A stretch of 64,000 bases of DNA from Haloarcula halobia (GTDB lineage: Archaea > Halobacteriota > Halobacteria > Halobacteriales > Haloarculaceae). This document shows, piece after piece, positions 1 to 64,000 of the stretch. The position numbers and the translations under genes are program-made. Below the pieces are notes generated by a model. That model ran no database searches and was not told the origin of the DNA. It saw only the letters and a list, made by a program, of their open reading frames with translations. Within the stretch, counting starts at the first letter, position 1. Each line of letters begins with the position of its first letter. The stretch covers positions 558,001 to 622,000 of the forward strand of contig NZ_CP119787.1 in NCBI RefSeq assembly GCF_029338255.1, read 5' to 3'.

Positions 1-117
1 CCACTCCTCAATATGGAACTTCAGGACTATGCTCACCTCGGATTCTTCCTCACATTGACTCTCGCAGCTTGGCCAAGCCGAGGCGATATCCGCGCATTGA
101 TCAATCCAGAACAGTAG
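1..117 (+). CDS. C-terminal end of unidentified protein, cut by left edge
   Basis: The first plus frame is open from base 1 to a TAG at 115-117 and gives 38 residues ending in LINPEQ. A hydrophobic stretch (HLGFFLTLTLAAW) is present, so it could be a membrane protein tail. It converges on the integrase gene, whose stop lies 4 bp away. Tight convergent packing supports a real gene end, but too little is visible to assign a family. Confidence 0.4.
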   Translation, partial: PLLNMELQDYAHLGFFLTLTLAAWPSRGDIRALINPEQ

Positions 118-120
118 CCG

Positions 121-720
121 TTACCGCAGTCCGGCTTCGTCCATCATCTCGACGGCCAAGTGATCCGGTTCTTTCCCCAAATAATTCTCTCTGAACGTCT
201 CCCCATTTTGCCATCCGCCCCACTGAAGAATAACCTCCAAAGCGTATGGTGAAGAGAGAGAATAGTACGTGCTGGTGGCCCACGTCCTTCTACAGTCATG
301 TGCTGAGACGTGCACCCAGTCGCTGTTGTCTGTCTCTTCGGCTAGTTCGTCGGTAGCGTTCGATACCCAGCGTTGCACTGTGCGCGGAGCGACGTCAATG
401 AGGGAGTCTGTTTTGGTAAGACTGCGAGCGTTTTTCAGCATCACTGCTTTCTGCTTCGTCTCGTTACTCACGGGGCATTCTCGCCAGCCAGTTTTGCCCT
501 CTCGCACTCGCAGCTTGTGGGCGGTATCATCGGAGTCAAGGCGTCGGAAGTCGCGTGTGGCGACTCTCGGGACTTCCTCTGAGCGGAGTCCGTCGAGCAT
601 CAGTTCGATAGCCAGCTGCTTGCGTGGTTCCTTAGCGTAAAACTCAATCAACTGTTCTTGTTCCGAGGGAGAGAGCCAGCATCGGTATCCGTCTTTCTCA
701 GGCATCGGCTCGATCTGCAT
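121..720 (-). CDS. Catalytic-domain-only tyrosine recombinase (integrase)
   Basis: A 199-residue site-specific recombinase that would cut and rejoin DNA through a covalent phosphotyrosine. The full active-site set is visible: R46 (DGLRSEEV), K76 (REGKTGW), H141 and R144 (HDCRR), W170 and nucleophile Y180 (ENYLG). The N-terminal core-binding domain of ordinary integrases is absent; the protein begins almost directly with the catalytic fold. The ATG at 720 is chosen because it overlaps the stop of the upstream gene by one base (TAATG), implying translational coupling; longer in-frame readings run across that gene. Short integrases of this kind coupled to small proteins are known from haloarchaeal pleolipovirus-like proviruses such as SNJ2. 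Assignment to that group is inference. Confidence 0.85.
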   Translation of the reverse strand: MQIEPMPEKDGYRCWLSPSEQEQLIEFYAKEPRKQLAIELMLDGLRSEEVPRVATRDFRRLDSDDTAHKLRVREGKTGWRECPVSNETKQKAVMLKNARSLTKTDSLIDVAPRTVQRWVSNATDELAEETDNSDWVHVSAHDCRRTWATSTYYSLSSPYALEVILQWGGWQNGETFRENYLGKEPDHLAVEMMDEAGLR

Positions 721-965
721 TAGAGGGTCACCCTTCGGAGGTTCCCGACTCGGCAGTGCGGGCAGTTGTCGTGTTGGCCGCGAACGCCACGGTTGCAATG
801 TCGGCAGGTCTGGTATGTCCATTTGTATGTTGTATCTACAAGGAACACTCCCGTTGCGACTGCTGCTATAGTCTCCATCGAGAATACGGGGCTCGATAGA
901 TTGTACCACGCAGCAGCTGTGAGGCCGAGTAGTGCTCCGGTCAGGAATCTGTGTTTCATTTTCAT
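720..965 (-). CDS. Small membrane protein with C-terminal zinc ribbon
   Basis: An 81-residue protein with one or two hydrophobic segments (about residues 8-45) followed by CRHCNRG...CPHC, a four-cysteine zinc ribbon. The start is taken as the ATG at 965 (MKMKHRF); a GTG at 1004 in the same frame would add 13 residues. Its stop overlaps the integrase ATG by one base, so the two are expressed together. It may be an accessory factor of the recombinase, but no family is recognised. Confidence 0.65.
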   Translation of the reverse strand: MKMKHRFLTGALLGLTAAAWYNLSSPVFSMETIAAVATGVFLVDTTYKWTYQTCRHCNRGVRGQHDNCPHCRVGNLRRVTL

Positions 966-1161
966 TGTGGAGGGCACGAACACCGATTCAGGACGGTGTC
1001 GCACTTACTCTATATCTAGTATTTTCTGACACTTAACGCTTCTCACCAGAAAAATAATTGTGCAAAAAATCATCGAACCCACCTATAGGACTCTCACAAC
1101 AGACTAGACGAGACCCATCGTCGCAGAAGGTGCCTTCTCCGACACCAACAACAAATAAGAG

Positions 1162-1485
1162 TCAGAACTCTTTGAGAAAACAAGACTGGTACATCTCCTC
1201 CGGTGCACCATCAATAAAATCGTGAATACCCGGGTTCTCCACCTTCCGGAATCCCAACTTCGAAAAGACGTGCCGGATAACGGGGGTAGTCGCAGGAGTC
1301 GTCGTAACACGATCAAAACCCCGAGACTCCACTATATCGAGATACTGGCGCAAAGCCTCCGTTGCATAGCCTTGATTCCGTTCCTCAGGAATCACCTCGA
1401 TCTTCTTTAGATGATTCTCCTCGCGGGTGAACTTCCCAACCTCGTCTCCATCAACTAGAATAACGCCATCACCCAGAGTAACCAC
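1162..1485 (-). CDS. GNAT-family N-acetyltransferase (short)
   Basis: About 107 residues with the acetyl-CoA pyrophosphate-binding signature of GNAT enzymes (PEERNQGYATEAL) and a following helix-strand pattern ending at KLGFRKVENPG. Substrate unknown. The start is a judgement. TTG at 1491 opens the frame, but a Shine-Dalgarno-like GGAGGG (complement of 1493-1498) sits about 7 nt before GTG 1485 and is too close to the TTG, so GTG 1485 is preferred. Leadered translation with a strong SD is unusual in haloarchaea and fits an internal operon gene. It follows the 41-residue gene at 1498-1623. Confidence 0.75.
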   Translation of the reverse strand: MVTLGDGVILVDGDEVGKFTREENHLKKIEVIPEERNQGYATEALRQYLDIVESRGFDRVTTTPATTPVIRHVFSKLGFRKVENPGIHDFIDGAPEEMYQSCFLKEF

Positions 1486-1497
1486 AATCAATCCCTC

Positions 1498-1623
1498 CTA
1501 TTCCTCGCAATCTTGTTCTCGAAGTACTCTACCTGGAGGAATCTCCGCGAGCTTCAACTCCTCCTGCTTCTCCTCTTCACTCCACCCGCCATAGTGGTCA
1601 GGGTCGAGACCGAAGTAAGCCAT
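1498..1623 (-). CDS. 41-residue hypothetical protein
   Basis: A short frame from ATG 1623 to TAG 1498 that starts MAYFGLDPDHYGGWSEEEKQ and is rich in Glu. Its 3' end carries the SD-like sequence of the downstream acetyltransferase gene, so stop and next start are about a dozen bases apart, a typical operon arrangement. The composition is protein-like and acidic. No family is recognised. Confidence 0.5.
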   Translation of the reverse strand: MAYFGLDPDHYGGWSEEEKQEELKLAEIPPGRVLREQDCEE

Positions 1624-1700
1624 TGACAGAGATTACATCGTCCTTCGACATAGAATCAGGGGTCTCCATCAATCATCGCTCGTCACCCACGGGACTTCTC

Positions 1701-2060
1701 CTAAGCACCTGTTGCACACTTTCCCTGATACCCACCGAGCTTCCTCTCACATTCAATGCACTCGCTCTCTTCCTCCCACATCTGAACAGGTCTAACCTCA
1801 CCCATCACATCTCCCGCGCCATCGAGGAACTCTGTGCGTTTCGCACCCACGCCGCTACCTAGCCACATTTGAAATTCCTCAACTTCGATCTCATCGGTGT
1901 AAGGCATCAATCCATCAAACAGGAATTTTTCTGCGAGACGTCTGTCCTCGAACAGCCTCCCTCCAAACGAAGTGGGCCGAGTCTCTCCATCTACGCTGGT
2001 AACATCGGTAATGTATAGCACTTTGTCCGTCGGGTGAACAAGTTCTCCCGCGTCACTCAT
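1701..2060 (-). CDS. Hypothetical protein with CxxC...C motif
   Basis: 119 residues, acidic, with a C-terminal ECIECERKLGGYQGKC segment that could bind a metal ion. The gene overlaps the end of the upstream 67-residue gene by 8 bp, so the two are probably co-transcribed and coupled. The family is not recognised. The island location suggests an accessory or mobile-element gene. Confidence 0.6.
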   Translation of the reverse strand: MSDAGELVHPTDKVLYITDVTSVDGETRPTSFGGRLFEDRRLAEKFLFDGLMPYTDEIEVEEFQMWLGSGVGAKRTEFLDGAGDVMGEVRPVQMWEEESECIECERKLGGYQGKCATGA

Positions 2061-2256
2061 CGTGCATCACCTCGCGGGCCTTCTCCAGCCCATCCTCACC
2101 CACGTGCTCTTGCCACCCGCTGTTCAGCGTGTACATCTCCACTGGGATACCGTACGGGCTAACGCGCACACCATCGATAGCAACATACGACCCACCAGGA
2201 TTCATGTCAGAGTCAATCTCGTAACTCACGGTGTGCTCGTCGCTCCAGAGCATCAC
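2053..2256 (-). CDS. Hypothetical protein, 67 aa
   Basis: A small acidic protein beginning MMLWSDEHTVSYEIDSDMNP, with no obvious membrane segment. It heads a leftward run of overlapping small genes (this gene, 1701-2060, 1498-1623, 1162-1485). The plus strand over the same bases reads as a His-rich peptide, which looks like an antisense shadow, so the minus-strand gene is preferred here. Confidence 0.55.
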   Translation of the reverse strand: MMLWSDEHTVSYEIDSDMNPGGSYVAIDGVRVSPYGIPVEMYTLNSGWQEHVGEDGLEKAREVMHDE

Positions 2257-2277
2257 GACGCATTACTTGACAGCCTG

Positions 2278-2790
2278 GTGAATGCTTATAATGGCCATTT
2301 CACCGAAACTAGAGATAGTCTGTATAAACTTGAACCAATTCCAAATTTTCCAGAACCTGTGCTTGAGGGACTAAACAAAGAATTCGATCTTGCCTACCGT
2401 CAGCCCAAACTTGAACTCCCCGTTGTCGAAGACTGCAACGGAAACGACGGATATCAACCTAGTGACTATCCCATTCAAATCCACGATATTCTTGCTGACC
2501 TCCGTCTAAAAGGTATCGTCACAAATCTGGCAAATTCTGGTTGTGAGAAGTGTGGGCACAAAAATGGAATTCAGTATGCCACTGAATTGCGCAATGGGGG
2601 AAGCACAATTCATGGGTACGCAGGTATCGCTGCAAATTCACCTCCAGAAAGCCCCGTGATTTCAATACAGGACTGTGAAGAAAGTTCTTTGAGCACTAAT
2701 GATGTCGTCGATTTGGTGTTGGATAGCGCCCATACTCATCAATTCCGTTCGAATCTTCGAGTGAGAAAGGCAGGTATATTGAGACAGTAA
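2278..2790 (+). CDS. DUF6891-like protein
   Basis: About 170 residues from GTG 2278 (VNAYNGHFTET). The middle shows LADLRLKGIVTNL...CEKCGHKNGI, which resembles the 'short helix - GIVA - CCxxCGH' core of DUF6891 proteins, followed by a VISIQDCEE strand comparable to the 'FFHxQD' region. The function of that family is unknown. An ATG at 2062 is in frame, but the extra N-terminus would be antisense to the acidic gene at 2053-2256 and has a His/Pro-rich shadow composition. No convincing promoter is seen in the 20 bp between the divergent genes, so the start is uncertain. Confidence 0.5.
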   Translation: MNAYNGHFTETRDSLYKLEPIPNFPEPVLEGLNKEFDLAYRQPKLELPVVEDCNGNDGYQPSDYPIQIHDILADLRLKGIVTNLANSGCEKCGHKNGIQYATELRNGGSTIHGYAGIAANSPPESPVISIQDCEESSLSTNDVVDLVLDSAHTHQFRSNLRVRKAGILRQ

Positions 2791-2808
2791 CTGCGTCACC
2801 GTGTTGCT

Positions 2809-4080
2809 TCAGTCATCAGTAGATAAATCCTTATCTTCCAGTATCTTTCTGCCCGCAGATTTGAAAGCTGACGGCTGTACTTCCTCATCATCGAAAAAAT
2901 ACTTTTCAGATGATCTGCCAACCGCATAGGTTCCTGCACCAGCCACAGCACCAGAAACAGCTTGTCCATATCCAGGAACAAACTGAACAAGACCCCTGGC
3001 CAACTCCCTAAATCCGAGACCAGCTAACCCTGTGGTTCCTAATGAAGACACGTATTCCCGTACAGTCTCTTTCTCCATTTCATTACAAGAGAAACCCCCA
3101 ATCAACGCAACAAGTATCAATTGTCCTGCTGTTAATGGAGGCAAATCTGCATACGACGTTGGGGCCGCTCCAACTATCCCTCCTGCAACTGCAAATCTAT
3201 TTGTTACATCTCTGGACAGATCTCTCATCAGCTCTGTTCTCTGCTGTGCTTGGATGAATTGAAGTCGAGCATCAGTCGGCAAAAAATCTCCAACCAGCCA
3301 CGAGAACGTTTCGACGTTCCAATAATCTTCTTTTCTTTTCATATGAACAGGTACTACGCCTATGTGGTCATCAGAATCGAATTTGTATCCATAGAGGGGT
3401 CGGTTCTCATTGAATGCTTCTTTCTTCTCTTCATTGAGGACTTTTGAAACGAAGTCTAAGTTTTCTTTGACGGCTCCGGCGAGTATCTCAGACTCCTCTG
3501 GCGGCCATTCACCCGGACTTGCATGTTGATCGACCTTGTTTAAACAATACACTACCGGAGGGAAGAGATTACCGAGGTCGTCCCTTAGATTCTTCACTGT
3601 TTCAAAGTCTTCCTTGCCTGCGCGTACTTGATCGGGCGTCATAACGTGGATTAAAATATCAGGACGGTACTCCTGCAAATCCTCTTTCATAAATTCCTTA
3701 GTATCAGCAGGAACATCACCATCCGGAGTTACGCTTTCGAATAGCCCCCGAGAGTCAATAACATCCCACGTAGCATAGCGGTCTGGGAATTCAATATGAT
3801 AAAGCTCTGATTCTACAGTTGTCGGCTCAATGTCGCCCACTTCTGCCACGTTCTTGTTAGCAAGTGCATTGATTAGAGAGGATTTTCCAGCACCGGAGCG
3901 CCCAAATACGTATATTCGTGGTGGACGAGATTCATCAATCAGCTCTTCAGTTTCACGCAATGCGTCCCCAAAGGCCGTATCAACTAGGGCTTTATTCATA
4001 TTACTACTTCCAGGAGCCATCTCCGTAACTTGGTCAATATTCTCTCGGAATTGTCGGAACTTCTCTGGATCAATGGCCAT
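2809..4080 (-). CDS. Membrane-associated P-loop GTPase, DUF697-like tail
   Basis: 423 residues. An Era/septin-like G domain is clear: G1 GRSGAGKSS (residues 60-68), G3-like DSRG near residue 108, and G4 NKVD near residue 185. The C-terminal half has hydrophobic segments (about 295-345 and 365-395) containing a Gly/Ala-rich membrane hairpin similar to DUF697 GTPases, so the protein probably binds or inserts into the membrane on GTP cycling. Long charged loops separate the G domain and the membrane part. The ATG at 4080 is the only good start, with an A/T-rich region upstream. The substrate process is unknown; roles in membrane remodelling or in defence of the host island are possible but unproven. 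Confidence 0.75.
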   Translation of the reverse strand: MAIDPEKFRQFRENIDQVTEMAPGSSNMNKALVDTAFGDALRETEELIDESRPPRIYVFGRSGAGKSSLINALANKNVAEVGDIEPTTVESELYHIEFPDRYATWDVIDSRGLFESVTPDGDVPADTKEFMKEDLQEYRPDILIHVMTPDQVRAGKEDFETVKNLRDDLGNLFPPVVYCLNKVDQHASPGEWPPEESEILAGAVKENLDFVSKVLNEEKKEAFNENRPLYGYKFDSDDHIGVVPVHMKRKEDYWNVETFSWLVGDFLPTDARLQFIQAQQRTELMRDLSRDVTNRFAVAGGIVGAAPTSYADLPPLTAGQLILVALIGGFSCNEMEKETVREYVSSLGTTGLAGLGFRELARGLVQFVPGYGQAVSGAVAGAGTYAVGRSSEKYFFDDEEVQPSAFKSAGRKILEDKDLSTDD

Positions 4081-4158
4081 AATATGACACGAAATCCAAC
4101 ACTCATATATTCTTTCATAGATAATTACAATGTCACAACAATATCCACAGGCTATTTA

Positions 4159-4350
4159 TCAGGTAAACAAAATATAAAATATTAATATAAATATGGTAAC
4201 AAAAGTGGCAATAGATATAGAGGTACTCAGCGGTGGTGCAATCTGCGTATCGTGTCTTCGTGTTGTCGTTATGTGAATATCGAGAACAGCATCGAGCCAG
4301 CACCATAGCACATTCACCGCATTCTGTGGGGTTACGGGGCGTACGTCCAA
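4159..4350 (-). CDS. Doubtful 63-aa ORF with C-terminal TM helix
   Basis: The 4081-4418 interval is A/T-rich and has no firm gene. This frame (MDVRPVTPQNAVNVLWCWLD...) ends in one strongly hydrophobic helix (ATFVTIFILIFYILF). The hydrophobic end could merely reflect A/T-rich sequence. It may be a decayed gene fragment or a spurious frame. Confidence 0.2.
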   Translation of the reverse strand: MDVRPVTPQNAVNVLWCWLDAVLDIHITTTRRHDTQIAPPLSTSISIATFVTIFILIFYILFT

Positions 4351-4418
4351 GTACCGAATATGAACTCTAAGTCACACCGAACATTAAATAAATGCTGTCA
4401 ATATATACAAAGTATCGT

Positions 4419-4712
4419 ATGAGAAGTCCATACATTTGGGTGGGGCTGATGTTCGTTCTGGCTATTCTTTCCTTTAGTGCAACGGGGGGAGTGACTGTTT
4501 TTAGTGCTGGTTTTCTAACTGTTCCATTGGTCATTATCGCGCTATTGATTACTGCGATTCCTACGCTTATTCTGATGTCACTAGACGTTCGAGCAACCAG
4601 CAAGGGAGGAGCAGACTGGGGGAAGGAACGGTATGCGATCTATGTTGCTGCGCTTCCTACCCCTGCCTGGATAATCATTCCCATTTACCTACTTGTACGT
4701 CTGAGTAAGTAA
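4419..4712 (+). CDS. Three-span membrane protein
   Basis: About 97 residues starting MRSPYIWVGLMF, with two closely spaced membrane helices, a charged DVRATSKGGADWGKERYA loop, and a third helix at the C-terminus. An ATG at 4392 would add nine residues; the TATA-like ATTAAATA at 4382-4389 puts a transcript start near 4412, which favours the ATG at 4419 on an almost leaderless mRNA. It lies 92 bp upstream of the next membrane protein on the same strand. Family not recognised. Confidence 0.6.
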   Translation: MRSPYIWVGLMFVLAILSFSATGGVTVFSAGFLTVPLVIIALLITAIPTLILMSLDVRATSKGGADWGKERYAIYVAALPTPAWIIIPIYLLVRLSK

Positions 4713-4804
4713 CTATTCTGACTTTATTCTACTCGATTTGACGTATAGCACTTCCATTATTTATAATGCAAAAAGTTATCAGATGCCCATATATTGGATA
4801 GAAT

Positions 4805-5950
4805 ATGAATTATGAATACTTTGGACTCGTTGTTGGAGTGGTGGTGATGGTAACAGCCTCTATAAATACAGTCGCACCTCCTTTGACAGCCCTCTTTGTT
4901 GCGTACTGTCTTGGATACTTGCTTCTTCGTGAGACCGACCTCTATGCTCAGCACTTCAACCTTCTTATGATTTCCAGCCTCTTGATACTCGTTCTAAATA
5001 CTATTACTGGCCCGTTTGGTTTGCTCGCCATATTCTGGGGTTCGGGAATGGCAGCACTGGGAGAAATGGGAGTGGTACTGGGAGTATTAAAACTGATCTT
5101 CGCAATTCCAGGAAAATCGATAAAAGGACAGTTTGTTACGGCAAAAGGCGCGACAGCTGCTGCTGCTGCGCAGCAATCCCTCTGGACGGCAGTAACCTCT
5201 GTATTGAATCCACAAGCCGTCCTGGCGTTCATTGCCGCTCTTTTTGCAATCATTCCTCTGGTCATCCTCGACATTCTCCTCAATCAGGGTTCACATACTG
5301 TCCTGGCAGAAATTTTCGTAATTATGGGAGTAATCAGCCTGTCCCTGATCGCTATTGCTCTCGATACGAAAGATCGAGCAATACGCGTTGCCAGTAAGTT
5401 GAAGCAGGCCTTCGCCAGCACCAGTGAAAGTCAGAAGCAAGCAGGGAGAAATCAGACAGATATCGAAGCGGCCCGGGCTGATTTCGCCCGCAATTTTTAT
5501 AAAGAGTTGGATGAGGATCTACCTGAGAAAGCGAATTCCGCGTGGACTGAAACGCAGATTCAATCACTCTCAGCAGAGGAATTTCGAACACTCTGTTTCA
5601 AGAGTGCCAAACAGGAATGTAAGGAAGAAGGGGGAAGATTTGATATCAAAGACTCGTCTTCAGACTTCGGGAAGATCGGTGTTGCGGAGTTGCCCAACCA
5701 CGTGGTGGGTGTACTCATTTGGATACCAGAATCCCAACCCAATATAAGTAGTGAGCTGTTGCTCTCCACAGTGTGGGAAGCAATGGAAGCCCTCGACCCA
5801 CTTCCTGATTTCGTCCAATTATATGTCCCAGAGGAGATAGACGATGGTGAACAAATAGAACTCCTACAGGAATTCGGACTTGTTACTGTCGATGTGAGCC
5901 TCCTCTGTAGAGAATTCGAGGACAATGACATTCGACCCACTAGCGCCTGA
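4805..5950 (+). CDS. Polytopic membrane protein with soluble C-terminal domain
   Basis: 381 residues. The first 200 hold about six hydrophobic helices with an Ala-rich stretch (about 115-128). Residues 215-381 are soluble and contain LSAEEFRTLCFKSAK followed by SSSDFGKIGVAEL, a pattern faintly like the catalytic core of Mrr-type restriction domains (EF.. helix, then D-G-strand), but a full PD-(D/E)xK set is not evident. This may therefore be a membrane-anchored effector-like protein or an inactive nuclease fold. It is in the island, downstream of the three-span protein. The domain comparison is weak inference. Confidence 0.55.
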   Translation: MNYEYFGLVVGVVVMVTASINTVAPPLTALFVAYCLGYLLLRETDLYAQHFNLLMISSLLILVLNTITGPFGLLAIFWGSGMAALGEMGVVLGVLKLIFAIPGKSIKGQFVTAKGATAAAAAQQSLWTAVTSVLNPQAVLAFIAALFAIIPLVILDILLNQGSHTVLAEIFVIMGVISLSLIAIALDTKDRAIRVASKLKQAFASTSESQKQAGRNQTDIEAARADFARNFYKELDEDLPEKANSAWTETQIQSLSAEEFRTLCFKSAKQECKEEGGRFDIKDSSSDFGKIGVAELPNHVVGVLIWIPESQPNISSELLLSTVWEAMEALDPLPDFVQLYVPEEIDDGEQIELLQEFGLVTVDVSLLCREFEDNDIRPTSA

Positions 5951-6203
5951 GTGTCGGCCCCGGCATGCTATAGCCTCATACTTAGTCGCCCGAAGACGAT
6001 ATTTAACATCATCTGATGCATCTCCAAGTTTCGCGTTCGGTACATAGCAACGTGTAATAAAGCTTCAATGATATGAATTTCACAGTTCACAGTAAGCTCT
6101 CACAGAGATATCTGAAACTCAAACACCACAGCAAAGCATCAGCACGCAACAACCCACCATCCATATATAGTGCAAATTGTATCATATTCCAAATAAATCG
6201 AAG

Positions 6204-6214
6204 AATAAATATAT
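6204..6214 (+). promoter_or_regulatory. TATA-like box of the transglutaminase-like lipoprotein gene
   Basis: AATAAATATAT is centred about 30 bp before GTG 6240, the spacing expected for a leaderless archaeal transcript. This supports GTG 6240 as the start over the earlier in-frame TTG at 6177. Confidence 0.45.
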
Positions 6215-6239
6215 CGCAAATGCATGTTCTAAACTGACC

Positions 6240-7451
6240 GTGAACCGTCGTCAACTATTGTCCGGAGTAGGGACACTTGGTATTACATCTATAGCAGGCT
6301 GCGGAGAAACTTCTAGTGGTTCTGAGGCAGAACCCGCCAGAGAGCCAGAACCGGAAACAGAGCCTGAGACAGAACCCGCCAGAGAGCCAGAACCGGAAAC
6401 AGAGTCTGAGACAGAATCCGACAGAGAACTAGAACCGGAAACAGAGTCTGACCCTGTTGAAGAAGAGCCTACTGAAGAACAGGCGAATTTGGAGTATCTA
6501 CATGGAATAACTGGGTTCACATGGCCATCTGATACAGAGGGTAATCACACCCGGCGATACGAGTGGAATGCCGCTGGATATGAGTGGTGGTATGAAATGG
6601 CGATCTCCAGATCACTTGGTGCATATTATAAAAATCGGTATAGTCGAGGTCGAAACTATGATATGTATATTACTGATGCATACGGGAAACCATATATAAA
6701 GGATTTAGCCAATGATTTTGAGCAAATGGCCGACAGTAATGGTTTATCTGAAGCAGAAAAAGTGAATTTAGTTATTAGATTTGTCCAACAGATGAAATAC
6801 ACAAAGGATGAGGTTACTAGCAGTTTTGACCAATATTCTCAATACCCTGTTGAGACGCTTATTGAACGGGGTGGTGACTGTGAAGACTCTGCATTTTTAT
6901 TGTCCGCCCTTTTAACGGAGATGGGCTACGGTTGTGTACTGCTTCATTTACCCGATACCGAACCAGTGGCTCATATGGCAATGGGTGCCAAAGGTGGCTC
7001 CTCATTACCAGGAACATATTATGAATACAACGGGGAGCGTTATTACTATATTGAGGGGACAGATGAGTATGCTGTCGGAGAAATGCCCGACTGGGGTGGG
7101 AGTACGAAGGCAGACATCATTCCAGTCAAAAGTGCCTATCCAACATTAGTATACGGCTACAGCACTGAGGTGACTGATTTGAATGAAATTGCTGTTGACG
7201 TAGAAATCACAAATTGGGGTGATGCTAGCGCTCGAAACACAGTATTCGGTGCCGGGTTCGAAGGTAAAAACGGGGTGATTCATGCAGAAAGTTCTTTAGA
7301 TATTGGGAATCTCAACAGTGAACAATCTACAGAAGAGCGGCTGTACTTGTCGCCTCCCGATGACAAAAAATTACGACTGTTAACCTTCGTGGAAGCTGAG
7401 GAAGAAATTCACGATATATCTCGGAGTAAGTGGCAGTATCCAATAGAGTAG
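6240..7451 (+). CDS. Tat lipoprotein with transglutaminase-like domain
   Basis: 403 residues from GTG 6240. The N-terminus VNRRQLLSGVGTLGITSIAG followed by Cys is a twin-arginine signal with a lipobox, so the protein should be exported folded and lipid-anchored. A Glu/Pro/Thr linker built of three 14-residue repeats follows. The globular part contains GGDCEDSAFLLSALL (Cys214) and VAHMAMG (His245), the Cys and His of the transglutaminase/cysteine-protease superfamily; the third residue (usually Asp) may be the acidic residue in YYIEGTDEY. A C-terminal beta-rich domain (about 310-403) resembles cell-surface adhesion folds. It may cross-link or cleave surface proteins. A/T-rich codon use fits the island. 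Confidence 0.75.
   Translation: MNRRQLLSGVGTLGITSIAGCGETSSGSEAEPAREPEPETEPETEPAREPEPETESETESDRELEPETESDPVEEEPTEEQANLEYLHGITGFTWPSDTEGNHTRRYEWNAAGYEWWYEMAISRSLGAYYKNRYSRGRNYDMYITDAYGKPYIKDLANDFEQMADSNGLSEAEKVNLVIRFVQQMKYTKDEVTSSFDQYSQYPVETLIERGGDCEDSAFLLSALLTEMGYGCVLLHLPDTEPVAHMAMGAKGGSSLPGTYYEYNGERYYYIEGTDEYAVGEMPDWGGSTKADIIPVKSAYPTLVYGYSTEVTDLNEIAVDVEITNWGDASARNTVFGAGFEGKNGVIHAESSLDIGNLNSEQSTEERLYLSPPDDKKLRLLTFVEAEEEIHDISRSKWQYPIE
6330..6455 (+). repeat. Three tandem 42-bp coding repeats
   Basis: Three direct repeats (6330-6371, 6372-6413, 6414-6455) encode near-identical 14-residue E/P/T-rich units in the linker of the lipoprotein. The first two differ at few bases and the third is more diverged. 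The phase is exact, so copy number can change by slippage without a frameshift and would alter spacer length at the cell surface. Confidence 0.85.
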
Positions 7452-7562
7452 TATCTACTTTGACTGTACGATGACTGCCGTGGGGTGTCCTCGTTGAAAT
7501 TGATGCAAATCCAGTAATGGACTAGAGCTTCAACGCGTCACACCTACACGTCACCTTCGAAG

Positions 7563-8615
7563 TTACTCCGGGCCGAAATCGTGCGCATCATCCGTCCCAG
7601 CCCGAGGATCATACTCGATATAGGTTTTTTCGGTAACGTCCACCGACTGGTGGCCAAGGTAGCGAGAGACCTGGTATAATCCAGCATCCGTATTGTGGAT
7701 GAGATGTGATCCTAGTCCGTGACGGATGTTATGGCTCGAAATTAGCCACCGGTTCGGCTCCGGATCACTCCCGTCCTCGGGTGTAGCGGCGTTCGCGTCC
7801 GCATACAGTTTCCTGTTGATGCCAGCGCGTTCGGCAGCCTCACGAACAAGCTCGTTAATCGCCTCCGGACTCAACGGAGCGCCGCGCTCGCCGATAAACA
7901 GATTGTCGTGGTCGTTCCCGCCGAGGTAATCGTCTCGATACCCACCATCCAGCCACTTGTGCAGCAACCCGTCGAGATTCGGCTGCCAGGCCACAACTCG
8001 GGGCTTTTTATTCTTCGTGATACTGCCCGGAAGCGCGATCTCGCGGGCATCTCGATCAAGCATATCGACCGTCACCCGACTCGCTTCCTGACGCCGCATT
8101 CCAGTGTGCCAGAGGCACCGAATAATTAGTTGATTCCTGATTCGATTCCTACCCGCATTCTTCTCCATGGCCCGTACGTCTTCCTGATCCACCGCATACG
8201 TCTCACCATCCTCCAACCGCTTACTCTGCTCCGTACTCTTCGTCATTCCCCACTTCTCAGACTTCTGGTCGTTCCACCGGTCTAACGGGTTCCTATCGAG
8301 AATTTCGAGAGATACAAAGTAGTCGTACATTGAAAGGATTCGATCCCATCTGTACCTGGGAGTCGTGCCATTATATTGATTTGAGAGAACTCTCCCGAGC
8401 CTGTTGGTGTCCTTTGGCCCGACATCAAACGCAGACGCAATCCCCTCCTCGTCCAACCAGTGATCGTACCAGCGAACGTCTTGTTTGTACCGTTGGGTAC
8501 TCTTGGACTGCCGCTGGTCTGGGTCGTTGTTGTCAGTCCCGGTCTCCAGCTCATCGACGTAATCCACGATCTCGTCTCTGCATTCCTCAATCGGCTTGAA
8601 GCGGCGAGGAGGCAT
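7563..8615 (-). CDS. Full-length tyrosine integrase (XerC/D-type)
   Basis: 350 residues with an N-terminal SAM-like core-binding domain (about 35-125) and a C-terminal catalytic domain. The active site is complete: R174 (TGMRRQEASR), H295 and R298 (HNIRHGLGSH), H322 (LGHQS) and Y332 (TEKTY). It would integrate and excise the element carrying it, or resolve dimers. The ATG at 8615 directly abuts the stop of the upstream regulator gene, so the two are a coupled pair. No tRNA or obvious attachment core is seen next to it. The position at the right end of the A/T-rich block suggests this is the island's own integrase. Confidence 0.93.
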   Translation of the reverse strand: MPPRRFKPIEECRDEIVDYVDELETGTDNNDPDQRQSKSTQRYKQDVRWYDHWLDEEGIASAFDVGPKDTNRLGRVLSNQYNGTTPRYRWDRILSMYDYFVSLEILDRNPLDRWNDQKSEKWGMTKSTEQSKRLEDGETYAVDQEDVRAMEKNAGRNRIRNQLIIRCLWHTGMRRQEASRVTVDMLDRDAREIALPGSITKNKKPRVVAWQPNLDGLLHKWLDGGYRDDYLGGNDHDNLFIGERGAPLSPEAINELVREAAERAGINRKLYADANAATPEDGSDPEPNRWLISSHNIRHGLGSHLIHNTDAGLYQVSRYLGHQSVDVTEKTYIEYDPRAGTDDAHDFGPE

Positions 8616-9191
8616 TTACTCGGCCTCCGAAGTTCGGTAGTATCGACGCTTGCCCATGTTTTCGTCGTAAGTCCACTGCACGTCCGGGTACCAATTCGTG
8701 GCGCGGTTAATTGCTCGACGCGTCTTGTTTTTGTCTGCATCAACGAAATCCGCCCAAAACTCGATGGTAGACATCTCCTTTGTGAATTCGAGGTCAGACA
8801 TGCCGCTGTGTGCCCGTTCCTCCATAATCGCGTTCGTATCCCTAAGCTCCTTGCTGGAATCCATCACCGGTAATTGCATCGCAATGTCGTCCGCCAGGTC
8901 ATCAACATCCTCGTTGTTCGGTTGAACTGCCGTATCGACCCGGTTGACCTCCTGCTCAATTCGGGCCAAGCGCTCGTGCACGTCACTAAGACCGATTTCA
9001 ATAGCGCTGGTGATTTGTTCTGGGTCGATGTCTGTGGTCTGTTCGTCGTCTTGATGGATGTGCGCGTTAGCACTCGCTCGCAGCAGTTGACTGACGCTGG
9101 GGAACTCGCCAGTGTCTTCAATATACTTTTCAAATTTCTCCTTTCGTTCTGGTGTCACCCTGACTTTGATTGTTTCCGTCCGATTGGCCAT
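8616..9191 (-). CDS. Ribbon-helix-helix-type protein paired with integrase
   Basis: 191 residues. The N-terminus RTETIKVRVTPERKEKFEKY resembles CopG/RHH DNA-binding strands and helix. A central predicted coiled coil (about 60-95, DVHERLARIEQEVNRVD) and a C-terminal basic domain (ADKNKTRRAINRATNWYPD) follow. Start is the ATG at 9191; the longer frame into the flanking core sequence lacks a plausible context. Its stop is immediately followed by the integrase ATG (TAA then ATG). Likely roles are regulator of the integrase or directionality factor. Confidence 0.75.
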   Translation of the reverse strand: MANRTETIKVRVTPERKEKFEKYIEDTGEFPSVSQLLRASANAHIHQDDEQTTDIDPEQITSAIEIGLSDVHERLARIEQEVNRVDTAVQPNNEDVDDLADDIAMQLPVMDSSKELRDTNAIMEERAHSGMSDLEFTKEMSTIEFWADFVDADKNKTRRAINRATNWYPDVQWTYDENMGKRRYYRTSEAE

Positions 9192-9378
9192 GCACCACCA
9201 ATCCGCCGCAGAACTATAGTAGTGTGCATACATTGTAGCCCGCTTAGCATGGAGAACCGCGTCATATAGACGCCACGTGGGGTTTTGTGGTCTCTCCAGA
9301 ACCCGCCGGGGAGCCACTGCTCCTGTGTTTGCCGGACCACCGGAAGGGTTAGGATGGTCCACGCGGGACCTGACAGTC

Positions 9379-10347
9379 GTGCTCGGGTCGATACCTGACC
9401 TGTTGCGACTGGTCGCCGTCCCCGTCTTCGCGTGGACGGCCTACCGCGACGTGAAGACGCGCCGGGTCCCCAACCGGACGTGGCTCCCGCTGGCCGCCCT
9501 CGCCGTGGTCTTGCTGGCGTGGGACGCCTACGCCGTCTGGACCGCGCCGACCGGCGGCCGTCTGTTTTTCCTGCGCGTGGCCATCAGTCTGGGGTTCGTC
9601 GCCCCGCTGGCCTACGGCTTCTGGTACATCGGCGGGTTCGGCGGGGCCGACGCCAAGGCGTTCATGCTCGTCGCCGTGCTCTTTCCCGTCTATCCCACGT
9701 ACCTGCTGTCGACGCCGTCCGTCGCGCTGCCCCTCCAGCAGACGCCCATCGGTGTCTTCTCGTTGACCATCCTCTCGAACACGGTGCTCGCCGGCGTCGC
9801 CTATCCGCTGGCGGTGGCCGCCGGGAACCTCGCCCGGGGGCACGTCTCGCTGGCCATGTTCATCGGCCGGCCCGTCGCCGTCGCGGACGTCCCCGGCGAG
9901 TACGGACGGTTGCTCTCGGCGCCGGACGGGTTCACGCGACAGGGCCTCGACCTGGACGCTCTGCGGATGTACCTGCAGTGGCGCGGTCTCACACTCGAGG
10001 AGGTGGTCGCGGACCCGGACCGGTACCGCAACCCCGAGACGCTGCCAGCGGTCCCGAACCCGCCCGGCGACGGGGCGCTGGTCACCGACGGCGGCGGACC
10101 GGAGTGGGGAACTGCCGGGAAGCCAGACCCCTGGGGCGCCGAGCGGTTCCTCGCGGACATCGACCACTCGGCCTACGGGACGACCCCCGAACAGCTGCGC
10201 GAGGGCCTGGAGGTACTCGCCGCCCGCGAGACGGTCTGGGTGTCGCCCGGCATCCCGTTCCTGGTCCCGATGTTCGTCGGCCTGGTCGTCTCGCTGACCT
10301 ACGGCGACGTGCTCTTTACCATCCTCCGGTCGGTGGGGCTGGCCTGA
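9379..10347 (+). CDS. pibD: Prepilin/preflagellin peptidase, A24 family
   Basis: About 322 residues; an integral membrane aspartic protease that removes class III signal peptides from archaellins and type IV pilins. The two catalytic aspartates are visible in [12 protein letters not shown] near residue 22 and in GGADAK near residue 91 (the archaeal form of GxGD). At least six hydrophobic helices are present, with a soluble insert between about 190 and 290. GTG 9379 ([11 protein letters not shown]) is chosen because upstream in-frame sequence does not look like this family's N-terminus. This is the first high-GC gene after the island. Confidence 0.9.
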
Positions 10348-10405
10348 CCCTGTCAGACTTGCAGAGTGGACAACTGATTTACCCTCGCGGGGAGTAGTGA
10401 GGAAC

Positions 10406-10678
10406 ATGGCAGATAAACCACAGTCCGGATCCATCTTCGGCGTGCCCTACAACTTCGAGCGACCGAGCTTCAAGCGACTGGTCTCCTCGTACTGGCAACC
10501 CGGTGACGGAATGCTGGTCGAGAAACCGTTCGGCATCGGCTACACGCTGAACCTCGCCAACTGGCGCTCGTGGGTCGTCCTCCTCGTCGCGGGCGTGATG
10601 CTCTACCTCGAACGGGGCGGCGACGGCGAGATCGAGGACGAAGCGGACGACGAACCCGTGGAAGTCATCGTCGACTGA
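10406..10678 (+). CDS. DUF5808-domain protein
   Basis: 90 residues with the haloarchaeal DUF5808 pattern: FGVPYNFERPSFKRL, then PFGIGYTLNLANWRSW, then one membrane helix (VVLLVAGVMLYL) and an acidic tail. Function unknown. ATG 10406 is preferred to GTG 10397, three codons earlier. Stands alone between pibD and the nucleotide pyrophosphatase gene. Confidence 0.85.
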   Translation: MADKPQSGSIFGVPYNFERPSFKRLVSSYWQPGDGMLVEKPFGIGYTLNLANWRSWVVLLVAGVMLYLERGGDGEIEDEADDEPVEVIVD

Positions 10679-10805
10679 GAGCGGCCGTTCCACGTCGTTC
10701 CCGTACCGACCGCGCGACATCCTGCGGTCGGGGACGGTACACAGGTACAACGACTGCGACGGCGCGTTTCGACGGCTCTTTGACTGCCGGCTACCCCTTG
10801 CCGGT

Positions 10806-11450
10806 ATGCTGTACTTCGTGACGACCAACCCCGGGAAGGTCCGGGAGGCGACCGAGTACCTCGACGACGAGGTGCGCCAGTTCGACTACGACTACCCCGA
10901 GATCCAGGCCGACGATCTCGGGACGGTGGCCACACAGGGCGCCCGCGAGGCCTACCGGGCGGCCGACGGCCCGGTCATCGTCGACGACGCGGGCCTGTTC
11001 ATCGACGCCTTCGACGGCTTCCCCGGCCCCTACTCCTCGTACGTGGAGGACACGGTCGGCGTCGAGCGGGTCTGGGGCATGACCGAACCCGAGGCCGACC
11101 GCTCGGCGGCGTTCAAGACCGTCATCGCCTACTGCGACGGGGATCCGTTCGAGGCGACGCCGGAACCGCTCGAGCCCGGCGACCGTCGAGGACAGGACCT
11201 CGCGGCGACGGACCGGGAGACGGCCACCACCGACGAGCAGGTCCGCGAGGGGGACGTCCCGGTCAAACTGTTCGAGGGGTGGGTCCCCGGCGAGATCGTC
11301 GCCCCGCGGGGCGACGGCGGTTTCGGCTTCGATCCCATCTTCGAACACGACGGCGAGACGTTCGCCGAGATGAGCACCGAGGCGAAAAACGCCGTCTCCC
11401 ACCGCGGCCGGGCGCTGGCGAAGTTCGCCGAGTGGTACGCCGGTCGATGA
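10806..11450 (+). CDS. rdgB: XTP/dITP diphosphatase (Ham1/RdgB family)
   Basis: 214 residues. Hydrolyses non-canonical purine nucleoside triphosphates (ITP, XTP and deoxy forms) to the monophosphate and pyrophosphate, cleaning the nucleotide pool. The family signature is clear: N-terminal FVTTNPGKVREA substrate loop, VIVDDAGLFIDAFDGFPGPY in the middle, and GFGFDPIFE plus SHRGRALAKF at the end. An insertion of about 25 residues (around 118-145, GDRRGQDLAATDRET region) is longer than in bacterial RdgB. The ATG of the following SDR gene overlaps the stop (ATGA), showing translational coupling. Confidence 0.93.
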   Translation: MLYFVTTNPGKVREATEYLDDEVRQFDYDYPEIQADDLGTVATQGAREAYRAADGPVIVDDAGLFIDAFDGFPGPYSSYVEDTVGVERVWGMTEPEADRSAAFKTVIAYCDGDPFEATPEPLEPGDRRGQDLAATDRETATTDEQVREGDVPVKLFEGWVPGEIVAPRGDGGFGFDPIFEHDGETFAEMSTEAKNAVSHRGRALAKFAEWYAGR

Positions 11451-12217
11451 CCGGGACCGCACTCGTCACCGGCGCGTCGGCCGGCATCGGCGCGGCGCTT
11501 TCCCGCGAGTTCGCCGCCAACGGGCACGACGTCGTCCCGGTTGCCCGACGCCGCGACCGCCTGGCGTCGCTCGCCGGCGATCTCGAACGCGACCACGGCG
11601 TGACCGCGACGCCCATCGAGATGGACCTAGACCGGCGTGACGCCGCCGCGGACCTCTACGGGGCCGTCCAGGAGCGCGGGCTCGACGTCGACGCCCTGGT
11701 CAACAACGTCGGCGTCGGTGTCTACGGCCCCTTCCGCGAGAGCGACCTCGAGGCGGAGCGCACCCAGTTGCAGTTGAACGTCGTCCTCCCCGTCGAACTC
11801 ACGCGGCTCTTTCTCGAGGACTTCGACGACGGCGGGAAGGTGCTGAACGTCGGCTCCGTCGCGGGGTTCCAGCCCGGGCCCCGGATGGCGGGCTACTACG
11901 CCAGCAAGGCCTACGTCAACAGTTTCACCGAGGCCATCGCCGAGGAGCTGCGCGGGACGCCGGTCGACGTGACGCTCGTCTGTCCCGGGCCGGTCGACAC
12001 CGAGTTCCAGGCCCGTGCCGGGATGGACGACTCCAGCGTCGGGTCGCACGCCTCGAACACTCCCGAGGCCGTCGCCACGGCCGCATACGAGGGGTTGATG
12101 GCCGGCGAGACGGTCGTCGTCCCCACCAGGGCCATGCGGGCCGTCGACCTGCTGGCCCGCCTGAGCCCCCGGCCGCTGGTCCGGCGGGTGGCACACTGGG
12201 TCAACAGCGACCGGTGA
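11447..12217 (+). CDS. Short-chain dehydrogenase/reductase (SDR)
   Basis: 256 residues. Classical SDR: NAD(P)-binding TGASAGIG at residues 7-14, NNVG near residue 86, catalytic Ser (NVGSVAGF) and YxxxK (YYASKAYV). The basic residues of ARRRDR after strand 2 suggest preference for NADP. Substrate not predictable. Overlaps the upstream pyrophosphatase by 4 bp, a two-gene operon whose functional link is not obvious. Confidence 0.9.
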   Translation: MTGTALVTGASAGIGAALSREFAANGHDVVPVARRRDRLASLAGDLERDHGVTATPIEMDLDRRDAAADLYGAVQERGLDVDALVNNVGVGVYGPFRESDLEAERTQLQLNVVLPVELTRLFLEDFDDGGKVLNVGSVAGFQPGPRMAGYYASKAYVNSFTEAIAEELRGTPVDVTLVCPGPVDTEFQARAGMDDSSVGSHASNTPEAVATAAYEGLMAGETVVVPTRAMRAVDLLARLSPRPLVRRVAHWVNSDR

Positions 12218-12319
12218 GGCCGGGTTCGACTCCGACACGGCGCCCCGCGGCCGGACCGGTTATCATATTCTGCAAAGAGCCCCGTTCATTGAAAGGGGAG
12301 TCGGTGGTAATTCGTCTAT

Positions 12320-14023
12320 ATGTCACTCGACCCCATCGACACGTACAAGGGGCTGATACGGATCTCGATGGACCTCATCGGCGTTTCGGGCTCTATCAAA
12401 CGCAAGGTGCTGGCCGCTGTCGGCATCCAGCTCGGCGTCTCCATCGCGCTCGCGGCCGTCACGTTCGCGCTGTCGGGGACGCTCCAGCTCGTCCTCACCG
12501 CCGTGCTCCTCTCCGGTGCAGCCCTGGCGTTCGTGAACACGGTCTTTATCACCCGCGAGGACTTCGTCCGCCCCGTCGAGGCGCTGGACGAGGCCGCCGC
12601 CCAGATCGCCGCCGGCGAGATCGACGTCGACGTCCCCGACAGCGAACGGGACGACGAGGTGGCGAGTCTCACGGCCTCGTTCGCGTCGATGCAGTCCCAC
12701 CTCGAGACGGTCTCGCGGCAGGCCGACGCCCTCTCCCGCCAGGAGTTCGACGCCGACGTCTTAGACGAGGACGTCCCCGGGGACTTCGGGCGGTCGCTCG
12801 AGCGGATGGCCGCCAGTCTCGACGACTACACGACCGAACTCCAGGCGATGACCGACGACCTGGAGGCACGCTCACAGGCGCTGCGGGACCTCGTGACGGC
12901 CTTCGCGGAGGCGGCCGAGCGCGCGAAGGAGGGGGACCTCACCGCCACGCTCGACGACGACTTCGACGACGTCGACGAGGACCTGTTTCAGGCGGTCGTC
13001 GAGAACTACAACGACCTCGTGACGACGCTGGGCGAGACGGTCGGCGAGGTGACCGCCTTCGCCGAGGAGGTCTCCGGGACGACCGACCGGTTCGTCGAGA
13101 GCGTCGAGGAGATCGACCGCGCCAGCGACGAGGTCGCCCGGTCGATACAGGACATCTCCGCGGGGGCGAGCCAGCAGTCCGACCGCCACGACGACGTCGC
13201 CTCGGAGATGAACACCCTCTCTGCGACCGTCGAGGAGATCGCCGCGACCGCCGACGACGCGGCTCAGACCGCACAGCAGGCCGCCGAGCGGGGGCGGACC
13301 GGGCGCGAGGAGGCCGCCGTCGCCATCGACGAACTCGACGAGATGGAGGCCCGTATCGGGGAAATCGCCAGCGCGGTCGAGGGACTCGTCGACGAGGTCG
13401 GCGAGATCGACGAGATCGTCGACGTCATCACAGAGGTCGCAGAGCAGACCAACATGCTCGCGCTGAACGCCTCCATCGAGGCCGCCCGCGCCGACGCCTC
13501 CGGTGACGGCTTCGCCGTCGTCGCAGACGAGGTCAAGGCCCTGGCCGAGGAGACCCGTGACGCCGCTGCCGACATCTCTGACCGCATCCAGGCCGTCCAG
13601 GACGAGGCCACGCAGACGGTCACCGACGTCGAGGAGATGAACGAACGCGTCTCGGAGAGCACGGACACCATCGAGGGGGCGCTCCGCGACTTCGAGGACA
13701 TCGTGGACGTCCTGGGCGAGGTCAACGACGCCATCCAGGAGATATCCGGCGCGACCAGCGAGCAGGCAGAGACGACCCAGGAGGTCGTCGCGATGGTCGA
13801 CGAGGTAGCGACCGTGAGCGACCAGACCAGCAAGGAGGCCGAATCGGTCGCGGCCGCCACCCAAGAGCAGACCGCGACCATCGCCGAGGTCTCCGAGGAG
13901 GTGTCGTCGGTGGCGCGTCGGACCGACGAACTGCTGGACCTCCTCGCGCAGTTCGAGGTCGACGCGAGTGGCCAGGAGCGACCCGCGACGGACGCGACGG
14001 CCGCGCCCGGTGTCTCGGACTAG
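12320..14023 (+). CDS. Methyl-accepting transducer, two TM helices, no external domain
   Basis: 567 residues. Two hydrophobic helices (about 30-50 and 56-77) are joined by only a few residues, so there is no extracellular sensor. HAMP-like units follow ([11 protein letters not shown] near 95 and two more G-D/E-L patterns to about 235). The long cytoplasmic helical hairpin carries the hallmark tip [14 protein letters not shown]. It feeds the CheA/CheW pathway controlling the archaellum. The minimal-loop topology resembles transducers that partner with another membrane protein (as HtrI does with sensory rhodopsin I); no rhodopsin gene is adjacent. Glu/Gln pairs along the hairpin are potential methylation sites. 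Confidence 0.92.
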
Positions 14024-14502
14024 CCGCGCGGGTCCCGGTCCGGCCCGGGGTAGGAACCACCTTCGACCGCCTCGTACAGGGCTTCGGGGTCGAACAGGCG
14101 GGCGAAGGCGTCGGGTGGCCGGACGCTCAGGGACATGTGTGACTGCAGCGAGGCGCCCGCCTTCGCACTTCTGAGCCCCTCGTCGTAGGTGAGCAGGTGG
14201 GCGGCGCCGCCGCGGTAGGCCGAGGCGAGCGCCGGGTGGTCGCCCGGCGGATGCTCGACGGCCGCCCGCTCGCGCCCGATGCGCTCGCGCCAGTCCGCGG
14301 CCAGCGTCGCGTCGGCGAGCGATTCGACGACCGTCCGGGCGTCCTTGAGCAGGTGGTCGCTGGCGACCAGCTCCATCCAGGAGTGCCGGCGAACGTGGTC
14401 GAGCGCCACCCGGGCGGCGTTGCCGGACTCGTCGCCACACAGCAGGTCTGCCGCCAGTACGTCCGCGTCCGCGACGACGCGGGCGGGTGACGCCTCAGGC
14501 AT
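14020..14502 (-). CDS. PIN-like domain protein (VapC-type, divergent)
   Basis: 160 residues. [12 protein letters not shown] gives the first acidic residue of a PIN nuclease, and acidic residues around ARTVVESL and HLLTYDEGL fit the later positions, so a metal-dependent RNase is plausible though the set is imperfect. The ATG at 14502 overlaps the stop of a 31-codon upstream gene; a GTG at 14508 is also possible. Convergent with the transducer gene, sharing 4 bp at the stops. Arrangement and size suggest a toxin-antitoxin-like pair or a conserved housekeeping relative. Confidence 0.7.
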
Positions 14503-14590
14503 CCCCACGGTGGGTCTCGAGCGCCTCGCGGACGGCCTCGACGCTCGTCTCGTACTCCCTCGCGCGCTCGAACAGGTCGCTCCAGGTCAT
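14495..14590 (-). CDS. 31-aa partner of the PIN-like protein
   Basis: A tiny frame (MTWSDLFERAREYETSVEAV...) predicted to be helical, ending inside the first codons of the PIN-like gene, so the two are coupled. It sits where an antitoxin usually lies, but it lacks a recognisable DNA-binding strand. TATA-like GTTTATATTCGG at about 14666-14677 (plus strand) lies upstream. Confidence 0.6.
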   Translation of the reverse strand: MTWSDLFERAREYETSVEAVREALETHRGDA

Positions 14591-14788
14591 ACCCCACAGA
14601 CGACACGCGCCGGGAAAAAGCCGCCCGTGACTGTCCGCCGCCCGTCGGTCGTGCGTCTGACGGGTGTTTATATTCGGCCGTGGTCTCGCCTCAGTACGGG
14701 CGCGCTCTGACGGCCTCGATTTCCCATCCTCCCGAACGGCGCGCCCGGACACCGAAACCCATCCCCCCTTTCTGGGTTCCGGTCTCTC

Positions 14789-15454
14789 TCAGGCAGACGC
14801 CTCGCCCCGCAGCGACGCGCGCACGGCCTCGAGCTCCTCGGGCGTGCTCATGATGGCGACGCTGTCGCCCGCCTCGATGACCGTCTGTGGGAGCGGGATG
14901 CTCATCGGTTCGCGACTGCGGCCGTGGGCGTAGATGTGGGCGTCACCGGGCAGTTCGACCTCGACGACGCGTTTGCCGATGACCGGCGACCCGTCGGGGA
15001 CGGTGACGCTCGCGACGGAGAGCTGTTCGGTCAGGTCCGCGAGGACGTTGAAGTCCCCGCCGAGCAGCGCCGTCTTCGCGCCGGCGGCCCCCAGTCGCTC
15101 GGGGTAGATGATCTCGTCGACGTCCGCGGCGTACTTCTCGTAGATCTCCTCGCGGTAGTCGGCGTCGATGCGCAGGACCGTCCGACAGCCGTACTCGCGG
15201 CCGACCATACAGGCGGTGAAGTTCACGTTCAGGTCGCCCGTGAGCCCGCCGATGGCGTCGGCCGTCTCGATGCCCGCTTCGACCAACAGCGACTCGTCGC
15301 TGCCGTCGCCCTGGAGGGCCTCGAACCCGGCCTCCCTGGCTCTGTCGACCTTCTCGTGGTCGCGCTCGACGATGGTGACGGCGTGCCCTTCGCTCTTGAG
15401 GATTCTCGCGGTCCGGGTGCCGACGCGGCCGTAGCCGACGATGACGAACTTCAT
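14789..15454 (-). CDS. TrkA-type potassium uptake regulator (RCK domain)
   Basis: 221 residues, starting MKFVIVGYGRVG, a Rossmann NAD-binding TrkA-N domain (1-120) followed by a TrkA-C domain (about 140-215; VTVPDGSPVIGKRVVEVELP). It gates a K+ transporter or channel in response to NAD(H)/nucleotides. A single copy of each domain means it acts as a separate subunit, probably with a Trk/Ktr pore encoded elsewhere. The start at 15454 removes an upstream extension. Divergent from rnz. Confidence 0.9.
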   Translation of the reverse strand: MKFVIVGYGRVGTRTARILKSEGHAVTIVERDHEKVDRAREAGFEALQGDGSDESLLVEAGIETADAIGGLTGDLNVNFTACMVGREYGCRTVLRIDADYREEIYEKYAADVDEIIYPERLGAAGAKTALLGGDFNVLADLTEQLSVASVTVPDGSPVIGKRVVEVELPGDAHIYAHGRSREPMSIPLPQTVIEAGDSVAIMSTPEELEAVRASLRGEASA

Positions 15455-15561
15455 GGGCCCGGCTACGACGGGCACCGTTAAAAATGTGAACGGATGACAG
15501 GGCCGGTCCGCCGTCGGGTTCCGACACGCGTTTACCCGTCGGTGGCCGACGACCAGACGAG

Positions 15562-16485
15562 ATGCGCGTGACGTTCCTCGGGACGAGCGGAGCCATTCCG
15601 ACGACCCAGCGAAACACCAGCAGCGTGTTCGTCAACCGGGAGGGCGACTACCTCCTGTTCGACTGTGGCGAGGGGACCCAGCGACAGATGATGCGCTACG
15701 GCACCGGCTTCGCCGTCGACCACCTCTTTGTCACGCACTTGCATGGCGATCACGTCCTGGGGATTCCCGGCCTGCTCCAGACCTGGGACTTCAACGAACG
15801 GGACGCCCCCATCGCCATCCACACACCCGCCGGCACGCGCGGGAACGTCCGGCAGCTCATCGAGGCCAACGGCGCGTCGCCGTCGTACCCGGTCCGCATC
15901 AACGAGGTGTCGGCCGGCGACGTGGCGCTCTCCCGCGAGGAGTACGAGGTCAGGGCCTTCGGGACCCAGCACCGCTGTCCGTCGGTCGGCTACGTCCTCG
16001 CCGAGGACGACCGCAAGGGACGGTTCGACCGCGAGAAAGCCGAGGACGAGCTGGGCATCCCACCCGGGCCGAAGTACTCGGCGCTCCACCGCGGGGAACC
16101 GGTCGACCACGACGGCCGGACTGTCCGGCCGGAGGAAGTCGTCGGGCCGCCCCGGCCCGGGCGGACGCTGGTCTACACGGGCGATACGCTCCCGACCGAC
16201 AGCGTCGTCGACGCCAGCGAGGGCGCCGATCTCCTGATCCACGACGCCACCTTCGCCCAGGACCGGGCCGACCGCGCACAGGCCACGGCCCACTCGACGG
16301 CCGCGGAGGCCGCCGACGTCGCCCGGCGGGCCGGTGTCTCGACGCTCGCACTGACCCACATCTCGACGCGGTACGCCGGGCAGGCCGACCAGCTCGGGGC
16401 CGAGGCCGCGGAGGTGTTCGACGGCGAGGTGTTCGTCGCCGAGGACGGCCTGCAACGCACCGTCGAGTTCCCCGACGCCGAATAG
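15562..16485 (+). CDS. rnz: Ribonuclease Z (tRNA 3' endonuclease)
   Basis: 307 residues. Removes the 3' trailer from tRNA precursors. Metallo-beta-lactamase fold with THLHGDH at 58-64, N-terminal GTSGAIPTTQRN typical of RNase Z, and later ligands in TGDT, HDATF and HISTRY. PGPKYSALHRGEPV marks the exosite-like substrate region. A TATA-like TTTACC 27-32 bp before ATG 15562 indicates a leaderless mRNA. Confidence 0.95.
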   Translation: MRVTFLGTSGAIPTTQRNTSSVFVNREGDYLLFDCGEGTQRQMMRYGTGFAVDHLFVTHLHGDHVLGIPGLLQTWDFNERDAPIAIHTPAGTRGNVRQLIEANGASPSYPVRINEVSAGDVALSREEYEVRAFGTQHRCPSVGYVLAEDDRKGRFDREKAEDELGIPPGPKYSALHRGEPVDHDGRTVRPEEVVGPPRPGRTLVYTGDTLPTDSVVDASEGADLLIHDATFAQDRADRAQATAHSTAAEAADVARRAGVSTLALTHISTRYAGQADQLGAEAAEVFDGEVFVAEDGLQRTVEFPDAE

Positions 16486-16519
16486 TGCGATATTTACCCG
16501 CGAGTCCGGTAACGCCCCC

Positions 16520-17644
16520 ATGACACACCGACTGGTTCACGTTGGCCTGGGTGGGCAGGGTACCCACTGGGTCGAGGACGTCCTCCCGCCGAACGTCGAC
16601 GCCGGCCGCATCGAAGTGGTCGCTGCCGTCGATACAGACCCCGACCGACTCGAACGCGCCGAGGACCACCTCGACCTGCCGGCCTCGCGCTGTTACACCG
16701 ACCTCGACACCGCCCTCACCGAGCGCGACGCCGACTTCGTCTCGGTCGTCACCCCGCCGGGCGCACACGAAGTCGTCGTCGACATCGCGCTGGAACACGG
16801 CTGCGATGTCCTCTCGGAGAAGCCCATCGCCGATACCCTCGAGGCGTCGGTCCGCATCGCCCGGAAGGTGGCCGACGCCGACGCGAAGATGGGCATCACG
16901 ATGAGCCACCGCTTCGACCGCGACAAGACCACGTTCCGCCGGGCGGTCAGGGACGGCTCGGCCGGCCCCATCGACTACCTCGCGGGCCGGTTCGCCGGCG
17001 CCGTCCGGGAGCGCGGCTACTACTCGCCGTACGTCTACGAGATGGACGACCTGCTCTTGCTCGACGGGGCCGTCCACCACCTCGATATCCTCGCCTCGCT
17101 CGTGGGTGCCCCCTGTGAACAGGTCTACGCCGAGACGTGGACGCCCGAGTGGGCCGACTACGAGGGCCACACCACCGGGTTCGTCACGATGACCTTCGCC
17201 GACGGCACCCGTGCGATGTACGAGGGCAGCTACGCCAACGCGACCGAGCGCAACGGCTGGGGCAACGAGATGTTCCGCGCCGAGTGCCGCGACGAGACGG
17301 TCGTCCTCGACCGCCGCGAGGTCCGCCGGTACCCCTACACGCCCCACGACGCGAGCGACGGGGCCGAGGAGGCCGAACCCACGGCTTCGGACGGCGGCGA
17401 AACGACCGAGGCGGCGGCCGACGGCGACGGCATCCCGGTCCCGCTCGCGGACCGGCCGACCTGGGGCAACGCCTGGCTCGTCGAGCAGTTCTGTGACTGG
17501 CTCGACGGCGGCGAGCCGATGGCGACGAACGTCCAGGACAACCTCCAGTCGATGGCCATCGTCTTCGCGGCCATCGAGAGCAGCGAGCGCGGCGAACCGG
17601 TCGACGTCCAGGCGCTGCTCGACGAGGCACGTGCGAACGCCTGA
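16520..17644 (+). CDS. Gfo/Idh/MocA-family oxidoreductase
   Basis: 374 residues. N-terminal Rossmann domain with GLGGQG and the family's SEKPIA motif near residue 118, then the substrate domain with DGAVHHLDIL. A low-complexity acidic insert (about 275-310, rich in E, A, T) sits in a surface loop. NAD(P)-dependent oxidation of a sugar or polyol is likely; the substrate cannot be read. It starts 34 bp after rnz with its own TATA-like TATTTACC. Confidence 0.9.
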   Translation: MTHRLVHVGLGGQGTHWVEDVLPPNVDAGRIEVVAAVDTDPDRLERAEDHLDLPASRCYTDLDTALTERDADFVSVVTPPGAHEVVVDIALEHGCDVLSEKPIADTLEASVRIARKVADADAKMGITMSHRFDRDKTTFRRAVRDGSAGPIDYLAGRFAGAVRERGYYSPYVYEMDDLLLLDGAVHHLDILASLVGAPCEQVYAETWTPEWADYEGHTTGFVTMTFADGTRAMYEGSYANATERNGWGNEMFRAECRDETVVLDRREVRRYPYTPHDASDGAEEAEPTASDGGETTEAAADGDGIPVPLADRPTWGNAWLVEQFCDWLDGGEPMATNVQDNLQSMAIVFAAIESSERGEPVDVQALLDEARANA

Positions 17645-17919
17645 TCCGGCTCACCCCTCGCCCCGGCGCTCGTCGTCGATCACCTCTGTGACCGCCGCGG
17701 CGACGGTTCTCCCCACTCCCCTTCCGAGAGACGGCCCCTGCGGTCGCCGTTCGCTTCCGGGAGCCCGAACGCAGTGAGGGGTCCCGCTACTGCTCGCGGC
17801 GTTGCCGCTCGCATTCCGAGGCCCGCTCACTCGCTTCGCTCGTTCGCGCCCCTCGCTACTCGCGGGTCGCTAACGCTTCCCGCTCGCTTTCGGGGTTCTT
17901 CGCGCTGCTCAGAACCCCG
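17645..17919. repeat. Palindrome-rich intergenic region
   Basis: No gene is visible. The interval is filled with short inverted repeats of the haloarchaeal CGCTTCGCTCG type. The clearest is an 8-bp stem at 17892-17899 and 17911-17918, starting one base after the aldo/keto reductase stop on its strand, so it may end that transcript. Confidence 0.6.
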
Positions 17920-18894
17920 CTACTCGTGCCCGTACACTGCCACCGGCTCGTAGGGATCCTCGAGATACGCCACGTCAGACGCCGAGAGGTCGATCTCCAG
18001 GGCCTCGACGGCGTCTTCCAGGTGGTCGATGCTCGAGGTCCCGACGATGGGCGCGGTGACGTTGTCGTTCTGGAAGTGCCAGGCCAGCGCGATCTGGGCC
18101 ATCGTCACGCCGTAGTCGGCCGCCAGTTCCTGGACGCGCTCGTTGATCTCCTCGCTGCCCGGTCCCTCGTGGTAGGGGACCTCGGCGGTCTCGGTCTCGT
18201 GCACCCCGCGCGAGGTCGTCTTGAACTCCTCGTGGGGCCGCGTCAGGTAGCCCGCGCCGAGCGGACTCCACGGCAGGACGCCGACGTTCTCCCTCTCACA
18301 GAGCGGGTACATCTCGCGTTCCTCCTCGCGGTAGGTCAGGTGATAGAGGTCCTGCATCGTCTCGAAGCGGGCCAGCCCCTCGCGGTCGCTGACGTGCAAC
18401 GCCTCCTGGAACTGGTGGGCCCACATCGAGGAGGCCCCGATGTGGCGGACCTGGCCACGGCGGACGGCGTCGTCGAGCGCCCGCAGCGTCGTCTCGATGG
18501 GTGTGCCGTAGTCCCAGCGGTGGATCTGGTAGAGGTCGACGGTGTCCATCCCCAAGCGGGAAAGCGAGTTCGCCAGTTCCTGCTCGATGGTCTTCCGGGA
18601 GAGCCCCTGCGCGTTGCGGTGGTCGGTCGCGCCGGGGAACCGGACCTTCGTCGCGACGACCTGCTGGTCGCGGTCGTAGTCCGCGAGGACGTCGCCCAGA
18701 ATCTCCTCGCTCTCGCCCGCCGAGTAGACGTTGGCGGTGTCGAAGAAGTTGATGCCGAGGTCGATGGCCCGTTCGACGAGTTCACGGCCCTCCTCGGCGT
18801 CGAGCATCCACTCGCGGCCGCTGCCGAAGCTCATACAGCCCAGACAGATCTTGCTGACTTCGATGCCGGTCGAGCCGAGCGTCGTGTACTCCAT
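17920..18894 (-). CDS. Aldo/keto reductase
   Basis: 324 residues, TIM-barrel NADPH-dependent oxidoreductase. The catalytic tetrad is visible: Asp and Tyr in FFDTANVYSAGESE, Lys in ATKVRF, His in YQIHRWDYG. The C-terminal VGTSSIDHLEDAVEAL contacts the cofactor phosphate. Start at ATG 18894 (MEYTTLGSTGIEVS) matches the family; the 16-residue upstream extension does not. Physiological carbonyl substrate unknown. Confidence 0.93.
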   Translation of the reverse strand: MEYTTLGSTGIEVSKICLGCMSFGSGREWMLDAEEGRELVERAIDLGINFFDTANVYSAGESEEILGDVLADYDRDQQVVATKVRFPGATDHRNAQGLSRKTIEQELANSLSRLGMDTVDLYQIHRWDYGTPIETTLRALDDAVRRGQVRHIGASSMWAHQFQEALHVSDREGLARFETMQDLYHLTYREEEREMYPLCERENVGVLPWSPLGAGYLTRPHEEFKTTSRGVHETETAEVPYHEGPGSEEINERVQELAADYGVTMAQIALAWHFQNDNVTAPIVGTSSIDHLEDAVEALEIDLSASDVAYLEDPYEPVAVYGHE

Positions 18895-18980
18895 ACCGAC
18901 GAGACGACTGGCTGGCACAAATGCGTTCGGCACGCCCGCCATCCGGTACCGTCATCCCGCAGCGCCTACAACGAGCCCGC

Positions 18981-19358
18981 ATGGACCTCGCACACACCGC
19001 ACTCTGTGTCTCGGACCTCGACCGCGCGATGGAGTTCTACGCCGCGATGGGCTTCGAGGAGACCCACCGGTTCACCCTGGACGGCGTCGAGAACGTCTAC
19101 CTGGCCGACGGCGGCGAGGGCGACGGCGACATCCAGCTCCGCTACGACCCCGACCGGACGACGCCCATCGCCCCGTCGCGGGCCGACGTCGACCACGTCG
19201 CGTTCACCGTCGACGACGTCGAGGCCGCCTACGAGCGGGCGCTCTCGGCCGGCGCCGCGCCGGTGCTCGAACCGACCGAAATCGAGGCCGCCGACGCCCA
19301 CGCTGCGTTCGTCGAGGACCCCGAAGGGTACACGCTCGAGCTCTTCCGCCACGTCTGA
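18981..19358 (+). CDS. VOC-family (glyoxalase-fold) protein
   Basis: 125 residues with two beta-alpha-beta-beta-beta modules. Metal-ligand positions are seen in HTALCVSDLDRAMEFY, HVAFTVDDV and YTLELFRHV. Could be a lactoylglutathione-lyase-like isomerase or a dioxygenase; the presence of at least two His and one Glu fits a metal enzyme. Divergently transcribed from the aldo/keto reductase, which may hint at a shared aldehyde-detoxifying role. Confidence 0.85.
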   Translation: MDLAHTALCVSDLDRAMEFYAAMGFEETHRFTLDGVENVYLADGGEGDGDIQLRYDPDRTTPIAPSRADVDHVAFTVDDVEAAYERALSAGAAPVLEPTEIEAADAHAAFVEDPEGYTLELFRHV

Positions 19359-19414
19359 GCGGGGCCGACACGTGCGACCACAGGAACTACTGCCGCCCGG
19401 CACGTACCGCGCAC

Positions 19415-19678
19415 ATGGTCTCGTTCGGGGAGGTGTACGTCGTCGTCCTCACCGCCACGGCGCTGGTGGCCCTCGCCGTGGCGCTCCCGGTACTGGTGCG
19501 TATCGTCCTCGACGGGCGCGAGCGCTGGCGTGAGGGCGCGCCCGACGCGCCCGAACCGGGGACCGGCGAGGCGGACCCCGCCGGCTCGGTGCCGTCGGGC
19601 GGGTGGCGCTGTGGCAACTGCGGGACGGTCAACGAGCGCGGGTTCCGGTACTGCCGGGAGTGCGTCGCGACGCTGTAG
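19415..19678 (+). CDS. Membrane-anchored zinc-ribbon protein
   Basis: 87 residues: one N-terminal helix (VYVVVLTATALVALAVALPV), an acidic Pro-rich linker, and a C-terminal zinc ribbon WRCGNCGTVNERGFRYCREC. The ribbon should face the cytoplasm or act as an adaptor. Function unknown. Confidence 0.8.
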   Translation: MVSFGEVYVVVLTATALVALAVALPVLVRIVLDGRERWREGAPDAPEPGTGEADPAGSVPSGGWRCGNCGTVNERGFRYCRECVATL

Positions 19679-19687
19679 CCTCGGTCG

Positions 19688-20182
19688 TCACCCGTCGTGT
19701 CTCGTGACCTCGACGTTGGCGGCACCGGTTATCTCGAATGTCGCGAACCAGGTGCCGGTGCCGTCGGCCGTCGAGTCGGCCACCTCGAACTGTGCCTGCT
19801 TGCTCGTCGCGTCGAGACTGACCGTGACCGTGTAGCGTCCCTGGTCGTCGAAGGTGACTATCTCGACCGCGGTCCCCGGATGCATCTCGTACCCCCGGTG
19901 TGAGAGCGGTGGTGGCTGCTGACCGTCCTCCTCCGGCTCACTGTCGGCCTCCGTGACCCGGACACAGGCTGTGTACACCGACTCGGCCCCGTTTTGCAGG
20001 TAGACACCGCGGTGGCGGTACTCGTCGACGGCCTGATAGTCGACGAGTCGCGGGTCGTCACAGGGGTTCCCCGACCCGGATTGTGCCTGTTCCGCCGACC
20101 CGGTCAGCTCGCCGAGACACCCCGACCACGCCGTGGTGGCGACCATCCCGGCGCTCGACTGGAGCACCTGTCTGCGGTCCAT
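19688..20182 (-). CDS. Tat-exported lipoprotein, unknown function
   Basis: 164 residues. MDRRQVLQSSAG with a hydrophobic core and lipobox WSGC forms a Tat lipoprotein signal; the mature protein would be lipid-anchored at Cys21. The mature part is acidic and beta-rich. No family is recognised. Convergent with the zinc-ribbon gene, 9 bp apart. Confidence 0.8.
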   Translation of the reverse strand: MDRRQVLQSSAGMVATTAWSGCLGELTGSAEQAQSGSGNPCDDPRLVDYQAVDEYRHRGVYLQNGAESVYTACVRVTEADSEPEEDGQQPPPLSHRGYEMHPGTAVEIVTFDDQGRYTVTVSLDATSKQAQFEVADSTADGTGTWFATFEITGAANVEVTRHDG

Positions 20183-20305
20183 ACCTGCTGTTGGCGAGCC
20201 ACTGACTTAACGAACGGCGACGATAAAACACTCGTCACGGCGTCCAGGGGTTGTGCTTTCGCGGTCAAACAGGAGAGTTACGGTGTCGGTGGGCGATGGG
20301 AGGAC

Positions 20306-20689
20306 ATGGACGTCGCCGACTTCCTCGCGGAGGCCGCCGTCACCGTCTCGGACGAGCCCTACGCCGTCGTGAAAGCCGACCGACCGGACCCTGACGCCTT
20401 CGCGTCCATCCAGGACGGCCGCGAGACGACCCTGGTCGTCGAGGAGGGGACCGACGACCCCGACGGCGCCATCGAGGTGGAACCCGGCTGGAAGGTCCTC
20501 ACCTTCGAGGCGGTACTCCCCTTCGACCTCGTGGGGTTTCTGGCGAGCGCCGCGACGGCACTCGCCGAGGCCGACGTCTCGATATTCGCGCTGTCGGCGT
20601 ACTCGACCGACCACGTGTTGGTCAAGGCCGAAGACGTCGACCGGGCGCTCGCGACGCTCGAGGAGCTAGGGTGTGACGTTCCTAGGTGA
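20306..20689 (+). CDS. ACT-domain protein
   Basis: 127 residues with a tandem ACT-like arrangement of the CASTOR type: a first half (MDVADFLAEAAVTVSDEPYAVV) and a second with LPFDLVGFLASAATALAEADVSIFALSAYSTDHVLVKAEDVDRAL. This fits an amino-acid-sensing regulator. ATG 20306 gives the family-sized protein. Strong terminator hairpins follow. Confidence 0.85.
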   Translation: MDVADFLAEAAVTVSDEPYAVVKADRPDPDAFASIQDGRETTLVVEEGTDDPDGAIEVEPGWKVLTFEAVLPFDLVGFLASAATALAEADVSIFALSAYSTDHVLVKAEDVDRALATLEELGCDVPR

Positions 20690-20742
20690 CGCTTAGAACG
20701 CCGCTTCTCCACGGAATAATTCTGTTCGTTGCTGTAAGCATA

Positions 20743-20763
20743 CCGCGCCGAAGGCGCGGTTTT
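20743..20763 (+). terminator. Hairpin-T terminator after ACT gene
   Basis: A perfect 7-bp GC stem (20743-20749 with 20753-20759) with a GAA loop is followed by TTTT. It lies 54 bp after the ACT gene stop and fits transcription ending on the plus strand. Confidence 0.6.
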
Positions 20764-20764
20764 A

Positions 20765-20798
20765 CCGGACGCGAACGACGTGAGCGTCCGGCCTTTTT
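20765..20798 (+). terminator. Second hairpin-T terminator
   Basis: An 8-bp stem (20765-20772 with 20784-20791) is followed by CC and a T5 run. It forms the outer part of the repeat element beside tRNA-Ser and may act in both directions between the convergent ACT and tRNA transcripts. Confidence 0.5.
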
Positions 20799-20859
20799 GG
20801 TCCAGATTTTTCAAGGAGTGGTTCGCGCGAAGCGCGAACCCGACGCAGAAAAAGGTGGT
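20790..20859 (-). repeat. Structured intergenic repeat, copy next to tRNA-Ser
   Basis: Read on the minus strand this begins 2 bases after the tRNA 3' end with CCACCTTTTT, contains a hairpin (20821-20829 with 20830-20838), then AAAAATCTGGACCAAAAAGG, and ends in GGCC. The same layout occurs at 29561-30001 on the plus strand, and half of it at 24805-24856. The first T run probably terminates the tRNA transcript. Confidence 0.7.
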
Positions 20860-20860
20860 A

Positions 20861-20942
20861 CGCCAGGACTGGGATTTGAACCCAGAATCCCGAAAGGGAA
20901 CACGCTTTCCAGGCGTGCGCCTTACCGTTCGGCCATCCTGGC
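20861..20942 (-). tRNA. tRNA-Ser(GGA)
   Basis: Acceptor stem GCCAGGA/TCCTGGC (20936-20942 with 20862-20868), discriminator G, anticodon loop CTGGAAA closed by CACGC/GCGTG, T-loop GTTCAAATC, and a long variable arm typical of class II serine tRNAs. Anticodon GGA reads UCC/UCU. CCA is not encoded. No intron. Downstream of the ilvA-ridA group on the same strand. Confidence 0.97.
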
Positions 20943-20970
20943 TCGTATTCGAGCATCAGACGGCGGGTGG

Positions 20971-21174
20971 TTAAGGACTTTCGTTTCCGGGCAGGCGGTC
21001 CTGCGTCAGGTAGGTCAGGCCCGTCGCGCCGGCCGCGACCAGGGCGGCGACGCCGAACTTCACGCCGAGGGCGACCGGTTGCGCTGCCAGCAGTTCGTAG
21101 CCCTGGAGCAAGACGAGGAAGGCGAGGCCGCCGACGACGCCCCACAGCAGGCTGGATTTCGTTCGCGGACGCAT
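20971..21174 (-). CDS. Small two-helix membrane protein
   Basis: 67 residues with two membrane helices (about 9-29 and 34-55) and short basic N-terminus MRPRTKSS. Its ATG directly follows the ridA stop (TAG then ATG), so it belongs to the ilvA-ridA transcript. Family not recognised with certainty. Confidence 0.75.
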   Translation of the reverse strand: MRPRTKSSLLWGVVGGLAFLVLLQGYELLAAQPVALGVKFGVAALVAAGATGLTYLTQDRLPGNESP

Positions 21175-21552
21175 CTAGCGGGCGGCCACGGCCTCGATCT
21201 CGACGGCGACGCCCTTCGGGAGGTCCTTGACGGCGACGGCCGACCGGGCGGGCGGTTCGTCGTCGAAGAACGTCTCGTAGGTGTCGTTCATGGCGTCGAA
21301 GTCGTCGATGTCGGCCAGGAACACGGTCACCTTCAGGACGCTGTCCATGTCGGTGTCTGCCGCCTCGAGGATGGCGGCGACGTTCTCCAAGGCCTGTTCG
21401 GTCTGGACGTCGACGGCGGCCCCGTCCAGCAGGTCGCCGTCGGGAGTCAGCGGGATCTGGCCGGCGGTGAACACGAGGTCGTCGGTGGTCGTCGCCTGGC
21501 TGTACGCGCCGACGGCGGCGGGCGCCGCGTCGGTACTGACGATATCTCTCAT
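21175..21552 (-). CDS. ridA: RidA enamine/imine deaminase
   Basis: 125 residues, YjgF/YER057c/UK114 family trimer. It hydrolyses reactive enamines/imines released by PLP enzymes to the 2-oxo acid and ammonia. GAYSQATTTDDLVFTAGQIP, the ENVAAILEAA helix, and ARSAVAVKDLPKGVAVEIEAVA with the active-site Arg and terminal Glu are all present. It lies 45 bp after ilvA, whose product (2-aminocrotonate) is the textbook substrate, so the pair works as one pathway step. Confidence 0.95.
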   Translation of the reverse strand: MRDIVSTDAAPAAVGAYSQATTTDDLVFTAGQIPLTPDGDLLDGAAVDVQTEQALENVAAILEAADTDMDSVLKVTVFLADIDDFDAMNDTYETFFDDEPPARSAVAVKDLPKGVAVEIEAVAAR

Positions 21553-21597
21553 ACCGGAGCGGGGGCCGCCTGGCTAATAAATCCCGAGTCGGCCGGG

Positions 21598-22809
21598 TCA
21601 GACCAGCACGTCGACCTCGTAGCCGTGCTCGCGAAGCGCCGAGAGCAGTGCCTCGACGTGTTTGGGGCCCCGGGTTTCGAGGTCCAGTTCCACCTCGGCG
21701 TCGTTCATCGCCACGTCGCGACTGGTCCGGTCGTGTTCGATGGCGTAGATGTTGGCCCGCTGGGCCGAGAGAATCTCGACCAGTTCCTCCAGCGCGCCGG
21801 GGCGGTCCTTGAGCACGGTCCGCAGCTTGAGATAGCGCCCGGTCTCGACCAGGCCCCGCATGACGACGTTCGTCAGCATGTTCAGGTCGATGTTCCCGCC
21901 ACAGAGCGCGGGGACGATGGTCTCGTCGTCGGCGTACTCGAACTTCTCCTCGAGCACCGCGGCGAGCGCGACGGCCCCCGCTCCCTCGGCGAGGGTCTTC
22001 GAGCGTTCGAGCAGCGTGGTCAGCGCCACGGCGATCTCCGAGTCGGAGACGGTCACCACCTCGTCGACGCGGTCCTGGATTATCTCGAAGGTCTGCTCGC
22101 CGACGGTCCGGGTGGCGATGCCGTCGGCGATGGTCTCGACGGAGTCCCGCTTGACGCGGTGCCCCTTCCGCAGCGACTCGGCGACGCTCGAGGCCCCCTC
22201 GGCCTGTACGCCGACGACACGGATGTCCTCGTTTTTCCCTTTCAGCGCCGTGGCGATGCCGCTGATGAGCCCGCCCCCACCGATGGGGACCACGACCGTC
22301 TCTATCCCGGGCAGGTCGTCGTATATCTCGAGGCCGATGGTCCCCTGGCCGGCCATGACCTGCTCGTCGTCGAAGGCGTGGATGTAGGTCCGCCCCTCCT
22401 CGCGCTCGATCTCGTGGGCGCGCTCGGCGGCCGCGTCGTAGTCCCGGCCCGCGAGGACGACCTCGCCGCCGTAGTTGCGGGTGGCTTTGACCTTCGAGAC
22501 CGGCGCGTGCTCGGGCATGACGATCTTCGACTCGACGCCGATGCGCGTCGCGGCGAGTGCGACGCCCTGGGCGTGGTTCCCCGCGCTGGCGGTGACGACG
22601 CCGGCCTCGCGTTCCGCCTCGGAGAGCGTGGCGATGCGGTTGGTCGCCCCGCGGATCTTGAACGCGCCCGTGCGCTGGAACAGTTCGAGTTTGAGGTGGA
22701 CGTCCGCGCCGGTCATCGCAGAGAAGGTGTGCGAGTAGTCGAGCGGCGTGTGGCGGGCCGTCTGGCTGACCCGGTCCTGGGCCGCCAGCACGTCCTCGAA
22801 CGAGAGCAT
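21598..22809 (-). CDS. ilvA: Threonine ammonia-lyase with ACT domain
   Basis: 403 residues. PLP-dependent conversion of threonine to 2-oxobutanoate and ammonia, the first step toward isoleucine. PLP lysine in GAFKIRGATNRI, substrate loop SAGNHAQGVA, phosphate-binding IGGGGLISG. A single C-terminal ACT domain (about 325-403, LKDRPGALEELVEIL) allows allosteric control; the length matches the short form with one regulatory unit. First gene of ilvA-ridA-membrane protein. Confidence 0.94.
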   Translation of the reverse strand: MLSFEDVLAAQDRVSQTARHTPLDYSHTFSAMTGADVHLKLELFQRTGAFKIRGATNRIATLSEAEREAGVVTASAGNHAQGVALAATRIGVESKIVMPEHAPVSKVKATRNYGGEVVLAGRDYDAAAERAHEIEREEGRTYIHAFDDEQVMAGQGTIGLEIYDDLPGIETVVVPIGGGGLISGIATALKGKNEDIRVVGVQAEGASSVAESLRKGHRVKRDSVETIADGIATRTVGEQTFEIIQDRVDEVVTVSDSEIAVALTTLLERSKTLAEGAGAVALAAVLEEKFEYADDETIVPALCGGNIDLNMLTNVVMRGLVETGRYLKLRTVLKDRPGALEELVEILSAQRANIYAIEHDRTSRDVAMNDAEVELDLETRGPKHVEALLSALREHGYEVDVLV

Positions 22810-22913
22810 GCCCCGTCCTACTCGCCGGGAGGTGTTAGACCTGCGGGAACGGGCACCGACATCGCGTGACGGCGGCAGAACTGTTTTATCGCCCGTGGGC
22901 CACGTACCGGTAG

Positions 22914-24548
22914 ATGGACACCTGGATGCGACGGACCGCCTACTACGTCGCAGGGCTGGCGGCCGTCATCGTCGCCTACGCCGTCGCATACGACTACGGG
23001 ATGACGGCCTGGGAGTCAGACCCCCGGGACTTCCTCCACTCGCTCCAGGTCGTCGTCGAGACGTTCACCACCACGGGCTTTGGCTCCGATTCGCCCTGGG
23101 AGAGCACGGGGATGCGCCTGCTGGTCATCGTGATGGACGTCACCGGCGTCGTGCTCATCTTCCTTGCGCTGCCGGTGTTGCTGTTCCCGCTGTTCGAGGA
23201 GGCGATGGCGACCTCCGCCCCGACGAGCATCGACGAGGAGCTGTCGGACCACGTCGTCATCTGCCAGTTCACGCCGCGGGGCGAGACGCTGGTGACGGAA
23301 CTCGACACCTGGGACGTCCCCTACGTCATCGTCGAGGCGGACCGCGAGCGGGCGAACGAACTGCACGCTGCGGGAAACCACGTCATCCACGCCGACCCAC
23401 AGACCGTCGAGGGCCTGGAGAGCGCCCGCCTCTCGGCGGCCCGCTCGCTGGTCGCCGACGCCTCCGACCAGGTCAACACGAGCATCATCCTCACCGCCCG
23501 CGAGGTCGACGAGTCGGTCCAGACCGTCAGCGTCGTCAAGGAGCCAAGCCGGGCGAAGTACCACGACCTGGCCGGCGCCGACGCCGTCATCTCGCCGCGC
23601 CGCATCCTCGGCGAGAGCCTCGCCAGCAAGGTCACGACGGGCGTCTCGACGACGCTGGGCGACTCCATCGAGGTGGGCGAGGACTTCGACATCGCCGAAC
23701 TCCCCATCCACCGCGGGAGCGATCTGGTGGGGACGACGCTCGCGGACAGCGGCATCCGCGAGCGGACGGGCGTCAACGTCATCGGCGCGTGGTTCCGCGG
23801 GCAGTTCGTCAGTCCGCCCTCGCCGGACGCCGAACTCGACGGGAGCACCGTGTTGCTGGCGTCGGGGACCGAGTCACAGCTCGAACGGCTCAAGGAGATG
23901 ACGATGTCGTCGGTCCACGACTTCCAGCGGGGCAAGACCGTCGTCGTCGGCTACGGCGAGGTGGGACAGACCATCTCCGCGGCGCTGACCACCGCCGGCG
24001 TCCCCCATACCGTCCTCGACCGGAAGGACGAACCCGGCGTCGACGTGGTCGGCGACGCCACCGAACCGGAGGTGCTCCAGGCCGCCCGCATCGACGAGGC
24101 CCGGACGGTCGTCCTCGCCATCTCACAGGACACGGAGACGGAGTTCGCGACGCTCGTCGTCCGTGACCTAGACCCCGACGTGGAGGTCATCGCCCGCGCC
24201 GAGGAGACGAACAACGTCAAGAAGATGTACCGCGCGGGGGCCGACTACGTCCTCTCGCTGGCGACGGTCAGCGGACGGATGCTCGCCTCGACCATCCTAG
24301 AGGAGGAGGACGTCATCTCGATGGACCAGCAGGTCGAGATCGTCCGCGTCTCGCCGGAGCGACTCGGCGACACGACGCTCGGGGAGGCCGACATCCGCTC
24401 GCGGACGGGGTGTACGGTCATCGCCGTCGAGCGCAACGGCGACGTGCTGACGGACCTCGGGCCCGACGTCCACATCGATTCGACGGATCGACTCGTCATC
24501 GCGGGCACCGACGAGGGCGTCGACCGCTTTACCGACCTGTTTGGCTGA
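22914..24548 (+). CDS. Two-helix potassium channel with tandem RCK domains
   Basis: 544 residues. TM1 about 8-26, a pore loop with TTTGFGSD at 52-59 where K+ channels have TVGYGD, TM2 about 67-94. Then RCK-N1 (DHVVICQFTPRG near 112), TrkA-C (about 240-325), RCK-N2 (KTVVVGYGEVGQ near 343) and a second TrkA-C (about 470-544). It resembles MthK-type ligand-gated channels with both RCK lobes in one chain. The altered filter (Thr-Gly-Phe-Gly) still preserves GFG and should pass K+. Divergent from ilvA. Confidence 0.9.
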   Translation: MDTWMRRTAYYVAGLAAVIVAYAVAYDYGMTAWESDPRDFLHSLQVVVETFTTTGFGSDSPWESTGMRLLVIVMDVTGVVLIFLALPVLLFPLFEEAMATSAPTSIDEELSDHVVICQFTPRGETLVTELDTWDVPYVIVEADRERANELHAAGNHVIHADPQTVEGLESARLSAARSLVADASDQVNTSIILTAREVDESVQTVSVVKEPSRAKYHDLAGADAVISPRRILGESLASKVTTGVSTTLGDSIEVGEDFDIAELPIHRGSDLVGTTLADSGIRERTGVNVIGAWFRGQFVSPPSPDAELDGSTVLLASGTESQLERLKEMTMSSVHDFQRGKTVVVGYGEVGQTISAALTTAGVPHTVLDRKDEPGVDVVGDATEPEVLQAARIDEARTVVLAISQDTETEFATLVVRDLDPDVEVIARAEETNNVKKMYRAGADYVLSLATVSGRMLASTILEEEDVISMDQQVEIVRVSPERLGDTTLGEADIRSRTGCTVIAVERNGDVLTDLGPDVHIDSTDRLVIAGTDEGVDRFTDLFG

Positions 24549-24560
24549 ACCGGCGGCGTC

Positions 24561-24734
24561 TCACCCGCCGCCGCCCGCGACGCCGCTCCCGATGGCCGCG
24601 CCACAGTCGTTGCACGCGACCACGTAGAACCGCTTGGAGGACCTGAACAGGCCCGCCATCTTCGCGTCGAGGTCGATGAACTCGACGTCCGATTCTTCCG
24701 CTATCGTGCCGTCACACTCGGGACAGTGGACCAT
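24561..24734 (-). CDS. 57-aa zinc-ribbon protein
   Basis: MVHCPECDGTIAEES opens with CPEC and closes with CNDCG, a compact four-cysteine ribbon with a glycine-rich tail. Likely a small zinc-binding protein of unknown role. ATG 24734 chosen as the only start before the first cysteine pair. Convergent with the K+ channel gene. Confidence 0.75.
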   Translation of the reverse strand: MVHCPECDGTIAEESDVEFIDLDAKMAGLFRSSKRFYVVACNDCGAAIGSGVAGGGG

Positions 24735-24804
24735 GCGGCAGCACCGTCTCACCGCCGGGTAAAAGGCCCTGCCGTCGCTCAAACTGGCGTTGAAGTCAGG
24801 CGCT

Positions 24805-24856
24805 CCACTCGAAAAAGCGGGTGAAGAAAGTCGGCCCGTCGGTTCGCTCGGGCCGG
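24805..24856 (+). repeat. Structured intergenic repeat, partial copy after citZ
   Basis: CACTCGAAAAAGCGG, then GAAGAAAGTCGGCCCGTC, ending in a TTCGCTCGGGCCGG palindrome, matches positions 29595-29651 with scattered changes. Lies 12 bp beyond the citrate synthase stop. Confidence 0.6.
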
Positions 24857-24868
24857 CCCCGGAGTCAC

Positions 24869-26014
24869 TTACCGCTCCTCGAGCGGGACGAACGTCGTCT
24901 CGTCGGGGTCGGGACCGGTGTAGCGGGCACGCGGGCGGATGAGGCGGTTGTCCTCGATGTACTCGAGTACGTGGGCGACCCAGCCGCCGACGCGGGACAT
25001 CGCGAAGATGGGGGTGTAGATGTCGATGGGGATGCCCATCTGGTAGTACGTCGAGGCCGAGTAGAAGTCGACGTTGGGGGCCAGCCCCTTCTCCTCCATG
25101 AGGTACTCCTCGATGGTGGTGGACATCTCGTACCACTTCAGCGACCCGGCGGCCTCGCCCAGTTCCTTCGAGCGCTCGCCGAGGATCTTCGCGCGGGGGT
25201 CCTTGACGTTGTAGACGCGGTGGCCAAAGCCGGAGACGCGCCGCCCCTTGTCGAGGGCGGTCTGGACCCACTCGAGGGGGTCCATCGCGGCGTCGTCGAC
25301 CTCCTTGAGCATCTCCATGACGTCCTGGTTGGCGCCGCCGTGGAGCGGCCCCTTCAGCGTGCCGATGGCGGCGGTGACGGAGCTGTGGACGTCAGAGAGG
25401 GTGGAGGCCGTGACCATCGCCGAGAACGTCGAGGCGTTGAGGCCGTGGTCGGCGTGGAGGACGAGCGCCTGGTCGAAGACGTCGGCCAGCACGTCGTCGG
25501 GTTCCTCGCCGTTGAGCATGTACAGGAAGTTCGCGGCGTGACCGAGGTCGTCCCGGGGCTCGACCGGCTCCTCGCCGTTTCTGATGCGGGCGAAGGCGGC
25601 GAGGATTGTCGGAATCTTGGCCGTGATGCGCCGGCCCTTCGCGAGGTTGACGGCCTCGTCTGTCGGTTCGGCGTCCTCGGGTGCGGGGTCGTACGCCGAG
25701 AGCATCGAGACGGCCGTCCGGAGCGCGGCCATCGGCTTCTCGCCGGACTCGGCCAGCTCGCGGACCGTCGCCACCAGTCCGTCGTCGACGGCCCGTTCGC
25801 TCACCATCGCTTCCTCGAAGTCCGCCAGTTCGGCCTCGTCGGGGAGGTGGCCGTGCCAGAGCAGATACAGCACCTCTTCGTAACTGGCGCCCTTCGCGAG
25901 GTCCTCGATGGTGTACCCGCGGTAGACGAGCGTGCCCACGTCGCCGTCGATCATACTCAGATCGGATTCGGCGACGAGGACTCCCTCGAGCCCTTTTTTG
26001 AGGTCGTCGGACAT
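24869..26014 (-). CDS. citZ: Citrate synthase
   Basis: 381 residues, the short archaeal/Gram-positive type II-like dimer. Condenses oxaloacetate and acetyl-CoA. The active site shows His in GPLHGGANQDV, His in SGFGHRVY and Asp in NVDFYSASTYY. Starts MSDDLKKGLEGVLVAESDLS. Monocistronic by context, with about 220 bp to the next gene upstream. Confidence 0.96.
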   Translation of the reverse strand: MSDDLKKGLEGVLVAESDLSMIDGDVGTLVYRGYTIEDLAKGASYEEVLYLLWHGHLPDEAELADFEEAMVSERAVDDGLVATVRELAESGEKPMAALRTAVSMLSAYDPAPEDAEPTDEAVNLAKGRRITAKIPTILAAFARIRNGEEPVEPRDDLGHAANFLYMLNGEEPDDVLADVFDQALVLHADHGLNASTFSAMVTASTLSDVHSSVTAAIGTLKGPLHGGANQDVMEMLKEVDDAAMDPLEWVQTALDKGRRVSGFGHRVYNVKDPRAKILGERSKELGEAAGSLKWYEMSTTIEEYLMEEKGLAPNVDFYSASTYYQMGIPIDIYTPIFAMSRVGGWVAHVLEYIEDNRLIRPRARYTGPDPDETTFVPLEER

Positions 26015-26236
26015 ACCCGAACGGTACCGTACCTGCCGGGAAAAACATTTTCTTTCATCGCCTTCGTCTCACACACTCACACGTCTGGCGTCGGGGCCTG
26101 CTACGACAATGTCCACCTCTCGCCGCCAGATGCTGTCGAACGTCAAGGTTTCGTCGCCTGTCCGTGACGGGGCCAAAGCCGGCCCGACCATGAGCGGTGA
26201 GGAACGTTTTTCCTCGGCGGCGCCGAACCGACGGCC

Positions 26237-27454
26237 ATGGATCCGACGGTATCCGTCGAGTACGAACCGGTCAGCGTCAAGGCGGTCCTGGCCGAGATGA
26301 AAGACACCGCGGAGCTGCTCATCGACCTCTCGTACTCGGCGGTGCTGCTCGGGAGCGACGACGTGGCCGCCGAGGTGCTGGAACTGGAGTCGAAGATGGA
26401 CGTCCTCCAGATGCGCGCCCGGATGAGCATGCTGATGGCGTGTCGGTCGACCGACGACGCCGAGGCACTGGCGCCGGTGCTGGGGATGGTCGGCGCCGCC
26501 GAGAAGATAAGCGACGCCGCCGGCGACATCGCGAAGGTGGTCTTGGAGGACATCGGCCTGCCGGAATCCATGCGGGCGGCCCTCCCCGAGGCTGTAGAGA
26601 CACTGGTCCGGGCGACCGTCGCCCCCGACTCGCCGCTGACCGGCGAGACGCTGGGGGCGCTGAACCTAGAGACGAACACGGGCGTGCGCGTCATCGCCAT
26701 CCGGCGCCAGGGGACGTGGTTGTTCAACCCCGACCGCGAGACGTCCCTCCTGGCCGACGACGTGGTGCTCTTCCGGGGGCCCGAGAGCGGCGTCACCGAC
26801 GTCTACCGCGAGGCGACCGGCGGCGACTACGACCCGCCAGACCCGCCGGCTGCGGGCCTGCAGGACCTGGAGCGGGCCGTCGACTCTATCGTCGTGATGA
26901 AGGACATGGGCGAGCTCGCCGTCGACCTGGCCTACGGCGCGGTGCTGTTCGACAGCACGGAGGTCGCCGAGGAGGTCATGGAACTGGAGGCGGAGGTCGA
27001 CGCCCTGCAATCGCGGTTCGAGGTGTGGGTGCTCCGGGCGGCCGCCGACATCGACGACCCCGTCTCGCTGCGGGGGCTGGTCCACCTGGCCCGGTCGACG
27101 GAGGTCATCTCCGACGCCGCCCAGGAGATAAGCGAGGGCGTGATGCGGGGCCTCTCGACCCACCCGGTCGTCGCCGAGGCCGTCCAGGAGTCCGACGAGA
27201 TAATCGTGCGGACGACGGTCACCGCCGACAGCACCCTCGCGGGCACCACCATCGGGGACGCCGCGGTGAAGACGGCGACGGGGATGCGAATCATCGCCAT
27301 CCGGCGGGCCGGCGAGAGCGCCCGGACCGGCCGCGAGGACGCCGACTGGGTCGTCTCGCCGGGGCCGGAGACGCCGCTGCGAGCGGGGGACGTCCTCATC
27401 GCGAAGGGGACCCGCTCGGGGTCAGAGCGCCTGACCGATCTGGCCGGCCAGTAG
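26237..27454 (+). CDS. PhoU-like/TrkA-C regulatory protein, duplicated
   Basis: 405 residues made of two similar halves. Each has a PhoU-like helical bundle (VKAVLAEMKDTAELLIDLSY in the first, VVMKDMGELAVDLAY in the second) followed by a TrkA-C domain (SPLTGETLGALNLETNTGVR and STLAGTTIGDAAVKTATGMR). No membrane or pore segment is seen, so it is a soluble regulator, probably binding a K+ channel or transporter and a nucleotide through the TrkA-C lobes. The two K+-type genes in this neighbourhood may form one system. Confidence 0.85.
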   Translation: MDPTVSVEYEPVSVKAVLAEMKDTAELLIDLSYSAVLLGSDDVAAEVLELESKMDVLQMRARMSMLMACRSTDDAEALAPVLGMVGAAEKISDAAGDIAKVVLEDIGLPESMRAALPEAVETLVRATVAPDSPLTGETLGALNLETNTGVRVIAIRRQGTWLFNPDRETSLLADDVVLFRGPESGVTDVYREATGGDYDPPDPPAAGLQDLERAVDSIVVMKDMGELAVDLAYGAVLFDSTEVAEEVMELEAEVDALQSRFEVWVLRAAADIDDPVSLRGLVHLARSTEVISDAAQEISEGVMRGLSTHPVVAEAVQESDEIIVRTTVTADSTLAGTTIGDAAVKTATGMRIIAIRRAGESARTGREDADWVVSPGPETPLRAGDVLIAKGTRSGSERLTDLAGQ

Positions 27455-27679
27455 TCAGGGGGCGTCCGCCCGGGCGAGTCTGACAGCCGAGACGACGGTC
27501 AGAAGCACCGTCAGCAGTCCGCCCAGGGAGGCGGCGAGGACGAACCCCAGCGCGAGATAGAGGTAGGCCGGCCGCTGGGTCCCCGGCAGGACGAAAAGCG
27601 CGAATATCGCGGCTGTCACTACCAGCGCGCCCGCGAAGCCGACCTTCGCGTTCCGGGGGACGTTCAGCGCCGTGACCAT
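27455..27679 (-). CDS. Small two-helix membrane protein
   Basis: 74 residues (MVTALNVPRNAKVGFAGALV...) with two membrane helices (about 13-32 and 38-65). An in-frame ATG at 27742 would add 21 polar residues. Stop abuts that of the PhoU/TrkA-C gene, convergent. Family unknown. Confidence 0.65.
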   Translation of the reverse strand: MVTALNVPRNAKVGFAGALVVTAAIFALFVLPGTQRPAYLYLALGFVLAASLGGLLTVLLTVVSAVRLARADAP

Positions 27680-27823
27680 GGCGGCCTTGCCGCTCTGTCG
27701 CTGTCCGTCGGGATCTGACACGAGCGCCGGTACGGCCCCCATCCAAATGACGCCGTCGGTCCGCGTCGGGCCGGATGAGCGAAATCCGAACCAGTAAAAA
27801 CGCCCGTCACGAAAGTGGGCGCA

Positions 27824-28780
27824 ATGGAAACGTTCGGCACCGCCAGTGCTGCGCCTGGCGACGTGGACACGGGGCGCCTGACGGTCGGGGAGACGCGGGA
27901 CGGGAGTCCCGTGGGCCTCCCGGTCGCCGTGGTCAACGGCGCCGCCGACGGGAAGCGACTCTACGTGCAGGCTGCGAGCGACGGCGACGAGTTGAACGGC
28001 GTCGGCGTCGTCCGGCGACTGCTCCCGCGACTCGACCCCGCCGACGTCTCGGGGACGATTCTCGTCTGTGGCATCGTCAACTACCACGCCTTCCAGGTCG
28101 CAGAGCACCGCAACCCCATCGACGACACGAAGATGAACCGGGCCTACCCGGGCGACGAGAACGGCACCTCGAGCGAGCGCATCGCCGCGGCCACCTACGA
28201 CGCGGCGGTGAGTGCCGACCTGGTCGTCGACCTCCACCAGGGGTCGACCTCCCGGATGATAGACGAGTGTCGGGTCCGCTGTGGGTCGCGCCACCACCTC
28301 CACGAGGAGTGTCTCGAACTCGCACGGGTGTTTGGCTGCGGGTACATCTTAGACCAGAAGGGCCCCGACGGGCAGCTGGCCCGTACGGCCCCGGACGACG
28401 GTGTCCCCACCATCGACCCTGAACTGGGCGGGGCCGTCGGCTGGGACGAGGACTCCATCCGGGCCGGCGTCGATGGGATGTTCAACGTCCTGCGCTACTA
28501 CGGCTTCCTCGACGGGCAGTGCCGGCCCCGGCCACAGACCCGCGCCAGCGGCTTCGAACAGTACGGCTCGCCGGTCGGCGGGCTCGTGGACTTCCAGGCC
28601 GACCTCGGCGAGCGCGTCTCGCACGGGCAGACGCTGTTCGAGGTGACCGACGTCTTCGGTGAGACGAAAGCCGAAATTACCGCTGACTCGGCGGGCATCT
28701 TCTGGCGCTCGCGGCGCCTCCCGCAGGTCGCGACCGGCGAGTACGTCTGTTCGGTCGGGACCGACGTGGATACGTACTGA
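27824..28780 (+). CDS. Succinylglutamate desuccinylase/aspartoacylase-like protein
   Basis: 318 residues. M14-like zinc hydrolase fold. The first metal motif, normally GxHGDE, reads ASDGDELNG, so the usual His is Asp; the second His is kept in VVDLHQGS. An N-capping RNPIDDTKMNRAYPG matches the family's Arg-binding loop, and the C-terminal domain has a biotinyl-lipoyl-like FEQYGSPVGGLVDF...GVSHGQTLF pattern. It may deacylate an N-acyl amino acid. The missing His leaves metal binding in doubt. Confidence 0.8.
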   Translation: METFGTASAAPGDVDTGRLTVGETRDGSPVGLPVAVVNGAADGKRLYVQAASDGDELNGVGVVRRLLPRLDPADVSGTILVCGIVNYHAFQVAEHRNPIDDTKMNRAYPGDENGTSSERIAAATYDAAVSADLVVDLHQGSTSRMIDECRVRCGSRHHLHEECLELARVFGCGYILDQKGPDGQLARTAPDDGVPTIDPELGGAVGWDEDSIRAGVDGMFNVLRYYGFLDGQCRPRPQTRASGFEQYGSPVGGLVDFQADLGERVSHGQTLFEVTDVFGETKAEITADSAGIFWRSRRLPQVATGEYVCSVGTDVDTY

Positions 28781-28855
28781 TAGCGGCTTCCCTCGGCCAG
28801 TTCGACATCGACTCGACGGTACAGCGCGGTCGAAGTGACGGACGGAGACGACGCC

Positions 28856-29056
28856 TCAGCGCCACTCCAGCAGCGAGACGGCCGCGGCGGCGTTCACCGA
28901 GAGCCACGCCGTGTCCGCGGCCGTCCCACGGCTGTCGTCGTAACAGATGAACCGGTCGGTGCCGTCGGAGCGCGTCCGGACCACCGCCGGCAGGACGCCG
29001 TCTGCCGGGTCCGCCGTCGGTTCGCCGTCGACCGTGTCCCAGTGCTCCGCTCCCAT
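28856..29056 (-). CDS. Small acidic protein A of a tandem paralogous pair
   Basis: 66 residues, acidic. Its last third (ICYDDSRGTAADTAWLSVNA...) matches the same region of the upstream neighbour at 29113-29340 in spacing of Tyr, Trp-Leu, Ala runs and final Arg. Function unknown. A TAACAAT-type box lies about 27 bp before the ATG. Confidence 0.65.
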   Translation of the reverse strand: MGAEHWDTVDGEPTADPADGVLPAVVRTRSDGTDRFICYDDSRGTAADTAWLSVNAAAAVSLLEWR

Positions 29057-29081
29057 GTCTCGTAGCGTCGCTCACTGGCAC

Positions 29082-29090
29082 TATTGTTAC
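29082..29090 (-). promoter_or_regulatory. Putative core promoter of gene A
   Basis: GTAACAATA on the minus strand, about 27-34 bp before ATG 29056. The same core sits at the same distance before gene B. Confidence 0.4.
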
Positions 29091-29112
29091 CACGGCGTTA
29101 CCCAGAACTGGG

Positions 29113-29340
29113 TTACCTTACGTCCTCGACGTCGACGAGTGCGGTCGCGTCGACCGCCAGCCACTGGTCGGCCACCCGGTGTGCCGGCGCCGCTTTCGGG
29201 TAGACGAGTGCCCGTGGCGGCCCGTTTGCCGTCGGTTCGGATTCCGCGACCAGCACTTCCTCGGCGAAGTCGTCCTGGGGGAGCGGGTCCCTGGCGGCGA
29301 CGGGACCGTCTCCGACGGTGGCGGGCCAGTTGGTGCTCAT
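29113..29340 (-). CDS. Small acidic protein B of a tandem paralogous pair
   Basis: 75 residues. C-terminus ALVYPKAAPAHRVADQWLAV aligns with protein A; the N-terminus is longer. Same strand, 56 bp upstream of A, and with a matching promoter-like box, so the pair looks like a gene duplication with retained control. Confidence 0.65.
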   Translation of the reverse strand: MSTNWPATVGDGPVAARDPLPQDDFAEEVLVAESEPTANGPPRALVYPKAAPAHRVADQWLAVDATALVDVEDVR

Positions 29341-29366
29341 TACCTCCCGATAGCGACCCCGTACAC

Positions 29367-29376
29367 ATTGTTATGT
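29367..29376 (-). promoter_or_regulatory. Putative core promoter of gene B
   Basis: CATAACAATG on the minus strand, about 27-36 bp before ATG 29340, like the box of gene A. The rest of 29341-29521 shows no gene. Confidence 0.4.
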
Positions 29377-29521
29377 GCGGGGTAATCGGGGTCCGGGACC
29401 GACCGCGCCCCGACGGTGGACACTGCGAGGGCACCGCCCGGGGGCCGCCATCGTCGCCGCTGTGGCCTCCCTCGCCGAGTAAGGCCCGCGGAACCTCGCC
29501 GGACGCCCCCTCTTTGGTCAG

Positions 29522-30001
29522 GTCAGGGTGCGTGGAACTCGATCGCCGCGTCCTGCACGACCACCTTTTTCGTCGTCGGGTCGCCTGCGGCGACCACTCC
29601 TCGAAAAACGTGGGCGAAAAAGGCCGGCCCGTCGCTTCGCTCGGGCCGGTGAACCCCCTCGCTGCGCTCGCGGGATGCTAGGGCCGGTGGAACTCGATCG
29701 CCGCGCCCTGCACGACCACTTTTTTCGTCGTTGGGTGTGCTCGCTTCGCTTCGCACACCACGCCTCGAAAAATCTGGACCAAAAAGGCCGGCCCATCGCT
29801 TCGCTCGGGCCGGTGAACCCCCTCGCTGCGCTCGCGGGATGCTAGGGCCGGTGGAACTCGATCGCCGCGCCCTGCACGACCACTTTTTTCGTCGTTGGGT
29901 GTGCTCGCTTCGCTTCGCACACCACGCCTCGAAAAATCTGGACCAAAAAGGCCGGCCCATCGCTTCGCTCGGGCCGGTGAACCCCCTCGCTGCGCTCGCG
30001 G
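29522..30001 (+). repeat. Tandem array of thiolase 3' end plus intergenic repeat
   Basis: Two near-identical 164-bp units (29674-29837 and 29838-30001) and one diverged unit of about 155 bp (from about 29522) stand in a row. Each carries about 35 bp identical to the thiolase gene's own 3' end (stop codon included, minus strand), then CCACTTTTTT, a hairpin with a TTCGCTTCG core, AAAAATCTGGACC, AAAAAGGCCGG, and two CG-rich palindromes. The fourth copy of the gene end is the real one at 30002 onward. No protein is likely here despite open frames. Confidence 0.9.
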
Positions 30002-30005
30002 GATG

Positions 30006-31139
30006 CTAGGGCCGGTGGAACTCGATCGCCGCGCCCTGCCCGAAGCCGACACACTCCGTCGCCAGGCCCAGGTCGGCGCCGCGCCGGTTCATCTCGTGGA
30101 CGAGCGTCACCGGCAGGCGTGCCCCGGACGCCCCCAGCGGGTGGCCGATGGCGATGGCGCCACCGTTGACGTTGAATATCTCGTCGTCGAAACCCAGCTC
30201 GTCCTTGCAGTAGAGAGACTGCGAAGCGAAGGCCTCGTTCAGCTCGACCAGGTCGTACTCCGACGGGTCGCGGCCGACGCGCTCGCCCAGTTTGCGGACC
30301 GCGGGGACCGGCCCGATGCCCATCACCGTCGGGTCGACGCCGACGACCTCGTGGGCGCCGATCTCCGCGAGCACGTCGAGGCCGCGTTGCTGGGCGAACT
30401 CGCGGGTCGTGACCAGCAGGCCCGCGGCGCCGTCGGAGACCTGTGAGGCGTTCCCGGGGGTGACCGTCCCGTCGGACTTGAAGACGGTCGGGAGCGAGGC
30501 GAGTTTCTCGAGCGTCGTGTCCCGGCGGATGCCCTCGTCCTCGGCGACGATGCCCTCGTCGGTCTCGATGGGGACGATCTCCTCGGAAAAGCGGTCCGAG
30601 TCCGTCGCGTCGGCGGCCCGTTCGTGACTGCGCAGCGCGTACTCGTCCTGGCGCTGTCGGTCGATCCCCTTCTCCTCGGCGACCGTCTCGGCGGTCATCC
30701 CCATCTGGAGCTCGCCGATGTTGTAGTGCTCGGCGATGCGCGGGTGGACGTTGTGGGTGTTCTCGCCCATCTTCACGCGGGACATCGACTCGACGCCGCC
30801 GGCTATCAGCACCTCACGCTGTCCGGCCGAGATGGCGTCGGCCGCCCGCATCAGCGCCTCAGCGGAGGAGGCACACCAGCGGTTGACCGTGGCGCCGGGG
30901 ACGTCCTCGCCCAGTTCGGAGAGCAGGGCGACGACGCGGGCTAGGTTGTTGCCCTGTTCGCCGCGCTGCTGGGCACACCCCCACAGCAGGTCGTCGACCG
31001 CGGCCGGTTCGACGCCGGTGTCTGCGAGCAACTGGTCCACGAGCGGTATCGAGAGGTCCTCGCTGCGGACGTCCGCGAACGCGCCGTCCTCTTTCCCCTG
31101 CGGTGTCCGGACCGCCCCGACGATGACAGGTGTTGGCAT
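30006..31139 (-). CDS. Thiolase (acetyl-CoA C-acyltransferase)
   Basis: 377 residues. Cleaves 3-ketoacyl-CoA with CoA, or condenses two acetyl-CoA. Nucleophile Cys89 in VNRWCASSAEA, NEAFA, His in GHPLGASGAR, and the final Cys in ECVGFGQG. The last motif differs slightly from the common CxGGGxG. Could serve beta-oxidation, polyhydroxyalkanoate or mevalonate supply. No dehydrogenase partner adjacent. Confidence 0.93.
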   Translation of the reverse strand: MPTPVIVGAVRTPQGKEDGAFADVRSEDLSIPLVDQLLADTGVEPAAVDDLLWGCAQQRGEQGNNLARVVALLSELGEDVPGATVNRWCASSAEALMRAADAISAGQREVLIAGGVESMSRVKMGENTHNVHPRIAEHYNIGELQMGMTAETVAEEKGIDRQRQDEYALRSHERAADATDSDRFSEEIVPIETDEGIVAEDEGIRRDTTLEKLASLPTVFKSDGTVTPGNASQVSDGAAGLLVTTREFAQQRGLDVLAEIGAHEVVGVDPTVMGIGPVPAVRKLGERVGRDPSEYDLVELNEAFASQSLYCKDELGFDDEIFNVNGGAIAIGHPLGASGARLPVTLVHEMNRRGADLGLATECVGFGQGAAIEFHRP

Positions 31140-31210
31140 GCCTGGTGCAAGGGCACCGCCGCTGTTAAACCCTCACAAACTCCCGACAGCGCGCGAGGCG
31201 TTGTCGCGGG

Positions 31211-31678
31211 TCAGAAGTTCCGGAACCCCTCCGGCAGACCCGTGTGTCTGATGCCGCTTCGCTCCTCGACGTCGAACCGGAAGATGGCGATGTCCTCGGA
31301 CTCCAGGGCGGCCGCGAACACCTCCGGGCGCCAGACCCCGTCGAGGACGTCGGCTATGTCCTCCCACTCGGACTCCGGGACGCGTTCGGGCCGCCCGGTC
31401 AGGGCCACGCTCTCCCAGCTGAACATCGAGGCGACGTCCAGGACGAGGAACGTGGCCAGCTCGGCGTCCGTCATCAGGACCCGCTTCTCGCTCTCCGGAC
31501 CGCCGATGAACGTGAAGTAGAGCACGCCGTCGGCGTAGCCGAACGATATCGGCACCAGGTACGGGGCCGCCGCCGCCGGGAGGCCGAGCACGCCGAAGCG
31601 CTGACTCGACAGGAAATCCTCGATCTCCGTATCGTCCATCTCCGTGAGTCCGGCCGCCTCAAGAGAGTCCATCGGCAT
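31211..31678 (-). CDS. Pyridoxamine 5'-phosphate oxidase-like flavoprotein
   Basis: 155 residues, split beta-barrel flavin-binding fold: FGVLGLPAAAAPYLVPISFGY, FTFIGGPESEKRVLM, then VALTGRPERVPESEW. These small proteins bind FMN or F420 and often are nitroreductase/PNPOx relatives of unknown substrate. A second ATG two codons in (31672) is equally possible. Confidence 0.85.
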   Translation of the reverse strand: MPMDSLEAAGLTEMDDTEIEDFLSSQRFGVLGLPAAAAPYLVPISFGYADGVLYFTFIGGPESEKRVLMTDAELATFLVLDVASMFSWESVALTGRPERVPESEWEDIADVLDGVWRPEVFAAALESEDIAIFRFDVEERSGIRHTGLPEGFRNF

Positions 31679-31872
31679 ACTGTACTGTTTCGAAGACTGA
31701 CACTAAAGTGGTTCGTGCGTTCCCGCACCGAGAGAACGTCAGTCAGGCCGCTGCTGGCCGGACGACCCGAGCCGTGGACGTCTCGACGCCGCCATCACGT
31801 CGTGTGCCTGGCGCCCGCGCCGTCGGCGTGCTTCGAGTCACTTATTGCCCCCGGATTGCAAGGTCTGTGGGA

Positions 31873-33231
31873 ATGAGCAATCCGGAACTGGACGTCGTCG
31901 AGTTCCTGCTGACGACGACACTCTACACCGAGCGACGGGAGCTCGACCCCGACGACCTGCCGGCGGCCTACCGGGCGGCGTTCTGGAGCGACGGGACCAT
32001 CGAGCGCCCCCTCTCGGCGACGACGACGACCGCCAGCGAGGCGACCGGCGTCGAACGCCCCTGGGACGCCGTCTCTGGACTGATGTTCACCGACCGCGAC
32101 GACTTCTCGGGGACCCTCTCGTTTACCGACCGCGACATGGCCAAGCAGTGGTTCTTAGACCGGGTCGACGCCGACCGCATCGGGCGGAACCCGGTGCTCG
32201 CGGCGGCCTACGAGGACGAGGTCGAGGGCGTCGACTACGAGACCGCCCGCGCCCAGAATCGCCCCTCGCGCGCCGACCGGGCGTTCATCGACGCGATGCT
32301 CGAGGAGGCGTTCGACACCGACGACGAGGACGACGAGTCGATGCTGGACCTCGTGGACGTGCGCGCCCCCGAGGAGGTCGAGATGACGCTGAACGACCTG
32401 GTGCTCACGGCGGACCAGGAAGGGGAGATCCAGAAGATCGTCAAGGCCATCGAACACCGCGACTACCTCGCCCGCATCGGCCTGCGCGAGATCGGGAAAC
32501 TCCTCTTTGTCGGCCCGCCGGGCACCGGCAAGACGAGCGTCGCCCGCGCGCTGGCCCACGATCTGGACCTCCCGTTCGTCGAGGTCAAGCTGTCGATGAT
32601 CACCAGCCAGTACCTCGGCGAGACGGCGAAGAACGTCGAGAAGGTCTTCGAGGTGGCCAAACGCCTCTCGCCGTGTATCCTCTTCATGGACGAGTTCGAC
32701 TTCGTCGCGAAGACCCGCTCGTCGGACGAACACGCCGCGATCAAGCGCGCGGTCAACACCCTGCTCAAGAGCATCGACGAGATCTCGCTCATCCAGGACG
32801 AGGTGCTCCTGATCGGCGCGACCAACCACCCCGACCAGCTCGACGCCGCGGCCTGGCGGCGCTTCGACGAGATCGTCAACTTCCCCAAGCCCGACCGCGG
32901 GATGCGCGCGGACATCCTGCGCATCGTCACCCGCGAGATGGACATCCTCGACTTCGAACCGACGAAGCTCGCGGACATGACCGAGGGGCTCACCGGCAGC
33001 GACCTCCGCCTGGTCCTCCGGGAAGCTGTCCTCGAGGCGCTGACCGAGGAGCGGACGACGCTCACCCAGCAGGACCTCGAGGACGCCATCGTCGACTTCG
33101 AGGAGCGGGACAACCTCAAGAACATGGACATGATCGACGGCGACCACGACGCCCTGGTGGCCGGCGGCGACTTCTCCGAGGAGGCCGACGCCGCCTCCGA
33201 CGGCGGCCACAGCCACGACCACGACCACTGA
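31873..33231 (+). CDS. AAA-family ATPase, haloarchaeal type
   Basis: 452 residues. The N-terminal 160 residues are acidic and of unknown fold. The AAA module (about 175-400) has Walker A GPPGTGKTS, Walker B ILFMDEFD, sensor-1 GATNHPD and arginine-finger-like WRRFDEI. It is a single AAA ring of the CDC48/FtsH-related clade without a protease domain. The C-terminus ends GGHSHDHDH, a His-rich tail that may bind metal. Remodelling of a protein complex is likely. TATA-like ACTTATTGC about 30 bp upstream suggests a leaderless mRNA. Confidence 0.9.
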   Translation: MSNPELDVVEFLLTTTLYTERRELDPDDLPAAYRAAFWSDGTIERPLSATTTTASEATGVERPWDAVSGLMFTDRDDFSGTLSFTDRDMAKQWFLDRVDADRIGRNPVLAAAYEDEVEGVDYETARAQNRPSRADRAFIDAMLEEAFDTDDEDDESMLDLVDVRAPEEVEMTLNDLVLTADQEGEIQKIVKAIEHRDYLARIGLREIGKLLFVGPPGTGKTSVARALAHDLDLPFVEVKLSMITSQYLGETAKNVEKVFEVAKRLSPCILFMDEFDFVAKTRSSDEHAAIKRAVNTLLKSIDEISLIQDEVLLIGATNHPDQLDAAAWRRFDEIVNFPKPDRGMRADILRIVTREMDILDFEPTKLADMTEGLTGSDLRLVLREAVLEALTEERTTLTQQDLEDAIVDFEERDNLKNMDMIDGDHDALVAGGDFSEEADAASDGGHSHDHDH

Positions 33232-33280
33232 GGCGGCCGGTCAGGGTGACGCTTATCTGGTTCGGTGACCAGCGTCTGGT

Positions 33281-33553
33281 ATGGACGAAGACGTGTTCAC
33301 GACCCCCGAAGAACCGACGGACGACTGGGTCGACGTCCGGATGACCGACCCCGCCGCGGGCGAGTGGGACATCGACCTCGTCGTCGCCGACGGGACGGTC
33401 GAGTTCGTCGACCTGCGAATCAAACCGTCGCTCCTCGCTGGCTTCATCGACTGTCTCGTCGACGACGTCACCGACGAACGCGCTCGGGAGGTTCTCACCA
33501 GGGCCGCCCGCATGCAGGGCCTGGACCCCGACGACATCGTCTCCGAGGAGTGA
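33281..33553 (+). CDS. Hypothetical acidic protein, 90 aa
   Basis: Soluble, very acidic, starting MDEDVFTTPEEPTDDWVDV. Predicted strands then helices (PSLLAGFIDCLVDDV). TATA-like GCTTATCTGG about 27 bp before the ATG supports the start. Family not recognised. Confidence 0.7.
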   Translation: MDEDVFTTPEEPTDDWVDVRMTDPAAGEWDIDLVVADGTVEFVDLRIKPSLLAGFIDCLVDDVTDERAREVLTRAARMQGLDPDDIVSEE

Positions 33554-33600
33554 CGCCCGAAGCGCGGGACTTACACCCGTCCCGCCCGGAGCGGCCCACG

Positions 33601-34479
33601 ATGGAGGTCACGCTACTGGGAACGGGCGACACGACGGGCACGCCGACGGTCGGCTGTGACTGTGACACCTGTGAACGGGCGCGCGACCCCGACGCCGACC
33701 TGCGCGAGGGGGTGCGCGAGCGCGGCCTCGACCCGGATTCCGTCGAGCGCTCGCGCTTTTCGGTCTACGTCGAACACGCCGAGACCGGCCAGTCGCTGCT
33801 CGTCGACGTCAGCCCCGACTTCCGCCACCAGTTCCTCCGCGAGGGGGTCGCCCTGCCCGACGCGGCCGTCGTCACCCACGTCCACTTCGACCACCTCGAC
33901 GGCCTGGGCAACGCCTACCGCCTGTTCGAGGACCTGCCGGTGTACGCCGCCGACGAGACCGACCCGGTCACCGGCGAGAGCGTCGCCGAAGGCGTCCGGA
34001 ACCGGTATGACTACCTCGACACCGTCTCGGTCCACCCCCGGACCCCCTACGACCCCTTCACCGCTGCCGGCTTCGAGGTGACGCTCGTCCCCGTCGAACA
34101 CCCGCCGCTCTTGTGTTACGGCCTCCGCATCGCGGAACCGGAGACTGGCGCCGTCCTCGCTATCTCCGGGGACACCTGCTTCGAGATTCCCGACCGCTCC
34201 CGCGAGGTGCTGACCGGTGCCGACCTCGCGCTCGTGGAAGGACTCATCCACCCCGAGGCCTGCGAGTCCCACCCTGCCGGCGGTGCCCACCACGACGACG
34301 CGGGCGTCCCCCGGACCTTCGGGACCAAGCACATGACCCTGCGAGGCTCACGGGACTTCGCTGTGGCCATCGACCCCGCGGAGTACCGCATCGTCCACAC
34401 CGCCCACTACGTCCCCGCCGACCAGGCCTACGCCGACGACATCGCCCTCGACGGCGAGCGCTTCTCGCTCGGCGAGTAG
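33601..34479 (+). CDS. MBL-fold metallo-hydrolase (PhnP-like)
   Basis: 292 residues. N-terminal LLGTGDTTGTPTVGCDCDTC resembles PhnP, in which a Cys cluster holds a structural zinc. Catalytic THVHFDHLDGL provides the di-metal site, with later SGDT and TAHY. Likely a phosphodiesterase on cyclic or small phosphodiester substrates. 47 bp after the acidic protein, same strand. Confidence 0.88.
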   Translation: MEVTLLGTGDTTGTPTVGCDCDTCERARDPDADLREGVRERGLDPDSVERSRFSVYVEHAETGQSLLVDVSPDFRHQFLREGVALPDAAVVTHVHFDHLDGLGNAYRLFEDLPVYAADETDPVTGESVAEGVRNRYDYLDTVSVHPRTPYDPFTAAGFEVTLVPVEHPPLLCYGLRIAEPETGAVLAISGDTCFEIPDRSREVLTGADLALVEGLIHPEACESHPAGGAHHDDAGVPRTFGTKHMTLRGSRDFAVAIDPAEYRIVHTAHYVPADQAYADDIALDGERFSLGE

Positions 34480-34601
34480 GCAGCCCAGGTCGGTATCCTC
34501 GCGGTCGTCGGTCTGGCTCTACGACCCGATGACTGCTACAGTAACCACCATCGGCCGCGTCCGCCCTGGACTTTTTGTAGGATGGGGCGACCAGTGGGGA
34601 C

Positions 34602-34907
34602 ATGGACCCGCGCGGCATCGCGGAGACGGTGGGGGCGGCACTGGTCAGCAGCGCCCTCGCGGCCGCCGGCCTGTGGCTGTTCGCGGGTGTCGTCGACTGG
34701 CCGCTCGTCGGCGGCGTCGGGGCCGTCGTCGCGCTCGCGTCGGCGGCGGCCTACCGCGACCGGCCCACGCACGCGGATCTGATCGAGGACCCGGGGGACG
34801 ACGGGGCGGCCCGGCGCGGTGCGGAAAGCGACCCCGGACCGCGCCGCAGCGACCGTGAACCCGGACCGCACGACGAGGCGGGTCGGCCGCCCGACGGCGA
34901 CCGCTGA
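34602..34907 (+). CDS. Small membrane protein with charged tail
   Basis: 101 residues; two membrane helices (about 10-29 and 35-50) then a charged Asp/Arg/Gly-rich tail. TATA-like CTTTTTGTAGG upstream. Function unknown. Convergent with the DUF5787 gene, 2 bp between stops. Confidence 0.65.
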   Translation: MDPRGIAETVGAALVSSALAAAGLWLFAGVVDWPLVGGVGAVVALASAAAYRDRPTHADLIEDPGDDGAARRGAESDPGPRRSDREPGPHDEAGRPPDGDR

Positions 34908-34909
34908 AC

Positions 34910-35860
34910 TCAGCGAAACCGGTCCAGGCCGCTCTGCCGGCGCCGTCGCCCCGCCGGGTCACGCTCCCAGGGCGTCCGCTCGGCGCGCAGGGCGTCGCCG
35001 TCCACCGTCGGGGCCTCGCCGGGGTCGTAGCCCCCGCAGTCCGGTCCGCACGCCTCGCTTTCCCGGACGGGCCGCCCCTTCCAGGCACAGTGGGGCAGGC
35101 CGTCGGCGTCGGGGCGACACCGGGTGCAGTCCGGGTAGTCGAAACTCCGCCACCCCTTCGCGTAGGCGCGCTCGGCCAGCCGACGGCGGGCGCGGGCCGT
35201 CTCGGCGGCCGTGACGACCCGCACGTCGGTCCGGAGCGGGTGCTCCTCGAGGAGTTCGACGCCGCCCGCGTCGGCCGGCAGCGGCGCCGACTCGCGAACG
35301 ACCTCCCGGTCGCCGCTGTCGGGGTCGAACCGCCAGACACCGACCGCCTCGGGGATGCGGTTCAGGTGCGCGCCGGTGACGTAGTCGGCCGTCGCCAGCA
35401 CCACCCGGTCGACCAGGCCCAGCGAGACGTCGGTCCGCAACTGGGTCTCGAGGTCGCCCGGCCGGTCGAGGTCGGGCTTGTTCTCGATGGCGGTGATGCG
35501 CCCGATCCAGTTCGGATATCGGGTGGTCTGGCGGACGTAGGTGCGCCCGCCGCGGCGCTCGCGCTCGAAGAAGCCACGTTCGACGGCCAGTTCGACGGCC
35601 CGCTCGGCCCGGTCGGGGTGGCAGTCGAAGGCCGACTTCCAGTAGCGGGCCCGGCCGGGGCCCACGTCGCTCTCGATTGCCGCCGTCGGGATGCGCTCGG
35701 GGGTGATGGCCGCCCGCTCGGCGAACTCGGGGCCGGGTTCGACGACGACGGTGTCGAGGACTCGCCGGCCGTGGACGTGCCCGCCCAGTTGACGGCTCAC
35801 GAGGTGGCCCTCCCGCTCGAGGTGGGCACACAGCGCCAGTTCGAACCCGAACTCTCGCAC
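34910..35860 (-). CDS. DUF5787 protein, possible PD-(D/E)xK nuclease
   Basis: 316 residues from GTG 35860 (VREFGFELALCAHLE), which matches how this haloarchaeal family begins; the 49-residue upstream extension is low-complexity. GRITAIENKPDLDRP looks like the E-x-K core of restriction-type nucleases, and the C-terminus has CTRCRPDADGLPHC and CGPDCGGYDPG, a four-cysteine-plus cluster that could bind zinc or Fe-S, as in Cas4/AddB-like nucleases. A nuclease role is inference only. Confidence 0.75.
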   Translation of the reverse strand: MREFGFELALCAHLEREGHLVSRQLGGHVHGRRVLDTVVVEPGPEFAERAAITPERIPTAAIESDVGPGRARYWKSAFDCHPDRAERAVELAVERGFFERERRGGRTYVRQTTRYPNWIGRITAIENKPDLDRPGDLETQLRTDVSLGLVDRVVLATADYVTGAHLNRIPEAVGVWRFDPDSGDREVVRESAPLPADAGGVELLEEHPLRTDVRVVTAAETARARRRLAERAYAKGWRSFDYPDCTRCRPDADGLPHCAWKGRPVRESEACGPDCGGYDPGEAPTVDGDALRAERTPWERDPAGRRRRQSGLDRFR

Positions 35861-36142
35861 AGCGAGAGGCAGGGGCGGCAGGAACAAAAGCGGCGCGCCC
35901 GAGTGGACTCCGCTCTCGGCGGTCGGCGAACTGCCCGTCCACCCCGCTGGCCGACCGAGCGCTCCCCCGCCGCCGTCGAGGGAGCGGTCACGGGCGAGGT
36001 CATGCACCTCCTGTTGGGCTGAGACCGTCGATTTCCGTGCAGGTGGGGCACACGCAGACGCGGGGCAGAGCCCCGCGCTCCGGGCGCAAACAGTAGGTTT
36101 ATCAGGCGCACGTGGCGAAACTCAACCAAGATTACTCCCGAA

Positions 36143-37375
36143 ATGACATCGAACAACCAACCGGAGGTGAACATCGGACTCGTCGGCCACGTCGACCACG
36201 GCAAGACGACGCTCGTCCAGGCCCTGTCCGGCGAGTGGACCGACCAGCACTCCGAGGAGATGAAGCGCGGGATCTCTATCCGGCTCGGCTACGCCGACGC
36301 CACCTTCCGTCGCTGTCCCGAGGCCGAGGAGCCCGAGGCGTTCACCGTCGAGGAACACTGCGAGGACCACGACGTCGACACCGAGCACCTCCGGACGGTG
36401 TCGTTCGTCGACGCCCCCGGCCACGAGACGCTGATGGCGACGATGCTCTCCGGGGCGGCCATCATGGACGGAGCTGTTCTGGTCATCTCCGCGACCGAAC
36501 CCGTCCCGCAGGCCCAGACCGAAGAGCACCTCAGCGCGCTGGACATCATCGGCATCGACAACATCGTCATCGCCCAGAACAAGGTCGACCTCGTCGACGC
36601 CGAGCGGGCGAAACAGAACTACGAGCAGATCAAGGAGTTCGTCGCGGGGACCGTCGCCGAGGACGCACCCATCGTCCCCATCAGCGCCGGCCAGGAGGCC
36701 AACGTCGACCTGCTCATCGACGCCATCGAGCGCGAGATTCCCACGCCCGAACGCGACCCGGACGCCGACGCCCGGATGATGGTCGCCCGGTCGTTCGACA
36801 TCAACCGGCCCGGCACCACCTGGGAGGACCTCATGGGCGGCGTCCTCGGGGGGTCGCTGGTCCGCGGACAGCTGGAGGCCGACGACGAGATCGAACTGCG
36901 CCCGGGCCGCGAGGTCGAGGAGGGCGGCCAGTCCGAGTGGCGCCCCGTCACCACGGAGGTCCGCTCGCTGCAGTCGGGCGGGGAGTTCGTCGACACGGTC
37001 ACGCCCGGTGGCCTGCTCGGCGTCGGCACCGGCCTGGACCCCTCCATCACGAAGGGCGACGCGCTGGCCGGCCAGGTCGCCGGCCCGCCCGGCAGTCTCC
37101 CGCCGACTCACGAGCAGTTCACGATGGACGTCGACCTGCTCGAGCGCATCGTCGGCGACGACGGCGGCGAGGTCGAGGAGATCTCGACCGGGGAACCGCT
37201 GATGCTCACCATCGGCACGGCGACGACGGTCGGCGCGGTCACCAGCGCCCGTGAGGGCGAGTGCGAGCTCTCGCTCAAGCGCCCGGTCTGTGCCGAAGCA
37301 GGCGCGAAGATCGCCATCAACCGCCGTGTCGGCGCGCGCTGGCGGCTCATCGGCGTCGGCACGCTGCGGGGATGA
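36143..37375 (+). CDS. eif2g: Translation initiation factor aIF2 subunit gamma
   Basis: 410 residues. GTPase core of aIF2 that brings initiator Met-tRNA to the 30S subunit. G1 [10 protein letters not shown]3 DAPGHE, G4 NKVD, then two beta-barrels ending in [17 protein letters not shown]. The zinc-knuckle region keeps only two cysteines ([12 protein letters not shown] and EEHCED). TATA-like GGTTTATCAGG about 45 bp upstream. First gene of the operon with PIN, rpoE1, spt4 and dephospho-CoA kinase. Confidence 0.97.
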
Positions 37376-37746
37376 TAGTGCTGGACACGAACGCGCTGAT
37401 GATGCCGGTCGAGTGCGACGTCAGAGTCTTCGAGGAACTCGACCGACTCGCCGCCGACGGCGAGTACGCCGTCCCCGAGGCGGTCGTCGAGGAACTCGAG
37501 AAACTGGCCGACGGCGCCGGGATGGAGGCGACGGCGGCGTCGGTCGGCCGGGACCTCCTCGACCGCGTCGCCGTGGTCGAGACAGCGGCCGACTACGCCG
37601 ACGACGCGGTGGTGGAACTGGCGACGCGCGACGCGGCGACACACGCGGTCACGAACGACGCGCCCCTCAGACGGCGCCTGCTCGACGCGGGCGTTCCAGT
37701 AATTAGTTTAAGGGGCCGGAACAAACTGGGTATCACTCAACCATAA
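37372..37746 (+). CDS. PIN-domain protein (Fcf1/Utp24-like)
   Basis: 124 residues. [22 protein letters not shown] and [10 protein letters not shown] supply acidic residues of a PIN nuclease, matching the archaeal Fcf1-like protein next to eif2g, related to eukaryotic rRNA-processing nucleases. The start overlaps the eif2g stop (ATGA). Likely acts in 16S rRNA maturation (inference from relatives). Confidence 0.88.
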
Positions 37747-37747
37747 C

Positions 37748-38326
37748 ATGTACAAACGGGTACGCTTACGCGACACGGTAGAAGTCCCGCCACGACACCT
37801 GGCGGACGTCGGCCCGGAGCTGGTCAAACGGCTCCTGCAGGACAAGCTCGAGGGACGGATGGACGAGGACGTCGGTAGCGTCGTCACCGTCATCGACGTC
37901 AAGGACATCGGCGACGGCGCAGTGTTGCCGAACAAGCCCGGCGTCTACTACGAGGCCGAGTTCGACGCCCTGACCTTCGACCCACAGATGCAGGAAGTGG
38001 TCGACGGCGAGGTCGTCGAGGTCGTCAACTTCGGGGCCTTCGTCGGCATCGGCCCCGTCGACGGGCTGTTGCACGTCTCCCAGATCTCCGACGAGTATCT
38101 CGCCTACGACGAGGAGAACCAGCAACTCGCCTCCCGGGAGTCCAACCGGACCCTGGGCGTCGGTGACGCCGTCCGGGCCCGCATCGTCACCAAGAGCATC
38201 GACGAGCGCAACCCGCGGGACTCCAAGATCGGCCTGACGGCCAAACAGGTCGGCCTGGGCAAGCACGGCTGGCTCCAGGAGGACCGCGAGAAACGCGAGA
38301 GCCCGGCGGAAGCCGGTGATTCCTGA
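37748..38326 (+). CDS. rpoE1: RNA polymerase subunit Rpo7 (E')
   Basis: 192 residues. Forms the stalk of RNA polymerase with Rpo4. N-terminal RNP-like domain (MYKRVRLRDTVEVPPRH) and C-terminal S1 domain (VVNFGAFVGIGPVDGLLHVS). 1 bp after the PIN gene stop; its stop overlaps the spt4 ATG by one base. Confidence 0.97.
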   Translation: MYKRVRLRDTVEVPPRHLADVGPELVKRLLQDKLEGRMDEDVGSVVTVIDVKDIGDGAVLPNKPGVYYEAEFDALTFDPQMQEVVDGEVVEVVNFGAFVGIGPVDGLLHVSQISDEYLAYDEENQQLASRESNRTLGVGDAVRARIVTKSIDERNPRDSKIGLTAKQVGLGKHGWLQEDREKRESPAEAGDS

Positions 38327-38523
38327 TGGCGGACCGGCTCGTCTGTCGCGACTGTCACCGCGTCCAGGGCGCCGAGGTCGAGAGCCAGTGTGAGGCCTGT
38401 GGCGGCACGTCGCTGACCGAGGACTGGGCGGGGTACGTCGTCATCGCCCACCCCGAGGAATCCGAGATCGCCCGCGAGATGGAGGTCACGGAGCCGGGCC
38501 AGTACGCGCTGAAGGTCCGCTGA
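38326..38523 (+). CDS. spt4: Transcription elongation factor Spt4 (RpoE'')
   Basis: 65 residues. Zinc-binding CRDC and CEACG pairs, then DWAGYVVIAHPEESEIA typical of Spt4. Works with Spt5 as the processivity clamp of RNA polymerase. Coupled to rpoE1 through TGATG. Confidence 0.96.
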   Translation: MADRLVCRDCHRVQGAEVESQCEACGGTSLTEDWAGYVVIAHPEESEIAREMEVTEPGQYALKVR

Positions 38524-38525
38524 GC

Positions 38526-39065
38526 GTGGCCGACGTCGTCCTCGAACTCCCGGAGGACCTGCGAGGCGAACTCAAGGAGCCCTTTGGCTCGCTGCATACC
38601 GACGCGGCGACGCTGCTTTCTGTCGCCGGCGACCCGCTGGTCGCCGTCGGCGACATCGTCACCTACCACCTGCTCGAGGCTGGCCGGGTCCCGGACGTCG
38701 CCTTCGTCGACGAGCGCACCAAGCGGACCGCCGTCGACGAGGAGGTCCGGGCGGCCGTCGCCGGGTTCGACCGCCGCGTCGACGTCGAGAACCCGCCGGC
38801 GACGCTCACGCGGGACCTGCTCTCGGCGCTCGTCACCGCGCTCGAGACCGACGGGACCACGCTCGTCCACGTCGACGGCGAGGAGGACCTGGCGGCGCTC
38901 CCGGCGATTCTCGCCGTCCCCGCCGGCGGGGTCGTGGTCTACGGCCAGCCCGACGAGGGGATGGTGCTCGTCAGGGGCGACGCGGCGACCACCGAACGGG
39001 TGGAGGCGCTACTCGACCGGATGGACGGCGACGCAGCACTGGCTCGCTCGCTGCTGTCCGACTGA
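38526..39065 (+). CDS. GTP-dependent dephospho-CoA kinase
   Basis: 179 residues, PF04019 (formerly DUF359). Performs the last step of CoA synthesis in archaea with GTP. SVAGDPLVAVGDIVTYHLLEA and VDGEEDLAALPAILA...GQPDEGMVLV are the family blocks. Starts at GTG 38526 and follows spt4 after 2 bp. Last gene of the operon here; the ribosomal genes rps24e and rps27ae that often follow are not found. Confidence 0.93.
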   Translation: MADVVLELPEDLRGELKEPFGSLHTDAATLLSVAGDPLVAVGDIVTYHLLEAGRVPDVAFVDERTKRTAVDEEVRAAVAGFDRRVDVENPPATLTRDLLSALVTALETDGTTLVHVDGEEDLAALPAILAVPAGGVVVYGQPDEGMVLVRGDAATTERVEALLDRMDGDAALARSLLSD

Positions 39066-39221
39066 CTACTCGGGACGGGGCACGCTCAGGTTCTGCATCT
39101 CGGCCCCACACTTCTCGCAGGTCACTGCGGAGAGCTCGCTACAGAGGCGCGTCCCGCAGTCGGGGCACTCGAAGAGTCGCTCGTTGTCGTCACACGGTGC
39201 CGGGTCTGACCAGGTTGGCAT
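39066..39221 (-). CDS. Rubrerythrin-like zinc-ribbon micro-protein
   Basis: 51 residues, CPDCGTRLC and CEKCGAEMQNL, a rubredoxin-type metal site as in haloarchaeal 'rubrerythrin-like domain' proteins. Its stop abuts that of the kinase gene on the other strand. Possibly a redox or zinc protein. Confidence 0.8.
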   Translation of the reverse strand: MPTWSDPAPCDDNERLFECPDCGTRLCSELSAVTCEKCGAEMQNLSVPRPE

Positions 39222-39309
39222 CCTTGAGCGTAATACCTCGCGAATGCGCTTAAACTTTGGTATGGAGTCGCATACCGTGGACGAACGTCCACCGACGGTG
39301 GACGAACGG

Positions 39310-40338
39310 TCACTCCAGCAGGTGGACGTGCCGGACCAGCGACCGGTGGACCCGCCGCTCGAAGCGGTCGGCGAGCGTCCACCCGGCGGTCTCGGCGGCC
39401 GCCGTCCACTCGCGGTCGGCGACCAGGACACAGCGGTCGGCGACTCGCCGTGCCTCGGCGAGCGCACCGGAAACGAGGGGGTCGAGGTCGCCCTCGATGC
39501 GGGACTGGCGGCCGTAGGGCGCGTCGAAGACGACGGCGTCGACGGCGTCGTCAGCGAGGGGCAGGCGCGCGGCGTCGGCCCGGAGGAGGTCCCAGCGGCC
39601 GGGTGGGGGGCCTGAACCGTCCGGGTGACTGGTTGCCGGGAGGCCGTGGCGCAGGTTCTCGCGCGTCCCGCGCACCATCTTTTCCTGTGCGTCGCTCCCG
39701 ACTACGTCGGCGCCGACGAGGCCCGCCTCGAGCAGGATGCCGCCGGTGCCACACATCGGGTCGAGCACCGTCGCGCCGGGCCGGGCGCCCGCGAGGTTGA
39801 CCAGCGCGCGCGCCTCCAGCGGGTCCATGCTCCCGGGCTGGAAGAACGGCCGGTCGGTGGGCTGGCGCTCGCCGAAGTCCCGGTGGCTCTCGACGGCGAG
39901 CCACCCCAGCGCACAGCAGGCCTCGCCCGCGTCGGACTCCTCGTCGCCCGCGGGGTCGGCGAAGTAGGCGTAGAGCGTGTGGTCGGGGGTCTCCAGGTCG
40001 ACGGCGAACCCGCGGTCCGTGAGGGCGCCGCCCAGCGCCCGCTCGGCCGCCTGCGTGTCGACGTCGGTGCTCCCCCTGACGTCGACGGCACGCACCGCGA
40101 CGGTCCCCGAGCGGTCGACGCTCGCCGTCTCGAGTACGGCCCGCGCGCTCTCGACGTCCGGGTCGCCGGTCCCGACGAGTTCGCAGGCTCGATGCGTGTA
40201 GGCGAGCGACGCCACGCGGTCGGTGACCCCGCGGGCCGTCGCCAGGCCGGGCGCGAGCGGCGTGACGGCGCTGGCGGCACTCGTGGCCTCCCGGGTCGCG
40301 AACGCGTCGTCCTGCCCGCCGAGTTCGAGCACGTACAC
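39310..40338 (-). CDS. trmG10: tRNA (guanine-10,N2)-dimethyltransferase
   Basis: 342 residues. THUMP domain in the first 150 residues and a Rossmann SAM-dependent methyltransferase with VLDPMCGTGGILLEAG (motif I) and VFDAPYGRQS (motif IV, the catalytic D-P/A-P-Y). Methylates G10 of tRNA. Starts at GTG 40338, which gives the family N-terminus YVLELGGQDDAFA. Divergent from tbp. Confidence 0.93.
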   Translation of the reverse strand: MYVLELGGQDDAFATREATSAASAVTPLAPGLATARGVTDRVASLAYTHRACELVGTGDPDVESARAVLETASVDRSGTVAVRAVDVRGSTDVDTQAAERALGGALTDRGFAVDLETPDHTLYAYFADPAGDEESDAGEACCALGWLAVESHRDFGERQPTDRPFFQPGSMDPLEARALVNLAGARPGATVLDPMCGTGGILLEAGLVGADVVGSDAQEKMVRGTRENLRHGLPATSHPDGSGPPPGRWDLLRADAARLPLADDAVDAVVFDAPYGRQSRIEGDLDPLVSGALAEARRVADRCVLVADREWTAAAETAGWTLADRFERRVHRSLVRHVHLLE

Positions 40339-40462
40339 GCCGCTACTGTCCGTCCGGACGGCTATCAGCGTGCCGGTCCGCGCCGTCCGGGTCGGATATA
40401 AACAGTTCCTCTCAGCGGTGTGACTGGTGTGACCGGCGACGTGTCAGTCTACGCCATGAACC

Positions 40463-40470
40463 TTTATAAA
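40463..40470 (+). promoter_or_regulatory. TATA box of tbp
   Basis: TTTATAAA about 28-35 bp before ATG 40498. A strong haloarchaeal core promoter, so the mRNA is nearly leaderless. Confidence 0.7.
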
Positions 40471-40497
40471 CCTTAAATACGTGATTTAAATCGAGAT

Positions 40498-41058
40498 ATG
40501 GTTGACCCCAAGGAGACCATCAACATCGAAAACGTCGTCGCCTCGACTGGAATCGGGCAGGAACTCGACCTTCAGAGCGTGGCGATGGACCTCGAGGGTG
40601 CCGACTACGACCCCGAACAGTTCCCCGGCCTCGTCTATCGGACACAGGACCCGAAATCCGCGGCGCTGATATTCCGGTCCGGCAAGATCGTCTGCACCGG
40701 CGCGAAGTCCACCGACGACGTCCACCAGAGTCTGCGCATCGTCTTCGACAAACTCCGCGACCTCAACATCGAGGTCGACGACGACCCCGAGATCGTCGTC
40801 CAGAACATCGTCACGTCGGCGGACCTCGGTCGAAACCTCAACCTGAACGCCATCGCGATCGGGCTGGGACTGGAGAACATCGAGTACGAGCCCGAGCAGT
40901 TCCCCGGGCTCGTCTACCGCCTCGACGACCCCGACGTCGTCGCGCTCCTCTTTGGTTCGGGCAAACTCGTCATCACCGGCGGCAAGAAGCCCGACGACGC
41001 CAAGGAGGCCGTCGACAAGATCGTCTCCCGCCTCGAGGAACTGGGCCTGCTCGACTGA
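40498..41058 (+). CDS. tbp: TATA-box binding protein
   Basis: 186 residues in two direct repeats of about 85 (EQFPGLVYRTQDPKSAALIF and EQFPGLVYRLDDPDVVALLF). Saddle-shaped general transcription factor that recruits TFB and RNA polymerase. Acidic tail short. Haloarchaea often have several tbp copies; this one lies with core transcription/translation genes, fitting the housekeeping copy. Confidence 0.97.
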   Translation: MVDPKETINIENVVASTGIGQELDLQSVAMDLEGADYDPEQFPGLVYRTQDPKSAALIFRSGKIVCTGAKSTDDVHQSLRIVFDKLRDLNIEVDDDPEIVVQNIVTSADLGRNLNLNAIAIGLGLENIEYEPEQFPGLVYRLDDPDVVALLFGSGKLVITGGKKPDDAKEAVDKIVSRLEELGLLD

Positions 41059-41163
41059 CCCGGGTCGTCCCGGTGTCAGCGACGGGCCAGCGACTGCTCC
41101 GTGCCCGGTGGGCTGCCGTCGACAGAACAAAACGCACAAACGCTCCCCCGCCGAATCACGGGT

Positions 41164-41553
41164 ATGCTCCAGGGTGGGACGCCGAGTCTGACCGGCGGCG
41201 GGATTCTGGCCGTCGTCGTGACACTGCTGGTCACCTGGCTGTTCTACGCGGTGACGCTGCACCTGGCGGCGACGTTCTTCGTCGGCGACGTGCCCAGCCA
41301 GCTGGCCGCGAAGGCGGCCGTGTTGCCCGCGGTGGTCTCCCTGCTGCTCCAGCGCTTCGGGGTCGAGGCCGGCGTCGTCTCACCGAGCCTCGGTGTCCTC
41401 GTCGTCGTCGTCCTCACGCTCGTCGCCGACGGCATCGCCGTCAGCGCCGTCTACCGCCTCTCGACGCGTTCGACGGCGCCGCTGGTCGCGCTCCACTTCG
41501 CCTTCGCGGCGGTGCTTGGCTTCGCGCTCAACAACATCTTCGGGCTGATCTGA
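41164..41553 (+). CDS. Four-helix membrane protein
   Basis: 129 residues, about four membrane helices (13-38, 45-62, 70-92, 105-127). Immediately followed by the MFS gene (ATG two bases after the stop), so the two form an operon. Family not recognised. Confidence 0.75.
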   Translation: MLQGGTPSLTGGGILAVVVTLLVTWLFYAVTLHLAATFFVGDVPSQLAAKAAVLPAVVSLLLQRFGVEAGVVSPSLGVLVVVVLTLVADGIAVSAVYRLSTRSTAPLVALHFAFAAVLGFALNNIFGLI

Positions 41554-41554
41554 G

Positions 41555-42793
41555 ATGAACGGCAACGACCGTGCCATCGTCACCTTCACCGGTGTCGCCC
41601 ACGCGCTCGTCCACACCTACGAGCTCTCGATTCCCATCCTCGTGGTCGTCTGGCTCACCGAGTTCCCCGTGACGACCGCGCTCGTCGGGACCGTCGTCGC
41701 CGTCGGCTACGCACTCTTTGGCATCGGGTCGCTCCCCGGCGGCGTCCTCGCGGACCGCTTCGGACCGAACCGCCTCGTCACGCTCTGTCTCGCCGGCATG
41801 GGCGGCTCCTTCCTCCTGTTGAGCCTCGCGCCGGGCATCCCGACCATCGCGCTCGCGCTCGCCCTGTGGGGCGTCTCGGCCAGCGTCTACCATCCGGCGG
41901 GGCTCGCGCTCATCTCGACGGGCGTCCAGGACCGCGGCTCCGGGTTCGCCTACCACGGGATGGCCGGCAACGCCGGCATCGCGCTGGGGCCCCTCCTGAC
42001 CGCCGTGCTCCTGCTGGCCTTCGAGTGGCGACTCGTCACGGCGCTGCTGGTCGTCCCGGCGGGCCTCGCCGTCGTGTACGCGACGACCGTCGAGTTCGAC
42101 GAGACGGCGGCGGTGAGCACCGACGGCGGCACGCCCGACGAGTCCCCCGCGTCGATCGCCGGCTTCCTCGCCAACTCGCGGGCCCTCTTTACCGCCGGGT
42201 TCACCGTCGCCCTCCTGGTCGTGATGAGCAACGGGCTGTTCTACCGGGGTATCCTCACGTTCCTGCCGGACGTCCTGGGTGGCTTCCTCCCGCCGGTGAC
42301 GGATTACGTCCAGCTGTTCGACCCCGGGAGCCCGCTGGCCGAGAAGTTCGACCTGGCATCCTACCTCTACGCCGGCCTGCTCACCGTCGGCATCGGCGGC
42401 CAGTACGTCGGCGGCAAACTCACCGACCGCATCCCCGTCGAGGTCGGCCTGCTCGTGATCTTCGGCGGCCTCGCGGTCGTCTCGGCGCTGTTCGTCCCGG
42501 CCGCGGAGGCCGGGATTTTGCCACTCCTCGCAGTGAGCGTCGCGCTCGGCTTCCTGCTGTTTGCCGTCCAGCCGCTGTATCAGGCGACCATCGCCGAGTA
42601 CAGTCCGCCCGGTGATCGCGGGCTCTCCTACGGCTACACGTACCTGGCGAACTTCGGCGTCGGCGCTGCGGGGGCCGCCATCTCGGGCTACCTCCTGACC
42701 GTCCTCGACGTCAGCGGGACGTTCCTCACGCTCGCGTTGCTTCCCGTGGCCGGCTTCGTCTTGGCGGCGGTGCTGTGGCGACTGGACGAGTGA
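41555..42793 (+). CDS. MFS transporter
   Basis: 412 residues, about 12 membrane helices in two six-helix halves. ADRFGPNRLVT is the cytoplasmic loop 2-3 motif and GGKLTDRIPVE its counterpart in the second half. Substrate unknown; could be an efflux or metabolite carrier. Coupled to the small membrane protein upstream. Confidence 0.9.
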   Translation: MNGNDRAIVTFTGVAHALVHTYELSIPILVVVWLTEFPVTTALVGTVVAVGYALFGIGSLPGGVLADRFGPNRLVTLCLAGMGGSFLLLSLAPGIPTIALALALWGVSASVYHPAGLALISTGVQDRGSGFAYHGMAGNAGIALGPLLTAVLLLAFEWRLVTALLVVPAGLAVVYATTVEFDETAAVSTDGGTPDESPASIAGFLANSRALFTAGFTVALLVVMSNGLFYRGILTFLPDVLGGFLPPVTDYVQLFDPGSPLAEKFDLASYLYAGLLTVGIGGQYVGGKLTDRIPVEVGLLVIFGGLAVVSALFVPAAEAGILPLLAVSVALGFLLFAVQPLYQATIAEYSPPGDRGLSYGYTYLANFGVGAAGAAISGYLLTVLDVSGTFLTLALLPVAGFVLAAVLWRLDE

Positions 42794-42984
42794 GAGTCGG
42801 CTCTGTCGACCCCCTCGGGGGCGTGCGCCGGTCGAGTCGTCCGCACTCGCCACTTCGGATACCGGTCGAGTGCGTCCGCCCCGAGCGTGGGCCGGCCTGT
42901 CGCTCGCAGGACGCGACCGAATCAGCGACGAGGGCGGTTCGTCGGCCAGACGACCGTCGTCGCAACGCTGCCTGGCGGCCGTGA

Positions 42985-44226
42985 CTATGCCGCTGCTGGC
43001 TCCGGTGCGTACCACGCCAGGAGCGCTCCGAGCACCCCGAGGCCCCCGGCCACGAGGAAGGCCGTCTCGTAGTTCGCGGCGTCGATGAGCCGCCCGGCGG
43101 CGATGGGTGCCATGAACGCCCCCGCCAGGCCGACGCTCGTGAGGAAGGCCACGGCCGTCGCGGCGACGGCTGGCTCGACCAGCTCACGGACGTACGCGAA
43201 GACGAGGCCGAGACACAGCTGGATGGCGAACCCGGCGACGAGCAGCGCCGCGACGACGACTGGGACGGATCGAATCGCGGTAAAGCCCGCGACGATGGGC
43301 GTCGCCACGAGGAAGGACAGCAGGACGACCGGGCGGCGGCGGCCGCCAAAGAGGGTATCCGAGAGGACGCCACCGGTCACCCGCGAGACCACGCCGACGG
43401 CCGGAAACAGGGCGACGAGTGCGCCGCTGAGCGCCAGCGACAGCTGCAGGTCCTCGGTGAGATACGACGGGGCCCAGCTGTTGACGAACAGGTACAGCGC
43501 GTAGCCGAGGAACCCGAGGAGGCAGACCGTCCAGACGCGCCGGTCCGTGACGACGCGGCCGAGATCCGACAGCGTCGGCGGCGAGGTCCCGCTGGCGTGT
43601 CCGCTGCCGCGACTCATCGGCCAGAAGATGAGCACTCCCACGCACGCGATGCCCGTGAAGATGGGAAAGATCGCGGGCCAGCCGAACTGCTCGGCGACGA
43701 TGGGGCCGGTGCCCTGTCCGATGGCGAAGCCCACCGGCCCGCTCGCGGTGAACGTCGCCACGGCCGTCCCCTGTCTGGCAGGGTCGAACGAGCGCCCGAC
43801 GATGTCGATGCCCGCGTTCCAGACGACGACGTAGGCGACGCCGCCGAGGACGCGCGAGCCGACGAGCGACCAGTAGGCCCCGGCGATCGCGGCCTGCCAG
43901 CCCCACACTCCGGCGAGGAGCAGGAGCCCGACCGCCACCACGATGGCGTACCGCGAGTTCGTCCGGTCGAGCACGACCCCGGCCGGAAGGCTCGCCAGGA
44001 CTGCCGACCCGAACATGACGCTGACGAGGAGGCCGGCCCCCGAGGCAGAGACCCCCAGCGACTCCCGGATGAGCGGCGTCACGCTCGCCGGAACGAGTTC
44101 GTAGGCAGCGAGCCCCACGGACATGAGACTCGCGCCCGCGAGCAGTCCCCAGCGGGCGCGTTCGCTCGTCACGGCCGTCTCTGCATCCAACGCGGTGTCC
44201 TCGCCCGACACGTCGACGGGATTCAC
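42985..44226 (-). CDS. MFS transporter
   Basis: 413 residues, about 12 membrane helices. VVLDRTNSRYAI is the loop 2-3 region; GGVLSDTLFGGRRR the second. Resembles nitrate/sugar-phosphate-type or drug MFS without specific motifs. Convergent with the other MFS gene with 191 empty bases between. Confidence 0.88.
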   Translation of the reverse strand: MNPVDVSGEDTALDAETAVTSERARWGLLAGASLMSVGLAAYELVPASVTPLIRESLGVSASGAGLLVSVMFGSAVLASLPAGVVLDRTNSRYAIVVAVGLLLLAGVWGWQAAIAGAYWSLVGSRVLGGVAYVVVWNAGIDIVGRSFDPARQGTAVATFTASGPVGFAIGQGTGPIVAEQFGWPAIFPIFTGIACVGVLIFWPMSRGSGHASGTSPPTLSDLGRVVTDRRVWTVCLLGFLGYALYLFVNSWAPSYLTEDLQLSLALSGALVALFPAVGVVSRVTGGVLSDTLFGGRRRPVVLLSFLVATPIVAGFTAIRSVPVVVAALLVAGFAIQLCLGLVFAYVRELVEPAVAATAVAFLTSVGLAGAFMAPIAAGRLIDAANYETAFLVAGGLGVLGALLAWYAPEPAAA

Positions 44227-44428
44227 CCCGACGCGGTATCAACCTGGCGTGATGCGTTCGAACTGCCCGACGACTCGCCACCGAGCAGGGATACCCTCGC
44301 TTTGCCATCTGCTGTACTCCCCTCCTGTTTCCCGCAGACAAATGCTGACAGTCGTCGGAGTCGTGCTGAATACAGGGCGCGAATCGGTCAGTAGACGGTG
44401 TACATCTCGCACGGTAGTAGACTCAGGG

Positions 44429-44447
44429 ATTCCCACTGCGTGGGAAT
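44429..44447. promoter_or_regulatory. Perfect 8-3-8 inverted repeat before CBS gene
   Basis: ATTCCCAC-TGC-GTGGGAAT lies 7 bp before the TATA-like TTTATAATATA (44456-44466) that should drive the CBS/amphi-Trp pair. Its position fits a repressor or activator operator. Confidence 0.5.
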
Positions 44448-44500
44448 AATGTATGTTTATAATATAATAACACTCACACTTTCTAGTGGGTGAATCGCAC

Positions 44501-44920
44501 ATGCCAATCGAAGACCTCGCTCGAAGCGACATCGTCACAGCTGATCCTGAAACCACCGTTACCGACCTCGCAGCAGCGATGGCCGAAGAGAACGTCGGGA
44601 GCGTCGTGATCACGGACGACGGGACGCCCGTCGGGATCGTCACGGATCGAGATCTGACCGTTCGCGTCCTCGGGGAAGCGCTCGATCCGACTGAGCAGAC
44701 CGCCAGAGACGTGATGACCGACCAGCTTCATATGATCGCGCCCAACGCCGGGTTCTACGAGGCGGCCAAGTTGATGGCCGACCAGGGGGTTCGACGCCTG
44801 CCGGTCTCTGACGGCGATACCCTCGCCGGCATCATCACCGTCGACGATATCGCGGAACTGCTCGCCGACGAACAGCAACATCTCGGCGACATCATCCGGG
44901 CCCAGCGACCCGAATACTGA
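44501..44920 (+). CDS. Tandem CBS-domain protein
   Basis: 139 residues. Two CBS domains (1-65 and 70-130), with GIVTDRDLTVRVL and GIITVDDIAELLAD as their second strands and helices. They bind adenine nucleotides and act as an energy-state sensor. Six bases before the amphi-Trp gene; the two are one operon under the promoter at 44456. Confidence 0.9.
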   Translation: MPIEDLARSDIVTADPETTVTDLAAAMAEENVGSVVITDDGTPVGIVTDRDLTVRVLGEALDPTEQTARDVMTDQLHMIAPNAGFYEAAKLMADQGVRRLPVSDGDTLAGIITVDDIAELLADEQQHLGDIIRAQRPEY

Positions 44921-44926
44921 CTACCG

Positions 44927-45169
44927 ATGCCGGAAGAGACACTGTTCAAAACCGAGGACCAGATGACGAGAGCGGACATCGCCCGGACGCTGCGCGACAC
45001 TGCGGACGAGATCGAGGCCGGCGACGTCCAGCTCGTGGGCGACACCGACGAACGCAGCGTCGCTGTCCCCGAGCATCCTCGATTCGAGGTCGAACTCGAA
45101 CGGCTCACGGACTCGGAGACCGGCGAACAGCGGTACGAACTCGAGTACGAAATCAGGTGGACGACGTAG
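44927..45169 (+). CDS. amphi-Trp domain protein
   Basis: 80 residues. The amphipathic-Trp family ends in LEYEIRWTT, and the N-terminus FKTEDQMTRADIARTLRDTAD is the usual helix. Function unknown; small, acidic, probably soluble. Downstream partner of the CBS protein. Confidence 0.88.
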   Translation: MPEETLFKTEDQMTRADIARTLRDTADEIEAGDVQLVGDTDERSVAVPEHPRFEVELERLTDSETGEQRYELEYEIRWTT

Positions 45170-45342
45170 CACGACCGCCGTGCGACACGCTCTCGCTGCC
45201 TCTCGCAGCACGGTCTCGTCCTGGTTCCGACGTGGTATGACCCTCCCTACTGTCGACGTCGGCCGGTCGGTGCCCGAACACACAGGTCGGGCCGATGTCA
45301 CGGGTCACAGACGGGACTGGTGAGATATCGAGCGCCAGTGGC

Positions 45343-45771
45343 TCAGATCGAGACGGAGTCGTTGACTGCGTCCGGTTCGACCCAGATGACGAACCGCTCA
45401 CCGTCGCTGATGAGCCCGCTGATGTACGGACTCTCGGGTCCCGAATCGACGTCGGCGTCGTGAAGACTCCTGACGCGGTCGACCCGGTCTACGAGCCACC
45501 CGATGCGCTCCTCGCTGTCGAGGATGATGACCTGCTGGCTGTCCTGGTCCGAATAGGCGTCGAAGATGGACGTCGGATCCAGTATCGTCGTCGTCTCTCC
45601 ACGCAGGTCCATCACGCCCGCGACGCTCGGTGACGTGTTCGGCAGGGTCGTCATCTCCCCGGCTTTGACGATCTCTACGATGCGGTCGATGCCGAGACAG
45701 TACTGCTCGTCGCCGAGCGTGAACTCGAGGACCTGTTCCGGGCGCTGCGGGGCTGTGACAGCGCCCGTCAT
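45343..45771 (-). CDS. cheW: Chemotaxis adaptor CheW
   Basis: 142 residues. Two beta-barrel SH3-like subdomains: [24 protein letters not shown] and [14 protein letters not shown], the classic block linking receptor and CheA. The ATG overlaps the transducer stop (ATGA), showing that receptor and adaptor are made together, so this CheW may be dedicated to the neighbouring transducer. Confidence 0.95.
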
Positions 45772-48074
45772 TGCTCTGGCTCCGTGGTGTCTTCGAGTTC
45801 GGTGCCGACGTCTGACCCGCCGTCGGTTCCAGCGACCGAGAGGTCCGTTCCCGGTTCGAGGGTGTTCACCTCCGATTCACGCTCGGGGTCCGACTGCCCG
45901 GACCCGGTCGTCGCGCTCGTGGGCGTCGTTCGTGACGACGACGCTCCGGAGTGGACGCTCGCCCCGCCCACGTCGAAGTCCGCGACGTTGTCGTTGAGTT
46001 CTTCCGCGAGGCGGGAGAGCTGCTGGATGTTCGTGTTGGCCTCCGACAGTGACGAGGTCTGTTCTTCGGACGCGGCCGAGACGTTCGTCGCTTCGGCGGC
46101 GGTCTGCTGGCTGACACTCGACACCTCGTCGACCATCGAGACGACTTCCTCGGTGGAGGCCGCCTGGTCGTCGGTCGCTTCGCTTATCTCTTTGATTCCG
46201 CTCTCCGCCTGTTGGACCGCGTCGGCGATCTCGTCGAACATCGCGACGGCCTCTTCGATGGTCTCTGCACCCGTCTGGACGCGGGTACTCATCTCCTCGA
46301 TGTCGTCGACGGTGTCGCCGGTGGTCTCCTGGATCTCTTCGATGCGGTTCTCGATTTTCGTGGTCGCGTTGCCGGCTTCCTCGGCCAGTGACTTGATCTC
46401 CCCGGCCACGACACCGAAGCCCTCGCCTGCCTCGCCCGCCCGAGCGGCCTCGATGGAGGCGTTCAGCGCGAGCATGTTGGTCTGCTCGGCGATGTCGGAG
46501 ATCATCTCGACGATCTCGCCGATCTGGTCCATCTCCGCGTCGAGCGCTGCGACCTGCTCGGAGGCGTCGTCCGCCTGTGACTCGATCGCCGCTATCTCGC
46601 TGGTCGCCTCGGCGGCGTACTCCCGGCCGGTCTCGCCACGGTCGACGGCGGTGCTGGCGGTCGCAGAGACCTCTTCGGCCGAGGAGGCGATCTCCTCGAC
46701 AGTCGCGGACATGTCGTTCATCTCGCTGGCGACCGTCTGGAGTTTCTCGCTTTGCGCTTCGGCCCCCTGTGAGATCTCGGTCACTGACTCCGCGACGTCT
46801 TCGCTTGCGGCCTCGATCTCCTCGGCACTCGCAGACACCTGCTGGCTCGACCCGGCCACCTCGTCGCTAATCGCCTGCACGCTACTGACGCTCTCACGCA
46901 GTTGTTCGACGCCTTCTTCGAGGTTGGCCAGCACGTCGCCGTACTCGCCGGGGAAGTCCGTCTTGATGGTCTGGTCCAGCTGGCCGCGTTTGAGGTCGTT
47001 GCTCGCCGCCGAAATCTGCCCGAAGCTCTCCGAGAGGCGGTCGGTTCCGCGCTGGAAGTCCGCGAGTACCTCACCGTACTGGCCGGGCCGGTCGGCGTCG
47101 ATACGCTGGTCGAGCTGCCCGCTTCGTAACGCCTCGCTCGCCTTTTCTATCTCCCCGAAGCTGCCGGTGAGCTGGTCGGTCCCGCTGTCGAGACCGTCCA
47201 TAATCTCACCGTAGGTTCCGGGGTAGTCGGTCTCGATGTCCGCCTGGAGTCGCCCTGCCTCGAGGTTCTGGCTGACGTCGCGCATGTCCCCGAAGATGCC
47301 GGTCAGGTTCGTCTGCATATCGCGGAACGAACCGACCATCCGACCGATCTCGTCGTCGTACGCACGGTCCTGCATATCGGTGTCGAGGTCCCCGTCGCTG
47401 ATACTGGCGGCCGACTCCGCGAGCTGCTTCAGTGGCGGCGTGATGTGCCGGTTGAGCACGACCCCGATACCGACCGACATGACGAAGGCGATCAGCGTGA
47501 GGGCGACCATCTCCATCTGGGCCGTCTGGGTAGCACTATCGGCGAGGGCGACCTGCGCTTCCATGTCGGCCATCACCGTCTCCTCGAGCGTATGTGCCTG
47601 CTCTTCCATCTCGACTCGAAGCGTGCTCATCTCGGCCAGTTTCTGGGCGGCAAGCTCGTCGTTGCCGGCCTCTTTTGCCTCGAAGTATTCCTCGCCGAGG
47701 GCGTTGTACTCCTCGTGGGTCTCGACGAGCGCTTGCTTTTCGGCGATCGCCTCCTCTTGGTCGAGGTCTAGCGCCTGTTCGTATTCCTCGAAGTGTGCTG
47801 CCGCCTCGTCGTAGTCAGCGCGAGCGTCCGTCTCCCCGAGTTGGGCAGCCTGTACGGCGCTCTGTTGTTGCTCGACGGCGACGAGCATCTCCATTGCTCG
47901 GTCGACGTTCTGTCCTTCTTCGGCGATGTGGTGTGCCTCTCTGTCGAGTTCGCCGACGGCCATATATCCCAGCAGTCCCGTTCCTGCGACCAGCAACGCG
48001 ACGACGAGGAACGATGCGATGAGTTTCGTCCGTAGGTTCAGCCCGTCAAGGTGCAGTTTCTCCGATAGTCCCAT
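45768..48074 (-). CDS. Transducer with external domain and poly-HAMP array
   Basis: 768 residues from [14 protein letters not shown]1 about 17-40; an external helical domain (about 41-195, rich in E/A/Q, like a four-helix bundle); TM2 about 200-220; then HAMP ([19 protein letters not shown]) and three further HAMP-like repeats of the form G-x-L-x-x-x-I-x-x-D-x-P-G-x-Y-G. The signalling hairpin tip has [14 protein letters not shown]. It transmits ligand or partner signals to CheW/CheA. An upstream ATG at 48104 would add ten residues. 93 bp downstream of the LOV regulator gene on the same strand. Confidence 0.93.
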
Positions 48075-48167
48075 GTCTGTAACAGGAGTTGCGTACGGGT
48101 TCAATCCAGATGATAACCAGTTAACAACCCCCGAACGGGACGGGGTTAACCACGTAACCCCTCGTTC

Positions 48168-51100
48168 TCACTCGGCAGTTTCGGCCGCTGGCTCGAACAC
48201 CGCTTCGAGTACTCGCCGGTGTGCAGCCTGGAGGTGATTGTAGACCGCAGGACCCGAGATGCCGAAGCTCTCGGCGAGCTCTTCGCCCTTCACTCGCCGC
48301 GGTGTCTCGTAGTAGCCCCCGTAGAACGCCGCGTTGAGGATCTCGTACTGTCGCTCGGTCAGCAGGTCTTCGACCCGTGTCGCGTCCGGAACGGCCTGCG
48401 TGCGCCGCTGGCGCTTTGCCACGAGGTCGAGGTCGTCGTACCGCGAGGTCAGCGAATCGAGTATCGGCCGGTAGGCGACGTTCGCCGGCAGTTCCACCCG
48501 GAACGTCGTGCCGTCCGCGTCCGAGATGGCCTCGACCAGCGTTCCCCCGTGTTTGCTGACAACCGATTCGAGGAACGGCGTCCGGAGGCACAAGCTGAGC
48601 TGGTTGTGTTCGACAGCCCCGAACCACTCGGCTGCGTCGATACTGGTCATCGACGAGGCGTGCTCGAGTACCGTCGCTGCGTCACCGTCGACCACGGTCA
48701 CGAGGACGCGGACGGTGTCTCCCTCTCGTTCGGCGACGGTGTCGAACCGTATCGTGCTGTCGGTCGCCGCCGCGAGCCGTCGCAAGGGGAAGGCCTCGTC
48801 CCCGAGCGAAAACTCCAGTCCCGTGTGCATCTGCTGGCTGCCGGCCTGGCGCTGTTCGAGGATGCGGCTGTAGTTGACGACGAGCGACGCCACGTCGGCA
48901 AAGAGGTTCTCGTATATCCCGTCGAACGCCGCCTCGGTCTGCGAGTAGACGGTCAGGACGCCGTAGAGAACCTCGTCGTAGACGAGAGGGACACTCACGC
49001 CACTCCTGAACCCATACGAGAGTGCGTCTTTCGCCCAGGACTCCTCGAAGACACGACCGGAGATATTCGAGACCCCGTAGACGTCGTGTGTGTCTGCGGC
49101 CCGCTGGGCCGGAAGTGAGAGGTCGCCACTGTCGGTCAGCACCGAGTCGAGATAGCCGTCCGCATCGCCGGCCCAGGCCGACGGCGAGAGGTCGGTGTCT
49201 TCACCTGTGGGATGGCCGATCCACACGAAATCGATACGGTCCATCTCGAGCAGTTCGTCACACAACCCGGTCTCCAGTGCGTCTTGGCTGTCGCTGTCGG
49301 CGAGGCGGCGCTGTACCGCCTGGACGGAGTGGATGATGCTGTTTAGCTCCGCGATCCGGGACTGCTGGACCGACAGTTCCTCCGTAATCGCGGCGTGGAC
49401 GCTGTCGGTCCGGAGACGCTGGAACGCCGACTCCGCGTTCGCCGTCAGCACGTCGACGAGGTCGACGTCCACGTCGTCGAAACCCCGCTGGGAAGTCGTC
49501 ACGGCGATCATCACGCCGAAGTCGCCGACCGGCGCGACGAGCAACTGTGTGGTGGACGCGTCGAACTCGTCCCCGAGCGTATCGATTTCCGCCCGCGAAA
49601 ACAGCCGTGTCTCTCCCGCCCGGTACGACTCCCAGATCGGGTTCGAACCGGGCTCGACGCGACCCAGCGCACTGTCCGCGTCGAGGCCGGACACGGACCG
49701 AACAGTAGGCTCCAGCGCGCCGGTCTCTTCGTCGTACTGTTTGACACTCACGTGCTCTACGTCGAAGGCGTTCTCGGTGAACTCGACTAAGAACTCGCCG
49801 ATATCGTCCGGCGAGGTTGGTGGGTAGAACTCGCGTGTCGCGGTGTGGAGCTCCTCGAGGACGCGCTCTCGCTTTTCGAGTGCGTGTTCGCGACGCTTGC
49901 GGTCGGTGATGTCTGTCACGACACCGAGCATTCGCGCGCGCGCCCCACTGCCGTCCTCGGTGACGGTCCCGCGACCGTGGACCCATCGTTCGGCTTCGTC
50001 TGTCACGACTCTGTACTCGATGTCGAACCGCTCGTCTCGCTTCTGTGCCGTCCGCAATGCGTCCTTGACGACACGCCGGTCGTCCGGATGGATCGCCTCC
50101 AGATAGGTCTCGACGTTGTGTCGCCCCGACTCCAGGCCGTGCAGTTCTGCCGTCGTCCCGAACGTCGTGACGCTGTCGTCGTCGCCCAGCATCCAGATGC
50201 CGGTTTCGGTCTCCTCGAGTGCGACGTCGAGCACCTGGTTCATCTCCCGCAGCTCCCGCTCGCGATTCCGTTCTGCCGTGATATCCTGTGAGACACCCAT
50301 CGCGGCGAACACCTCGCCCTCGTCGTTGCGGATCGGGACGATGCGGAACTGGTAGGCCCGGTCACCGATCGTCTCCTCGAACACGCTCTGTTCGCCGTCG
50401 AACGCGGCGGCGTACCGGGGGACGAGTAGCTCGGCCAGGTCGGACGGGAGTGCGTCCTCGAGCGACTGTCCCCGTAGTTCCGATACGGTCAGTTCAGCGT
50501 CGTCGACGGGCGTCCCACCGACGGTGGTGTAGCGCAGTTCCTCGTCGACGAGTGTGACCGCCCCGTTCGGGAAGCTCTCGACCAGCGTCCGATAGCGGTT
50601 CCGGGACTCTTCGAGTTCCCGTTCCCGTTCTTTCCGCTCGGTGACGTCCTGCTGGAAGCCGACGTAGTTGACGAGCGACCCCGACTCGTCCCGGACGGGG
50701 GCGATGTCGAGCCGGTTCCAGAACTCCGTTCCGTCGCTCCGGTAGTTCCGGATTTCGACCGACACCGGCCGCTCTTCGTCGATCGCCGACCGCAGTTCGT
50801 CGACCGTCTCGGGGTCGGTGTCGTCACCCTGCAGGAACCGGCAGTTCCGGCCCAGTATCGCCGCAACGTCGTACCCGGACTGCTCGCAGAACTGCTGGTT
50901 CGCGTATATTATCGGGTTGTCCGCCCGGGATGGGTCGGTGATGGTCACCCCGACCGGTGCCTCGTCGAGCGCCCGGCTCTTCCATCGGAGCTCCTCCTCC
51001 CTGCGTTTGCGGTCGGTGACGTCCTGTGTCATCCCGATTGCCGTCCGAACGACACCGTCGTCGTCGTACACCGGGAGGGTTCGATGGACGAGGAGACGGC

Positions 51101-52130
51101 CTGCGACCTCCGTTTCGACGGTGACCTGCTCGCCGTCCAGGGCGGCCCGGTAGCTCTCGACGAACACGTCCCGGTCGCCTGCACTGACGTCGCCGACCTT
51201 CGTTCCAGTGACCGTCCGGGGCGTTTCGTCGAGCACGTCGAACAGTTTTCCACCCGCCAGCTGGTATCGAAGCTCCTCGTCGACGAGCGTGACGGCACCG
51301 TTGGGGAAGTTCTCGACCAGCGTCTCGTATCGGCGTTCCCGCTGGCGCTGGGCAGATACGTCGCGGGCCGTCACGATCGCCCTCGTCTCGCTCTCGACCT
51401 GTGTGCACTCGAAGCTGTAGGTCCGGCGGCCGGTCGACCGCTCCACCTGGAATTCGATGGTCACGGCGTTGTCGCCGTCCGTTCCGAGGACCGTCTCCAG
51501 CGCGCGCTCGAGACGGTCGGGAGCCGCCGCGTCCGGAAGCAGTGTCGCCAGCGACGAGTGGAGCGGCCGGCCGGTCATCGCCGACAGCGAACAGTCGGCC
51601 AGCTCCCGCGCGGCGGGGTTCGCGTACTCCACGTCAGTAGCTCCGTCGACGACGTAGACGGCGTCCTCGGTCGTCTCGACGATACTCCTGTACTGTTCGA
51701 GACGGTCCCTGGTCCGGTCGCCGGTCACGTCGACGTACTGTTCGAGCCGCCCGCCTTCGAGTTCGCCCGTCGCTATCGGGGTACTGTCGTATCGCAGCCA
51801 CCGCTCCGCGCGGTTCGCTGCCGGCAGCACGTGACAGTCGACCCCGTCTCCGGTTGCTGTCTCCGACCGGGGGAACTCCTCCGGCGCGTCGAGACACGGC
51901 AGCACGTACGAGTCGAGGAACTGCGACCGTTCCGTCCCGACGCCCGCCTCGCTCTCGAGTCCGAAAAATCGCCGCGCGCTCTCGTCGACCCACTGGACCG
52001 TCGCGTCCGGTCCGACGACGACGAGGCCGATGGGTGTGGCGTCTGCGAGTGACTCGACGACTGCAGGCTCGGTGGTCAGCCCACTCCCGGCGAGGGACGA
52101 CTGGTCCCCGACACCCCGGTCCGCACTCAT
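48168..52130 (-). CDS. LOV/PAS/GAF multi-sensor regulator with Bat-type HTH
   Basis: 1,320 residues. Order: PAS1 (25-140), PAS2 (143-262), PAS3 (266-377), PAS4 with LOV motif (385-505), PAS5 (510-625), PAS6 (630-750), GAF1 (765-905), GAF2 (935-1095), bacterio-opsin-activator region (1100-1220) and HTH (1255-1310; LLTERQYEILNAAFYGGYYE). PAS4 carries GRNCRFLQGDD with the photoactive Cys430 (codon 50841-50843), and matching Asn/Gln residues (YANQQF, NYRSDGTEFWNRL, YVGFQQD). This indicates a blue-light flavin sensor. PAS3 and PAS5 share FPNGAVTLVDEELRY, an internal duplication. TATA-like TTTTATACC about 60 bp upstream. Likely activates target genes in response to light and redox or small molecules. 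Confidence 0.93.
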   Translation of the reverse strand: MSADRGVGDQSSLAGSGLTTEPAVVESLADATPIGLVVVGPDATVQWVDESARRFFGLESEAGVGTERSQFLDSYVLPCLDAPEEFPRSETATGDGVDCHVLPAANRAERWLRYDSTPIATGELEGGRLEQYVDVTGDRTRDRLEQYRSIVETTEDAVYVVDGATDVEYANPAARELADCSLSAMTGRPLHSSLATLLPDAAAPDRLERALETVLGTDGDNAVTIEFQVERSTGRRTYSFECTQVESETRAIVTARDVSAQRQRERRYETLVENFPNGAVTLVDEELRYQLAGGKLFDVLDETPRTVTGTKVGDVSAGDRDVFVESYRAALDGEQVTVETEVAGRLLVHRTLPVYDDDGVVRTAIGMTQDVTDRKRREEELRWKSRALDEAPVGVTITDPSRADNPIIYANQQFCEQSGYDVAAILGRNCRFLQGDDTDPETVDELRSAIDEERPVSVEIRNYRSDGTEFWNRLDIAPVRDESGSLVNYVGFQQDVTERKERERELEESRNRYRTLVESFPNGAVTLVDEELRYTTVGGTPVDDAELTVSELRGQSLEDALPSDLAELLVPRYAAAFDGEQSVFEETIGDRAYQFRIVPIRNDEGEVFAAMGVSQDITAERNRERELREMNQVLDVALEETETGIWMLGDDDSVTTFGTTAELHGLESGRHNVETYLEAIHPDDRRVVKDALRTAQKRDERFDIEYRVVTDEAERWVHGRGTVTEDGSGARARMLGVVTDITDRKRREHALEKRERVLEELHTATREFYPPTSPDDIGEFLVEFTENAFDVEHVSVKQYDEETGALEPTVRSVSGLDADSALGRVEPGSNPIWESYRAGETRLFSRAEIDTLGDEFDASTTQLLVAPVGDFGVMIAVTTSQRGFDDVDVDLVDVLTANAESAFQRLRTDSVHAAITEELSVQQSRIAELNSIIHSVQAVQRRLADSDSQDALETGLCDELLEMDRIDFVWIGHPTGEDTDLSPSAWAGDADGYLDSVLTDSGDLSLPAQRAADTHDVYGVSNISGRVFEESWAKDALSYGFRSGVSVPLVYDEVLYGVLTVYSQTEAAFDGIYENLFADVASLVVNYSRILEQRQAGSQQMHTGLEFSLGDEAFPLRRLAAATDSTIRFDTVAEREGDTVRVLVTVVDGDAATVLEHASSMTSIDAAEWFGAVEHNQLSLCLRTPFLESVVSKHGGTLVEAISDADGTTFRVELPANVAYRPILDSLTSRYDDLDLVAKRQRRTQAVPDATRVEDLLTERQYEILNAAFYGGYYETPRRVKGEELAESFGISGPAVYNHLQAAHRRVLEAVFEPAAETAE

Positions 52131-52340
52131 CTGTCCACCCCGTTCGTTTCAACAGGCCACATACCCATACCAGAAGATGTCCTGCGGTATAAAAGACCGC
52201 GCAAATCTGCGCTCTCCGGTGACTCGACGCAGCGTCCCAGCGCCAGTGAGTGGCCGATGGCCCACCGTGACTGGTGGCCTGTCCCATCCTCTCCCGGAGT
52301 CGACCGCATCGTGCCGGCTCCCTCTCGTACCCGCGAGGGC

Positions 52341-53189
52341 CTATTCCACGAGCCGCTCGATCTCGGTCACCAGCACGTCGCTCGCGCCCACCCCCTTGAG
52401 GTCGTTGATGGTCTCGAAGACGTCGCTGTCGTCGACCACGGCGTGGACGGCCACGTCGTCCTTGCCGGCGATGTCCATCACTGTCGGCCCGCCCATCCCC
52501 GGGAGCACGTCTTTCACGTCCTCCAGTGCGTCCTCGGGGACGTTCATCATCAGGTAGCGCTTGCCCTCCGCCGAGAGCACCGAGTGCAGCGCCATCCGGA
52601 CCTGCCGCACCTTCTCGTCGTCGGCGACGTCCTCGCGGGCGAACAGGCGGACCGACGACTCAAGCACCTCGTCGATGATGGCCAGGCGGTTCATCCGCAG
52701 CGTCGTGCCCGTCGACGTGATGTCGATGATGCCGTCGGCGATGTCGACGTGGGGCGTCAGTTCCGTCGCGCCCGACACCTCGGCGATGTCGACGTCGACG
52801 TCGAGTTCGGCGAAGTAGTCCCGGGCGATGTTCGGGAACTCAGTGGCGACGGTGCCCCCGTCTAGGTCGTAGACGGTCTCGATGTCGCCGTCCTCGGGGG
52901 CGGCGAGCACCAGGCGACAGCCGCCGAACTCGAGGTCGAGCAGTTCCTCGAGGTTGTCGGTGTCGGCCTCGGTGACCTGGTCGAGGCCGGTGATGCCCAC
53001 GTCGGCGGCCCCGTCGGAGACGTACTCGGGGATGTCGGCGGCGCGGGCGTACAGTACCGTCACGTCCGGGTCGACGGTGTCGGCGTACAGCTGTCGGTCG
53101 GCCCCGTCGACGATGTGGAGGCCGGCCCGTTCGAGCAGGCTCTCGGCGGGGTCGTGCAAGCGGCCCTTGTTGGGGACGGCGATGCGCAT
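52341..53189 (-). CDS. hisG: ATP phosphoribosyltransferase
   Basis: 282 residues. First step of histidine synthesis, ATP plus PRPP. Starts [11 protein letters not shown], has [10 protein letters not shown] and the PRPP-binding [15 protein letters not shown], and a C-terminal allosteric ACT-like domain ([14 protein letters not shown]...[10 protein letters not shown]), the long form that is feedback-inhibited by histidine. The start at 53189 removes a low-complexity extension. Confidence 0.95.
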
Positions 53190-53233
53190 ACCGTCAGTCG
53201 GACCCCGCGGGGCAACTGTCTTTCCCCTCGGCG

Positions 53234-53830
53234 TCAGGGCAGACACTGGTACCCCGACGAGACCACCTGGCCGTCGGCGAGCACGAGGTCCAGGCGGCTG
53301 ACCGTCCCGGGCCCACACTCGACGAGTCGGGTCGCGAGCAGCGTCCCGTCGGCGTCGGACAGCGAGTACAGCACCGTCGACGTGCCGCCGGGGTGCGAGA
53401 AGGCCACGCCCCCGGTTCCATCGGGGCTCTCGACCGAGACCGTCGCGCTCCGACTCGTCGGTTCGACGCCGGTCGCCCCGTCGAGCGCGCCCGCCGGCAA
53501 CGTGTCAGGCGTCGTCGTCCCGGCGAAGGTGCGACTGCTGTCGTCCCCGTAGTAGACGCGGAGCCCGGTGTTTTCCGGGGCGACGGCGTGGACGGTGAGG
53601 TGGAACGGGCCGTCGCTCTGGACGGTGCCGACCAGGGTGAATGCGTCGGGCGTCCGCGCCCCGTCCGGGGTCGCGGTGTCGGGCGGGCGTGGCGTCTGTG
53701 TGTCGGTACCGGCCGGTGGCTGGGCCGGGGGCTCGGGGGTCGGCGTCTCGGCGGCGGGCGAGCCGAACCCGCTACAGCCCGCGAGCGCCACCGCGAGCGC
53801 GAGGACCAGCGAGAGGGCGAGGCGGTTCAT
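53234..53830 (-). CDS. Sec-type lipoprotein, unknown function
   Basis: 198 residues. Signal [18 protein letters not shown] with lipobox ALAGC (Cys19), no twin arginine. A Pro/Thr-rich linker follows, then a beta-rich domain ending SGYQCLP. Divergent from the deaminase gene. Family unknown. Confidence 0.8.
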
Positions 53831-53944
53831 CGCTATCTACGTACTCCCGGCGAATAGATAATTCACACCTGATACGTGTGCGCCAGTCGCACTGTCGGCT
53901 GCGGACCCGGCCGAACTAAGAGCGGCCCCCACCAAGCCCGCCAC

Positions 53945-55243
53945 ATGACAGACCTCCTCGTCAGCGGCGGACAGGTGCTCCGGCCGGACCTGTCCGTCGA
54001 GCGCGCGGACCTCTTGCTCGACCAGGACAGCGGCGACATCGCCGCCATCGACGACCCCGGGACACTCGCGGGCGACGACGAACTCGACGCCAGCGGTGGC
54101 CTCGTCGTGCCGGGACTCGTGAACGCCCACACCCACGTCGCGATGACGCTCCTGCGGGGCTACGCCGACGACAAGCCACTCGACGCCTGGCTCCAGGAGG
54201 ACATCTGGCCCGTCGAGGCCGAACTGACCCCCGAGGACGTCCGTGTCGGCGCGGAACTCGGTCTCGTCGAGATGATCCGCTCGGGGACCACGGCCCTCTC
54301 GGACATGTACTTTCACGTCGACGAGATCGCCGAGGCCGTCGAGCAGGCCGGCATGCGCGCCGTCCTGGGTTTCACCGCCGTCACCGTCGCCAAGGACGAC
54401 GAGGGTGCCCACGCCGACATGCAGGAGAGTCTCGCCACGGCGCGCCGACTCGACGGCGCGGCCGGCGGGCGCATCACGACCACGTTCCAGCCTCACAGCC
54501 TCACGACCGTCGGCGAGGCGTACCTCCGCGAGTACGTCCCCGAGGCCGTCGCCGACGACCTGCGCATCCACCTCCACGCCAACGAGACGACCGACGAGGT
54601 CGACCCCATCGTCGACGAGCACGGGGTCCGCCCCCTCGCGTACGCCGACGACGTCGGCCTGCTGGGTCCCGACACCTTCCTCGCCCACTGCGTCCACGTC
54701 GACGGGAGCGAGATCGACCTGCTCGCCGACACCGGTACGGGCGCAGTCCACTGCCCGGCGTCGAACATGAAGCTGGCCAGCGGGATGGCCCCGGTCCAGG
54801 ACCTGCTCGACGCGGGCGTCACCGTCGGCCTCGGCACCGACGGCCCGGCCTCGAACAACGACCTCGACATGTTCGGCGAGATGCGCGACGCCGCGATGGT
54901 CGGGAAACTCGCCGCCGACGACGCGAGCGCCGTCGACGCCGCCACCGTGGTCGAGATGGCGACGGCAAACGGCGCGGACCTGCTCGGATTCGACAGCGGC
55001 CGACTCGAACCCGGCCGGAACGCCGACCTCGCGGTGCTGGACCTCCAGTCCCCGCATCTCACGCCCGGTCACGACCTCGTTTCGCACCTCGCGTACGCCG
55101 CTCGCGGCGGGGACGTCCGCCACACGGTGTGTGACGGCGCCGTTCTCATGCGTGATAGCGAGGTTCGGGTCTTCGACGAACCGGCCGTCAGGGAGCGGGC
55201 AAGCGAGCACGCGACGGCACTCGTAACGCGAGCGAATGAGTGA
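53945..55243 (+). CDS. SAH/MTA-type amidohydrolase (adenosine-group deaminase)
   Basis: 432 residues, TrzA/ATZ-type amidohydrolase. Metal ligands NAHTHVAM, HLHANET, FLAHCVHVDG and GTDGPASNNDLDMF; SNMKLASGMAPV is the mark of MTA/SAH deaminases. Removes the 6-amino group from S-adenosylhomocysteine, methylthioadenosine or related nucleosides. It lies upstream of ahcY with one gene between. In methanogens the family member DadD makes S-inosylhomocysteine, which an AhcY homologue cleaves; the same route is possible here. Confidence 0.9.
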   Translation: MTDLLVSGGQVLRPDLSVERADLLLDQDSGDIAAIDDPGTLAGDDELDASGGLVVPGLVNAHTHVAMTLLRGYADDKPLDAWLQEDIWPVEAELTPEDVRVGAELGLVEMIRSGTTALSDMYFHVDEIAEAVEQAGMRAVLGFTAVTVAKDDEGAHADMQESLATARRLDGAAGGRITTTFQPHSLTTVGEAYLREYVPEAVADDLRIHLHANETTDEVDPIVDEHGVRPLAYADDVGLLGPDTFLAHCVHVDGSEIDLLADTGTGAVHCPASNMKLASGMAPVQDLLDAGVTVGLGTDGPASNNDLDMFGEMRDAAMVGKLAADDASAVDAATVVEMATANGADLLGFDSGRLEPGRNADLAVLDLQSPHLTPGHDLVSHLAYAARGGDVRHTVCDGAVLMRDSEVRVFDEPAVRERASEHATALVTRANE

Positions 55244-55375
55244 GAAATAAACTCTCAGGGACGTTCTTGAACGCTCTTTTCGGCTCTCTGTCCGTCTGTG
55301 CCGACGTGGGATGTCGGTGAACTGACTGAACGAGATTGGGGGTTTAATCCCAGTACGACCGACGATAGAGACGAG

Positions 55376-56191
55376 ATGGATACCAAACTGTTTGCACTGA
55401 TCTCGACCGTCGGGTTGCTTCTGTTCGCGTTCGGGCCCGGTGCGGCCACGGCGATGGCGGCCACGGGCAACGACACGACGGCAGGCACCGACGCCACGAC
55501 CGCCGGCAACGACGGAGTCGTCGTCTCCGTCGCCCAGGCCGGGAACGACGGCGCGACGGTGACAGTCACCGACGACGGCGAGCCCGTCGAGGGTGCAGAC
55601 GTCACCGTCGAAGCGACCGACGGCAACATCTACATCGGCGAGGGTGACTACACGACCGGCGAGGACGGCACGGTCGACCTGCCGGAGCCCAACTTCGACG
55701 TCGAAGTCGAGGTGACTGCGACCACCGACAGCGGGACCGCGAGCACGACGACGACGCTGACCACCGAGGCGGACCAGTCCTTCGGGATGAGCGTCTCCGG
55801 ATTCGTCCACGACCTGCTCGGCCAGTCCGGCCTCGAGGGCGGCATCGGATTCCAGGTCGCGACGTTCGCGACCCAGAACAACCCTGGTAACGCGCCCGAC
55901 CACGCGGGACCGCCCGAGGACAAGGCAAACGCACAGGGCGAGCAGGGCCCACCCGAGGACCGCGGCAACGACGAGGCAAAGACCCAGGGCCCGCCCGAGG
56001 ATACGGGTCCCGACGCGGCGGACGATGAGACGGTCGAGTCCGAGGACGTGGAGACCGACGAGGAGGAGACCGAGACTGAAGACGCGGAGACCGAAGACGG
56101 GGAGGCCGAAACTGACGACGCGGAGACCGAAGACGACGATGACGACGGCGAGAGCGGCCCGCCGGATCACGCGAACGGCAACGGCCGCTGA
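55376..56191 (+). CDS. Secreted acidic protein with repeat-rich tail
   Basis: 271 residues. Sec signal peptide (MDTKLFALISTVGLLLFAFG...), an Ig-like beta domain (about 50-125; VTVTDDGEPVEGADVTVEA), then several GPPED-containing segments and a Glu/Asp/Thr-rich tail ending DDDGESGPPDHANGNGR. There is no lipobox or C-terminal anchor, so it may be shed or bound through the acidic tail. TATA-like GGTTTAATCCC upstream. Confidence 0.75.
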   Translation: MDTKLFALISTVGLLLFAFGPGAATAMAATGNDTTAGTDATTAGNDGVVVSVAQAGNDGATVTVTDDGEPVEGADVTVEATDGNIYIGEGDYTTGEDGTVDLPEPNFDVEVEVTATTDSGTASTTTTLTTEADQSFGMSVSGFVHDLLGQSGLEGGIGFQVATFATQNNPGNAPDHAGPPEDKANAQGEQGPPEDRGNDEAKTQGPPEDTGPDAADDETVESEDVETDEEETETEDAETEDGEAETDDAETEDDDDDGESGPPDHANGNGR

Positions 56192-56236
56192 TACCGCTTC
56201 GGTAGCGTTTTAGGCGTTCTGTCCCTCTCTCCCGGT

Positions 56237-57514
56237 ATGACCTCACCCATTTCGGAGCGACTGGCAGACGTCGCGCCTGCCCGCGAGTCCGGCCGGCGGA
56301 AGATGGACTGGGCGGCCCAGCACATGCCGATCTGTGGCGCGTTGCGCGAGGACTTCGAGGCGACTCGGCCCTTCGCCGGCGAGATCATCGGGATGGCGAT
56401 GCACGTCGAGGCCAAGACGGCGGTTCTCGCGGAACTGCTGGCCGCCGGCGGCGCGGAGGTCGCTATCACCGGCTGTAACCCGCTCAGCACCCACGACGAC
56501 GTGAGCGCCGCGCTCGACGCCGTCGACGGCGTCACCTCCTACGCCGAGCGCGGCGTCGACGACGAGGGGTACTACGACGCTATCGAGGCCGTCATCGGTC
56601 ACGAGCCGACCATCACCGTCGACGACGGGATGGACCTCGTCGCTGCCATCCACGAGGACTACCCCGAACTCATCGACACCATCGTCGGCGGGGCCGAGGA
56701 GACCACGACGGGCGTCCACCGCCTGCGCGCGATGGACGAGGACGGCGAGCTCCGGTATCCGGTCTTTGCCGTCAACGACACGCCGATGAAACGGCTGTTC
56801 GACAACGTCCACGGCACCGGCGAGTCCTCGCTCGCGAGCATCGCGATGACGACGAACCTCTCGTGGGCCGGCAAGACTGTCGTCGTCGCTGGCTACGGCC
56901 ACTGCGGCAAGGGCGTCGCGAAGAAGGCCAGCGGGCAGAACGCCGACGTCGTCGTCACGGAGGTCGAACCCCGCCGCGCGCTGGAGGCCCACATGGAGGG
57001 CTACGACGTCATGCCGATGGCCGAGGCCGCAGAGGAGGGCGACGTGTTCATCACGACGACCGGCAACCGCGACGTCGTCGTCCGCGAGCACTTCGAGGCC
57101 ATGCAGGACGGGGTCCTGCTGGCCAACGCCGGCCACTTCGACGTCGAAATCGACCTCGACGCACTCGGTGACCTCGCCGTCGACACCTACGAGGCCCGCG
57201 AGGGCGTCCGGGCCTACGAGATGGAAGACGGCCGCCGCCTGAACGTGCTGGCCGAGGGTCGGCTGGTGAACCTGGCGACGCCCATCGCGCTGGGGCATCC
57301 GGTCGAGGTGATGGACCAGTCCTTTGGCATCCAGGCCGTCTGTGTGCGTGAGCTGGTCGAGAACGGCGACGCGTACGACGCCGGCGTCCACGACGTCCCC
57401 GATCGGCTGGACAAGGAGGTCGCCGAGATCAAACTGGCGGCCGAGGGCGTCGCCTTCGACTCGTTGACCGAGACCCAGGACGAGTATCTGGACTCCTGGC
57501 AGCACGGGACGTAG
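56237..57514 (+). CDS. ahcY: Adenosylhomocysteinase
   Basis: 425 residues. NAD-dependent cleavage of S-adenosylhomocysteine to homocysteine and adenosine; keeps methylation going. NPLSTHDDVSAAL, NDTPMKRLFDN, and NAD-binding GYGHCGKGVAKKASG are present. Archaeal type, shorter than the mammalian one. In archaea with DadD, an AhcY homologue prefers S-inosylhomocysteine; which substrate is used here cannot be told. Confidence 0.95.
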   Translation: MTSPISERLADVAPARESGRRKMDWAAQHMPICGALREDFEATRPFAGEIIGMAMHVEAKTAVLAELLAAGGAEVAITGCNPLSTHDDVSAALDAVDGVTSYAERGVDDEGYYDAIEAVIGHEPTITVDDGMDLVAAIHEDYPELIDTIVGGAEETTTGVHRLRAMDEDGELRYPVFAVNDTPMKRLFDNVHGTGESSLASIAMTTNLSWAGKTVVVAGYGHCGKGVAKKASGQNADVVVTEVEPRRALEAHMEGYDVMPMAEAAEEGDVFITTTGNRDVVVREHFEAMQDGVLLANAGHFDVEIDLDALGDLAVDTYEAREGVRAYEMEDGRRLNVLAEGRLVNLATPIALGHPVEVMDQSFGIQAVCVRELVENGDAYDAGVHDVPDRLDKEVAEIKLAAEGVAFDSLTETQDEYLDSWQHGT

Positions 57515-57664
57515 GGAGGTTCCGAACGGAGTGTGGACCCTCCAAGATGCGAGCGGGGAGCGAAGCGAGTGAGCACTGTGGTGCCCGTCCGACCCGGGGG
57601 TAACGAACGAGCCCGTCGGTCACGGCCCGATGCAGATTTGACCCGTCGCCCCTAATCCGGTCTC

Positions 57665-57835
57665 GTGTTGGCTCTCCGCTTCTTCACGTGCCAGGGCCGT
57701 GGGACCGCGTCCGCGGACGTCGAGCAGCCCGACCAGTGCAGCCGGTGCGGCGACGCGTCGTTCGCGGAACTCGGACCCGGTACCCAGGCCGCTGTCTACT
57801 TCGCCGGAGTGGCGGGGGTGTCGGCTCACCGCTGA
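57665..57835 (+). CDS. Possible 56-aa Cys-containing protein
   Basis: An open frame from GTG 57665 (VLALRFFTCQGRG...) to TGA 57835 with CSRCG in the middle. Spacing of single Cys and CxxC resembles small zinc proteins. No ATG, and no promoter could be seen, so it may be chance. Confidence 0.35.
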   Translation: MLALRFFTCQGRGTASADVEQPDQCSRCGDASFAELGPGTQAAVYFAGVAGVSAHR

Positions 57836-57893
57836 CCGCTCCGGCCCCGTCAGGACGGCAATTTTATTCGCCACCGCCCGCAACACCGAGTCG

Positions 57894-58976
57894 ATGCAGC
57901 CGCTCCACGCACGGTACCCGTTCCTCCAGGCCGCACGCGACGCCGTCGAGGCCGCCGCGGTCGACCTGGGGGAGGTCGTCGCGACCAACGAGGCGGTCAC
58001 CCAGCGGGCCGTGGAGCGGGTCGAACACGCCATCACGGACGGGACGGTCGGCGACCCCCATCGCCGGACCCGGGTCGAACTCCTCTCGTACCCGGTCGCG
58101 CGGGTCCTGGTCTCGCTCGTCGACGAGCACGTCTGTACCCGCAAGTACGCCCGGGCGGAGGCCGAGACGGCCCGCGAGCGCTTCGGTGCGGAGTTCGAGG
58201 CGACGACGGAGTTCAAGTCCACCCAGGCCGAGCGGGTCTCGCTCGCGGACCTGCTGGCCGAGTTCAACCTCGTCGGGTCGGTCCACGAGGCCGAGGCGGG
58301 CTACCGCGTCGACGTCGGTGCGTATCTCGACCTGGCGGCCGACCAGCGCGGGGACCGCTGGCGGCTGGTCAACCGGCCGCTTTCGGCCGGTCAGGTCCGC
58401 GTGCCGGCCGAGGACCTCCACGTCCTGTTGAAGCAGGCCATCCGCCACCGCGTCGAAGACGGGTTACCGTTCGACGTTCCGGACGCCATCGCCGACGAGT
58501 TAGACGCGGAGGTCGAGCACCTCCGGGAGGTGCTCGCGGACCTCGATTTGACCCGCGAGATCGACACCGTCGTGCCCGAACTGTTCCCGCCGTGCATGCA
58601 GCACCTGCTGGACCAGGTCCAGAAGGGTGCCCACCTCGAACATCACTCGCGCTTTGCTATCGCAGCGTTCCTCACGGGCATCGGGATGACCACCGACGAG
58701 ATCGTCGACCTCTTCCAGGTCAACCCCGGGTTCGGCGAGGAGGCGACCCGCTACCAGGTCGACCACATCCGCGGGGACACGAGTCCGACGGAGTACTCGA
58801 CGCCGGCCTGTTCGACCATGCAGTCCTACGGTGACTGCGTCAACAAGGACGAGCTCTGTGCGACCATCTCGCACCCGATGGCCTACTACGAGAAGAAACT
58901 GGACGACAGCGACGAGGACGAACTGGTCGACTGGCGGGAGCAGGACGACGACGGCGACACGGAAGCGGACGCCTAG
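57894..58976 (+). CDS. priL: DNA primase large subunit
   Basis: 360 residues. Partner of PriS in RNA primer synthesis. Four cysteines for the 4Fe-4S cluster are seen: FPPCMQH, TPACSTM, GDCVNK and ELCATI. An acidic tail ends DGDTEADA. Start at ATG 57894 (MQPLHARYPFLQAARD). Its stop overlaps the small membrane protein's stop on the other strand. Confidence 0.94.
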   Translation: MQPLHARYPFLQAARDAVEAAAVDLGEVVATNEAVTQRAVERVEHAITDGTVGDPHRRTRVELLSYPVARVLVSLVDEHVCTRKYARAEAETARERFGAEFEATTEFKSTQAERVSLADLLAEFNLVGSVHEAEAGYRVDVGAYLDLAADQRGDRWRLVNRPLSAGQVRVPAEDLHVLLKQAIRHRVEDGLPFDVPDAIADELDAEVEHLREVLADLDLTREIDTVVPELFPPCMQHLLDQVQKGAHLEHHSRFAIAAFLTGIGMTTDEIVDLFQVNPGFGEEATRYQVDHIRGDTSPTEYSTPACSTMQSYGDCVNKDELCATISHPMAYYEKKLDDSDEDELVDWREQDDDGDTEADA

Positions 58977-59182
58977 AAGTCCTGGCGTTCGAGCCACAGA
59001 CCGGCGGCCAGCATGACGAGAAGGAACACGCCGATGGCGCCGACGATAGCGACGCCGCCCTGGGCCGTGAGGGCCCCGTCGACCGTGTAGGTCGAGGCCA
59101 CGTAGACCGCTGCGGCGACGAAGACGAGCACGCCGATCGTCGCGACCACGATCTGCAACACAGTCTCCCGCTCGATATCCAT
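58973..59182 (-). CDS. Small two-helix membrane protein
   Basis: 69 residues: MDIERETVLQIVV, two membrane helices (about 9-29 and 38-61), short tail WLERQDF. Convergent with priL with a 4-bp overlap. Conserved-looking but family not firmly known. Confidence 0.7.
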   Translation of the reverse strand: MDIERETVLQIVVATIGVLVFVAAAVYVASTYTVDGALTAQGGVAIVGAIGVFLLVMLAAGLWLERQDF

Positions 59183-59327
59183 ACGGCGCGGTTTCACCGG
59201 CCCGGCAAAAAGGGTGTCGAAGCGCCAGTTCCGGGCCCCCAGACTGCGGGGTGCCGAGCGATTTAGGTTCCTCGAGCACCTACGTTTCAACTGGACACAC
59301 CGACGAACACAGTCGTGTCCGCCACGC

Positions 59328-59963
59328 ATGACACTCATCGAACCCACCGACGACCGGGGGCCGACTGCACTCGCACCGGACCTCCGAGACATGGACGCCC
59401 GTGCGGCCCGCGCCTGGGTCGAGCGCATGGCCGTTCGGCAACGCGAGGACGGCACCTACGCCGTCAGCACCGACAGTGGCCACGCCTACCTGGTCGATTT
59501 GACCGAGCGAACCTGTACCTGTCCGGACCACCGGATTCGCGGCGAGCACTGCAAGCACCTGCGCCGCGTCGCCATCGAGATTACGGCCCGTCGCGTCGCG
59601 CCGCCTGGCAAGCAGCGGGCCCGCTGTGACGCCTGTGGTACCGTCACCGTCGTCCCGGCGGACGCCGCCGAACCGCACCTCTGTCGGGCCTGCCGACTCA
59701 CGCCCGGCGACGTCGTCCTCGACCGGGAGACCGGCAACCGCCTGGTCGTCGTCGGCGTCTCGGCCGAACGCGCCGACGAGTTCGTCGTCGCGGCCGCGGA
59801 CAAGACGGTCGCCGAGTTCGAGACCAACGACGGCTATCCGACCGACGACGTCGTCGTCGAGGCGGTCTACCTGGCCGATGCGGCGCGTCGTGACGACCCC
59901 CGGCGCTACGCGTTCCCGCACTCCCGACTCCGCCGGGCCGACGACGCGGTGCTCGTGGGGTAG
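59328..59963 (+). CDS. SWIM zinc-finger protein
   Basis: 211 residues. SWIM motif CTCPDHRIRGEHCKH (C-x-C-x(n)-C-x-H), followed by a four-Cys ribbon (CDACGTV...CRACR). These domains bind DNA or proteins; haloarchaeal members are often near recombination or repair genes, as here next to hjc. Start ATG 59328 is the closest to the family N-terminus. Confidence 0.85.
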   Translation: MTLIEPTDDRGPTALAPDLRDMDARAARAWVERMAVRQREDGTYAVSTDSGHAYLVDLTERTCTCPDHRIRGEHCKHLRRVAIEITARRVAPPGKQRARCDACGTVTVVPADAAEPHLCRACRLTPGDVVLDRETGNRLVVVGVSAERADEFVVAAADKTVAEFETNDGYPTDDVVVEAVYLADAARRDDPRRYAFPHSRLRRADDAVLVG

Positions 59964-60016
59964 TCTTCGGCGATCGCCGCTCCGGTTCGCGCCCCCTCGC
60001 TTCGCTCGGCGTCTCC

Positions 60017-60535
60017 CTACTCTAACATCTCCGCCGCCTCGTCCTTCGAGAGGTCGCCCCGCTCGAACGCCGAGAGGACGTCCAGCACCGCCTGGTCGGG
60101 GCCGTCCTCGCCCACCTCGTCCAGGGTCACCTTCTCGGAGTGGCCGACGAACTCCTCGAAGTCCGTCCCCTCGGCCAGCGCCGTCTCCTTCTTGACCCGG
60201 TAGTTGCCCCCGTCGGTCGTGTAGAGGTCGCCGGGGTGGAAGAAGAACCAGTCCTCCCGGTCGAAGCGCACCCCGATGCGCGGTTTCGCGCCGAAGTTGC
60301 GCGCGAAAAAGAGGAGCGCCTCGACCTCCTCGCCGGTGAGATAGATGGGGTCGCCGGCGCTGGATTTCGCCTCGATGGCGTAGAAGTTCTCGCCGTCGCC
60401 GGTCAGCACGTCCGGGAGTTCCCGTTCGGTGGCGCTGCCGCTCGCCGGCGCGCGCATCACCGCGAAGCCCGCCGCGTCGAGCGCGTTGACCAGCTCGCGC
60501 TCGCGGCGGTCGCCCTTCGCGTTGGAGTTTGCCAT
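60017..60535 (-). CDS. hjc: Holliday junction resolvase
   Basis: 172 residues. Cuts four-way junctions in recombination. PD-(D/E)xK catalytic set: Glu in RRERELVN, Asp in LPDVL, and E-x-K in IEAKSS. A C-terminal extension (about 125-172) beyond the usual 120-130 residues has helices rich in Asp/Glu. Starts [14 protein letters not shown]. Confidence 0.95.
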
Positions 60536-60655
60536 TGTGTGGTGGTCGTCCCTCAGCCGTAAAACCGTTCAGGTCCAGCGTTTACACCGTTCAAGTGACA
60601 GTAAAACGGAAAACGAACTGGCACGTATATGAAACACAGCGCCGGTGGGATACAC

Positions 60656-61543
60656 ATGGACAGACGCAAGTTCCTCGGTACGACGACGGCGATCGGTGCG
60701 ACGCTCGTCGCCGGGTGCGGCGGTTCGAGCGGCGACGGGGCCGCAAGCGACGGCGGCTCGGGCGACGGCACGTCGAGCACCGAGTCCGACGGCGGGGCCG
60801 CCGCGTCGACGGGCACCTTCCGACTCCTCATCAGCGACCGGCCGGCCGACATCGGTGACTTCGACTCCCTGGACGTGACATTCGACAGCGCCCGCGTCTT
60901 CCGGGTGCAATCGGACGAAGACGACGAGGTCGATAGCGCGACCACGGCGACGGAGGCCCCGGAGACGGAGGCGCCCGAAACTGAAACCGAAGAGACGACG
61001 ACGGAGACCGCGACGACCGAGACCGAGGGAGAATCCGCCGACGAGGCGGGCTTCCAGACCTTCGACCTCGATAGCCCGACCGTGGATCTGACCGAAGTGG
61101 TCGGCGCCAAGGCCATCGGTGTGCTCGACGGGGAACTGGAGACCGGCCGCTACGCCAAGGTCGAACTCTCCGTCGCGGCCGTCGAGGGCGTCGTCGACGG
61201 CGAGACGGTCCCGGTGAAGGTCCCTAGCGAGAAACTGCAGATAACCAAGCCCTTCGAGGTCACGGCCGAGGCGCCCGTCGAGTTCGTCTTCGACATCAAC
61301 GTCGTCAAGAAGGGGCCCAACGGCTACAACCTCCTGCCGGTCATCAGCGAGAGCGGGGTCGCCGGAAAGGACGTGGAGATCGAAGAGGTCGAGTCGACCG
61401 CGTCCGCATCCTCGTCCGCGGCCGGCGAGACCGGGACGGACGCCGACGCGACGACGACCGTGACCGAAACGGAGGGAGACGACGCAGCGAACGCCGACAC
61501 CGCGAAAAACAAGTCCAGGGGCCCGTCCCAGTCAGACGACTAG
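60656..61543 (+). CDS. DUF4382-domain Tat lipoprotein
   Basis: 295 residues. MDRRKFLGTTTAIGATLVAG then Cys is a Tat lipobox. Next a Ser/Gly/Asp-rich linker, then a DUF4382 domain (about 50-245) with FRLLISDRPADIGDFDSL and IGVLDGELETGRYAKVEL. An acidic Thr/Glu-rich loop (around 95-130) interrupts it. ATG 60656 is preferred to 60629 because a TATA-like CACGTATATG lies about 27-36 bp before it. Surface protein of unknown function. Confidence 0.85.
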   Translation: MDRRKFLGTTTAIGATLVAGCGGSSGDGAASDGGSGDGTSSTESDGGAAASTGTFRLLISDRPADIGDFDSLDVTFDSARVFRVQSDEDDEVDSATTATEAPETEAPETETEETTTETATTETEGESADEAGFQTFDLDSPTVDLTEVVGAKAIGVLDGELETGRYAKVELSVAAVEGVVDGETVPVKVPSEKLQITKPFEVTAEAPVEFVFDINVVKKGPNGYNLLPVISESGVAGKDVEIEEVESTASASSSAAGETGTDADATTTVTETEGDDAANADTAKNKSRGPSQSDD

Positions 61544-62151
61544 TCCTCGAAGCGCGACTCCAGTTCCTCGATGACCCGTTCTGTCTCGCCGCCGTCGCTG
61601 CGGACCGCGTTCGTGTAGCGCCGGTACTCCTCCGGCGAGACCTGGACGGTCTTTGACTCGCCCTTGTGGGTGAGTTCGAGCCTGACTGTCCCCTGGGGGT
61701 CGTTGCGCCGGCGGAAGCTCGCCATGGCGGTGAAGACGAACCAGAACGCCACGCAGGCCCCCAGGAAGTACAAAATCGCTGTCTCGAAGGCGAGCGTCTG
61801 CGGGCCGGTCGTCCAGTCGTACGGGTAGGCCACCTGGAACAGTGCGAGACCCCCCAGACAGAGGGCCGCTCCGGCGATGACGCCGCCCTGCTCGCGGCGA
61901 CTCGACGGCAGGACGGCGACGACACCGAGGAACATCGCGGGGATGCCGAGGCCGCCGACCGTCCCGGCGAGTTTCTCGGCGGCGCGGATGTCCGTCGCCC
62001 CGAAGACGTCGGCGAGCGGCGTGGTGGCGAGCAGTATCGCGAGGACGACCGCCAGCGCGCCCGCGACGGAGAGGCCGACGCCGGCGACGACTCTCCGGGG
62101 GTCGCGTCCCGTCCACCGGCGGCCACCGTAGGCGTCCCCGAGGTTCTCCAT
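61540..62151 (-). CDS. Four-helix membrane protein (DUF7139-like)
   Basis: 203 residues starting MENLGDAYGGRRWTGRDPRR. Four membrane helices (about 25-50, 65-85, 90-110, 125-145), then a cytoplasmic tail with VSPEEYRRYTNAVRS. Overlaps the DUF4382 stop by 4 bp, convergent. The DUF assignment is tentative. Confidence 0.7.
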   Translation of the reverse strand: MENLGDAYGGRRWTGRDPRRVVAGVGLSVAGALAVVLAILLATTPLADVFGATDIRAAEKLAGTVGGLGIPAMFLGVVAVLPSSRREQGGVIAGAALCLGGLALFQVAYPYDWTTGPQTLAFETAILYFLGACVAFWFVFTAMASFRRRNDPQGTVRLELTHKGESKTVQVSPEEYRRYTNAVRSDGGETERVIEELESRFED

Positions 62152-62187
62152 GGGACCGGGTTTGTCGCCGACCCACAAAACGCTACG

Positions 62188-63051
62188 TCAGACGTGCGTC
62201 GGACTGGCACGGAGGTACTCGACGCTCGCCAGCAGCGACCCCAGGTGGTCCGCGTCGACAGGCCGGTGCGTGGCGTCGGGGATCTGCTCGACGAGCGCCG
62301 GACCGGTCTCCGGCGAGACGTTCCCGTCGCGTCGACCCTGAACGACGGTGACCGGCACGTCGACGTCGCCGAGGTCGAACGGCCACGGCCGCCCGAGCGT
62401 CGCCAGCGACTCGACCAGCGTCGCCGGGCCCTGGGCCGTGGCTGCCAGCAGGTCCGCCTTGACCAGCCTGGCGACGTCCGCGTCGGTGAGCGTCGGGTGG
62501 CCGGGCGCGCGCTTCGCGACGAAGTCCAGGGCTGCCGCCGGGTCGCGGCGGTCGAGAACCAGCCGTTGCAGGCGGAGTAGCGGGCCGAGCACCCAGGGCA
62601 CCGTCCCGGCGACGTGGCCCAGCACGCGCTGTGTCCGGGCCACGTCGCCGACGGCGGGCGGGCCGACGCCACCCGCCAGCGTCACGCGGTCGACCGCCGA
62701 CAGCCGGTGGCAGGCGAGGGCGTAGGGCGCGCCGCCGGAGAACCCGAGGACCTCGGCACCGTCGACACCGAGGTGTGCGAAGAGCGCCCGCACGTCGTCC
62801 GTCCAGGTCTCGATGCCACCGTCCACCGGGTCGGAGGCGCCGATTCCCGGTCGGTCGGGCGCGACGAGACGGAGTCCGCGGTCCGCGGCAGGGGCCCCGA
62901 GCAGGCGAACCAGCAGGCGCGACCCCGGCGTACCGTGACAGAAGAGGACGGGTCGTCCGGTCGGGTCGCCGGCCGTCTCGTAGGCGACCTGCCGGTCGTC
63001 GATTCGACAGACTTCGGGGTCGCCCGTCCCGCCCGGTGGCGTCACGCCCAT
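62188..63051 (-). CDS. Alpha/beta-fold hydrolase
   Basis: 287 residues. FCHGTPGSRLL oxyanion region, nucleophile elbow GFSGGAPYAL, acid in VQGRRDGNVSP and His in DADHLGSL. Esterase, lipase or lactonase type; substrate unknown. Ten bases after the pcn stop on the same strand, so possibly co-transcribed. Confidence 0.9.
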   Translation of the reverse strand: MGVTPPGGTGDPEVCRIDDRQVAYETAGDPTGRPVLFCHGTPGSRLLVRLLGAPAADRGLRLVAPDRPGIGASDPVDGGIETWTDDVRALFAHLGVDGAEVLGFSGGAPYALACHRLSAVDRVTLAGGVGPPAVGDVARTQRVLGHVAGTVPWVLGPLLRLQRLVLDRRDPAAALDFVAKRAPGHPTLTDADVARLVKADLLAATAQGPATLVESLATLGRPWPFDLGDVDVPVTVVQGRRDGNVSPETGPALVEQIPDATHRPVDADHLGSLLASVEYLRASPTHV

Positions 63052-63061
63052 CGGTGGCCGT

Positions 63062-63805
63062 CTACTCGCTCTGGATGCGCGGGGCGAGCATGTAGGTGAC
63101 CCGGCCCTGCCCCTCGGCGAAGTTGAAGTGCATCTTGACGGGGAACTCCTCGCCCAGCTCCATCTCGACCTCCGCGTCCTTCGGGATGGCCTTGTTCATG
63201 TTCTTGAGGTAGTCCAGCGAGAACAGGGAGTGGGCCTCCCCCGGCGTGAGGTCGATGAGGTCGTCTTCCGTGAGTTCGAGGTGGACGTCGTCGGTGTCGC
63301 CCTCGGCGTCGACGTAGAACAGCTCCTCGACGGTGTCGACGCCCAGCGCGATGTGGTCCGAGACCATGTCGGCGGCCTTCACGGCGCGGTTGATGTCCTT
63401 GCCCTCGATGACGATGTGTGCCGCCAGATCCAGATCCGGCAGGTCCGGCTCCTGGCGGATGGAGTCCGGGTCGATGAGCGCCAGCGTGTACTCCAGGCCG
63501 TCGATGGCGATGTGGAGCTTGCGCGTCTTCTCGTCGAGTTCGAGGTGGATGACCTGTCCGGCGTCGGCCATGCCGGCGATGTCCTCCAGTCGCGAGAGGT
63601 TGACGCCGATGAGGCCGCCGTCGGTCTCGTAGGACTCGAAGGCCGCCGCCTCGAGACGCAGGTCCACCATGCCCACGTTGGCGGGGTCGACCGCCCGAAT
63701 CTCCATCCCGTCTTCTTCCAGGTGGATCTTGCACTCGTCCACCAGCACGCTCACCGAGTCGAGAGCCGCCTGGAGCGTGTCCGCGCTCACGATGGCGTTG
63801 AACAT
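63062..63805 (-). CDS. pcn: DNA polymerase sliding clamp (PCNA)
   Basis: 247 residues. Ring-shaped trimer that tethers polymerase and other enzymes. [16 protein letters not shown] start, [13 protein letters not shown], interdomain loop [18 protein letters not shown], and final [12 protein letters not shown]. Very acidic surface typical of halophiles. ATG 63805 is supported by a TATA-like CTTTTTAACGG about 26-35 bp upstream, a leaderless mRNA. Confidence 0.97.
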
Positions 63806-63882
63806 CTTGGGCCGGGCTACGCCCCCATCCGTTAAAAAGTCCCTCATTGAAATCGCGCGCACGCGCGGTTCGAGGGAGCAAC

Positions 63883-64000
63883 GCGACCGAGACCCGCGCA
63901 GCGAGCGAGCGGCGAGCGAGGGCACGAGCGAGCCGCGAGCCACGCGTGAACGTACACGGAGATGCGACCGAGACCCGCGCAGCGAGCGAGCGGCGAGCGA
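63883..64000. repeat. Direct repeat of 37 bp upstream of pcn
   Basis: The 37-base stretch 63883-63919 recurs exactly at 63964-64000, 81 bp later, and the second copy is cut by the window edge. Both start GCGACCGAGACC and run into GCGAGCGAGC. The surrounding bases hold no gene. Confidence 0.7.

Follow-up and report, generated by a model that had tools for sequence, protein, structure and literature searches.

Haloarchaeal LOV-HTH proteins with the formula (RR/GAF/PAS)+LOV+nPAS+kGAF+HTH have been reported previously (Losi et al. 2014, PMC4844311), and in the accessible part of that article they are presented as a protein class, for which neither a target gene nor an operator nor a conserved partner is named. 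A second related system is Bat of Halobacterium salinarum, which contains PAS, GAF and a C-terminal HTH, lacks the LOV cysteine and targets bop and pigment genes. Bat activates bop, for which an upstream activator sequence has been reported (PMC3184054, PMC2253796). Sensory rhodopsin-Htr pairs, in turn, are encoded by a photoreceptor gene that adjoins a transducer gene, and CheW2 of H. salinarum is an accessory CheW, encoded outside the main che cluster, with a proposed role in the tuning of particular receptors (Schlesner et al. 2012, PMC3579733).

The locus described here shares features with each of these systems. It is located in the window, that is, the whole stretch of 64,000 nucleotides that was analysed (positions 558001-622000 of a 3.48-Mb haloarchaeal genome in two contigs), and consists of three genes on the minus strand, from 52130 to 45343, which encode a regulator, a transducer and a CheW. 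Among named relatives, Salinibaculum sp. KK48 is the closest. The regulator follows the LOV-HTH formula and resembles Bat in its PAS, GAF and C-terminal HTH, as well as in the proposed light and low-oxygen input and the putative activator element upstream of a promoter. It differs from Bat in its extra PAS/GAF units, its canonical LOV domain, the sequence of its putative site and its predicted target, a chemoreceptor operon. As in the sensory rhodopsin-Htr pairs, the gene for a putative photoreceptor adjoins a transducer gene, but the receptor would here be a soluble DNA-binding protein expected to act via transcription rather than a membrane opsin that touches the transducer, and none of the four opsin genes of the genome is located at the locus. 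The CheW is similar to CheW2, but it is encoded together with a single transducer and under a predicted operator.

The regulator (P0001, 48168..52130 on the minus strand, 1,320 aa) has a full-length orthologue in KK48, to which it is 81% identical, and contains three PAS domains, the LOV domain, two more PAS domains, two GAF domains, BAT and HTH_10, in that order. The Pfam matches to the PAS repeats, to PAS_9 on the LOV domain (residues 393-498), to two GAF_2 domains, to BAT (PF15915, residues 1105-1243, 93.1 bits) and to HTH_10 (PF04967, residues 1257-1308, 62.2 bits) all exceeded the curated cut-offs, and the combination of GAF, BAT and HTH_10 places the protein in the Bat/HTH_10 family. The LOV domain covers residues ~386-505, with Cys430 as the adduct cysteine, and its best match among solved structures is the crystal structure of the YtvA LOV domain (2pr5, E=5.8e-37). 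In this alignment, the flavin-pocket positions are occupied by Cys430, Asn462, Asn472 and Gln493, and the domain thus has the GXNCRFLQ motif, the adduct cysteine and the flavin-contacting Asn/Asn/Gln by which a LOV domain is recognized in sequence. The regulator is a probable blue-light sensor with DNA-binding activity, as judged from these features. The initial annotation had described a canonical LOV domain with Cys430 and flavin-contacting Asn and Gln residues, five more PAS domains, two GAF domains and a Bat-type HTH, followed in order and on the same strand by a poly-HAMP transducer and an ATGA-coupled CheW, and this description agrees with the alignment to 2pr5, the Pfam matches and the positions of the open reading frames. 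The region upstream of the regulator gene itself contains TTTTATA both in the window and in KK48.

The transducer (P0002) was listed as an open reading frame at 45768-48104 on the minus strand with a TTG start at 48104. However, its true start is probably the ATG at 48074, eleven codons in, since the orthologues in an alignment of 16 sequences begin there, which gives a protein of 768 aa (45768..48074). It consists of a transmembrane helix, an outer four-helix bundle, a second transmembrane helix, one canonical HAMP domain followed by three HAMP-like PG-Y-G repeats, and an MCP signalling domain. The assignment to the Htr/MCP family is based on PF00672 and PF00015 in Pfam and on the long transmembrane helices in the AlphaFold2 model, in which the pLDDT is above 90 across most helices of the outer domain. 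A Foldseek search with the outer domain returned only generic four-helix-bundle sensors with E>0.001, matches from which a ligand cannot be named. The transducer contains no chromophore domain, and the model suggests that its stimulus is separate from light and perceived via its own four-helix outer domain. The CheW adaptor (45343..45771 on the minus strand, 142 aa; Pfam CheW PF01584, E=1.3e-23) has a start codon that overlaps the htr stop codon in the four bases ATGA. It is one of four CheW proteins in the genome, and the best of the other three is 48% identical to it. Since CheW2 of H. salinarum does not pull down CheA (PMC3579733), coupling between CheA and the receptor by this CheW cannot be assumed. 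A second transducer gene is present in the window at 12320-14023 on the plus strand; its 567-aa product shares 39% identity with P0002 in the HAMP/signalling region.

To describe the gene linkage, we surveyed 146 genomes of the family for homologues of the regulator (E<=1e-120). A close homologue was present in 11 genomes, and in all 11 a transducer gene is located downstream on the same strand. A search of 392 genomes of the order with the 431 N-terminal residues of the transducer identified three further cassettes in another family, f4 (G357, G367 and G292). The regulator-transducer pair is thus kept in 14 genomes from two families, counts that overstate the independence of the cassettes, which are related to each other. 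CheW is the third gene in eight of them (the window, KK48, G022, G096, G045, G003, G004 and G070) and is missing from the other six. An all-against-all protein comparison of the 11 family cassettes showed that almost no other neighbour is conserved, and since the pair is kept amid otherwise different neighbours, the gene order goes beyond chance. The initial annotation had allowed for the genes not being linked in relatives; for the regulator and the transducer, the linkage holds. In G022, the two genes are 660 nt apart and separated by an unrelated gene for a ferredoxin (Fer2), and in G070 the gap is 216 nt and the regulator is retained next to a transducer of a different, soluble PAS type. 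The conserved core of the regulators is GAF-GAF-BAT-HTH_10, and the N-terminal set of sensors is variable. Ten of the 14 cassette regulators contain the LOV cysteine motif, while those in G045, G081, G070 and G357 lack the LOV domain. Judging by these sequences, light is therefore a frequent but not universal input, and blue light is not what defines the cassette.

A side-by-side reading of the regulator-transducer junctions revealed the palindrome GGTTACGTGGTTAACC (GGTTA-N6-TAACC, 48144..48159), 69 nt 5' of the probable htr ATG. A weaker copy, TGTTAACTGGTTATCA (48111..48126), is located 33 bp downstream of the first site and 36 nt before the ATG, and we refer to the two as sites 1 and 2 of a predicted tandem operator. 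In an exact search of the whole 3.48-Mb genome, GGTTA-N6-TAACC occurred only once, at this junction. The same search in 14 genomes identified the exact palindrome at the junction in seven of the 11 family cassettes (the window and six others), all seven genomes being cassette genomes, while copies elsewhere amounted to 0-1 per genome, similar to a reversed control pattern. The junction of G357 carries the palindrome as well. The f4 cassettes were not used to define the motif, and two of them carry it with 10/10 (G357) and 9/10 (G292) matching positions.

Site 2 is located 32-33 bp from site 1 in 13 of the 14 cassettes, the exception being G110, which has no site pair of this geometry. A blind choice of the second-best site placed it 32-33 bp away in 10 of 13 junctions. 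In 13 cassettes, the distance from the end of the site to the transducer ATG is 67-82 nt for site 1 and 35-50 nt for site 2 (67-70 and 35-38 nt in 10 of them), with the longer distances of 79-82 and 47-50 nt in G045, G003 and G004, the transducers of which are only 41-44% identical to that of the window. The matches are weak in G045 (8/10), G070 (7/10) and G367 (6/10), and yet the spacing is kept. When each 130-nt junction was shuffled 2000 times, the observed match was reached by at most 13 shuffles in ten junctions, and by 88, 416, 931 and 1758 shuffles in G045, G110, G070 and G367, respectively. Taken individually, these four junctions are weak, and the single-site matches of G070 and G367 are not beyond shuffles. 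In G022, sites 1 and 2 precede the ATG by 67 and 35 nt, respectively, despite the 660-nt gap and the ferredoxin gene, whereas the stop codon of the regulator gene and site 1 overlap in G003 and G097. As these three genomes and G070 show, the sites track the start of the transducer gene rather than the end of the regulator gene. The tandem site is absent upstream of homologous transducers that lack a close Bat-like regulator.

A covariance model built for the tandem operator from sequence alone recovered only its training members, with no further site in the genome of the window at E<=0.1. G003, G004 and G097, relatives that had been left out, were not recovered by the model either, which is thus less sensitive than the exact pattern. 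Extra tandem pairs with 32/33-bp spacing were observed outside the junction in G022 (L084:12748-12795, flanked by an orphan gene of 229 aa and a PBP/ABC transporter operon) and in G096 (L186:6045-6093), and the regulator may therefore have other targets, and a wider regulon, in these two genomes. The bop-type upstream activator sequence, ACCNNACTAGTTNG, defines the bop regulon and not the protein family; a search for it gave three matches with two mismatches, fewer than expected by chance and none near the locus.

Downstream of site 2, the element TTGAACC (48098..48104 on the minus strand) is located ~30-24 nt before the ATG, where the TATA box would be placed if the mRNA is leaderless, and its TGA columns are conserved in an alignment anchored on site 2. 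There is no canonical TATA box at this position. By analogy with bop, tandem sites above a weak core promoter would be the layout expected of an activator-dependent promoter.

With a probability of roughly two in three, we consider the locus to be a self-contained regulator-receptor module, in which the Bat-like protein controls one dedicated receptor-adaptor operon. The Bat-like protein would sense blue light through a flavin-Cys430 adduct in its LOV domain, and the five other PAS and the two GAF domains would take up further cues, probably redox or small ligands. HTH_10 dimers would bind the two palindromic sites upstream of htr, which at a distance of 32-33 bp, or three helical turns, would lie on one face of the helix. 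Once bound, the regulator may, like Bat at bop, bring the basal transcription machinery to a promoter whose TATA box is poor, and the simplest account, again by analogy, is that it activates rather than represses htr-cheW. The output would be the quantity of one transducer and its own CheW, so that light or redox determines how strongly one receptor counts in the taxis array. What connects the genes is a predicted tandem operator in the DNA that precedes htr-cheW, and the locus is therefore probably linked to taxis through transcription rather than by direct phototaxis. The initial annotation had proposed that the locus joins blue light to both gene expression and taxis; the canonical LOV sequence, the Bat-like nature of the regulator and the linkage in relatives agree with the annotation, but a direct route from blue light to taxis is not supported, as the transducer lacks a chromophore domain and has an outer four-helix domain of its own. 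The LOV-HTH architecture itself is not new, since it was already reported from haloarchaea in 2014 (PMC4844311). The conserved pairing and its operator are the part for which we found no description in the open-access literature searched, which does not prove that there is none. More tentatively, and at slightly less than even odds, the cassettes may represent a recurrent archaeal module, in which a light/redox factor with essentially one target, an adjacent receptor-adaptor operon, acts through a dedicated tandem operator and illumination rewrites the choice of chemoreceptors. The predicted 49-bp operator and target operon make light input, DNA binding and output testable in a single construct. 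If the model is true, a slow control of the chemoreceptor array by light, exerted through transcription, would exist beside the known fast opsin-based phototaxis, and haloarchaeal genetics would gain a compact blue-light promoter.

An unlikely but serious alternative, which concerns only the input and is compatible with the operator model, is that the regulator chiefly senses redox state or oxygen, with the LOV domain as a flavin redox switch and light as a secondary cue. Bat of H. salinarum acts at low oxygen and in light, and its PAS lacks the LOV cysteine (PMC3184054, PMC4844311), and four of the 14 cassettes lack LOV. On the other hand, the protein in the window retains every residue needed to form the adduct, the motif cysteine is kept in the other LOV-bearing relatives, and a photocycle at high salt has been demonstrated for one haloarchaeal LOV domain (PMC12202551). 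We find it improbable that the operator serves another regulator, with the Bat-like protein acting elsewhere and the linkage reflecting shared physiology only, because the site is near-unique in each genome, accompanies the Bat-like regulator in two families and is missing where homologous transducers lack that regulator, while several transducers near another Bat-like regulator are preceded by a different element, GATACTCATCC-GTTATCTAGAGT.

Still less credible is direct signalling, by which the LOV-Bat protein would also contact the transducer or CheW and blue light would affect taxis within seconds, like in the sensory rhodopsin-transducer pairs. The strict neighbourhood of the two genes is consistent with such a role, as are the LOV proteins, several of them histidine kinases, close to other transducers of the clade. 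However, Pfam identified neither a membrane, a HAMP nor a CheW-binding module in the regulator, and the lack of a contact module places this alternative low; the transducer carries an outer domain of its own, and it is the operator that stays constant. Furthermore, the genome contains many transducers and four rhodopsins, two of which are encoded directly next to other htr genes, so that opsin phototaxis has loci of its own. Finally, the palindrome is most improbably a terminator or RNA hairpin that ends the regulator gene, for although GGGGTTA-N6-TAACCCC could form a 7-bp stem directly after the stop codon, there is no T run, a second site follows at a fixed spacing, and in G022 and G070 the sites are distant from the regulator stop and keep their distance to htr.

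The GATACTCATCC-GTTATCTAGAGT element is located before transducers of the same clade at L158, L161, L163, L172, L177 and L180, with a more distant gene of the BAT/HTH_10 type nearby at all of these loci but L158, which suggests that there is a second pairing of regulator and receptor, served by a separate operator. LOV-motif proteins, several of which are histidine kinases, are encoded within a few kb of the clade transducers at L158, L161, L170, L172, L174, L175 and L180, even where a close Bat-like regulator is absent.

The genome of the window encodes at least four other LOV-motif proteins (at L100, L103, L105 and L106), two of which, at L100 and L103, have the sequence of histidine kinases. 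L100 (C1:887000-906000) is a second light/oxygen/taxis cluster, in which genes for a Bat-like multi-PAS protein, a globin-type transducer (HemAT-like, as judged by eye), a response regulator and the LOV histidine kinase are placed side by side; the HTH part of this Bat-like protein is apparently cut short or frameshifted. At L111:2077-4013, in the same genome, a gene for a ParA/MinD-like ATPase overlaps that of a 289-aa CheW with an N-terminal extension, and the two are possibly a pair that positions chemoreceptor arrays.
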